This document shows, piece by piece, positions 1 through 36,549 of a stretch of 36,549 nt of DNA. The translations under genes were made by a program, and so were the position numbers. The stretch lies in the NCBI GenBank assembly GCA_024711005.1, contig JANJTQ010000022.1:1-36549 (forward strand), given 5' to 3'. A model generated the notes under the pieces. That model saw only the letters and a list, made by a program, of their open reading frames with translations. It was not told the origin of the DNA and did no database searches. The stretch's first letter is position 1; every line of letters begins with the position of its first letter. This stretch comes from Opitutaceae bacterium (GTDB lineage Bacteria > Verrucomicrobiota > Verrucomicrobiia > Opitutales > Opitutaceae).

Positions 1-95
1 GTCTCCATCAGCACGCGAAGCGGTTGGTTGCCCGCGGGTAAATGGGCCTGCATGGAACGAACTTGGGCGGCGGCGCGCGGACTGAGCGTAATCAT
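1..95 (-). CDS. HesB/IscA-type iron-sulfur assembly protein (partial, N-terminus only)
   Basis: Reading the minus strand from position 95 gives an open frame that leaves the window at position 1, so only about 31 residues are visible. It begins [15 protein letters not shown] and continues to LRVLME. That matches the start of A-type iron-sulfur carriers (IscA, ErpA, HesB), which open with 'MITLT..A...V' and soon reach 'LRV.V..GGCSG'. The family delivers Fe-S clusters to apoproteins in the cytoplasm through three C-terminal cysteines. Those cysteines lie outside the window, so the assignment rests on the N-terminal pattern alone. It is divergent from the kinase gene at 206, with about 110 bp between them. 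No purine-rich ribosome binding site precedes the ATG. Confidence 0.6.
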
Positions 96-205
96 CGCGG
101 CAAGCTACCGGGGCGGTCTCTTCTGTCAATGCGTGTAGCAATTCCCGTGCTAGCTACAATTTCCCCTCTTGCCAGCGAGCCCGAATTCGCGTTCTCCTCC
201 GTCCC

Positions 206-1192
206 GTGGCGGCCCTCAAACACATCTTCAACGAACTACACTACGAGATGACCCGCACCATTGCAGAGGGCGGCATGGGCGTGGTTTACGAGGCGGTCCA
301 ACGAGGAGCCGGCGGCTTCACCAAAGTGGTCGCCGTCAAACTCATCCGCGAGGAGTACTCGACCATCTCCGAGTTCCAAAAAAACTTCATCGGAGAGGCC
401 CGCCTCGTCGCGAATTTAATTCATACCAACATCGTCCAGACCTACCACCTCGGTCAGATCGGCGGACAATATTTCATGGTGATGGAGTACGTGTCGGGCG
501 TGAACCTTGAGCAATTGCTCGAACGCCATGCCGCGCTCGACCGGCTCATGCCGGTGGACATCGCCGCGTTCATCGTTTCACGCATCGCCCGCGGTCTCAC
601 GTACGCCCACCAAAAATGCGACACCGAGGGCCGGCTCCTCGGCATCGTCCATCGAGACCTCGGGCCCAAAAACGTCATGATCGCCTACGAGGGTGACGTG
701 AAGCTGACCGACTTCGGCATAGCGAAGGCCCTGGACCTGATGTACAACGAGGAAGGCAAGGTCATCGCCGGGAAGGACGAATATCTTTCGCCGGAGCAGG
801 CGAGTTACGCCGTGACCGACGCCCGCGCCGATCTCTTCCCCCTTGGCATCGTACTCACCGAACTCCTGCTCGGTCGTAATATTTTCCGCGACGCCGACCG
901 GCTGATCTCGCGCCAGAACATCCTCACGATGCCAATCCCGCAGTTTTCCAATCTGCGTCCCGAGATTGATCCGAAGCTGGAGGCGATCATCCAAAAGGCC
1001 CTTCAGCGCGATCGCGACAAACGCTATCAAAACGCCTTCGAGATGCTCAACGACCTTGAGCTCTATCTCTACAGCGACGGCTACGGCCCCACCAACGAGA
1101 AGCTCGGCGCCTACCTCAAAACCATCATGAACGAGCCGCTGCCCACCGCGAAGGCCGCCCTGCCCCGGCTTAGCTTGCGCCCGACTTCATGA
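206..1192 (+). CDS. Cytosolic Ser/Thr protein kinase
   Basis: This is a Hanks-type protein kinase of about 328 residues with little beyond the catalytic domain and no membrane segment. Visible motifs are the glycine-rich loop [10 protein letters not shown] (residues 21-30), the ATP lysine in VAVK (K45), the helix-C glutamate in FIGEARL (about E64), the catalytic loop HRDLGPKN (149-156), DFG (169-171) and SPEQ in place of APE (195-198). The usual lysine after HRDL is glycine, a change also seen (as S or G) in some bacterial kinases, so activity is plausible but not certain. The GTG at 206 is chosen because the first beta strand ([12 protein letters not shown]) begins before the next ATG at 248. 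The stop overlaps the rpoN start by 4 bp, which implies translational coupling and a possible link to sigma-54 control. Confidence 0.88.
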
Positions 1193-2655
1193 GCGGTCCG
1201 GGGTTCAGCCAAGATCTTCGCCAGCGTCAGAGCCAGTCACTGGTTCTCGCGCCGCAGCTTCGGCATTCCCTGAAAATTCTTCAGGTCGCCGCGCTCGATC
1301 TCCGTTCCGTCATCCAGGAGGAACTGCAAAGCAACCCGACCCTCGAAGAGTTGCCGATGGACGGCGTCAGCCTCGACAAGGAACAGCAGGACAGCGCCTC
1401 CGAAAAAAACGAAAGCGGCGAAGGCGCGGACAACCGCGAGGAGATGGATTTTTCCAAGGAGTACGACATCCTGACCAAGCTCGACGACGACTGGAAGGAC
1501 TACATGTCCCAAGCCGGCGGCGCCCAGCCCTACACCGCCGAGGACGCCGAACGCCGCCAGCATTTTTTCGACTCCCTGGTCAGCGAGACCTCCCTCCAGG
1601 AGCACCTCATGCGGCAGGCCGAACTCGCCGATCTGTCCGACAACGTACTCAAGGCCATGAGCTACCTCGTCGGCAGTCTCGACGACCGCGGGTTCCTAAC
1701 TCAGAGCGCCGCCGACGTCGCCCTGCAAACCGGCCTTCCGCTCGACTGCGTTCAAGAAGCCGTCCGCCAGCTCAAGACCTTTGAGCCCACCGGCATCGGC
1801 GCCACCAACCTGGCGGAGTGCCTCCTGCTTCAGTTGGGCAACAAAGGCCGCTTCGAGGGACTCGCGACCCGGATCATCCGGGAACATTTCGCCCTCCTCA
1901 CCCGCCGCCGCATTCCGGAAATCGCCCGCAAACTCGGCGTCCATACCGACGACGTGCAGGAGGCCATTGAGGAAATCGGCGCACTCGATCCCGCTCCCGG
2001 TCGTCGGTTCGCCGAGGACAACAACCGCGTGGTCGTTCCCGACGTGACCGTCGAAAAAGACGGCGACGAGTGGAAGATCCATCTTAACAGCGATTACATC
2101 CCCCGTCTCCGAATTTCGAATACCTACAAGGATCTCATCGCCAAGGGATCTCTCTCCAAGCAGGAGCGCGACTATCTCCGCGAACGCATTCGATCCGGCA
2201 AGTTCCTCATCAATTCCATCGACCAGCGCCAGCAGACAATAGAGCGCATCACCCGTGAAATCATCAAGGTCCAGCTCGAGTTTTTCGAGGGAGGCGTCTC
2301 GAAACTGCGCCCGCTCACCATGACGCAGATCGCCGATGTGGTCGGCGTGCACGAGACCACGGTGAGCCGCGCCATCGCCAACAAGTACATCAAGACCCCG
2401 CACGGCGTCTTCGATTTCAAATTCTTCTTCACGCCCGGCTACCAGTCCGACAACGGCGATTCCGTTTCCAACACCAGCGTGAAGGACATGATCAACGATC
2501 TGATCGCGGGGGAGGATCGCAGCCAGCCCTTGAGCGATCAGGAGATCGTCGTGAAGCTTCAGGAAAAAGGCATCAACATCGCCCGCCGCACCGTCGCGAA
2601 ATATCGCGAGGAACTCGGACTCCTCCCCAGCAACCTCCGCCGCGAATACATCTGA
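1189..2655 (+). CDS. rpoN: RNA polymerase sigma-54 factor
   Basis: This 488-residue protein is sigma-54, which directs RNA polymerase to -24/-12 promoters and needs AAA+ activators to open them. Region I is the Gln/Leu-rich N-terminus ([19 protein letters not shown]), followed by an acidic linker, the core-binding domain and a helix-turn-helix around [13 protein letters not shown]. The C-terminal RpoN box [10 protein letters not shown] (about 465-474) is a near-perfect match to the family signature that reads the -24 element. Length fits the usual 450-500. It starts within the kinase stop codon (ATGA overlap) and is followed one base later by the methyltransferase fusion gene, so the three form a tight operon. 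No bEBP activator is present in the window, so its targets are unknown. Confidence 0.97.
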
Positions 2656-2656
2656 C

Positions 2657-3598
2657 GTGAACGCCTCCTGGGACACCCTCAAGCTCCTCTCCGATCCCAC
2701 GCGCCTGCGCCTCCTCGCGCTCCTGCTGCGCGAGGAACTGTCCGTCGCCGAGCTTCAGGAAATCCTCGGCATGGCCCAGTCGCGCATATCGTCGCAACTC
2801 GCCCTGCTCCGCCAGGCCGATGTTGTCATCGACCGCCGGGACGGGAAAAAAGCCTTCTATTCGCTGCGGCCTACTCTCGACGCCAAAACCCTCGCGCTCC
2901 TCCACGCGGCCTGCGACTCCGTCGGCGAACTGCCGGAACTCGCCGAGGACCGCGCCAACCTCGACCGCATCCTCAAAAAACGCCGGCACCATCAGGAGCA
3001 GTACTTCAATCTGATCGCCGGCAAGCTCGGCAAGAACTACTGCCCCGGCCGCTCCTGGGAAGCGATCGGCCACCTCGCCCTGCGTCTCACGCCTCGCATT
3101 GTCATCGCCGATCTCGGAGCGGGCGAAGGCCTCCTCTCGCAACTCCTCGCCCGTCGCGCGAGCAAGGTCTGGTGCATCGACAACTCCCCACGCATGGTCG
3201 AGGTCGGCACCGAACTCGCCGACAAAAACGGCCTCGCGAATCTCACCTACAAGCTGGGCGACATCGAGAGCGTTCCTCTTCCCGACAGATCCGTCGACCT
3301 CGCCATCCTCAGCCAGGCCCTGCACCACGCCCAGCATCCCGAGATCGCCGTCAAGGAAGCGCATCGGATTCTCAAGCCCGGCGGTCAGGTCCTCATCCTC
3401 GATCTCAAAGAGCACTCCTTTGAAAAAGCCCGCGAGCTCTACGCCGATGTGTGGCTTGGCTTCAAGGAAAGCGCCCTCCACGGCTATCTTAAAAAATCCG
3501 GCTTCCAACAGGTCGAAGTAACGACCGTCGCCCGCGAGGAAAAAGAGCCCTGGTTCGAGACCCTTCTCGCAAGCGGCGTAAAGCCCGGCCGCGGCTAA
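2657..3598 (+). CDS. ArsR-type HTH fused to SAM-dependent methyltransferase
   Basis: About 313 residues. Residues 1-75 look like an ArsR/SmtB winged helix (LKLLSDPTRLRLLALLL, then the recognition region MAQSRISSQLALL and the wing DRRDGKKAFYSL). Residues about 110-313 form a class I methyltransferase with motif I ADLGAGEG (151-158), an acidic residue after the next strand (CIDNS) and the post-I segment HHAQHPEIAVKEAHRIL typical of Methyltransf_11. Such fusions are known in many bacteria, often beside methionine/SAM-cycle genes, where they may sense SAM or its products. Here it follows rpoN by one base. The GTG start is set by that spacing. The TAA stop lies inside the left end of a 171-bp repeat (3594-3764), so the last residues may have been reset by that element. 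Substrate and DNA target are unknown. Confidence 0.85.
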   Translation: MNASWDTLKLLSDPTRLRLLALLLREELSVAELQEILGMAQSRISSQLALLRQADVVIDRRDGKKAFYSLRPTLDAKTLALLHAACDSVGELPELAEDRANLDRILKKRRHHQEQYFNLIAGKLGKNYCPGRSWEAIGHLALRLTPRIVIADLGAGEGLLSQLLARRASKVWCIDNSPRMVEVGTELADKNGLANLTYKLGDIESVPLPDRSVDLAILSQALHHAQHPEIAVKEAHRILKPGGQVLILDLKEHSFEKARELYADVWLGFKESALHGYLKKSGFQQVEVTTVAREEKEPWFETLLASGVKPGRG

Positions 3599-3764
3599 GC
3601 CGTAAAGATTCAGTCGAAGGCGGAGTAGCGGGGTAAGATGACGAGCAGATTTCGGTGGTGAATGACCAAGGAATACCCGGCGGGTATTTCGCCGGGAATG
3701 AAACACCGAAAACGGCCGTCAGATTATCTCGATACGACCCTCTCGACTGAATTTTCGGCTAAGC
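3594..3764. repeat. 171-bp structured intergenic element, copy A
   Basis: This segment is about nine-tenths identical to 30825-30995 and has the same length. Nested pairings are visible. The outer arms pair 3594-3602 with 3756-3764 (one mismatch) and ATTCAGTCGA (3608-3617) with TCGACTGAAT (3743-3752). An inner stem pairs GGTAA/TGACG (3632-3643) with CGTCA/TTATC (3717-3728) around a tandem GA/GA internal loop. A further stem pairs TTTCGGTG (3650-3657) with CACCGAAA (3704-3711). A terminal hairpin is AATACCC-GGC-GGGTATT (3672-3688). Compared with copy B the outer arm shows two compensatory base-pair changes. It lies between convergent genes, and its left end supplies the stop codon of the methyltransferase gene. 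It could be a miniature mobile repeat or a structured RNA; the function is unknown. Confidence 0.85.
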
Positions 3765-3787
3765 TGAAACCGCAACGTTCGGATCAG

Positions 3788-4783
3788 TTACACAACAGCG
3801 TGAGTCACGTCGCCTTTCCATGCCGACGTGGAAAGCACCGTTTGCTTAAATTCAGGGATGCCAAATCCGTTGCTGCACAACATTCGGTGCATCAGATTAA
3901 TCGCCTCGTGGCCCATCATCTCATAGTTCGGCCAAAACGCCGGACCCTCCGGCATCGGATGCGGACTCGCCAGAAAAACGTGAGAATGGGCATCGAGCCA
4001 CGTCTTCAATTCCCGGGAAATATAGTCCCCGTCAAAACCAAGAACGAGACCGTCAACGCGTTCCTTTTTGAGCCAGACCAACACCTCCGACTGATCGCTT
4101 GAAGTAATGGTCTTAAACGGATGCCTCAAGACCCCGTCATGAAGATGGTTCTGTAACGCCGCCGCTTGCACCAACGGATAGCCCACGCGCGCCTCATGAT
4201 CACCAAAGTTGCTGAAGCCTATTCTGCGGCAGCCCCGCTGCTGAAGGTAAGCCAACGCGGTCAGTGCATCGCGCATGTAATCACGTCCGCTCCGATGCAA
4301 ACTCGGATAACGCAACGAATCCCCGATCGCCACCCACACGTGGCGATCCCACGGCAAGTCGATCGAGTTGTAGGCATGGGAAAGCGGATAGATCAAAACT
4401 CCGCGCACCCCACGGTTGCGGGCAACTTTCTCCCATCGTCCAATCTCATCGCGATTCGTCATATCCAAACATCGATACTCGAGACGATAACCCAGATGCT
4501 CGGCACGGTGGTTTAAACTCTCCCAAAGCACGGTCAGGGACAGATGCTGTCGAAGCGGTATGTCCGCGATCACGTGCAGAGTCTCCCGATATCCCGACCC
4601 GCGACTGATGCGGGACATGCCCTCCGATACGAGCGGGTCCGGCCGATAACCACAGGCCTTCGCGTGCTCCTGCACCCGCCTGCGGGTCTCCTCGGAAATA
4701 GTTGGATTATCGGCCAGTGCCATCGAAACGCAGGCGACGGACAGACCGAGTTCGCTGGCAAGCAAGCGTTGGGTGACGGCCAT
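3788..4783 (-). CDS. LacI-family transcriptional regulator
   Basis: A 331-residue LacI/GalR repressor-type protein. The N-terminal helix-turn-helix (MAVTQRLLASELGLSVACVS, then MALADNPTISEETRRRV) and the hinge region AKACGYRPDP are typical. The rest matches a periplasmic-binding-like sensor domain (RGVRGVLIYPL, ACVSMALADN-type helix spacing, RRIGFSNFGDHEAR, VDGLVLGFDGD, NYEMMGHEAINLMHRM). Members bind a sugar or oligosaccharide and release or gain DNA binding. It is transcribed divergently from the PEP-CTERM gene at 4879, which heads a long run of plus-strand carbohydrate genes, so it probably controls that cluster and itself. A perfect palindrome (TGAACAGTTCA) sits 2 bp upstream of its start codon. 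The ligand is not known. No unusual residues were noticed. Confidence 0.92.
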   Translation of the reverse strand: MAVTQRLLASELGLSVACVSMALADNPTISEETRRRVQEHAKACGYRPDPLVSEGMSRISRGSGYRETLHVIADIPLRQHLSLTVLWESLNHRAEHLGYRLEYRCLDMTNRDEIGRWEKVARNRGVRGVLIYPLSHAYNSIDLPWDRHVWVAIGDSLRYPSLHRSGRDYMRDALTALAYLQQRGCRRIGFSNFGDHEARVGYPLVQAAALQNHLHDGVLRHPFKTITSSDQSEVLVWLKKERVDGLVLGFDGDYISRELKTWLDAHSHVFLASPHPMPEGPAFWPNYEMMGHEAINLMHRMLCSNGFGIPEFKQTVLSTSAWKGDVTHAVV

Positions 4784-4878
4784 TTGAACAGTTCAGGCTG
4801 AAACCGATTTGCCTGACGGCAAGCCCGTTTGTTTCACCTGATCGTCCATCAGAACTGAATCATCACTCCTCCCACCCC
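4784..4878. promoter_or_regulatory. Divergent control region with candidate LacI-type operators
   Basis: This 95-bp gap between the LacI gene and the PEP-CTERM gene holds three inverted repeats. They are TGAACAGTTCA (4785-4795, perfect), the near-palindrome AAACCGATTT with a central CG (4801-4810), as expected for LacI operators, and TTGCC-TGAC-GGCAA (4809-4822). The first would overlap the ribosome landing zone of the LacI gene. Assignment as operators is inference from position and symmetry. I could not define a convincing -35/-10 pair. Confidence 0.45.
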
Positions 4879-5832
4879 ATGAAAAAAGTCATTCCCCTCC
4901 TCGTTGCCCTCGGCCTCCCCGCGGCCGGCCAAGCCGGCCTGCTGGTCTATGAAGGATTCGATTACGGCGTCGCCAATGGTTCCTCCCTGAACGGCGTCGC
5001 GGTCAGCGCCACCGGTCTCGGCGGCAACTACACGGTGACCAACGCCGGCACAGGCACGGCCACGTTTGTCGAAACCGGCCTCACGTTCGGCGACCTGGTC
5101 ACCACCAGCGGCGCGGCCCGGCTCAATAGCGGAACAACCGGAAGCTCCAACGCCGTGTTGAGCGCATCCCTCAACCTGAGCGCAGCGGGAACCGGCACGA
5201 TCTACAGCAGCTACTTGGTGCAGTTCACCTCGCTCAGCACGACGTCCGCCGGAGGCGGCAACCAGGTCCGCCTCAAAAACACCGCGAATAACACCAACCT
5301 GCTTCAATCGAGCGCCAAAGTCGCATCCGCCACCTTCACACCCGGTGTCGCCTACGGCAACAACACGCCGGTGAACGCCCCCAAGCCGGCCGAAGGCGCC
5401 AACATGGTCACGGGTGAAACCTACCTCGTGGTGAATACCTTTACCAACGTCGGATCCGCCCTCTCCGCCGGATCTCCCGGTGTCGCCACGACCGCGCTCT
5501 TCGATCTCGCCTCCTACAACAACTGGGTGAGCAACGGCTCCAACGAAAGCGGCGAGTTCGGCCTCACCGCCCTCGCCCTGCGAACCGTCTCGGAATCGGT
5601 CACCAGCGGCACCTACACCTTCAACAACACCAGCAAGTCGCTTCAATTCACCACGTTCTCCGGCTCAGGCTCCGGACAAAACGCCATATTCGACGAGGTC
5701 CGGTTTGGCACCAGCCTCTCGGATGTGGTCGTGTCCACCATCCCCGAGCCCTCCACCTACGCCGGAATCGTCGGCGGCCTGACCCTGGCCGGCGCCTACC
5801 TTGCGCGTCGTCGCGACAAGTCGACACGGTAA
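4879..5832 (+). CDS. PEP-CTERM sorting domain protein
   Basis: A 317-residue exported protein. Residues 1-19 are a signal peptide (MKKVIPLLVALGLPAAGQAG). The body is rich in Ser, Thr, Gly and Asn and probably forms a beta-sandwich (opening LLVYEGFDYG, common in verrucomicrobial PEP-CTERM proteins). The C-terminus has the sorting signal IPEPSTYA (about 288-295), a hydrophobic stretch and a basic tail RRRDKSTR, the signature processed by exosortase. The protein is therefore expected at the cell surface or in extracellular polymer. It is the first plus-strand gene beyond the LacI regulator and has its own strong terminator at 5859-5891, so it may be made in large amounts independently of the enzymes downstream. 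A role in binding substrate or matrix is inference. No exosortase gene is in the window. Confidence 0.9.
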   Translation: MKKVIPLLVALGLPAAGQAGLLVYEGFDYGVANGSSLNGVAVSATGLGGNYTVTNAGTGTATFVETGLTFGDLVTTSGAARLNSGTTGSSNAVLSASLNLSAAGTGTIYSSYLVQFTSLSTTSAGGGNQVRLKNTANNTNLLQSSAKVASATFTPGVAYGNNTPVNAPKPAEGANMVTGETYLVVNTFTNVGSALSAGSPGVATTALFDLASYNNWVSNGSNESGEFGLTALALRTVSESVTSGTYTFNNTSKSLQFTTFSGSGSGQNAIFDEVRFGTSLSDVVVSTIPEPSTYAGIVGGLTLAGAYLARRRDKSTR

Positions 5833-5858
5833 ACCCCAAAACATTCCTCCCGGATTCG

Positions 5859-5891
5859 AGCCGTAGTGAAATTTTCACTACGGCTTTTTTT
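5859..5891 (+). terminator. Intrinsic terminator after the PEP-CTERM gene
   Basis: A 12-bp stem AGCCGTAGTGAA / TTCACTACGGCT with loop ATT is followed by seven T residues. It lies 27 bp after the stop codon at 5832. The core GTAGTG-N7-CACTAC recurs at 15013-15031. Confidence 0.92.
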
Positions 5892-6100
5892 GTATTCGTA
5901 ACAGGCGGTATCCGCCGAGAACCGATCGGATCAACTGTTCATCAGCCTTTAAGTTGCGGACCGCCCGGGCGGCCCCTCTGCTCGTATACGCTTTTATTTC
6001 GCACCACCCCGGGCAGTCTTCGTCCAAAACACCGGCCGGGCCCCACTCGCGAAAACATCGGCATTCGCCCGCCACTCCCTCGCACCCACCTCGCCTTGAT

Positions 6101-7606
6101 ATGATAACGTTATTCAAAAAACTGCCGGCGCTGTTGACCAGCCTCGTCCTGCTGGCCGCCCCGGCCGCGAGCAAGGCACAGGAACCGTCCGCCGACACCA
6201 AGCCCGCCGAAAACGGGGATCTCTTCAGTTTTGAAGGCACACTCAGCCTGCAGGGCATCACGCCCGACTACCATGCGACGTTCAGCATCAGCACCGCGTC
6301 GGGCGGTCGCCCGGTGATCAAAATCGATTTCCCTGTCACCAAGGGTTATCCGGGCATCAATTTTCCCACCCCGGCCCAAGGCTGGAATCTCTCCGACTTC
6401 GGCGGCGTTCAAGTCGAAGTGACCAACCCCGGAAAAACGGCGGCATCGGTCTATATGCGCATCGGTAATACCGACAGCTCGGTGCCGAGTCCGTGGAGCG
6501 TCGATGTGCTCCGTTTGCAGCCCGGCGAAACCAAAACGCTGAAGGTTCCCTTCGGAAAAGAGTTCGGTAAAAGCGCCTATCCGCTCAACCGCGCCCGCGT
6601 AACCAACATCAAGGTCTTCACCGATCCGGTGCGCACCCCCTTCGCGTTGCATGTATCGAAACTGCGCGCCTACAAGGCCGCCCAAACCGCATCGTCGGAA
6701 GCGCGGCCGGTTCCCGCCGGAGCCTCCAAACAATACATCACCCACACCACCTCCCCGACCAATCACGAGCGTCCCTACGGACAGGACTTGGTCCTCGTGA
6801 AGGACTGGACCTTCGGCAAGAACCGCCCCGACGCCACAATTCGCAACCGCGAGGATTTGGACAAGGAATTCTACTACCGTTACATCTACGACAAGGGCCG
6901 CCTCGACACACTGGCGACCTACTGGACGATTCATCGCGATTACCCCGAAGACAGCCCGAAATCGTTGCATGTGTTTGGCGACGACACCCTCACCCTCAAG
7001 GCCCGCATCCCGGCCGGCGGCGGTCTCAGAAAGGGCGGCATCGAATCGGGCATGCTGCGCGGCAAGTTCCCGGTTGTTCCCGGCATGTATGTGGAAATGC
7101 GCGCCAAACTCACCCGCGGCATCGGCGCCTGGCCCGCCTTCTGGCTCAACCCCGGCGTACAGTATCCGGACGGCACATTCTCCGAACTCCCCTGGCCGCC
7201 CGAGATCGATATCTTTGAGTTCTTCAATTGGCAGGGCCGCGAAAAGACGCGCGAGCTGTCCATGAACATCCAAACCAACAAAAAGCCCCAAAAATACGGC
7301 AACCCGTACGTCATCTTCAGCGCGACCAACAAAAACGGCGATTATGTCCCCGGTATGGATTTCTCCGAGACCTTCCACGTCTTCGCCTTGGATTGGCACG
7401 AAAACCGCCCGATTTGGCTGCTCGACGGCCATCCGATCAAGCAGGTCTACTACGAATGGAATGCCCCTCCCGCGCACATTCTGGTGACCAACCAACTCGG
7501 CATCGAATTCATCGACAAGGAAGTCATGAAACAGATGACCGCCGACGAATCCAATTGGGACTACGTCATCGACTACATCCGCGTGTGGAAGCGCCGGACC
7601 CCGTGA
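6101..7606 (+). CDS. Secreted glycoside hydrolase family 16 enzyme with N-terminal CBM-like domain
   Basis: 502 residues from the ATG at 6101, chosen over an upstream in-frame TTG because it gives a clean signal peptide (MITLFKKLPALLTSLVLLAA, cut near SKAQ). Residues about 40-195 form a beta-rich domain like the carbohydrate-binding modules of agarases (GGVQVEVTNPGKTAASVYMR). Residues about 225-500 are the GH16 catalytic domain: YVEMRAKLTRGIGAWPAFWL leads to the active-site motif EIDIFE (E368, D370, E373), the family's nucleophile and acid/base pair. GH16 enzymes cut beta-1,3 or beta-1,4 bonds in laminarin, agar, porphyran or carrageenan. The nearby GH50-type gene favours an agar-like galactan. 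It has its own terminator at 7624-7649. No ribosome binding site of the GGAGG type precedes the start. Confidence 0.9.
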   Translation: MITLFKKLPALLTSLVLLAAPAASKAQEPSADTKPAENGDLFSFEGTLSLQGITPDYHATFSISTASGGRPVIKIDFPVTKGYPGINFPTPAQGWNLSDFGGVQVEVTNPGKTAASVYMRIGNTDSSVPSPWSVDVLRLQPGETKTLKVPFGKEFGKSAYPLNRARVTNIKVFTDPVRTPFALHVSKLRAYKAAQTASSEARPVPAGASKQYITHTTSPTNHERPYGQDLVLVKDWTFGKNRPDATIRNREDLDKEFYYRYIYDKGRLDTLATYWTIHRDYPEDSPKSLHVFGDDTLTLKARIPAGGGLRKGGIESGMLRGKFPVVPGMYVEMRAKLTRGIGAWPAFWLNPGVQYPDGTFSELPWPPEIDIFEFFNWQGREKTRELSMNIQTNKKPQKYGNPYVIFSATNKNGDYVPGMDFSETFHVFALDWHENRPIWLLDGHPIKQVYYEWNAPPAHILVTNQLGIEFIDKEVMKQMTADESNWDYVIDYIRVWKRRTP

Positions 7607-7623
7607 GCGCTTGATCCAACCGG

Positions 7624-7649
7624 CGGCCACCGAAAGGTGGCCGTTTTTT
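7624..7649 (+). terminator. Intrinsic terminator after the GH16 gene
   Basis: Stem CGGCCACC / GGTGGCCG with a GAAA tetraloop, followed by six T residues, 17 bp past the GH16 stop. The rest of the gap to 7823 contains no further gene that I can support. Confidence 0.93.
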
Positions 7650-7823
7650 ATGCATCCCGACGGATTGCTTCAGGGAAAAAACCGGCCCGACAGCCGGACG
7701 AACCCCTGATCAAGTGTTTAGCACTGATGCCGTTGTTACGACCGGTCTCGCGCGCATGCTGTGCGACACAGGAAAAGCCTTCGTTCAGCCGCCTGCTGGA
7801 CCTCCGCGCTCCTTTGCGGCAAA

Positions 7824-9950
7824 ATGAAACATCTCGCCTCGACCACCACGGGCATCGGCACCGCGGACGAACCCGTCCGCCACGTTGATCTCCGCAATGA
7901 ACTCTCCTCGGACGCCCGGCTCAACTACGGCACCTGGACACATGACGACGCCGGTCTGCCGTGCTTCGACGGTCACTTCAAGGGAGCCGCCGCCGTCGAG
8001 CGTCCGTTCCTTCACGGGATCTCCAGCGGACGGTTGCAAGCGCTGATCAACCGGTGGGGGCTGGTCCATCTCTTCACGACTGAGGGCGGCTACACCGACC
8101 TTTCCGCCAACACGTTCAAGGGCCGCAGCGGGCTATACCTGGAACTGGAGACCAACGGAGAGCGACACACCTTGATTCATTCCGGGCTAACCCGGCCTCG
8201 CGCCATTCGCTACGGAACCGGCTATGCCCTTTTCTGCGGAGTCTGGCACGACGGGCGCGGCAGTGCGCTTTATGTGGAGCAAGAATTCTACACTCCTCCC
8301 GACCGCCACTCCCGCATGCTCGCGCGCTTTCATGTTCGCAACGTCGGTGGTCAGCCGCTGAACGGTCGCGTGATCGTGCGGGCGGATGTCGAACCCGACC
8401 GGCAGTCCGGCCCATCGCCTCGCGTTCTGCGCAAGGCACCCGGTCGCGTGACGTGGACCGGATTCCACCGCGGACTTGGCGACTATCAACTCTCGGCCCC
8501 TTCCGACTTCGATGCCTGCGAACCTGAAGGCGTTTCACTGCTCCTCGCCGCCCCTCTCTCGCTGCCGACACAGGGCACCCGCACCTTCACGGCTCAAGTC
8601 GGCTATGGTCCGACCCCGCTTCCCCCCGTGATCACACCCGAGGCATCTCGCGAAGCCTGGGCCCGGCGCCTCTCGCGCCTCACATTCTCCGACCAGGAGG
8701 CGTGGATGCGCGATGAAGCCCGGTGGAGCGCAGGCCAATTGTATTCCCATGAAGCCTGGGACTCCTCGGTCGGGGAACACTACATCAACCTCGGTGGCTA
8801 TGGGTGGATCGGCTTCGGCGCGCGCGAGGTCCCCGAGACGGCCCTCACCGTGGCGGCGCACGATCCCGACCTCGCGCTGACGTGCCTGCGCTGGACCGCC
8901 AAGATCCAATACGCCAGCGGCGACATCCCTCACTGCCATGCGTTTCGCCGGCCCGCCGCCGGAGAAACGCTTTCGACCGGCCATAAAGAAAGCGACAACG
9001 AGATCTGGTTCGTTCTCGCCTGCGCCGAGGTCGTGCAAACAACCGGCCGGCTCGATTTTCTCGATGAACAGCTTCCGTTCTGGGAAGGCGAAACCGCCTT
9101 GTTATGGGAGCACATCCGCCGCGCCGTGGAATGGATCTTCACCGGCATCGGCGTTGGAGCCCACGGGCTCATCCGCATCGCCGACGGCGATTGGAACGAC
9201 TACCTCTCCTTCATCGGAGCGCGTGGATTCGGCGAATCGATGATGAACACCGGCATGGCCTGTTGCGCCCTGGACCGGCTGCTGCCTCTGGCGCGCGTTC
9301 GCGATCCGGAATTTGCCGAAACCTGCGAGACCCGCCTGACCTCCTTGCGTGCCGCGGCGGCGACCGGGTTCGACGGGCATTGGTTCGTGCGCGGCTACAC
9401 CGATGACGGCGCCCCTTTCGGCACCTGCGAAGAAAACCGCCTTTTCCTCAACGCCCAGAGCTGGTGCGTCCTCGGCGGCTGCGGGACGCTCGAGATGCGT
9501 GAAAGCGCCATGCGGGCCGCTCTCGAAAAATGTCACAGCGAGATCGGGCTCACCCTCATGAGCCGCCCGTACCCGTGCCCGCCGCCGGAGTATGTATCCA
9601 CTTGTCCGATACCTCCCGGAGAAGGCGAGAACTCCGGGGTGTGGCCGCAGACGGTTCACTGGGCCGTCTGGGCGCTCGCCGAACTGGGCTGGACCGACGA
9701 GGCGCTCGACGTATGGCGCCGCATGAGCCTGCGCAATCACTCCCGTTTGCACCCCGAGGTTCCCTACGGCATCTTCAATGGACCCGACTGCTACTCCTCC
9801 CATCATGCCGGCGAACGCGAAGGCTGGACCCAGGTGGAGATGCTCGAACGGGCCAAATTCCCTCCGATGAACCCGATGGTCGCCTGGCAGGCCTTCAGTC
9901 TGGCCCGCGTGAACCAATCCCTTTCCGCAAAAACCGAACAACCCGTTTAA
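7824..9950 (+). CDS. GH94-like glycoside phosphorylase (cytoplasmic)
   Basis: 708 residues from the ATG at 7824; an in-frame GTG at 7761 would add a non-conserved 21-residue leader. The N-terminal half (about 30-270) is a beta-sandwich and the C-terminal half an (alpha/alpha)6 barrel, as in cellobiose-phosphorylase-type GH94 enzymes. The barrel carries DGDWND (454-459), corresponding to the family's catalytic aspartate region (DWND), plus FGAREVPETA and SGVWPQTVHWAVWAL segments. GH94 enzymes split beta-linked disaccharides with phosphate, giving a sugar-1-phosphate. There is no signal peptide, so it should act on imported oligosaccharides. In this cluster the substrate might be a galactan or glucan product, which is inference. 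It is shorter than typical GH94 proteins (about 800). The SGNH gene follows after 3 bp, so the two are likely co-transcribed. Confidence 0.75.
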   Translation: MKHLASTTTGIGTADEPVRHVDLRNELSSDARLNYGTWTHDDAGLPCFDGHFKGAAAVERPFLHGISSGRLQALINRWGLVHLFTTEGGYTDLSANTFKGRSGLYLELETNGERHTLIHSGLTRPRAIRYGTGYALFCGVWHDGRGSALYVEQEFYTPPDRHSRMLARFHVRNVGGQPLNGRVIVRADVEPDRQSGPSPRVLRKAPGRVTWTGFHRGLGDYQLSAPSDFDACEPEGVSLLLAAPLSLPTQGTRTFTAQVGYGPTPLPPVITPEASREAWARRLSRLTFSDQEAWMRDEARWSAGQLYSHEAWDSSVGEHYINLGGYGWIGFGAREVPETALTVAAHDPDLALTCLRWTAKIQYASGDIPHCHAFRRPAAGETLSTGHKESDNEIWFVLACAEVVQTTGRLDFLDEQLPFWEGETALLWEHIRRAVEWIFTGIGVGAHGLIRIADGDWNDYLSFIGARGFGESMMNTGMACCALDRLLPLARVRDPEFAETCETRLTSLRAAAATGFDGHWFVRGYTDDGAPFGTCEENRLFLNAQSWCVLGGCGTLEMRESAMRAALEKCHSEIGLTLMSRPYPCPPPEYVSTCPIPPGEGENSGVWPQTVHWAVWALAELGWTDEALDVWRRMSLRNHSRLHPEVPYGIFNGPDCYSSHHAGEREGWTQVEMLERAKFPPMNPMVAWQAFSLARVNQSLSAKTEQPV

Positions 9951-9953
9951 CCC

Positions 9954-10697
9954 ATGAAAATCCAAAACATTCTGAACGCCCTGCTGTTCACCGGCCTGTT
10001 GTCGCTGACAGGACCGTTGTTCGCCCAAGACGGGCCCTCGCCCTATCCGGGCGTCAAGGACGAGGCCTCCTGGCCGGGCGTCGGCCCGATTCGTTTCGGC
10101 GAGTGGATGGAGCAGAATCGCCAGTCTTTCTGGACCCTGCGCGAAAAACAACAGGGCGCGGTCGTGTTCGTCGGCGATTCGTTGATCGGCGGCTGGAAAA
10201 ACGTCGGCCTGGCGTTCCCCGGGCTGAAGGTCGCCAATCGCGGCATCGGCGGCGACGTCAGCCGCGGCACGCTCTTCCGCTTCCAAGAAGACGTGGTGGA
10301 CCTCAATCCGCGGGCGATCGTCTTGTGCGTGGGCACCAACGATCTCAGCGCACACGGCAACCCGGAGCACGTCGTTGCCAACATCTCCGCGATGGTCGAT
10401 CTGGCCCGCAAAGCCAACCCGTCCGTTCCCATCGTGATTTCCACGATTCCTCCGCGCGACGCGCCCAAGGCGCCGATCAAACCGGGCGCGCTGAAGGATC
10501 TTAACACCCGTCTCGTCGGATTCGGCATCGGCAAGCAGAACCTGGTTGTCGTCGATCTCTTCACGGCGCTCTCCACACCCGAAGGCGCGCCGGATCCCCG
10601 ATACATCGGCAAGGACGGCATTCACATCCTGCCGGCCGGCTTCGATCAACTGGCCGAATTGCTGCGCCCCGCCTTTCAATCGCTCGGAATAAAATAA
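9954..10697 (+). CDS. Secreted SGNH/GDSL hydrolase (esterase-like), copy 1
   Basis: 247 residues with a signal peptide (MKIQNILNALLFTGLLSLTG, cut near LFAQ). SGNH blocks are visible: block I VGDSLIGGW with the nucleophile Ser, block II NRGIGGDVS with the oxyanion Gly, block III GTND with Asn, and block V KDGIH with the Asp-His pair. These enzymes are usually esterases, for example acetyl esterases on polysaccharides. The mature part begins DGPSPYPGVKDEASWPG and is clearly paralogous to 17304-18053, with more than half of aligned residues the same by eye. It starts 3 bp after the GH94-like gene. Removal of ester groups from the polysaccharide attacked by the neighbouring enzymes is a reasonable role but is inferred from context. 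Confidence 0.88.
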   Translation: MKIQNILNALLFTGLLSLTGPLFAQDGPSPYPGVKDEASWPGVGPIRFGEWMEQNRQSFWTLREKQQGAVVFVGDSLIGGWKNVGLAFPGLKVANRGIGGDVSRGTLFRFQEDVVDLNPRAIVLCVGTNDLSAHGNPEHVVANISAMVDLARKANPSVPIVISTIPPRDAPKAPIKPGALKDLNTRLVGFGIGKQNLVVVDLFTALSTPEGAPDPRYIGKDGIHILPAGFDQLAELLRPAFQSLGIK

Positions 10698-10705
10698 TCC
10701 CCCGC

Positions 10706-10731
10706 GAGGCTGCGCGTCTTCGCGCAGCCTC
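10706..10731. terminator. Perfect 11-bp hairpin between SGNH copy 1 and the pseudopilin gene
   Basis: GAGGCTGCGCG / CGCGCAGCCTC with loop TCTT starts 9 bp after the SGNH stop. No T-run follows on the plus strand (CTCCCTCG), so it may be a weak terminator, an mRNA-stabilising stem or a short repeat rather than a classical intrinsic terminator. Confidence 0.5.
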
Positions 10732-10773
10732 CTCCCTCGTTCGGTTTCACCCCCTCGTTTCGTTTACCCCGCC

Positions 10774-13700
10774 ATGAAGTCCCGCGCCCCTTCCCCCCGG
10801 CGTCGTCAGTCCGGTTTCGCCCTGCTGATCACCATCACTCTGCTGGCCTTTCTGGTGCTGCTGCTGGTCTCCCTCGCCGCGCTCACGCGTGTCGAAACCC
10901 AGGTCGCGGCGAACAACCAACAACTTTCCCAAGCCCGCCAAAACGCGCTCATGGCGCTGAATATCGGGCTGGGCCGCCTGCAGGAGACCGCCGGCCCGGA
11001 CACCCGGGTCACCGCCACCGGCGACATTGTCGCCAACCGCAACGTCGATAAAAAACACTGGACCGGTGTCTGGGACACCACCGCAACGGGAGCGGATAAA
11101 AACATCGGATGGCTCGTCTCCGGCACGGCTCCGGCCGGTTCCCCCGGAGTGGGCACCGTCCTTGCCGCCGGGCCGGAAAACTCGCTGGTCGAGCTCGTCG
11201 GCGGCGGATCAACCGATGTTTCCGCGGACGATCCGGCGAACAATCGAGTCCGCGTGGAGACCGTCCCCATCAAAGCCCCGGGCATCCCCGGACAGGATCC
11301 GCTTACCGAAACCACCATCGGCAACTACGCCTATTGGGTAGGCGACGAAGGAGTAAAGGCCAAGGTATCGGTCACTGATCCGTGGGCCGACCCATTCGAT
11401 GAAACGCTGGCCGCCTTGATTGGCAGCCCGCCTCTGATGACGAAACCGGAAGCGGAAACACGGGCGGAAACCTACCGGTTCGTCGCCGCCCAACGCAACG
11501 GCATCGAAGGCGTCGATGCGGTCGATGGCACGCCCATCGGCGACGGCTACGCGGCCTCGGATACGGTATTCAAAGCCGCACTACCCAAACTGTTGACGCT
11601 TGCTCAAATGCCACTCGCAAGCACCGGGATCGCCGGGCAGGTCAGCTTGGCGGCTGCGCGCCAGAATCGTTTTCATGACCTCACCGTCGACAGTGTCGGA
11701 CTGCTCACCAACGTCGTCTCCGGCGGTTTCAAAAAGGATCTGTCCGCCTGGGTCGCGACTTCTTCGCCTGCCTCACCCGCGCTCAACGACTTGATTATCG
11801 AGGGCGCCTCGTCCGACACGTCCAAATACGGACTACCCAAGTGGGGTCTTCTTCACAACTACGCTAGGACCCTGGAAAACGGAAATACGGTTCCACCCCG
11901 CCAACAAACGGCCACTCAACAAGGCGTCTACCCCGTCCTCACCTACGCCCGGATAGGCTACAACGTGAGCTGCCCGGCGGCGACCGAGCCTTACAAAGTC
12001 CACATCATGCCCATCGTTGCGTTGTGGAACCCCTACAACGTTCCCATCGCGGCCCATACTTACGAAGTCTGCTTCGCCTATGTTTCGGCCCACCCGGATG
12101 TCACCGATGACACCAAATCGCTTCGCCTGGGCTTCTATTTCCAGGGCCAGCCGAGCGGAGCCTATTTCTTTCCCGAAACGCTTCGCGTCGGAAGCACCCC
12201 TTACGGGACGGGAACGGGCGCGCAACGGGAGTTCTGGCGTTTCAAAATCCACACCAAACGCCTCGAACCCGGCGAAATCCGTCTCTACACCATCGATCCC
12301 GCCTTCGACGGGCTTCAGTACCAAAGCGGCGTGACCACCCTGAGCGACACCACGGTCGCCCCCGACAACTCCGTGTTCGTGCAGGGCAGTCCGCTGAGCA
12401 CCGCGCAACTCGCCGCCAACACCTACTGGTACACGCTTCCGGAACACGCCGATGTGAGTAAACCGCAGGTCGCCCGGATGGAAATCCTCCTCACCGAACC
12501 GCCCCCTTCCGGCCTGGATGTCCCCCAGACCAACGCCGCGCTTCGCGACTACGCTTATCAGCGGATACTCGGCACCGGTATGTTTTGGCTGCCCAACACC
12601 GGCCTGATCACCATCCCTCCTGAAAACACCGGCGTCCCTCTCATTTACCAGCGCATTGAGCTGACGATGTCCACGCTGCCCGTCGGCGAGGCCCACCAGT
12701 TCTACCGCAATCCCCAAAGCACCCCGCGCTGGCTCGCCATGATCAATCCGCAGGCGGCGATCTCCCTCCGGAAACCGTTGCTTGAAAACAATCCATCCCC
12801 CACCACGCAGCGTCAGCTCAACTACAACCTGTCGTATTTGACCGAGGACTACATCAACAATCCCGCGCCCGCCTGCGTCTATCGCGAACCGCCTCAAACG
12901 GACAACGGCTACGTCTCCGCCGGAACCCGCGTCTCCACCACCGGCGCCGCCCAACGGCTCGTTGTACGCGAATTCCAACCGGCGGACGCGCCCCTCTTCT
13001 CGCTGGCTCAACTCCAGCATGCGAATGTCGCCACGTTGAATGTGAACCCGCCCTACACAATCGGAAATTCGCTCGCCAATCTCTACGTCCCGCGCAGCAC
13101 CGACGATGCAATGTCCCCGGAGTTGATCACCGATTCGTTCGCCACCACGCCGGATTCGGGCTTCCCCGACAACGGCACGTTCAATCGCATCTACGACCTG
13201 TCCTACCTCCTGAATAAAACCCTGTGGGACGACTACTTTTTTTCCACCGTTCCCGACACCCTCCAGCCGGAGCAGGCCCTCTCGCGCCACTACCGCCTGC
13301 CCAACGCCCGTTACCAATTCAATTGGAGAAACGGCTCTCCCACTTCGGCCGAATACGACGGCGTCAAGACGATCGACAACGCGGCCGCCCACCTGCTCGT
13401 CAACGGCGGTTTCAACGCCAACTCCACCTCCGAACAGGCGTGGCGCGCCTTGCTCCACAGCCACAACGGCATCGAAACCGCCCCCAACGACAAGACTCAC
13501 GTCTTCTCGCGCTTCTCCCGCCCGCTCGCCTCGGCCGAACCGAACGCCACCTGGCTCGGCTACCGCATTCTCTCCGATCAGGAGATCAATGCGCTTGCCG
13601 CGGCGATCGTAGCCGAGATTCGTCTCCGCGGCCCGTCCCTCTCGCTCGCCGAGTTCATCAACCGTCGCCTCGCCGCCGACGACACCGGACTCAAGGGCCC

Positions 13701-14202
13701 TCTTCAAGCCGCCATCGACAACGCCTCGCTTGCCGCGGTCGGCAACCTCAACAACATCGCGCCGTTCAACAACGGCCTTCCAGCCGACACCTACCCGCGC
13801 GACGTAAAAGACAACTTGGGCTACAACTACCCTCACTCCGGCGATCCCGAACAACAAGTCATCTACCTGGGCGGCACCAGCACCACGTCCCCGTCCGCGT
13901 CGCGCGCCGCATTCGCGCCAGGTTATCTCACTCAGGCCGATCTGCTCACCGCGCTCGGCCCGATCCTCACCGTCCGCTCCGATACCTTCCGCATTCGCGC
14001 CTACGGCGATTCCGTGAATCCCACGACCGGCGCGGTTGACGGCCGGGCTTGGTGCGAAGCCATTGTCCAACGCCTGCCTGATTACGTCGATCCGGGTGAT
14101 GATGTCACCGCCTCCCCCGGCTCCCTCAACCCCACCAACCAGACCTTCGGACGACGCTTCAAAATCGTCTCATTCCGCTGGCTCGCCTCTCATGAAATCT
14201 AA
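10774..14202 (+). CDS. Giant pseudopilin-like protein (verrucomicrobial cassette protein A type)
   Basis: 1142 residues. The N-terminus has a basic stretch RRRQSG followed by FALLITITLLAFLVLLLV, a prepilin-peptidase-type leader with cleavage expected after the Gly and one transmembrane helix. The position-5 glutamate of major pilins is absent, as in the large minor pseudopilin GspK. The rest is a long secreted region with no catalytic motif I can name. The C-terminus RRFKIVSFRWL is a pattern I associate with 'Verru_Chthon cassette protein A', a family of huge pilin-like proteins in Verrucomicrobia normally encoded with three smaller pilin-like partners. Those partners are missing here. The gene sits between polysaccharide enzymes and overlaps the next gene by 11 bp. 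Surface display or substrate attachment is a guess. Confidence 0.7.
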   Translation: MKSRAPSPRRRQSGFALLITITLLAFLVLLLVSLAALTRVETQVAANNQQLSQARQNALMALNIGLGRLQETAGPDTRVTATGDIVANRNVDKKHWTGVWDTTATGADKNIGWLVSGTAPAGSPGVGTVLAAGPENSLVELVGGGSTDVSADDPANNRVRVETVPIKAPGIPGQDPLTETTIGNYAYWVGDEGVKAKVSVTDPWADPFDETLAALIGSPPLMTKPEAETRAETYRFVAAQRNGIEGVDAVDGTPIGDGYAASDTVFKAALPKLLTLAQMPLASTGIAGQVSLAAARQNRFHDLTVDSVGLLTNVVSGGFKKDLSAWVATSSPASPALNDLIIEGASSDTSKYGLPKWGLLHNYARTLENGNTVPPRQQTATQQGVYPVLTYARIGYNVSCPAATEPYKVHIMPIVALWNPYNVPIAAHTYEVCFAYVSAHPDVTDDTKSLRLGFYFQGQPSGAYFFPETLRVGSTPYGTGTGAQREFWRFKIHTKRLEPGEIRLYTIDPAFDGLQYQSGVTTLSDTTVAPDNSVFVQGSPLSTAQLAANTYWYTLPEHADVSKPQVARMEILLTEPPPSGLDVPQTNAALRDYAYQRILGTGMFWLPNTGLITIPPENTGVPLIYQRIELTMSTLPVGEAHQFYRNPQSTPRWLAMINPQAAISLRKPLLENNPSPTTQRQLNYNLSYLTEDYINNPAPACVYREPPQTDNGYVSAGTRVSTTGAAQRLVVREFQPADAPLFSLAQLQHANVATLNVNPPYTIGNSLANLYVPRSTDDAMSPELITDSFATTPDSGFPDNGTFNRIYDLSYLLNKTLWDDYFFSTVPDTLQPEQALSRHYRLPNARYQFNWRNGSPTSAEYDGVKTIDNAAAHLLVNGGFNANSTSEQAWRALLHSHNGIETAPNDKTHVFSRFSRPLASAEPNATWLGYRILSDQEINALAAAIVAEIRLRGPSLSLAEFINRRLAADDTGLKGPLQAAIDNASLAAVGNLNNIAPFNNGLPADTYPRDVKDNLGYNYPHSGDPEQQVIYLGGTSTTSPSASRAAFAPGYLTQADLLTALGPILTVRSDTFRIRAYGDSVNPTTGAVDGRAWCEAIVQRLPDYVDPGDDVTASPGSLNPTNQTFGRRFKIVSFRWLASHEI

Positions 14203-14986
14203 CCGCTCCTCCTTCTGTGCGACGGTCACCGTGCTCATGATCCTTCTGGGCATCGCCCCCGCCGCCCACGCCCTCCAGTTTCGCCTGCTCGGCTGGTCTT
14301 CCGACGATATCGATCTGCTCTTCGGCGAAAAAAAACCGATCGAACTGAGCGTATCGGTCAGCGGATTCTCGCCGGTGTACGAATTCAAAGGCGACGGACC
14401 GCTCGTCCTCTACAAAGAGGTGCTCAACGACAAGGGCCTGCCCGTGCGACAGACCGCCTGCACGGTGACGATCCCGAAGGGAATGGAAAAAGGAATTCTG
14501 ATTCTCGTCCCCGGTGACAGCTCGCGTGCGGCCAGCCGAAAGGTCGTCGCCAGAAGACACGAAGGTCCGGCCACTCCCGATGCGCCGCTCATCTATGATT
14601 ATATCCTGCTCGACGACTCCGAAGCGGCTCGTCCGTCCGGCACGATCGAGTTTCACAATTTCTCCAGTCTGCCCATCGCTCTCAAAGTCGAGACGCATCA
14701 AGTCGTGCTCGCTCCGAAGGAAAAAGCCCAGGTTCCCCTCCAGCCCGGAGTCAAACGGCTGGCGTTTCGCGCCGCCGCCCAACTGGGTGGAAAATGGAAG
14801 GTCTTCCTTACCAACCCGCTCACCACGCGCGGCCCCGATCGCATGATGGTCGTCCTGCGCGACGGTCCGCCCTCCTCGCAATCCGATGCCACCGGCGAAC
14901 CCAATATCCGGATGATCTCACTCTACGACTGGCCCGCACGTCCGGCGCCATCGACAACGCAACTCCTCTCGTCGGCTTCACGATAA
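14192..14986 (+). CDS. Secreted protein of unknown function, partner of the pseudopilin gene
   Basis: 264 residues from the ATG at 14192, chosen because it gives a signal peptide (MKSNRSSFCATVTVLMILLG, cut near AHA); an earlier in-frame ATG at 14036 would lie deep inside the upstream gene. I do not recognise the family. The mature part looks all-beta, with alternating hydrophobic strands (IELSVSVSGFSPVYEF, LVLYKEVLN, CTVTIPKGMEKGILILVPG, IKVETHQVVLAP-like segments) and no cysteine pair or catalytic motif. It begins inside the last codons of the pseudopilin-like gene, an 11-bp overlap, so the two are probably made together, and this protein may be a periplasmic or pilus-associated partner. That relation is inferred from the overlap alone. 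Confidence 0.75.
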   Translation: MKSNRSSFCATVTVLMILLGIAPAAHALQFRLLGWSSDDIDLLFGEKKPIELSVSVSGFSPVYEFKGDGPLVLYKEVLNDKGLPVRQTACTVTIPKGMEKGILILVPGDSSRAASRKVVARRHEGPATPDAPLIYDYILLDDSEAARPSGTIEFHNFSSLPIALKVETHQVVLAPKEKAQVPLQPGVKRLAFRAAAQLGGKWKVFLTNPLTTRGPDRMMVVLRDGPPSSQSDATGEPNIRMISLYDWPARPAPSTTQLLSSASR

Positions 14987-15012
14987 GACGACGATCATAC
15001 CTGACGCATCAC

Positions 15013-15031
15013 GTAGTGAATCGACCACTAC
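15013..15031. promoter_or_regulatory. Inverted repeat upstream of the GH50-type gene
   Basis: GTAGTG-AATCGAC-CACTAC, 25 bp before the start at 15056. Identical arms with the same 7-bp spacing occur within the terminator at 5863-5881. It could be an operator for the cluster regulator or a small repeat. No T-run follows, so it is not an intrinsic terminator. Confidence 0.35.
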
Positions 15032-15055
15032 AGCGAATCGTCCTTTCGCCCTTTC

Positions 15056-17293
15056 ATGAAGTTATCCCGAGCCCTCCCTTTCCTCGCACTCCCCTGGCTT
15101 CTTAACGCCGGACCGATCGCCGGTGCCCCGTCTTCCGGGTTCGTGCTGGATCGTTACGGGCAAAGCACCCGCAAGGACTACCCGGGCAAAATCACCGAGG
15201 ACGCCCAGCTCCACGCCGATTCCACCACTCCGTTGGTTTCGCTCGCCGGTGGTCCCACGCTCGATGCGTTCGGCGGGCTTGCCGGCAGCGGTGGGAAATA
15301 CGGCCTGAGCAAAACCGGTTTCTTCCATGTCACCACAATCAAGGACCGCCACGTGCTGGTCACCCCCGAGGGAAATCTTTTTTTTCAACTCGGCGTATGC
15401 GGTATCGCCAACACCGACGACTACACCTTGGTAAAGGGCCGGGAACAGATCTACGAGTGGCTGCCAGCCAAGGACCCGGACAACGAGTTTGCCTCCGCGT
15501 GGCGCCCGGGCTCCGACGGGATCTTCTCGTTCTACATCGCAAACTGGATCCGCAAATACCAACGCCCGTTCACCTTCGATGAATGGTCCGGACAGGTCGT
15601 CGACCGCCTGCGCGCTTGGGGCTTCAACAGCGCCGGCGCGTTCTCCGTTTATTCAAAGACCATGCGGGAGCGCGGGTTTCCGTATGTGGCCATGGCCACT
15701 CCGAACATCGGCATGGGGTTGCGAATGCTGCCCGGCCGAATCGGCACGACCGAGGTGATGGACCCGTTCGCTTCCGGCAACGCGGAGAAACTGGCCGCGG
15801 CCTACCACAGTCGCCACGCGAACAAAACCTCCGCCGACCCGCTGCTGATCGGTTACTTCCTCGGCAACGAGCAACACTTCGAAAACATTCCGAAAGTCGT
15901 TCCGGCCTGCGGCACGGATGTCGCCGCCAAACTCCGCCTCGTCGCGCTCCTGCGGGAGAAATACGAGTCGATCGAACGCTTCAACACCGCCTGGAAACCC
16001 GCCTCGCCGTTCGCCTCCTTCCACCAGGTCGCGGCAACACCACTCGTCGTCTCCACCGATGAGGCCGCCACCGACGTACGCGCCTATTTCGAACTCTTCC
16101 TCGAAACCTATTACGAGATGGTTTCGACCGCCCTGCGCCGCGCCGATCCCAACCATCTCCTCATCGGCAGCCGCCTCACACCCGGCACGTCCAGCAACCA
16201 GACCGTTGTCCGCATCAGCGGGAAATACACCGACGTCGTCAGCATCAACTATTACACATTCGGCATTGAAAAAGAGTTCTTAGAACGCGTTCACACTTGG
16301 AGCGGTGGCAAGCCGCTGCTCCTGAGCGAATGGTATTACGCCACCACCGAACAGGGCCTCAACGCCCCCAACGAGGTCGCCAACGATCGCGAGCGCGGCA
16401 TGGCCTATCGCAACTACATCGAGCAATCCGCCGCGCTTCCTTTCGTCATCGGCGCCCAGTGGTTCATCTATACCGATCAGTCCATCACCGGACGTTTCTT
16501 CGAAGGTTTCACCGGCGAAGGCTACAACACCGGTCTGGTCAACGTGGTCGACCGCCCCTACCCCGAGCTCGTTCGTCAGGCCGCCGAAACGCATGCCCGC
16601 ATCTTCGATGTAATGCTGGGGACAACGCCTCCGTTCAAACACGAGGATCCTCGCTTCACCGGCATCCGCACCGACACCCGCAAGACGTTGACCATCCCTC
16701 GCGCGTTGCCCGGTCTGCGCATCGACGGGACCACCGGCAACTGGCCGGGCCGCCCCGCCGAGTCGCTCACGAGCCAGGGCCACGCGCTCGGCGCAATCGA
16801 CCCTGCCTTTCGCGGAGACTTCCGCCTCTGCTGGGATGACGAATACCTCTACGTGTTTGTCCAGGCGAAGGACGCCACCCCCATGCTCAATCCCAAGCCG
16901 CCGGCCTACCTTTGGGCGGCCGACGGGGTGGAACTTTTCATCGGAGCCCGCGAACTCGACAAGCCCGGGACCATGCTTTTCAGCGATCGCCAGATCCTGC
17001 TCGGTGCCGGTGGCGCGGGCAAAATCCACATCGTGGATCATCCCGACGCCGCTTCACGCTGCACCGTCCTCGCCATCAAGGACGTCGACGGCGAAGGCTA
17101 TGTGATCTCCGCCGCCATTCCGTGGGACGTACTCGATATCGACCCGTCGTCCACTCGCGAACTGCTCTTCGACATCGCCCTCAATAACAGCAACGACGGC
17201 GCGCAACGCCATCAACAGATCGTCTGGAACGGCACCTCGCAGAACTCCGGCGACCGTCGCTTTTGGGGCCGTGCCCGACTCACCGACAACTAA
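15056..17293 (+). CDS. Secreted GH50-type beta-agarase-like enzyme with C-terminal CBM9-like domain
   Basis: 745 residues with a signal peptide (about 1-23, LNAGPIAGA). Residues about 65-530 resemble GH50 agarases. The segment LSKTGFFHVTTIKDRHVLVT then PEGNLFFQLGV (about 84-114) matches the region before the barrel. The likely acid/base is E272 in GYFLGNE, the likely nucleophile E425 in LLLSEWYY, and GAQWFIYTDQ (466-475) forms the following aromatic strand. GH50 enzymes release short neoagaro-oligosaccharides from agarose. Residues about 555-745 look like a CBM9/DOMON-type carbohydrate-binding domain (FRLCWDDEYLYVFVQAKD, then DGVELFIG). Substrate assignment to agar is inference from the family. 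It is followed 10 bp later by an SGNH hydrolase and preceded by the pseudopilin pair. No transporter is close. Confidence 0.82.
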   Translation: MKLSRALPFLALPWLLNAGPIAGAPSSGFVLDRYGQSTRKDYPGKITEDAQLHADSTTPLVSLAGGPTLDAFGGLAGSGGKYGLSKTGFFHVTTIKDRHVLVTPEGNLFFQLGVCGIANTDDYTLVKGREQIYEWLPAKDPDNEFASAWRPGSDGIFSFYIANWIRKYQRPFTFDEWSGQVVDRLRAWGFNSAGAFSVYSKTMRERGFPYVAMATPNIGMGLRMLPGRIGTTEVMDPFASGNAEKLAAAYHSRHANKTSADPLLIGYFLGNEQHFENIPKVVPACGTDVAAKLRLVALLREKYESIERFNTAWKPASPFASFHQVAATPLVVSTDEAATDVRAYFELFLETYYEMVSTALRRADPNHLLIGSRLTPGTSSNQTVVRISGKYTDVVSINYYTFGIEKEFLERVHTWSGGKPLLLSEWYYATTEQGLNAPNEVANDRERGMAYRNYIEQSAALPFVIGAQWFIYTDQSITGRFFEGFTGEGYNTGLVNVVDRPYPELVRQAAETHARIFDVMLGTTPPFKHEDPRFTGIRTDTRKTLTIPRALPGLRIDGTTGNWPGRPAESLTSQGHALGAIDPAFRGDFRLCWDDEYLYVFVQAKDATPMLNPKPPAYLWAADGVELFIGARELDKPGTMLFSDRQILLGAGGAGKIHIVDHPDAASRCTVLAIKDVDGEGYVISAAIPWDVLDIDPSSTRELLFDIALNNSNDGAQRHQQIVWNGTSQNSGDRRFWGRARLTDN

Positions 17294-17303
17294 AACCCTC
17301 CTC

Positions 17304-18053
17304 ATGCACATCCATTCGCTTCGCCCGTTCCTCATCGTCGCCGCCGCGCTTGTCGCCGGCCTCCCTTCGCTTCGCGCCGCCGACGGCCCCACTCCGTATC
17401 CACCGGCCAAGGACGAAGCCGCCTGGGCCGGCCGGGGTCCGATCCGCGTTCATGGATGGATGAATGACAACCGCGCCTACTTCTGGACCCAACGGGAAAA
17501 GGCCCAGGGCTCCGTCGTCTTCGTCGGCTCCTCCATGATGGGAAATTGGAAAGGTCTCGCCGCCGCTTTTCCCGGAGTGAAGGTCGCCAACCGGGGCATC
17601 GGCGGCGACGTCAGCCGCGGACTGCTTTTTCGCTTCAAAGAAGACGTGCTCGACCTGAATCCCCGCGCAGTCGTCATCAGCATCGGATCCAACGATCTGA
17701 GCTCCCACGGCGCACCCGCGGCTATCGCCGCGAACATCGCCGCGATCATCGATCAAGCCCGTGCGCACAACCCGGAACTCCCGCTCATCGTGTGCACCAT
17801 TCCTCCTCGTGATGTGGCCAACGCCCCTGTCAAGCCCGGCGCCCACGCCGACATCAATGCCCGTATCACCGCGCTCGGCGCCGAGAAAAACGTCGTCATC
17901 CTCGACCTCTATCCTCCGTTCTCCAACGAAGATGGCACTCTCATCCTCGACTACTACGCCAAGGATCGCATCCACTTCACTCCGGCCGGTTACGAGAGAC
18001 TCGCGTCCGTCATTCGCCCCGCGCTCGCGAAGGTCGGAATCGAAACCAAGTAA
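17304..18053 (+). CDS. Secreted SGNH/GDSL hydrolase, copy 2
   Basis: 249 residues from the ATG at 17304, chosen over an upstream GTG inside the GH50-type gene because it yields a signal peptide (MHIHSLRPFLIVAAALVAGL, cut near LRAA). It is a paralogue of 9954-10697: the mature part starts DGPTPYPPAKDEAAWAG, and NRGIGGDVSRG is identical in the two. Block I reads VGSSMMGNW, so the Asp of GDS is Ser while the nucleophile Ser is kept. Block III is GSND and block V KDRIH. These features suggest an active esterase with altered block I. It lies 10 bp after the GH50-type gene and probably shares its transcript. Duplication within the cluster suggests two related ester substrates or two sites of action, which is inference. 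Confidence 0.87.
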   Translation: MHIHSLRPFLIVAAALVAGLPSLRAADGPTPYPPAKDEAAWAGRGPIRVHGWMNDNRAYFWTQREKAQGSVVFVGSSMMGNWKGLAAAFPGVKVANRGIGGDVSRGLLFRFKEDVLDLNPRAVVISIGSNDLSSHGAPAAIAANIAAIIDQARAHNPELPLIVCTIPPRDVANAPVKPGAHADINARITALGAEKNVVILDLYPPFSNEDGTLILDYYAKDRIHFTPAGYERLASVIRPALAKVGIETK

Positions 18054-18069
18054 TTTGATACCGATCAGC

Positions 18070-18100
18070 CGGGCGGTTTTTGACGGCCGCCCGCATTTTT
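18070..18100 (+). terminator. Weak terminator or attenuator before 18101
   Basis: CGGGCGG / CCGCCCG (18070-18076 with 18087-18093) is followed by CA and five T residues that run directly into the ATG at 18101. The position suggests partial termination between SGNH copy 2 and the next gene, or sequestration of that start. Confidence 0.5.
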
Positions 18101-20245
18101 ATGAACACCGATCGATGGGTGGAAATGGATTTGTTTTTCTTTCGGGAAAAACCGTTCCGTAAACAAGCACGTGAATTGATCGATCGGCTCGCCCCGCTTT
18201 ATCGCGATGTCGAGGGTGATCATGGCATCGTGCTCTGCTGTGCGTGGCTGTGCGATGTGGTCACCGAATGGAACGGCGATGCGAATCAAGTTTTGCCCTT
18301 TCGCAGTCCCACGATGCGCGGCTGGTCAGGTTGGAGCTACGCCGACCTGAAGGACCTGATCGACGTGCTCAAGGATGAAGCACGCGAAGCGGGTCTGCCC
18401 CGGTTGAAAATGGGCATCATGATGGTCGCATGGCCGGTCTTCGATTGGGGCGAGGGCGGCGGTTATGATTTGAAGAGCGGCTGGTATGACCGGCACCCGG
18501 AACTCTACGGCACGGATTTCTGGAAGAGCATCGACTACCGCAAGCGTCTCAAAAAAGACGATCACCGCTATGCATCCCGCCCCAACGGTATTCAGGAAGG
18601 CACGTCCTTCGGCGATTTCTTCTCAGGCCAATGGAAGTTGCTTTCCCGCTTTCTGGAGATCGACGCCATCCATTTTCGAGACGGTTTTCTCGGACGCGCG
18701 ATCTACGAAATGGTCGGCCCGTTCGGCGAAAAGGGTCCGGCCAACCCGGACGACTTTGCGCATTGGACCCAGGAACTCATCGCGTTCTTCACGGCGGCCA
18801 AGGCGGCCAATCCGGACTGTCTGGTCATGGCTTACTCCTCCGCTCGCAGTGCGGTCGGCGAATACCGCGTGGGCTGTTTCGATCTCACCGCGTTGGTCGC
18901 CTCCGGCGGCATCGACGTGTGGATCGATCAGACATGGGCGGGAGCCTGGCAGGACTGGTGGACGCACGAGTTCCGCGGCTGGACGTTTCAACTCGCCAAT
19001 CTCATCGCTCATCACGCCATGGTGGTTTCAGGCAATCGTCTGCGGGAAACACCCTGCCGCCACTACCACCTGATCGAGACGTGGGATGCGTGGGAGCCTT
19101 GGGACACGCTGCATCAAGTGCCCATGAAGTTGCGCTGGGGCATGTGGGCCTTCACCCATGCCGCCGTGGCGACGCCCGAAGGCCTGAGCCGCACTGGCGG
19201 TTCTTATATCTCTTGGGCGCATAATTGGAGAGGTCACCTGCTCAGCACCGAGGACGTCGGTTTTCTTCGGAGGAATCTCAATGCCGCGGTGGAGAACGCC
19301 AACGAGCTGGAAGAAGTCTATGGCCCGGCCCTCGCCCTCAACCCGGGGCAAATGGCGGCGATTCAGAATTCCCGCGCCGACACCAATCCCGGCGACCTCA
19401 TCGACGACGAATGCGGCATGTTGATGAAATGGGCGGTGCCGTGCTTGTCGGGCGTCAGTCTGGACGCACCGCCGGTGGCACGCGAAGGCTACATCTTGCA
19501 AAACCCCGCCGGCCTCACGCCGGAGTGGGCCGATCATTTGCTTGCACCGTCGACCGCCTACATCGCGGCCGGCCCCGGCCAATCGATCGACAAGCGGCTC
19601 TTGAACGATATCGGCGTTGCCGACGGGGTCACCGAATTCGGGTTTGGCAAACACCATTTGGAAGGACCCCCGCTGACTCGCGACGAGATCGGTAAGATTT
19701 CGTCCGTGAGCATGGCCCCGTCCCGCAAATTCTCCGCCGGCACTTCACGCGTCATCGCCGAGACGGAAAAAACCGTCCTCATTGCGCAGGCTGCGGACAC
19801 CCCCCACTTCCTCTGGCAACCGCCCTATCCGTTCACGCAAACGTCGTCCTGCCTTGGGCAAAGTCAGTATGGCTCCCTGGCCCCGTTCATTGCGCTGGCC
19901 CGAGCATGGCAACGCTCGCAACGCGGAGCCGCGGCGGCATGGGTTGAAGACTTCCCGTGCCACATGCCCGTGGCCTTTCATCTGTGGCGTAGTGGCGGCC
20001 AGATTTACATACTGCTGGGCAATCTTGAAACGGGCATCACCGGCGATTCACGCACCCCGCGGGAGATCACGTTCACGTTGAACAAAGCCACGCTGAAACT
20101 CGCCGCCGGAGGCACCTATGTTTTGGAAAATCTGGACAACGCGAATACGATCACCCCGGTCTCGAATATCAGGAATACCCTCACCTTCCGCGTCACGTTG
20201 GAACCCCAGGGTTCATCCGTTCACCGCGTGCGAAACCAAGATTGA
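18101..20245 (+). CDS. Unrecognised protein, probable TIM-barrel glycoside hydrolase-like
   Basis: 714 residues from the ATG at 18101; an upstream in-frame TTG at 18080 lies within a hairpin. I do not recognise the family. The first 400 residues alternate hydrophobic strands and helices as in a TIM barrel: GIVLCCAWL, RLKMGIMMVAW, IDAIHFRDGFLG, CLVMAYSS, GIDVWIDQTWAGAWQDWW and YHLIETWDAWEPW. Aromatic residues and Asp/Glu cluster at strand ends, a pattern of carbohydrate-active enzymes. The last 120 residues (IYILLGNLETG, ITFTLNKATLKL, LTFRVTLEPQG) look like a small C-terminal beta domain, common after glycosidase barrels. There is no signal peptide, so it should be cytoplasmic. Its place at the end of the polysaccharide cluster suggests action on imported oligosaccharides. 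Function remains open. Confidence 0.7.
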   Translation: MNTDRWVEMDLFFFREKPFRKQARELIDRLAPLYRDVEGDHGIVLCCAWLCDVVTEWNGDANQVLPFRSPTMRGWSGWSYADLKDLIDVLKDEAREAGLPRLKMGIMMVAWPVFDWGEGGGYDLKSGWYDRHPELYGTDFWKSIDYRKRLKKDDHRYASRPNGIQEGTSFGDFFSGQWKLLSRFLEIDAIHFRDGFLGRAIYEMVGPFGEKGPANPDDFAHWTQELIAFFTAAKAANPDCLVMAYSSARSAVGEYRVGCFDLTALVASGGIDVWIDQTWAGAWQDWWTHEFRGWTFQLANLIAHHAMVVSGNRLRETPCRHYHLIETWDAWEPWDTLHQVPMKLRWGMWAFTHAAVATPEGLSRTGGSYISWAHNWRGHLLSTEDVGFLRRNLNAAVENANELEEVYGPALALNPGQMAAIQNSRADTNPGDLIDDECGMLMKWAVPCLSGVSLDAPPVAREGYILQNPAGLTPEWADHLLAPSTAYIAAGPGQSIDKRLLNDIGVADGVTEFGFGKHHLEGPPLTRDEIGKISSVSMAPSRKFSAGTSRVIAETEKTVLIAQAADTPHFLWQPPYPFTQTSSCLGQSQYGSLAPFIALARAWQRSQRGAAAAWVEDFPCHMPVAFHLWRSGGQIYILLGNLETGITGDSRTPREITFTLNKATLKLAAGGTYVLENLDNANTITPVSNIRNTLTFRVTLEPQGSSVHRVRNQD

Positions 20246-20276
20246 TCCACCAGCCTGAGGTTCACTCCACCCGCGT

Positions 20277-20813
20277 CTAGGCCACGACGGCCAGCACTTG
20301 CGGCCAGATAAACTTGAACGGGCGAGTGAACTCACGCGGCCGCTCCGCGATGCCCCGCGTCACCTCGCTCGTGGCAAACCATTCGCCCCGCTCGACCTCC
20401 GCCGGGTGCAAGACAAACGGGCCTTCAGCCTTGAGCCGATAGACCCACGCGAACTCCCATCCGGTATCGGCACATGCGTTGAGCTTGAATAGCGGTTCGA
20501 GCCCATGCTTCGGCTGCACCACCAGCCCGATTTCCTCGCTCAATTCACGCACCACGGCGGCATCGTAAGCCTCACCACTGTCAAGGTGCCCCGAACACGA
20601 AGAATCCCAGCATCCCGGAGACGTATCCTTGAGCATCGAACGTTTCTGCAAAAACACCCGGCCATCCCCGCCAAATGCCAACGCATGGACCGAACGATGC
20701 AACAAGCGCCCGCGGTGTACCACCTTGCGCGTAGCCTGTCCGGTCACCTCGTCGCGGTCGTTGACCACGTCGAATAGTTCATCGTCGCGCTGGGCGGTGA
20801 GAAAAGGATCCAT
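20277..20813 (-). CDS. Nudix hydrolase (YfcD/IPP-isomerase-like group)
   Basis: 178 residues. The Nudix box is intact: G-x5-E-x7-RELSEEIGL, starting at GHLDSGE. The flanking pattern VHRGRLLHRSVHALAF and VFLQKRSMLKDTSPGCWDSS resembles the YfcD-like branch related to isopentenyl diphosphate isomerase. Such proteins hydrolyse nucleoside diphosphate-X compounds with Mg2+; the exact substrate cannot be read from sequence. The gene is convergent with the 18101-20245 gene (31 bp apart) and divergent from the small hypothetical at 20877. No Shine-Dalgarno is seen before its ATG; the upstream sequence is A-rich (AACAAAAAAC). Confidence 0.9.
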   Translation of the reverse strand: MDPFLTAQRDDELFDVVNDRDEVTGQATRKVVHRGRLLHRSVHALAFGGDGRVFLQKRSMLKDTSPGCWDSSCSGHLDSGEAYDAAVVRELSEEIGLVVQPKHGLEPLFKLNACADTGWEFAWVYRLKAEGPFVLHPAEVERGEWFATSEVTRGIAERPREFTRPFKFIWPQVLAVVA

Positions 20814-20876
20814 GTTTTTTGTTATCGCTTCGCCGGAAGCGGACTCTTTCGTCTGTCAAAACTGTCCTAAGTTCCC

Positions 20877-21350
20877 ATGCCAAAAATCGACGTCAATAAG
20901 GTTGCTGAAATTCTGAAACGTAACGAGCTCGAACCCGCCCTGCTCCGCCAGATCGTCGAAGAGATGAACCTGCTCGTACAACCCGAGGTCGACGAAGAGA
21001 AGCCGCCGGCGCTCAAGAAACAATGGGCGATTCTCATTTCGGATCCCGAAGGCCGCCTGCCCGAGGGCAATGATTTCGTCGGCTGGATCCTTCAGATCCC
21101 CGAAAACGAGAGCATCCTCACCACAACGGAGCGCATCTTCAAGGGCGCCTATGAATTCAACACCACCAAGAAGGGCCGCTTGATGCCCGCGAAAACGGTG
21201 GGCGAAGCGCTCGAACACATTCCGGCCAAACACTTCAAGGAGTCCGGATTGTTCGTAAAGACCAAGATTCCGGTCCTGATGCTCAAGACGGACAACGAGA
21301 TCCCCACCGAGTCGACGGACAAGGACACCCGCCGGCGCAAGGTGGATTAA
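20877..21350 (+). CDS. Small conserved-looking hypothetical protein
   Basis: 157 residues, soluble and charged, with no signal peptide or membrane segment. I do not recognise a named family. The N-terminus MPKIDVNKVAEILKRNELEP looks helical. The centre (KKQWAILISDPEGRLP, DFVGWILQIPENES) suggests alternating strands, and the tail is very polar (DKDTRRRKVD). The segment 'FVGWILQIPE' followed by 'TTTERIFKGAYEFN' looks like a small alpha/beta domain. Codon usage fits its neighbours and the frame is unbroken, so it is a real gene. It is divergent from the Nudix gene by 63 bp and followed by about 120 bp before the CNNM gene. That gap contains an inverted repeat CTCGCT / AGCGAG and an AT-rich TATAAA stretch that may serve as the promoter of the next gene. 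Confidence 0.75.
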   Translation: MPKIDVNKVAEILKRNELEPALLRQIVEEMNLLVQPEVDEEKPPALKKQWAILISDPEGRLPEGNDFVGWILQIPENESILTTTERIFKGAYEFNTTKKGRLMPAKTVGEALEHIPAKHFKESGLFVKTKIPVLMLKTDNEIPTESTDKDTRRRKVD

Positions 21351-21471
21351 ACAAAGACAAAACAGGTAATACTCGCTATCAATAAGCGAGATATAAAATC
21401 CATCACCCCGACCAAGTTTGCGGTGGCTTGCCGGGCACGCCTTCTTGAATATAGCTTTCGGCCATTCACAT

Positions 21472-22545
21472 ATGGCCCTCTTCGTCGTTGCGGTATTTTT
21501 CACGCTCACACTGTCCTTCATATGCTCCCTGCTTGAGGCGATGATCCTGAGCACGACCGTCAGCGAAGTCGAAGCTCTGAAACGCGACCGGCCCAAGCAG
21601 GGAAATCTGTTGGAGACCCTCAAACTCCGTCTCGACGAGACGATCTCCACCGTCCTCACGGTCAACACCATCGCCAATACCCTTGGCTCCGTCTTGGTCG
21701 GCGGTCTTGCGATCAAGCTCTTCGGTGAAGCCTGGCTCGGTGTTTTCTCGGCCGTCATGACGGTCTCCATCTTGGTCTTCTCGGAGGTCATCCCCAAGAA
21801 TATCGGCGTCGCCTATCGCAAGCGCCTCCAGCCGGTCGTCGTTTTTCCGCTCACCGGGATGGTCAAACTGTTCCGTCCGGTCACGTGGATGTGCAATCTG
21901 GTCGTGCGCGTATTCATGCCGACCACCACCGCCAACGCCCACGCGTCCGGTGACGAGATAATCCTGCTGGCCCAACGCGGCGCCAAGGACGGAAGCCTGA
22001 CCAAGAGCGAATCCAGCATCATTGCCAATGCCTTGTCGCTGGACGATGTCAGCGTGCGCGAGATCATGACACCGCGCCCGGTAGTGACCGCGCTTAATCG
22101 CTCCGCCACCGTCGGCGAGGTGTTTGGAAAATACTCCAACATCCCCTTCGCCCGCATCCCGGTCTATGATCGCAATCTCGACAATATCGTCGGTCTCGTT
22201 CGTCGCCGTGATCTCCTCAAAGCCAAGGCCAACGACCACGACCTCGATCTCGTCGAAAAGCACATGCAGGAGATTCACTTCATCCCGGAAACCGCCACCG
22301 TCGCGAACGCGCTTCAACTCTGCCTGAAGACCCATCAACAGCTCGTCGTTGTCATGGACGAGTTCGGCTCAACGGCCGGCGTGGTTACGATGGAGGACGT
22401 CTTCGAGCAATTGCTAGGCCGGGAAATCTTCGAAAAAGACGACATCGCAGTGGATATGCGCGCCCTCGCATTGGCACGCCTCGCCAAACAAACGCATCCC
22501 CGCCTCAGCACCCCCACGCTGCCTCAACCCGCCGGGAAAGACTGA
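21472..22545 (+). CDS. CNNM/CorC-type membrane protein with CBS domains (DUF21 family)
   Basis: 357 residues from the ATG at 21472; an upstream in-frame TTG at 21418 adds a poorly hydrophobic leader. Residues 1-150 hold a DUF21/CNNM transmembrane domain with several hydrophobic helices (MALFVVAVFFTLTLSFICSL, TVLTVNTIANTLGSVLVGGL, VFSAVMTVSILVFSEVIPKN). The last of these carries the family's SEVIPKNIG signature. A CBS pair follows at about 195-320 (VREIMTPRPVVTAL, IPFARIPVYDRN, GLVRRRDLLKA, LVVVMDEFGSTAGVVT, MEDVFEQLLG). Family members take part in Mg2+ or Co2+ transport and bind adenine nucleotides through the CBS domains. The C-terminal CorC/HlyC domain found in many relatives is missing; the protein ends soon after the CBS pair. 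It is convergent with the DUF192 gene. Confidence 0.93.
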   Translation: MALFVVAVFFTLTLSFICSLLEAMILSTTVSEVEALKRDRPKQGNLLETLKLRLDETISTVLTVNTIANTLGSVLVGGLAIKLFGEAWLGVFSAVMTVSILVFSEVIPKNIGVAYRKRLQPVVVFPLTGMVKLFRPVTWMCNLVVRVFMPTTTANAHASGDEIILLAQRGAKDGSLTKSESSIIANALSLDDVSVREIMTPRPVVTALNRSATVGEVFGKYSNIPFARIPVYDRNLDNIVGLVRRRDLLKAKANDHDLDLVEKHMQEIHFIPETATVANALQLCLKTHQQLVVVMDEFGSTAGVVTMEDVFEQLLGREIFEKDDIAVDMRALALARLAKQTHPRLSTPTLPQPAGKD

Positions 22546-22569
22546 CCAGCGGGCTCCCGCCCCGTCGCG

Positions 22570-23106
22570 TCATCTCAACCCGTACTCCCACGGCTCGATT
22601 CCGCGCGCCTTCAACGCGGCGGCCAGCGCCTGCAAGTCCAGCTTGGCACCCGGCTTGACTCCGTTTGTGACGAACCATCTTTGGTTCAGCTCCACCGCAA
22701 ACTTCAGCCCATCGCTCCGGGAGCGCACCGGCGTTTCATCAAAGGGGTGCAATTGATGGATTTCCTTCAAAACGCCGTCCGCGGAAAAGAACCCGATATC
22801 GAGCGGCGTCGGCGTATTGCGCATCCAGAAGCTCATCTGCTGCGGTCCTGGATAGACGAAGATCATTCCCTCGTCGGGTTTCAAATCACGTCGCTCCATC
22901 AACCCGCGCTCCATCTCGCGCGCCTTCACCGCCAGTTGAAGGCGCACCGGCTTTCCGCCCAGCGGTATCACAAAGAAATCCGTCGCGGCCTTCGGGGCGA
23001 CCTGCTCGCGGGGCGCATCGCTCCGTCCGCAACCGGTCACCAGCGAGAGCGCCACCAAGAGCACCTGCATGCGCAGCAGAAACGAAACCGGATTTGCGTT
23101 TTTCAC
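22570..23106 (-). CDS. DUF192 lipoprotein
   Basis: 178 residues. The N-terminus is a lipoprotein signal with lipobox LVTGC (Cys at about 26), so the protein should be anchored in a membrane facing the periplasm. The body is the DUF192 domain: LAVKAREMERGLMERRDLKP, GMIFVYPGPQQMSFWMRNT and PLDIGFFSADGVLKEIHQL are its standard blocks. The function of DUF192 is not established; the compact beta-barrel fold has been suggested to bind a ligand. The C-terminal tail (LDLQALAAALKARGIEPWEYGLR) extends slightly beyond the domain. The gene is divergent from the M24 peptidase gene at 23151, with a 44-bp gap that must hold both promoters. Confidence 0.93.
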   Translation of the reverse strand: MKNANPVSFLLRMQVLLVALSLVTGCGRSDAPREQVAPKAATDFFVIPLGGKPVRLQLAVKAREMERGLMERRDLKPDEGMIFVYPGPQQMSFWMRNTPTPLDIGFFSADGVLKEIHQLHPFDETPVRSRSDGLKFAVELNQRWFVTNGVKPGAKLDLQALAAALKARGIEPWEYGLR

Positions 23107-23150
23107 GGAGCACGTGACTGATCGTTTCCCAACTCAAACACAACTTCATC

Positions 23151-24287
23151 GTGTCCCGACGCACCGCTTCTTCCCCTCTCCTTTACGCCGATACCACCCG
23201 CAGTGCCGACATGTTGTATTTCGGCGGCTTTAGCGCCCCCGACCCGTTCATCGCCTTCGGAGTACGCGGAAAGAAGATCGCCGTCCTCAATGCCCTCGAA
23301 TTCGGACGGGCAAAAAAATCCTCGGGATTCGACACCGTCCTACCGCTCGAACCCTGGAGCGAGAAAGCCCGCACTCTCCACCCGGATATCAAGGTCAGCA
23401 CCGCCGGAGTCATCGCGCTGCTCGCGAAGCATTATAAAATCCGCTCCTTCGATATTTCGCAGGATTTCCCCACCGGCCTCGCCGACGGCCTGCGAGCCCT
23501 CGGACTGAAACTCACGCCCGTCCCCGCGCTCTTCCCCGAGCGCGAGATCAAGACCCCCGCCGAAGTCCGCGCCCTCCGCGAGGGCAATCGATGCAGTGCC
23601 CTCGGCATCGCGGCCGCCGAAAACCTTCTCCGCAAAAGCAAGATCAAGGCCGGCAAACTCATCCTGGACGGACGTCCGCTCACCTCGGAACGCCTGAAGA
23701 TCGCCATCGAGATCGCCTGCCTTGAGGCCGGCGCACTCTCCATCGACACCATCGCCGCCGGTGGCGACCAAGCCTGCGATCCACATGAACGCGGACACGG
23801 ACCGCTCCGGGCCAACGAACTCATCGTCGTCGACGTGTTCCCCCGCGTGACCGCCTCCGGCTACCATGGCGACATGACGCGCACTTTTCTCAAGGGCCGC
23901 GCAAACGAAAAACAACGGCAGCTGGTCGCGGCCGTGCGCACCGCCCAGCTTGCCGCACTCGACGCCGTTCACGCCGGGGTAAACGGCCGTCACGTCCACC
24001 AACAGTGTCTCAATGTTTTCGAGCGCCACGGGTTCAAAACCAAACGCTCCCCCAAGGGCTCCGTGGGTTTCTTCCACGGCACCGGCCACGGTCTCGGGTT
24101 GGAAGTGCACGAAGCCCCTCGTCTGTCCTCCGTCGATTACGTCCTGAAAAAAGGCTCCGTCGTGACGATTGAACCGGGTCTTTATTATCCCGGACTCGGT
24201 GGTTGCCGCATCGAGGACGTCGTCCAGATCACGGACCGTAAACCGAAGATGCTTTCCTCGTTTCACTACGATTGGGAAATCCGGTGA
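23151..24287 (+). CDS. M24-family Xaa-Pro aminopeptidase-like metallopeptidase
   Basis: 378 residues from a GTG at 23151. The N-terminal third is the creatinase-type domain (LYADTTRSADMLYFGGF). The C-terminal pita-bread domain contains the five metal ligands expected in M24: Asp in VVDVFP, Asp in HGDMTRTF, His in GTGHGLGLEVHE, Glu in VTIEPGLY and Glu in GCRIEDVV. This supports an active dinuclear metal peptidase removing N-terminal residues, often before proline. It is cytoplasmic, with no signal peptide. The next gene, encoding a Fpg/Nei glycosylase, starts 22 bp after its stop, and a run of further plus-strand genes suggests an operon through TlyA. Substrate preference is not readable from the sequence. 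Confidence 0.93.
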   Translation: MSRRTASSPLLYADTTRSADMLYFGGFSAPDPFIAFGVRGKKIAVLNALEFGRAKKSSGFDTVLPLEPWSEKARTLHPDIKVSTAGVIALLAKHYKIRSFDISQDFPTGLADGLRALGLKLTPVPALFPEREIKTPAEVRALREGNRCSALGIAAAENLLRKSKIKAGKLILDGRPLTSERLKIAIEIACLEAGALSIDTIAAGGDQACDPHERGHGPLRANELIVVDVFPRVTASGYHGDMTRTFLKGRANEKQRQLVAAVRTAQLAALDAVHAGVNGRHVHQQCLNVFERHGFKTKRSPKGSVGFFHGTGHGLGLEVHEAPRLSSVDYVLKKGSVVTIEPGLYYPGLGGCRIEDVVQITDRKPKMLSSFHYDWEIR

Positions 24288-24309
24288 GCCACACATAATC
24301 GCCGACCCC

Positions 24310-25131
24310 ATGCCCGAACTCGCCGAGGTTGAGTTTTATCGCAGACGCTGGAATCCCGGCCTCGGCCATGTCGTCACCGAGGTACGATTACACCCCAAGG
24401 CGTCCGTTTTCCGCGGCATGGATCCCATCGAGATCGGACGCCGGCTCATCGGCGCGACCTTGCGCTCCTCGGAAGCCGCGGCCAAGCAGATGCTCTTCCG
24501 CTTCACCGCCGCGGACACAACCCCTTTGTGGCTCGGTATCCACTTGGGCATGACCGGCGAACTCTCCGCGCAACCGACCGGCTACACCCCGGCGAAGCGA
24601 GACCATCTCGTACTCGGTCAAGCCGGCCGCAGCCTGGTGTTCTCCGACGCCCGCATGTTTGGCCGCGTACAGATCGCGATCGGCAAAGAAGAGCCCGCTT
24701 GGTGGACGGAGATCGCACCGGCGATTCTTTCGTCCGCCTTCACCGTCGAAGCGGTTTCAATATTTCTTCAGCGCCGTGGTCGCACCGCCATCAAGCCGGT
24801 GCTGCTCATGCAGGAACGCTTTCCCGGAATCGGCAATTGGATGGCCGACGAAATTCTTTGGCGCGCCGGCATTCATCCCAAGCGGCTCGCCGGTTCACTC
24901 GCTCCGTCCGAGATCAAAGCCCTGCATCGTGAAACCCGTCGGGTCGCCGAGGGCGCACTCAAGATCATCGGCGCGGCGGACACGATCGTCCTGCCCGATC
25001 CACCGAAAACCTGGCTTTTCCCGCACCGCTGGGAAAACGGCGGCAAATGCCCAAAGACCCGCGCCCCACTCATCCGCGAAGACATCGGCGGTCGCACGAC
25101 TTGCTGGTCACCGGGTCGACAAAAGCTCTAG
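24310..25131 (+). CDS. Fpg/Nei-family DNA glycosylase lacking zinc-finger cysteines
   Basis: 273 residues from the ATG at 24310; the N-terminal Pro2-Glu3 (MPELAEVE) are the catalytic nucleophile and acid of the Fpg/Nei family, which excises oxidised bases and nicks the strand. Lys59 (AAAKQMLF) and the helix-two-turn-helix region FPGIGNWMADEILWRAGIHP (171-190, Asn176) are present, so base-excision chemistry is expected. The C-terminal finger is odd. The usual pattern CxxC...CxxC is reduced to single cysteines C247 (GGKCPKT) and C265 (RTTCWSPGRQ), while the tip arginine of GGRTT is kept. This resembles 'zincless finger' relatives such as NEIL1. Upstream in-frame starts overlap the M24 gene and would hide the catalytic Pro, so they are rejected. 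Confidence 0.9.
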   Translation: MPELAEVEFYRRRWNPGLGHVVTEVRLHPKASVFRGMDPIEIGRRLIGATLRSSEAAAKQMLFRFTAADTTPLWLGIHLGMTGELSAQPTGYTPAKRDHLVLGQAGRSLVFSDARMFGRVQIAIGKEEPAWWTEIAPAILSSAFTVEAVSIFLQRRGRTAIKPVLLMQERFPGIGNWMADEILWRAGIHPKRLAGSLAPSEIKALHRETRRVAEGALKIIGAADTIVLPDPPKTWLFPHRWENGGKCPKTRAPLIREDIGGRTTCWSPGRQKL

Positions 25132-25147
25132 CTATCCGCCTTCATCC

Positions 25148-25798
25148 ATGAAACTCCTGCCGAACACCAAATTCGTCCTCATTGGCGATTCCATCACCGA
25201 CGCCGGTCGCGACCCGTCCGGCGAAGCCACACCGTGGGGCGCCCCCGGGCATGGCCGCGGTTACGTCGGCCTGGTCGAGGCCTGGCTCGGTGCCACGCGC
25301 CCGCAGGACCGCATCCGCCTCATCAACCGCGGCAACAGCGGCAACACCGTCCGCGATCTCAAGGCCCGCTGGAAACCCGACGTGCTCGACCTCACCCCCG
25401 ACTGCGTCTCGATCATGATCGGAGTGAACGATGTGTGGCGCCAGTTCGACACCCCGCTCAGGCCCGAGGGCCACGTACTGAAGGATGAATACGCCCGCAC
25501 CTTGGAGGAACTCGTCACTCTCACCCGTCCGCACGTAAGCGGTCTCCTGCTCGCCACGCCGCATATCATCGAACCCAACCGGGCCGATCCCATGCGCAAG
25601 ATGATCGACGAGTACGGCAACATCGTCCGCGAGCTCGCGAAAAAATACGACGCTGTCTTCGTCGACGTCCAGGCCGCCTTCGACGAAGTCCTCGTTCACA
25701 CCCACCCGATGACGCTCGCGTGGGACCGTATTCATCCCAACACCACCGGACACATGATCATCGCCCGCACCTTTCTTAAGGCGCTTGGTGAACTCTAA
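25148..25798 (+). CDS. SGNH/GDSL hydrolase (cytoplasmic, YxiM/RGAE-like)
   Basis: 216 residues from the ATG at 25148, 16 bp after the glycosylase stop; longer in-frame starts run through that gene and are rejected. SGNH blocks are complete: [12 protein letters not shown] (block I), [11 protein letters not shown] (block II), GVND (block III) and DRIHPN (block V). The pattern resembles rhamnogalacturonan-acetylesterase-like and YxiM-type lipases. No signal peptide is present, unlike the two SGNH proteins of the polysaccharide cluster, to which it is only distantly similar. It probably acts as an intracellular esterase on an unknown substrate. It ends 7 bp before tlyA and appears to be part of the same transcription unit. 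Confidence 0.9.
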
Positions 25799-25805
25799 AC
25801 CGGTC

Positions 25806-26555
25806 ATGGCATCCAACCGTCAACGCCTCGACGAACTCCTCGTCGCCCGCGGCCTCGCCGATTCCCGCTCGCAGGCCAAGGCGTTGATCATGTCCGGCCG
25901 CGTGCTCCACGGAACCGAGCGGCTCGACAAGCCCGGCAAGGAGTTCGCGGCCGATATCGAGCTCACGGTCGAGCAACCGCCGCGTTTCGTCTCCCGCGGC
26001 GGGGAGAAACTTCAAGGTTTCGTCGAAGCGTTCGCCATCGACCTGAACGGCGCGCATGTGCTGGACGTCGGCGCCTCCACCGGCGGCTTCACCGACTGCG
26101 CACTCCAGTCAGGGGCCGCCGATGTGGTGTGTGTCGACGTGGGCCGCGCCCAGCTCCACGCCAAGCTCCGGGCCGATCCGCGCGTCACCAATCTCGAAAA
26201 AATCAACGCACGTCGCCTTCAAGCCGCCGATCTGCCCCGATCCGAGTTCGACGCCATTGTCATGGACCTGTCGTTCATCTCGTTGAAAAGCGTGCTGCCC
26301 GCCGTATGGCCGTTTCTTGGCGATGGCGGCGTCCTGGTCGTCCTCGTCAAACCCCAGTTTGAAGCCGGCAAGGCCGAGGTAGACAAGGGCCGCGGCATCA
26401 TCCGTGACGTCGCCGTACAAGATGCCGTGCTCGCGGACATTCAATCCTTCGCCTTGGCCAATCTGGCCGGCGCGTGTCTGGTGGGAACGATGGATTCCCC
26501 CATCAAAGGAACCGACGGAAACCGCGAGTTTTTGCTGGGGCTCCGGAAGGGATGA
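25806..26555 (+). CDS. tlyA: TlyA-type rRNA 2'-O-methyltransferase
   Basis: 249 residues from the ATG at 25806; an upstream in-frame TTG overlaps the SGNH gene. Residues about 3-65 form an S4 RNA-binding domain ([20 protein letters not shown]). Residues about 75-245 are an FtsJ-like methyltransferase with motif [17 protein letters not shown]-x-G in [10 protein letters not shown], the motif [15 protein letters not shown] and [10 protein letters not shown]. TlyA methylates the 2'-O of cytidines in 16S and/or 23S rRNA in mycobacteria, where its loss gives capreomycin resistance; it was earlier called a haemolysin. In this organism only the rRNA role is expected. About 160 bp separate it from nadK, with no gene that I can support in between. 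Confidence 0.93.
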
Positions 26556-26715
26556 TTTGCAGGAAGGAAGGATCGCCGTCGGGTGTTCCGAAGGCCAACG
26601 GAACCGCATGCGATACGAGCTCCTTTTTGTTCGGTTTAGGCGTTTTCGTGGTTTCGCCCCCTCTTAATTTAGTGCTCATTGGTGGGCATCAGTGGTTCCC
26701 CACGTTCCGATCGTC

Positions 26716-27561
26716 ATGCCGCCCATCCGCAACCTCGCCTTCGTCGTTAACGAACAGAAAGCCGACGCGCCCGAACTCGCCACCACATTGATGGCGCTCG
26801 CCGAAGACGCCGGGGTCGCGGTGAAACGGGCCGATTCTTATCCCGTCGCCGACGGATTTCTCAAGGGACAGGACGCCTGCTGCGTCATCGGAGGAGACGG
26901 CACCCTGCTGGGCATCGCCCGCGAAGCCGCACGCGAACAGGTTCCGATCATCGGCGTGAACCGCGGCAGTCTTGGCTTTCTCACGACTTTTTCAGCCGAC
27001 GAAGCGCGCTCCCACTTCACCTCCTTGTTGAAGGGGGAATTCCAAGTCACCCACCGCTCACTGCTCGAATGCTCCACCGGGCCCGGCCAGCATGACCTCG
27101 CGCTCAACGACGTCCTCATCAAAGACGAGGTCAACTCCCGCATCGTTCATCTCGAAGTGTTCGCCGACGGCGAACTGGTGACCGACTACTATTGCGACGG
27201 CCTCATTTTCTCCACGCCTACGGGTTCGACCGCCTACAACCTGTCCGCCGGCGGTCCACTGATCCACCCCACGGCCGATGTGATCGCGATGACACCCATT
27301 TGTCCTCACACGTTGAGCAACCGCTCGATCATTTTTCGCGATGGAGTGAAGCTTTTCGTTCATAATCGCAAGGAGCACTCCCGTCTGCTCGTCGCCATGG
27401 ATGGCCAGCGCAATCTCAAGGTCTGCGAAACGTCCCCGGTGGAAATCACCATCGCCAAGCAACGCCTCCTGTTGGTTCAGCGCCTCGACTACTCCCATTT
27501 CTCCGTCGTACGCACCAAGCTCAAGTGGAGCGGTGGTTACGCCGAACGGAGGAAGACCTGA
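26716..27561 (+). CDS. nadK: NAD kinase
   Basis: 281 residues from the ATG at 26716. The ATP-NAD kinase motifs are clear: GGDGTLLGIAREA near residue 55, NRGSLGFLT, the NDVLIKDE region and TPTGSTAYNLSAGGPLIHP. The enzyme makes NADP+ from NAD+ in the cytoplasm and is normally essential. A GTG eight codons upstream is an alternative start but adds nothing conserved. The stop is followed by an intergenic stretch ending in a terminator that serves the oppositely oriented EF-hand gene. Confidence 0.96.
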   Translation: MPPIRNLAFVVNEQKADAPELATTLMALAEDAGVAVKRADSYPVADGFLKGQDACCVIGGDGTLLGIAREAAREQVPIIGVNRGSLGFLTTFSADEARSHFTSLLKGEFQVTHRSLLECSTGPGQHDLALNDVLIKDEVNSRIVHLEVFADGELVTDYYCDGLIFSTPTGSTAYNLSAGGPLIHPTADVIAMTPICPHTLSNRSIIFRDGVKLFVHNRKEHSRLLVAMDGQRNLKVCETSPVEITIAKQRLLLVQRLDYSHFSVVRTKLKWSGGYAERRKT

Positions 27562-27610
27562 CCGGCCGCCCGGCGCGACCACAGCCACGAATCCGTCGCA
27601 TCCAGACACG

Positions 27611-27636
27611 AAAAAAGCGCGGCCTTTCAGCCGCGC
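27611..27636 (-). terminator. Intrinsic terminator of the EF-hand gene
   Basis: On the minus strand GCGCGGC / GCCGCGC with loop TGAAAG is followed by six T residues. It lies 26 bp past the EF-hand stop and also faces the end of nadK, so it may act in both directions, though only the minus orientation has the T-run. Confidence 0.88.
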
Positions 27637-27661
27637 CCGAACCAAATAGAAAAATCTTCGA

Positions 27662-28048
27662 TCAACTCGTCGGCTCCATCGCCGCGGCTTCTTTCTCAGC
27701 CTTCTTCTTCTCAGCCGCGGCCTTTTTCTGGTCGGCGATTTCTTTCTTCGCGGCTTTTTCTGCGGCCAGTTCGCTCTCATCAAGCTTACCGTCCTTGTTG
27801 GCGTCGTACTTTTCCAGACGCTTGGCCATTGCGCCAGCCGACTTGCTTTCCTTGTCGGCGAGCCACGCGGCCTTCTCCGTTTCGTCGAGTACGCCGTCTT
27901 TGTTGAGGTCGTATTTTTTGAGGACGGCCGCGGAGACTTTTTTCTCCTTCGGGGCCTTGGTTTCGTCGGCCCGTGAGACCGTGATTGCACAAACTGCAAC
28001 GAGCACACAAAGGGCGCCGCGCAGGGTGGAAATAGCTGGGTTTTTCAT
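27662..28048 (-). CDS. Secreted EF-hand protein with Lys/Ala/Glu-rich tail
   Basis: 128 residues from the ATG at 28048; an ATG five codons upstream is possible, but this start gives the better signal peptide (MKNPAISTLRGALCVLVAV, cut near SRA). Two EF-hand loops are intact: DLNKDGVLDETE and DANKDGKLDESE, each with Asp/Asn at positions 1, 3 and 5 and Glu at 12, so calcium binding is likely. The last 35 residues are a charged helix made almost only of Ala, Lys and Glu (KKAAAEKKKAEKEAAAM). Function is unknown; such small periplasmic EF-hand proteins are common in Planctomycetes and Verrucomicrobia. It stands alone, with its own candidate promoter and terminator. Confidence 0.85.
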   Translation of the reverse strand: MKNPAISTLRGALCVLVAVCAITVSRADETKAPKEKKVSAAVLKKYDLNKDGVLDETEKAAWLADKESKSAGAMAKRLEKYDANKDGKLDESELAAEKAAKKEIADQKKAAAEKKKAEKEAAAMEPTS

Positions 28049-28072
28049 GACAGTAATCTGCATGAAAGGCTG

Positions 28073-28100
28073 AATATAAAACGCAATGAATTTACGTAAA
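28073..28100 (-). promoter_or_regulatory. Candidate sigma-70-type promoter of the EF-hand gene
   Basis: On the minus strand TTTACG (28100-28095), a 16-bp spacer and TATATT (28078-28073) precede the start at 28048 by about 25 bp. It is the most AT-rich stretch nearby. Assigned by similarity to consensus only. Confidence 0.45.
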
Positions 28101-28111
28101 GATCATGAATT

Positions 28112-30676
28112 TTATGGTTTCATCACGAGTTGCGTACGCAGTTTTTTTTGAAAATACCTGCGTGCGAATGCCTTCAGATCGGCGATGGTCACCGCATCGA
28201 TGTGCGCGTCATACGTGGCGGCATCGTCGACCGGCAACCCATAGAGCGTGTTCAACCCGGCGTGCATTGCCCGCGCACCATTTGTCTGAAGTCCCATGCG
28301 ACGGCCGGCCTTCAGACGAGTTTGGCAGCGCACCAACTCGGTCGCGTCCACCCTGCCGGCCTGCACGCGGGCGATCTCCGCATCGATTTCGGTCAATACT
28401 TCGCTGGCGGTGGCGGGCGCGGTGCCCGCGTAAAACATAAACATACCCACATCGATTCCCGTCACGCGGCTGGACCGCACAAAATAGGCCAGTCCTTTTT
28501 CCTCCCGAACCCGTTCGAACAAGCGCGACGACATGCCGCTGAAAAGTTCATCCGCCACCTCTCCGATGTAGTAGTCGTCCGCCAGCAACCCCGGTCCGGG
28601 AAAAGCCTGGAACACCACGGCCTGTTCGCGCGGTTGCTTCTCGATAAAATCGCCCACCTCGCCCGGCTTGGTAAACACCGCCGCACGCTTGGGCGCAGCG
28701 CCCCGCGGTAGCTTGGAGAGGAAGGCCTTCAATTTCGGCCCCAGCACCTTCGGGTCAAAATCTCCCGCCGCGACCAGGACGACGTTGCCCGCCACGCCTA
28801 GGCGTTTCCACAATGCGGCAAGATCGGCCGGCTTGAGCGCGGTGAGCCCTTCGATTGTCCCGTGCGAATCAATGCCGAACGGATGAGCACCGAAAAACTT
28901 CCGGCGAACGAGCTTCTTGCCAACCGTCACCACATCGTCGGCGTCCTGTTGCAAGTCCGCGAGCTGTGCGTCGCGCTCCACCTCGAAACTCGCCCGTTTA
29001 AAGGCAGGTGTGAGCACCGCGTCCGCCAGCGCTTCGATCGCGCGTGTCGCATCGCCCGGCAGCACCTCGGCCGCGAGACCAAAGCTGTTGTTGCCCGAAA
29101 ACGGGTAGAACGAACCCCCGACCTCCTCGATGAATTTTGCAACTTCGGCGGCCGAGCGTTTCTTCGTGTCCTTGGTGAGCAAGGTCGCCAGCAGCGAAGT
29201 CGCGCCGCGCAATCCGGCCGGTTCGTGAACCGGCCCGCCTTCGCATAGCAGGCGCAGGTGGAGATTCGGCAGCCGTCGATCCGGCCGCAGCAACAGGCGC
29301 GCACCGTTTGGCAAGGTCTGCTCGACGAATGAATCGGGCACACGATCCGTTACGACGATCGTGGATGTCGCGGGTTGCGCGGTCTTGGGATTCAAGGACA
29401 CGGCGGTGACGCGTCCGGCTCCAAGATAAGCACGCAACACGCGGCGCAGGTCCGTGGCCTTCACGCGTGCGAGACGGGCGAAATACGCCTTCGCAAAGTC
29501 AATATCACCCGCCACCACCTCGGCGGCGCCGAGTCGCGACGCCTGTCCCGACATGGTCTTGCGAGTGTTGATTTCGCCGACCACCAGCTGGCGAAGCGCC
29601 TTGCGGATCTGTCCGGCGGTGAACCCCTTCGCGGCCACGCGGTCGAGTTCGTGCCGTACCGCGGCCGTCGCGGCTTCACGATTTCCTGGTTCGCAGACAA
29701 AGGAAATATAGAACAGTCCCGTCTCGCCGGGATTCCAACTGGTCGCGTCGATGCTGTGAACGAGTCGCGCTTTCTCCCTCAAGGCCTGCCAAAGCACCGA
29801 GCTGTCACCCTGCCCCAGCAGAACCGCCAACAAATCAAGGACCGGCGCATCCGGATGAGTCAGCCCGGGGATCTGCCACGAAAGCCCCGCCCGGGTCAGC
29901 TCGACATCCTCGTAGCGGTGCAGTGCGCGCGGAGCGAGTTGGGGAGGCTCCGGCAATACCAACACCGGCGCCAGCTTGGCGCGCGGCGCGGAACCGAAAT
30001 GAGCTTCAACCTGGACGCGCACGGCCTCCGGATCGACATCGCCCGCGACCACCACCACCAGATTATTGGGCACGTATCGGGCCCGATAATACGCCAGCAG
30101 ATCGTCGCGGGTGACGGCGGTGAACACGTCCTTGTAACCAATCACCGGATACCGATACGGATGCTGGCGGAACGCGGTGTCGAACAACGCCTCGCCCAGA
30201 CGATGGTCCGGGTCGTCGTTGCCCATGGCGATCTCGCGCAGGATCACGTCCTTCTCCCGCGCGACTTCGTCGGCGGGCAACGTCGAATGGAGGACAGCGT
30301 CGGCGAGCACGTCGAGCGCCACGCCCACATGCGCGGACGGCAGATCAATGTAGTAAACGGTCCGGTCAAACGTGGTGTAAGCGTTAATGTTGCCACCGTG
30401 CGCCTGCACCGTCGTCGAAATTTCACGTCCGGCTCGACGCTCCGTGCCTTTGAACAGGAGATGCTCCAAGTAGTGTGAAAGCCCCCCGCCGAGCAGTCCG
30501 CCTTCGTGAATACTGCCCGTCTTCACCCAGACTTGCACGGAAGCAACGGACGCAGATGTGTCCCTCTGCACCAGCAGAGTGAGGCCATTGGCTAGCACAG
30601 CTCGCTCGGGAGGCAGCTTCCAAAAGGTTTCGAGTAGGCGGAGATCTGAAGCGAACGAAGAATTGGATTTGGACAT
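28112..30676 (-). CDS. M16-family zinc protease with two fused M16 domains
   Basis: 854 residues from the ATG at 30676; upstream in-frame starts pass through intergenic hairpins and the 171-bp repeat and are rejected. The first domain has the inverted zinc motif HYLEH (H68, E71, H72) with the downstream glutamates of EKDVILREI, so it should be catalytic. The C-terminal half (from about 440) is a second M16 fold without HxxEH (GLRGATSLLATLLTKDT), the usual inactive partner. Two-domain M16 peptidases such as PqqL-like proteins close like a clamshell over short peptides. No clear signal peptide is seen at this start, so cellular location is uncertain. The intergenic region upstream contains several hairpins and no obvious promoter box. 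Confidence 0.92.
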   Translation of the reverse strand: MSKSNSSFASDLRLLETFWKLPPERAVLANGLTLLVQRDTSASVASVQVWVKTGSIHEGGLLGGGLSHYLEHLLFKGTERRAGREISTTVQAHGGNINAYTTFDRTVYYIDLPSAHVGVALDVLADAVLHSTLPADEVAREKDVILREIAMGNDDPDHRLGEALFDTAFRQHPYRYPVIGYKDVFTAVTRDDLLAYYRARYVPNNLVVVVAGDVDPEAVRVQVEAHFGSAPRAKLAPVLVLPEPPQLAPRALHRYEDVELTRAGLSWQIPGLTHPDAPVLDLLAVLLGQGDSSVLWQALREKARLVHSIDATSWNPGETGLFYISFVCEPGNREAATAAVRHELDRVAAKGFTAGQIRKALRQLVVGEINTRKTMSGQASRLGAAEVVAGDIDFAKAYFARLARVKATDLRRVLRAYLGAGRVTAVSLNPKTAQPATSTIVVTDRVPDSFVEQTLPNGARLLLRPDRRLPNLHLRLLCEGGPVHEPAGLRGATSLLATLLTKDTKKRSAAEVAKFIEEVGGSFYPFSGNNSFGLAAEVLPGDATRAIEALADAVLTPAFKRASFEVERDAQLADLQQDADDVVTVGKKLVRRKFFGAHPFGIDSHGTIEGLTALKPADLAALWKRLGVAGNVVLVAAGDFDPKVLGPKLKAFLSKLPRGAAPKRAAVFTKPGEVGDFIEKQPREQAVVFQAFPGPGLLADDYYIGEVADELFSGMSSRLFERVREEKGLAYFVRSSRVTGIDVGMFMFYAGTAPATASEVLTEIDAEIARVQAGRVDATELVRCQTRLKAGRRMGLQTNGARAMHAGLNTLYGLPVDDAATYDAHIDAVTIADLKAFARRYFQKKLRTQLVMKP

Positions 30677-30708
30677 GAAAAACAACGAACGATGCGCATC
30701 CCCGTTGG

Positions 30709-30736
30709 CGGTGCGAGCGGCTTTAGCTCGGCACCG
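30709..30736. repeat. REP-like hairpin
   Basis: CGGTGC-GAGC / GCTC-G-GCACCG, a 6+4 bp stem with one bulged G and a 7-nt loop, 33 bp upstream of the M16 start. The first of five palindromic structures between 30709 and 31115. Confidence 0.5.
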
Positions 30737-30751
30737 ATTTAATCTCCCCGG

Positions 30752-30793
30752 GGTGGCATGCGAGCGAGGCGATCCCGCCTGATGTCGCCACCG
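30752..30793. repeat. Nested hairpin
   Basis: Outer stem GGTGGC / GCCACC (30752-30757 with 30788-30793) encloses an inner hairpin AGGCG-ATCC-CGCCT. It lies between the M16 start and copy B of the 171-bp element. Confidence 0.45.
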
Positions 30794-30824
30794 GACACCC
30801 ACCCAACCGGACGCCGCGTCGTTG

Positions 30825-30995
30825 CTTAGCCGTAACAATTCAATTGAAGGCGGAGTGGCGGGGTAAGATGGCGAGCGATTTCGGTGGTGAATGACCAAGG
30901 AATACCCGGAGGGTATTTCGCCGGGAATGAAGCACCGAAAGGTGCCGTCAGATTACCTCGGTACGACCCTCTCAATTGAATTTTTACGGCTAAGC
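30825..30995. repeat. 171-bp structured intergenic element, copy B
   Basis: Second copy of the element at 3594-3764, in the same orientation. The outer arms pair GCTTAGCCGTAA (30825-30836) with TTACGGCTAAGC (30984-30995), then CAATTGA (30841-30847) with TCAATTG (30972-30978) after a small bulge. The inner stem pairs 30862-30873 with 30946-30957, keeping the tandem GA/GA loop. The next stem pairs TTTCGGTG (30879-30886) with CACCGAAA (30933-30940), and the terminal hairpin is AATACCC-GGA-GGGTATT (30901-30917). No open frame with a plausible product fits it. Terminal inverted repeats and two dispersed copies would suit a miniature mobile element; the conserved internal architecture would also suit an RNA. 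Confidence 0.85.
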
Positions 30996-31004
30996 CCGTT
31001 CAGG

Positions 31005-31035
31005 CGGAAACAGCCTAGGCCCGCATAGGCTTCCG
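31005..31035. repeat. Short hairpin adjoining copy B
   Basis: CGGA-AAC-AGCCTA / TAGGCT-TCCG with an 8-nt loop begins 9 bp after the end of the 171-bp element. It may belong to a larger composite repeat with it. Confidence 0.4.
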
Positions 31036-31053
31036 TACCGCCGCTCCGAGCGT

Positions 31054-31115
31054 GCAGCCGAGGTCACGAGGCTGGCTGGAGGGTGGAGAACACCCGGCCT
31101 CGTTACCTCGGCTGC
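31054..31115. repeat. 62-bp long imperfect palindrome
   Basis: Stem GCAGCCGAGGT / ACCTCGGCTGC (11 bp) continues as ACGAGG / CCTCGT and GGGTG / CACCC near the tip. It lies 7 bp beyond the stop of the minus-strand deacetylase gene. There is no T-run on either side, so it is unlikely to be a normal intrinsic terminator, but it could protect the mRNA 3' end or be a repeat element. Confidence 0.6.
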
Positions 31116-31122
31116 CAACCCC

Positions 31123-31980
31123 TCAGACCAGCGTCATCAATTTACCCGGAGGCAGGTCGACGAGTTTACCGTCCACGTTGAGCGTAATCGTCAGCGCACT
31201 CGGATTGAACGCGGTCTTTCGGTTGGCCGCGATCTGTACCCGACGGCGCGCCTCCTCGTAATCGAACAGCTCGATGTTGGTGCAGTACCACACGTCCGCA
31301 TGACCCGAGAGCGGCTTGTAGATCCGCTCGATCCCCGCCCAGTCGTTCTTGTCGAAGAACTCAAAGGCATGGCCCCAGACATAGAACACGCCCGAGTAGC
31401 GGGCGTTGCCGTGAAGTTTTTCAAATCTCTCAGGCACCGTCGGATCGGATGCGTATTGATGCGCCGTGCTCGCCCACGCAAGCGGCTCGGCGGGCGGGAA
31501 ACAGTTGGCCGCATTTTCGCACGTGCGGCTGTAGACGATACCCAAACCACGCAGCGTTTCGATGACCTGCGGACTGAATGCGCCGAACGGATAAGCCATG
31601 CCGCGCACCGGATAACCCACCAGGTCCTCGAGCGCCTTGCGGTCCTCCAGCACCTCGGTCGCGATCTGCGAAGCATCGAGCCGATCAAGCCAGGGATGCG
31701 TGACGGTATGGATCGCGACTTCGTGGCCGCGGTAAACCTCCGCGACCTCGGAGGCGTCGAGATACGTGCGCGTGCCGGACTCGACCGCGGGCTTTCCGGT
31801 CCGCTGAAGTTTGCCCGAGTTGATGTTGAAGGTGCCCTTGAGTCCCCACGCGTTGAAGGCCTCCACAACACGGCGATCAAAGGTGTGCCCGTCATCGAAA
31901 CTGGTGGTGACAGCGATGCGTTTTCCGGCGGGAAAACGGCAGATTTCAATGCGAGCAGGGACGGTGGATTCGGAGCTCAT
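31123..31980 (-). CDS. Polysaccharide deacetylase (CE4 / NodB-type)
   Basis: 285 residues, cytoplasmic by sequence (no signal peptide). The NodB fold motifs are visible: motif 1 TTSFDDGHTFDRRVV with the catalytic Asp and metal Asp, motif 2 HEVAIHTVTHPWL with the two metal histidines, and motif 3 GMAYPFGAFSPQV. Members remove N- or O-acetyl groups from chitin, peptidoglycan or xylan using a divalent metal. The C-terminus (SALTITLNVDGKLVDLPPGK) looks like a short beta extension. Lack of an export signal suggests an intracellular oligosaccharide or other small substrate. The gene stands alone. Its promoter probably lies in the AT-rich stretch from 32008, where TTGGAC-17-TTAACG can be read on the minus strand. 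Confidence 0.92.
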   Translation of the reverse strand: MSSESTVPARIEICRFPAGKRIAVTTSFDDGHTFDRRVVEAFNAWGLKGTFNINSGKLQRTGKPAVESGTRTYLDASEVAEVYRGHEVAIHTVTHPWLDRLDASQIATEVLEDRKALEDLVGYPVRGMAYPFGAFSPQVIETLRGLGIVYSRTCENAANCFPPAEPLAWASTAHQYASDPTVPERFEKLHGNARYSGVFYVWGHAFEFFDKNDWAGIERIYKPLSGHADVWYCTNIELFDYEEARRRVQIAANRKTAFNPSALTITLNVDGKLVDLPPGKLMTLV

Positions 31981-32278
31981 GAAGAAAAAAAGAATGAAAG
32001 ATCCCAGCGTTAAGCGAACTCACAAATCGTGTCCAACGCCAAACCCGAGGCGGATTTCTCTTCATTTTCAGAGGAGAAAATTATTTCGTATTTATTTATC
32101 GGATACGGAAAATTCGCTTCGGTCGGCGTCCCCAAAAACGTGAGGTTAGGCTCACTGGACACTTGCAATTCTCGCACGCTCACTGATGCTGTCGCTGCGC
32201 GGCGCATAGTGCGCCAAGCGCCCGAAGACATTATTCGGGCGTCATACCAGAACCAAAACATCCATACAGGAACATCCC
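31981..32278. promoter_or_regulatory. Divergent intergenic region between deacetylase and H1-like genes
   Basis: About 300 bp, AT-richer than its surroundings around 32060-32115, with no supportable gene. A candidate minus-strand promoter for the deacetylase is TTGGAC (32036-32031), 17 bp, TTAACG (32013-32008). On the plus strand a perfect hairpin CGCCCGAA / TTCGGGCG (32219-32241, loop GACATTA) lies 37 bp before the H1-like start and would sit in its 5' leader. Confidence 0.4.
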
Positions 32279-32398
32279 ATGGCCAAAGCCAAAAAGACCG
32301 TTAAGAAAGTCGCAGCCAAGAAACCCGCCGCCAAAAAAGCGGTGAAACCCGCCGCCAAGAAGGCTGTGAAGAAGGTTGCCGCCAAGAAAAAGAAGTAA
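32279..32398 (+). CDS. Histone H1-like lysine/alanine-rich DNA-binding peptide
   Basis: A 39-residue gene that is easily missed because of its length. The product begins MAKAKKTVKKVAAKKPAAKK and consists of Ala, Lys, Val and Pro (plus one Thr), with repeated KKVAAKK and KPAAKK units. This is the C-terminal-tail composition of histone H1 and of bacterial H1-like proteins such as chlamydial Hc1/Hc2. It should bind DNA or RNA through charge. Evidence that it is a real gene: a GGA sits about 8 bp before the ATG (rare in this window), a leader hairpin lies upstream, and two intrinsic terminators follow, the first containing its stop codon. It is short for a histone-like protein. Role in nucleoid compaction is inferred. 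Confidence 0.8.
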   Translation: MAKAKKTVKKVAAKKPAAKKAVKPAAKKAVKKVAAKKKK

Positions 32399-32422
32399 CG
32401 AGTTCGCGCTCGTTATTTTTTT
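32396..32422 (+). terminator. Intrinsic terminator overlapping the H1-like stop codon
   Basis: TAACGAG / CTCGTTA with loop TTCGCG, followed by seven T residues. The first three bases are the TAA stop codon of the H1-like gene. Confidence 0.88.
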
Positions 32423-32430
32423 GCAATCAA

Positions 32431-32462
32431 CAGCCGCCCCGTTTCGGGCGGCTGTTTTTTTT
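32431..32462 (+). terminator. Second, stronger intrinsic terminator
   Basis: CAGCCGCCC / GGGCGGCTG, a 9-bp stem with loop CGTTTC, followed by eight T residues. It lies 9 bp beyond the first terminator, giving a tandem arrangement. Confidence 0.92.
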
Positions 32463-32500
32463 GGGCTTTTTCAGAGGTAAAACAGCTCGAGCGCTTCAGC

Positions 32501-32581
32501 CGCGGCCGTGTCGGCCGCGTGGTTCGAGATCGGCTCCGAATCCCGGAGCACGCCCGACACCGGGCGTCGCTACATCGAACC
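32501..32581. repeat. REP-like palindromic cluster downstream of the acyltransferase gene
   Basis: A perfect hairpin CGCGGCCG-TGT-CGGCCGCG (32501-32519) is followed by a cloverleaf-like unit. Outer arms GGTTCGA (32521-32527) and TCGAACC (32575-32581) enclose two hairpins, GCTCCG-AATCC-CGGAGC (32533-32549) and CGCCCG-ACAC-CGGGCG (32551-32566). It ends 4 bp from the stop of the minus-strand gene at 32586. REP/BIME-type repeat is the likeliest reading. Confidence 0.6.
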
Positions 32582-32585
32582 AGCC

Positions 32586-35495
32586 TCACTGCAACCAGGT
32601 CAGCGCAGGCCGGTTCACCGACCAAGCCAGATCGCCCGGTCCGGCCCATTTGCATTTGCCCGTGCGTTCATCGCCGTCGAGGTAGGCAACGAACTGCAAC
32701 AGCGGCCCCCCTTCGGGCGAGACCCAGAACTTTACGATATCGAGCGCCGGCAATGTTTGGCGGCCGAGGATTTCCACGAGGGGAAAGTCGACCAGCCCGC
32801 TGAAGGAACGATAGACCACCTCGGTGCAGACGAGTTTGTCCGCACTGAAGAAATCGAAGTCGAAATCATAGGGTTTCCCCACGTGACTGAAGGCCCGCGC
32901 GATCACTTCGCGTCTCTGAAGCGGCGTGAGTTTTGGCCGCAACACCGCCACCGAATCCGCCTCGCCGATCGAATGCGCCACCGTGGAAAACACCACGCCT
33001 TCACTCACCGCCTCGATGATCGCCGGCAGGTGTCCGCTCGCATCCGGCTTGGAAAATTCCGCGAGGTGCCGCTGAATGCGCATATCTTTGTCGAGCCCGG
33101 CCGCCTTCAACTGCTCCGCCGTTCCCACATAGAGCGCCGAGTGCGGCCAGTAGCCCGGAAGGAACGCATTCGAAAGATACCAGTTGCGTCGCTCGATCAA
33201 GATGTCACCCGGCTGCAAGAGCGGGCTCAAGCGCTCCACCAACTCCGGGGTGATCAGCGATTCCCCATGGCGGGGCTGGCGGATCTTCGTGTCGCCGATG
33301 AGGGTGGAGACCGTCGAGCTCGCCCGATAATAACCGCCCTTCGCCGCCCCCTTCACGTCGGCCAGCGCCGTGTCGACTTTATAGGAGAACAGTTCCTCCG
33401 ACAGCGTCGCGGTGTTCGCCGCCGCGAGCCGGATGGATGCATGGAACGTCCCGTAAGGTTCGTCCGCCGTCAGCCCGGCCGCCTGCCATTCCGGCAACGT
33501 GCGAAGGTAGTTCTTCCAACCGGTCTCCAACCAAAGGCGGTGCTCCTGATTCGCGACGTTGGCGCGGATCCGATCATAGGTGCCCGCCGGCAAATCCCAA
33601 CGCGGCTCCGCTTCGTTGAGCTTGCGGATCGCCATCTCCTGCCCCGCGAACGACCGCACAAAGCGCACCGAGTAGTCGTAGACCACCGCCGATGCCGTGT
33701 AATGCAGCAACAGCGCCCGCAACCGCACCGCTTCGGAATCGATGTCTTCGTGTCGTTGGTATTTCCAAACGGTGCGCAACAAGACCGCCCGATAGCTGAG
33801 GAATTTCAGCAGCATCCGCCGGATCTCGTCGTCGTCGGCTTGCTTGTAGTAGCTGCGGCGCCCCGCCAGCAGATCGGCTTCGAATACGCGGAAGGTCTTT
33901 TCCAACTCATCCAGACCCTCGATCACCGCGACCAGGGCGCGCTCATCTCCGGTCATCTGCTCGCCGAGTTGCGCCTCCGGCAGATCCGCCAATTCGGGCG
34001 CATCGGCCCGCAAGAACTCCGTTGGCCGGTCGCGCAACAGCCAGGCGCCAAACCACACCACGCAGGCCAGCCCCGCCACCCCCACCGTCACATTAAGCCA
34101 GACCGGTGGACGATATTGACGCGTCTCCGCCACCACCGTGGTCGCGGCCGGGGGCACCGCGGCCTGAAACTCCGCGGCCAACTCACCCAGTTCGCGCACC
34201 ACCGCGGCTTGGGATGCAAGCAACCCCGCGCGACGCTTGGGACGAACCAGCAGTCGCATCCCCGCCAGAACACGCGGGAACAGCCTCCCCCAACGGCGGG
34301 CGTTATCGAGCGCCAGCAAGCCGCTCACCGGCATGAGGACGAGCCAGGTCACCACCAACCAGGTCACAAAATAATCGTTCAGCCACCACGCCGTGAGTCC
34401 GTACCACGCGCCATAAATCGGCAGACCCAGCAGCAGGCGGTTGAGCGCCATTGTCATCTGCCCGGGTGAAGGAATCCAGGCGGTCAGAATGCGCACCAAC
34501 AAGTAGGGCACGAGGTGCGTGACGGCTCCGAACAGCCCGAGCAACGCGCCCGCCATCAGCTTGAGCAGCGTGATGGTGAGCGATCCGAACAAACGTCCGC
34601 CGCGCAGCGAGATTTCCGCCTCGTCCGTCGGCACGCCGGCCGCGCGCAGCGCCTCGCCATGCGTCTTTACCCGCGCCGCCGCCGCCTCGGCGCGAGGCCG
34701 GTCGGTACGATGGAAATAATTGATGGCATCCACGGCGGCCTGCTGCTGTCGCAAGCCGTTCAGCGCATCGCGCCGTTTGAACCCTGCGGACGGCAACAAC
34801 GCCTCCAGTTGCTCAAGCAACGGCTGCCACTCCACCTCGTCGAGATGAAGAACGACGGACTTCAACCGGGCGTTAAGCTCGGTCGTGAGCGTGCGCATCG
34901 CGTGGTGTTCGTCCCCGCCGTTTTGCGCCAGCCAATCCGCCACGTCGATGGGCTCGCCAACCTTGATCCACACGGCGCTGCGAAAGCGTTCCTTTTGTTC
35001 ATAATGCAGCCCGACGGGCACAACCTTGATCCCCTGCGCACCCGCCGCGAGCGCCTGCAACGCCAGCCGAGCCGCACCGGAACGCACGAGGGAAAGCTGA
35101 TGGGCGTCGTGGCTCTTGCCCTCCGGAAAAATGCCCATCACCCGGCCCGCCGCGAGTTGCCTGGCCGCCAGTGCAAGCGACTCGTGGTTGCGCGCGACCT
35201 TGGTTCGATCGTCGGTGCCCCGATAGGCCGGAACCATGCCCAACGCGTGGAGGACTTTTCCGAAAAGCGGAATGTCGAACAACGTGGACTTGGCCATCAG
35301 GCTCAGCGGGCGTCGGGCCGTGATGCCAAGGAGGACCGGATCGATGAGCGAATTGGGATGGTTGGCCGCCAGCAAAACCGGACCGGACTGCGGGATGTTA
35401 TCCGCACCCGTCACTTCGATGCGCGGATAATAAAACTTTACCAGCGAACGCACGAAGCGGCGCGCCGCGGAACCGGAGAATTCGGAAAAAGCCAT
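32586..35495 (-). CDS. PlsC-type acyltransferase fused to a membrane region and a YiiX-like NlpC/P60 domain
   Basis: 969 residues. Residues 1-260 are a glycerolipid acyltransferase domain with NHPNSLID (H46, D52; an HX5D form of the usual HX4D, seen in related bacterial proteins), PAYRG and FPEGKS (123-128). Residues about 305-400 contain several hydrophobic helices and about 470-495 another. A helical linker follows. Residues about 760-900 look like a permuted papain-fold domain of the YiiX/DUF830 type: QPGDILIERRNWYLS, then the candidate catalytic His785 in WPHSALYVG, and Cys890 in DKLVCTEVVY. Relatives of that fold include amidases and acyl-transferring enzymes (LRAT, LnsA). The combination suggests a membrane lipid or lipoprotein acyl-modifying enzyme, which is inference. 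The frame is unbroken, so this is one gene. Confidence 0.85.
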   Translation of the reverse strand: MAFSEFSGSAARRFVRSLVKFYYPRIEVTGADNIPQSGPVLLAANHPNSLIDPVLLGITARRPLSLMAKSTLFDIPLFGKVLHALGMVPAYRGTDDRTKVARNHESLALAARQLAAGRVMGIFPEGKSHDAHQLSLVRSGAARLALQALAAGAQGIKVVPVGLHYEQKERFRSAVWIKVGEPIDVADWLAQNGGDEHHAMRTLTTELNARLKSVVLHLDEVEWQPLLEQLEALLPSAGFKRRDALNGLRQQQAAVDAINYFHRTDRPRAEAAAARVKTHGEALRAAGVPTDEAEISLRGGRLFGSLTITLLKLMAGALLGLFGAVTHLVPYLLVRILTAWIPSPGQMTMALNRLLLGLPIYGAWYGLTAWWLNDYFVTWLVVTWLVLMPVSGLLALDNARRWGRLFPRVLAGMRLLVRPKRRAGLLASQAAVVRELGELAAEFQAAVPPAATTVVAETRQYRPPVWLNVTVGVAGLACVVWFGAWLLRDRPTEFLRADAPELADLPEAQLGEQMTGDERALVAVIEGLDELEKTFRVFEADLLAGRRSYYKQADDDEIRRMLLKFLSYRAVLLRTVWKYQRHEDIDSEAVRLRALLLHYTASAVVYDYSVRFVRSFAGQEMAIRKLNEAEPRWDLPAGTYDRIRANVANQEHRLWLETGWKNYLRTLPEWQAAGLTADEPYGTFHASIRLAAANTATLSEELFSYKVDTALADVKGAAKGGYYRASSTVSTLIGDTKIRQPRHGESLITPELVERLSPLLQPGDILIERRNWYLSNAFLPGYWPHSALYVGTAEQLKAAGLDKDMRIQRHLAEFSKPDASGHLPAIIEAVSEGVVFSTVAHSIGEADSVAVLRPKLTPLQRREVIARAFSHVGKPYDFDFDFFSADKLVCTEVVYRSFSGLVDFPLVEILGRQTLPALDIVKFWVSPEGGPLLQFVAYLDGDERTGKCKWAGPGDLAWSVNRPALTWLQ

Positions 35496-35569
35496 GGGAG
35501 GGTAATGAAAGACTGGATCGAAGAGGTTCGGGCGTGAACGGACGGCCTTCGGCGCACCGCCGGAGACCG

Positions 35570-36124
35570 TCAGGGCTTCGAGGCGGCGCCTGAAGCGCGC
35601 CGTTCATCTGAGATTCGTCCGCTTCGAGGATGTTTCAAATAGGCCACCAACTCGGCGATGACGGCGTCGGCCACGCACTGCTGCGCGTCATTGCGGGTCA
35701 TACCCGGACACACCACACGGCCGCCGGTCGTCCGCCAGCGACGGGCACCGACCCGGTGAGCGATCGCCCAATACGCGAACGGAGCGTCCACCTGTTGCGC
35801 AGGCGAGGGCTCGGCGTAACCCGTGGTGGCGACCGCAAGGTCGGCGCCGAAGAGCCGGGCGGCACCCCGCGCCATCTGCGCGGCGACGTCCGCCGAGACC
35901 GCGTTGACCTTCGCCGCGGGGGCGCGTTTCACGCCGAGGTGCCGCACCTTCTGATCGAGCGTGTAGGCGGTGATTCCGCCGACGAAATACCCCGATGCGC
36001 CCGACACCGCGGTGATTGCCGCCTGCACCCGACCGCCCGTCATGCTCTCGGCTACCGCCAGCGTCAACGCCGGCTCGCGCAGACACAGGGGTTTCAATTC
36101 GTGCGCGGCGGAGGAGGGAGGCAT
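35570..36124 (-). CDS. pncC: CinA C-terminal domain protein / nicotinamide-nucleotide amidase
   Basis: 184 residues from the ATG at 36124; an upstream in-frame start would overlap the SET gene by more than 300 bp. The family motif AESMTGGRVQAAITAVSGAS is close to the CinA-C signature (AES.TGG). It continues with GYFVGGITAYTLDQKVRHLG, then VSADVAAQMARGAARLFGAD and VATTGYAEPSPA. Stand-alone CinA-C proteins are PncC-type enzymes that deamidate NMN to nicotinate mononucleotide in pyridine-nucleotide salvage. In most relatives the third motif reads GIAGP; here it is GYAEPSP, so activity should not be taken for granted. The C-terminal 15 residues are a polar, poorly conserved tail. It starts 11 bp after the SET-domain gene and is probably co-transcribed with it. 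Confidence 0.85.
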   Translation of the reverse strand: MPPSSAAHELKPLCLREPALTLAVAESMTGGRVQAAITAVSGASGYFVGGITAYTLDQKVRHLGVKRAPAAKVNAVSADVAAQMARGAARLFGADLAVATTGYAEPSPAQQVDAPFAYWAIAHRVGARRWRTTGGRVVCPGMTRNDAQQCVADAVIAELVAYLKHPRSGRISDERRASGAASKP

Positions 36125-36135
36125 GGCGCGAAAGC

Positions 36136-36549
36136 CTACTTTTTCCGCGCGGCCCGGCGAGCTTTTGCCAGTCGCTTTCGCAACCGCCAGCGATGGCTCT
36201 TGGCGACGATGTACCCCACGCATTTTTCCGAACCGCAACGGCACGGGTGCTCCTGCCAGTTTTCCACGTCGAAGCCGTAATCGAAGGTCAGTTCCTCGCC
36301 CTTTCTGATGTCCCGTCGCGCGGTGATCCAGATGTGTCCGCGGACCTTTTCGCTTTCGCAGTTCGGTTCGCAGGAGTGGTTGATCAAACGAGCGGTGTTC
36401 CAAGATGCCTGGCCGTCGAGATCGTAGCGTTGGTTGATCTCGAAAATATAGACGCATCCGTCGCCGCCGCGGGCCGCGCGGGCGGCGCGCGCCTCATCAC
36501 GTCTCTCGGACTCGACCTTGGTGATGCGCTCGCCCTCATACTCGATGAT
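36136..36549 (-). CDS. SET-domain protein lysine methyltransferase (partial; N-terminus beyond the window)
   Basis: The frame is open from the right edge, so the first part of the gene is missing; 137 residues are visible. They contain EYEGERITKVESERRDEA, FEINQRYDLDGQASWNTARL, the SET core INHSCEPNCES, GEELTFDYGFD with the catalytic Tyr, and a post-SET-like cysteine cluster CRCGSEKC ending in a basic tail (RWRLRKRLAKARRAARKK). SET enzymes transfer a methyl group from SAM to lysine side chains. Bacterial members are known, for example chlamydial NUE, which modifies histone-like proteins. A TTG that could be mistaken for a start lies at the INHSC motif, but the open frame and SET homology continue upstream. 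The nearby H1-like peptide (32279-32398) is a possible substrate; this is inference. Confidence 0.88.
   Translation of the reverse strand: MIEYEGERITKVESERRDEARAARAARGGDGCVYIFEINQRYDLDGQASWNTARLINHSCEPNCESEKVRGHIWITARRDIRKGEELTFDYGFDVENWQEHPCRCGSEKCVGYIVAKSHRWRLRKRLAKARRAARKK

Follow-up and report, generated by a model that had tools for sequence, protein, structure and literature searches.

A probable MITE with IS1380-type ends in Opitutaceae and a possible constraint on its folded strand during spread

The 36,549-nt stretch of Opitutaceae DNA analyzed here (hereafter the window) contains two similar palindromic repeats, A and B, and raises the question of whether these are copies of a mobile element, of a structured RNA, or of an element in which folding of one strand matters. 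Both repeats lie where the earlier note had placed them, to within 1–2 bases, 30825–30994 being 89% identical to 3595–3763. The element is near-palindromic and ca. 160 bp long, each window copy forming one long imperfect hairpin between CTNAG pentamers. Copy B, on the plus strand like copy A, has a left target-site copy CTTAG of the CTNAG pattern (30825–30829), followed by a body of 160 bp that runs from CCGTAA to TTACGG (30830–30989) and a right target-site copy CTAAG (30990–30994), the middle base of which is unlike the left one. Its left terminal inverted repeat (30830–30847), of IS1380 type, is of the same kind that bounds elements of ca. 1.54 kb in a related genome (G173), its right terminal inverted repeat occupies 30972–30989 on the minus strand, and the two enclose an inner hairpin (30848–30971, plus strand) with a conserved tandem GA loop and the apex hairpin GAATACCCGGAGGGTATTTCG. 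Copy A consists of a left target-site copy CTAAG (3595–3599), a body of 159 bp whose right terminal repeat is short of 2 bases (3600–3758), and a right target-site copy CTAAG (3759–3763). The neighbours of copy A are an ArsR-methyltransferase gene (2657–3598), whose stop codon is the TAA at 3596–3598 of the left CTAAG, and, on the other side, a gene weakly matching LacI; those of copy B encode an M16 peptidase and a polysaccharide deacetylase. Just 3' of copy B, at 31047–31117, there is a different dispersed palindromic repeat; the same stretch, in the flank of the C236 copy, matches 13 further places in the same genome.

The window's own genome (5.0 Mb in 351 contigs) and other genomes were surveyed for further copies, a check proposed in the earlier note. 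At E ≤ 6e-24, 25 places were observed in the own genome, including both window copies and partial ones, and copies were also present in other Opitutaceae. Matches at E ≤ 0.001 occurred in at least 26 of 200 sampled genomes of the family, and a class-wide search with a related copy gave matches at E ≤ 1e-6 in at least 7 of 384 genomes, all of the same family, both counts being lower bounds because four (family) or two (class) candidates were scored per genome. Among the 26, two (G051 and G080) look like chance on alignment and three (G078, G158 and G063) share the apex only. The exact apex 22-mer was found in 32 stretches of the genome collection, of which a single MAG supplied 17; all 32 are labelled Verrucomicrobiota, Verrucomicrobia, Verrucomicrobiia, Opitutaceae or Pelagicoccus, and a scan of viral contigs gave no hit. 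For alignment, a set of 48 near-intact copies was used (16 from the own genome and 32 from other genomes), nine of 57 collected rows having been left out as wrong hits, one-sided inserts, truncated or at a contig edge; 15 of the 48 had been gathered through the exact apex 22-mer, and these 15 are biased at the apex. With its many own-genome places, its length of ca. 160 bp and its lack of coding capacity, the element is multicopy, short and non-coding, as MITEs are.

Copies end in CCGTAA...TTACGG and are flanked on both sides by CTNAG. Both pentamers were legible in 26 of the 48 copies, and 23 of these have an identical CTNAG middle base left and right; the other 22 have at least one unscorable end. 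On this agreement, the element shows terminal inverted repeats with target-site duplication. Empty sites in relatives were sought at eight loci by joining the flanks of a copy. One case was clean, the joined flanks of the G000:C257 copy aligning across the junction to a congener (G117:C58). At the G000:C133 and G000:C351 loci, four stretches from relatives (one of G117, two of G200 and one of G041) were without the element and had a changed junction, and for the remaining five loci there was no relative match across the junction. With 25 places, CTNAG copies, an empty site and IS1380-type ends, the earlier proposal of an undescribed miniature mobile element is well supported, the element being best described as a MITE.

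The partner of these ends was searched for with the terminal repeat in eight relatives. In G173, paired repeats ca. 1.54 kb apart surrounded transposase frames. Seven such loci were fetched, four of which departed from the pattern by no more than one mismatch at either end, and by BLASTN six were full-length and one truncated. Two frame pieces matched PF13701 (E 1e-22 and 9e-22), and the same two matched NCBIfam transpos_IS1380 at E 4e-45 and 1e-38, with 154 and 133 bits, under the cut-off of 180. The G173 IS copies carry frameshifts, every copy read having a broken or partly read frame. On these matches, the MITE shares its terminal repeats with an IS1380-type element of a related genus. IS1247, of the IS1380 family, is described as having 1672 bp, repeats of 16/13 and a 5-bp duplication (PMC3281130). 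Of the four G173 IS copies that could be read at both ends, just one had equal CTNAG middle bases, which slightly lowers confidence in the MITE reading; since some flanks are common to several of these copies, they may have been exchanged by recombination among copies or by an assembly error. By eye, L145 (G173:C1:534060-535840) shares flanks with L148 (C1:767280-769100) and L147 (C5:165050-166830).

Truncated relics of the G173-type IS were recognised in the own genome, together with a further weak PF13701 match (C246, E 0.002), and an intact cognate transposase was not found in its 351 contigs; as contigs end inside some copies, the cognate gene may be unassembled. A search for an IS5-type cognate transposase with PF13340 was set aside: it yielded a single weak fragment from the own genome and 14 matches from 20 relatives, the loci outside G158 being without paired ends of this type. 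A second family of ca. 156 bp carries the same terminal repeats around a different, branched interior, with 24 own-genome matches at E ≤ 0.001, 21 of them at E ≤ 1e-16. Copies lie at G000:C72:4629-4784, C321:1238-1393 and C11:31856-32008, and also at L057, L060-L062 and L070, and the plus strand was the more stable in all five that were folded.

The reading that we favour, with a probability of roughly 0.83, is that the repeats are a non-autonomous MITE with IS1380-type ends, supplied with transposase in trans, whose hairpin has been kept foldable in one strand while spreading. An IS1380-family DDE transposase would recognise the terminal repeats of ca. 18 bp, and the element would insert into CTNAG and duplicate 5 bp, as suggested by its anatomy and by the IS with the same ends. 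The substitution patterns described below suggest, further, that spreading lineages would preserve the ability of one strand of the inner hairpin to fold, as RNA or single-stranded DNA, and that single copies, once inserted, would lose the fold constraint. As to a benefit, our guess is that a folded hairpin at gene edges might make insertions harmless in either orientation; this leaves the better folding of the plus strand unexplained.

The fold was analyzed for copy B and across the aligned copies. The plus strand of 30820–30999 folded at −97.1 kcal/mol (z −11.3) and the minus strand at −70.9 kcal/mol (z −7.1), none of 200 shuffles being as good in either case, and the plus strand folded better in all 48 copies, by ca. 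1 to 31 kcal/mol. The exchanged pairs reported between the window copies, CAGTCGA/TCGACTG to CAATTGA/TCAATTG, are present, as is the helix GGTAA-GA-TGRCG / CGTCA-GA-TTAYC. Over 66 pairs, target copies excluded, 89.1% of cells pair and 36 pairs have changed on both sides; for the 47 inner ones alone, these values are 88.6% and 22, and neither result was reached in 500 shuffles. Inner pairs alone have 146 cells changed on both sides versus 45 in shuffles, a value that none of the 500 attained. These counts refer to a structure derived from the same sequences. Because of that derivation, and because template switching can mimic covariation, the types of intermediate (GU versus AC) were compared.

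For this comparison, pairs were chosen in a strand-neutral way, by Watson–Crick frequency alone, and changes were placed on one FastTree tree of 70 distinct copies. Shared changes in the inner hairpin comprised 25 of GU type versus 6 of AC type (p 0.0009) and 24 purine-purine versus 10 pyrimidine-pyrimidine (p 0.024), the 25:6 ratio being drawn from a single tree, ca. 31 shared changes and rounded parsimony averages, with p-values that assume independent changes. Counted per inner pair, 13 leaned to GU and 4 to AC (p 0.049). Private changes in the same hairpin gave GU:AC 53:43 and purine-purine:pyrimidine-pyrimidine 36:30. In the terminal repeats, the corresponding ratios were 9:8 and 4:6 for shared changes, and 19:27 and 13:24 for private ones. 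An earlier shared GU/AC count of 29:6 was set aside, since pairs predicted on the plus strand favour GU.

The tandem GA loops were inspected across the family. The GA/GA loop within the helix given above, which the earlier note had called invariant, is GA/GA in only 30 of 48 copies; the conserved loop is a second one further out, GGCG-GA-GTA / TAC-GA-CCC. A profile built from the first 48-copy set found 72 near-full copies, 46 of them belonging to that set, and this loop was intact in 70. It was kept by 24 of the 26 copies outside the first set; two of these 26 (L031 and L035) duplicate first-set copies, and without them the loop is kept in 22 of 24, and in 68 of the 70 copies that are distinct. 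The pair beside the loop, 37/148, covaries (UA 29, CG 13 and GC 2 of 48). A first count of 48/48 for the conserved loop was discarded because the collecting motifs contained the GA bases. Two readings of the loops were likewise rejected: a K-turn, as there is no 3-nt bulge, and a CsrA site, as the apex loop varies.

Combined, the asymmetry of shared changes and the kept GA loop are suggestive, though not proof, of a constraint on the folded plus strand, as RNA or single-stranded DNA, during spread, and the private changes would fit a relaxation of that constraint, with neutral decay, once a copy is inserted; the step from substitution pattern to function is one that we infer. The claim of selection on structure thus stands in part: covariation keeps pairing in many copies and shared changes are strand-asymmetric, but private changes are without bias, and much of the covariation is that of the terminal repeats, for which recognition by the transposase, or correction of one arm by the other, is an equally good explanation.

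The strongest competing explanation, less probable than the favoured one and still to be taken seriously, is an ordinary palindromic MITE without selection on the fold, in which template switching (quasipalindrome correction) and shared descent keep the arms alike and covariation is a by-product. Template switching is reported in PMC8794818 to give rise to hairpins and to sustain them, with compensatory changes, and to bear on asymmetric pair frequencies in RNA stems. Consistent with this, the 16 pairs of the terminal repeats have many double changes (27 shared, 18.5 private) compared with the 42 inner pairs (22 shared, 9 private), strand bias is absent from private changes, and the same ends carry elements with other interiors. 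Arm correction should, however, erase mismatches, yet the GA loop stays in 22 of the 24 distinct copies outside the first set while its neighbour 37/148 covaries among the 48, and plain correction predicts equal GU and AC, at variance with the shared inner ratios for GU over AC and for purine-purine over pyrimidine-pyrimidine. Nor is a one-base mutation bias obvious as the source, a weaker point in that A>G exceeds T>C in unpaired columns as well. In raw counts, without normalisation for base content, shared changes away from pairing in inner pairs were C>T 11.5 versus G>A 4.6 and A>G 6.7 versus T>C 0.5, and shared changes in unpaired columns, which are purine-rich, were C>T 3.2 versus G>A 15.5 and A>G 12.4 versus T>C 0.3.

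The position of copies relative to genes bears on a second alternative, in which the element seeks stop codons or is retained by selection on the host as a 3'-end element. Genes were called with a simple codon-usage caller trained on the window's own genome, and background CTNAG sites (n = 309) came from a 356-kb sample. None of 48 copies lay inside a called gene, versus 225 of the 309 background sites; none of 52 was spanned by one, and three genes ended ca. 30 nt within a copy. Of the 48 copies, 21 have a terminal TNA that serves as stop codon to an adjacent gene, and divergent gene pairs flank a mere 3 of 48 classified copies, as this alternative would have it. Non-coding background CTNAG sites, however, supply stop codons in 30 of 81 cases, so that there is no excess to indicate stop-codon seeking (p 0.46), the deficit of divergent pairs has p 0.06 against background, and private changes carry no strand-specific constraint. 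To account for the overlap with stop codons, it is enough that the element targets this sequence and avoids genes, and we consider this alternative improbable. Insertion at a gene's own stop keeps the stop, since TNA is a stop on one strand whatever N is. Orientation relative to co-directional neighbours was 17 versus 11, an unclear bias, and this makes a strand-specific role in host mRNA less likely. In L003 (G000:C165), by eye, the insertion lies at the extreme end of a gene for a PEP-CTERM-like protein, the frame of which continues into the element, and the element provides the stop.

A host gene for a structured non-coding RNA, or a cis-regulatory RNA, that merely became repeated is very improbable: covariation and strand-specific stability would agree with it, and to that extent the earlier idea of a structured RNA holds, but the target copies, the empty site, the ends common with an IS, the unclear orientation to genes and the lack of bias in private changes, which makes single copies unlike a conserved RNA gene, all argue against it, as do the absence from the window of any Rfam family at gathering score (the sole match at E ≤ 10 being MIR831, a microRNA-precursor model, with 22 bits against a gathering score of 100) and the absence of promoter-like or terminator-like sites at 30600–31200 in a consensus scan.

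Hairpin MITEs are common, and their fold may be of consequence for the element, for the host or for neither of them. Under the MITE reading, the kind of element is a known one, in a variant with a suggestive signature of fold selection during spread. In the present element, changes can be separated into shared ones, made while spreading, and private ones, mostly made after landing, with the strand signature in the shared ones only; by this split, the function of a fold can be tested directly in a mobile element. Like Correia/NEMIS, ERIC (RU-1), YPAL (RU-2) and QMITE2, the element is ca. 100–200 bp long, non-autonomous and flanked by target duplications. Transcripts of these systems are predicted to form long stems, and most of them are described as having terminal inverted repeats, those of YPAL being described as internal (PMC2229807, PMC10969869). 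By comparison of descriptions, the Opitutaceae element is set apart by its host phylum, its IS1380-type partner, its CTNAG target, the occurrence of its apex core in IS5-type elements as well, and a strand asymmetry confined to those inner-hairpin changes that several copies share. It resembles IS1380-family elements in having terminal repeats of the kind that bound the G173 elements and 5-bp target copies, and differs in being without coding capacity, about a tenth as long and, by eye only, without likeness in the interior. REP/REPIN elements, GTAG-tagged ones of which are reported to be strongly enriched in Opitutus terrae (PMC3733652), are likewise dispersed palindromes near genes with ends that often supply stop codons; unlike these REPs (20–40 bp, with a GTAG-tagged end), the element is ca. 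160 bp long and has long terminal repeats and 5-bp target copies. In the literature searched, as judged on titles and abstract openings, no element of this kind was found for Opitutaceae.

The apex also occurs between other ends. The apex GGAATACCCGGAGGGTATTTCG is exact in five loci of Pelagicoccus and relatives (L079, L083, L086, L089 and L092), whose ends are of the kind TNA abutting GAGACTGTCCAATAAGTC, the TNA agreeing at both ends in four of the five by eye. In G158, elements of ca. 0.9 kb with TNA-type ends carry pieces of an IS5-type transposase (PF13340), which fall just under the cut-off of NCBIfam transpos_IS5_3; with such pieces between such ends, these elements are the likely partners of the five apex loci. 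By sequence, one hairpin core appears between two unrelated sets of ends, whether through descent or exchange. That the element depends for its spread on the folding of one of its strands, as RNA or as single-stranded DNA, and that the core is a portable module of IS1380- and IS5-type MITEs within Opitutaceae, is a tentative proposal that we hold to be rather doubtful; if true, the interiors of MITEs would be exchangeable, a single apex module being found between ends that belong to two transposase families.

Two further observations concern IS5-type ends and the apex. Very long nested palindromes of ca. 160–290 bp lie inside IS5-type ends in G078 (L114-L117, L125-L127 and L129), several with matching TNA at both ends; with flanks, they fold down to ca. 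−207 kcal/mol, with a strand preference that is not constant. A recurrent small-hairpin module of ca. 60 nt, with hairpins that we take to be of the GNA-loop kind, is inserted beside the apex in some copies, namely L151, L153, L155 and L156 (G173, G164) and L037 (G118), as if the hairpin grew by nested insertion.
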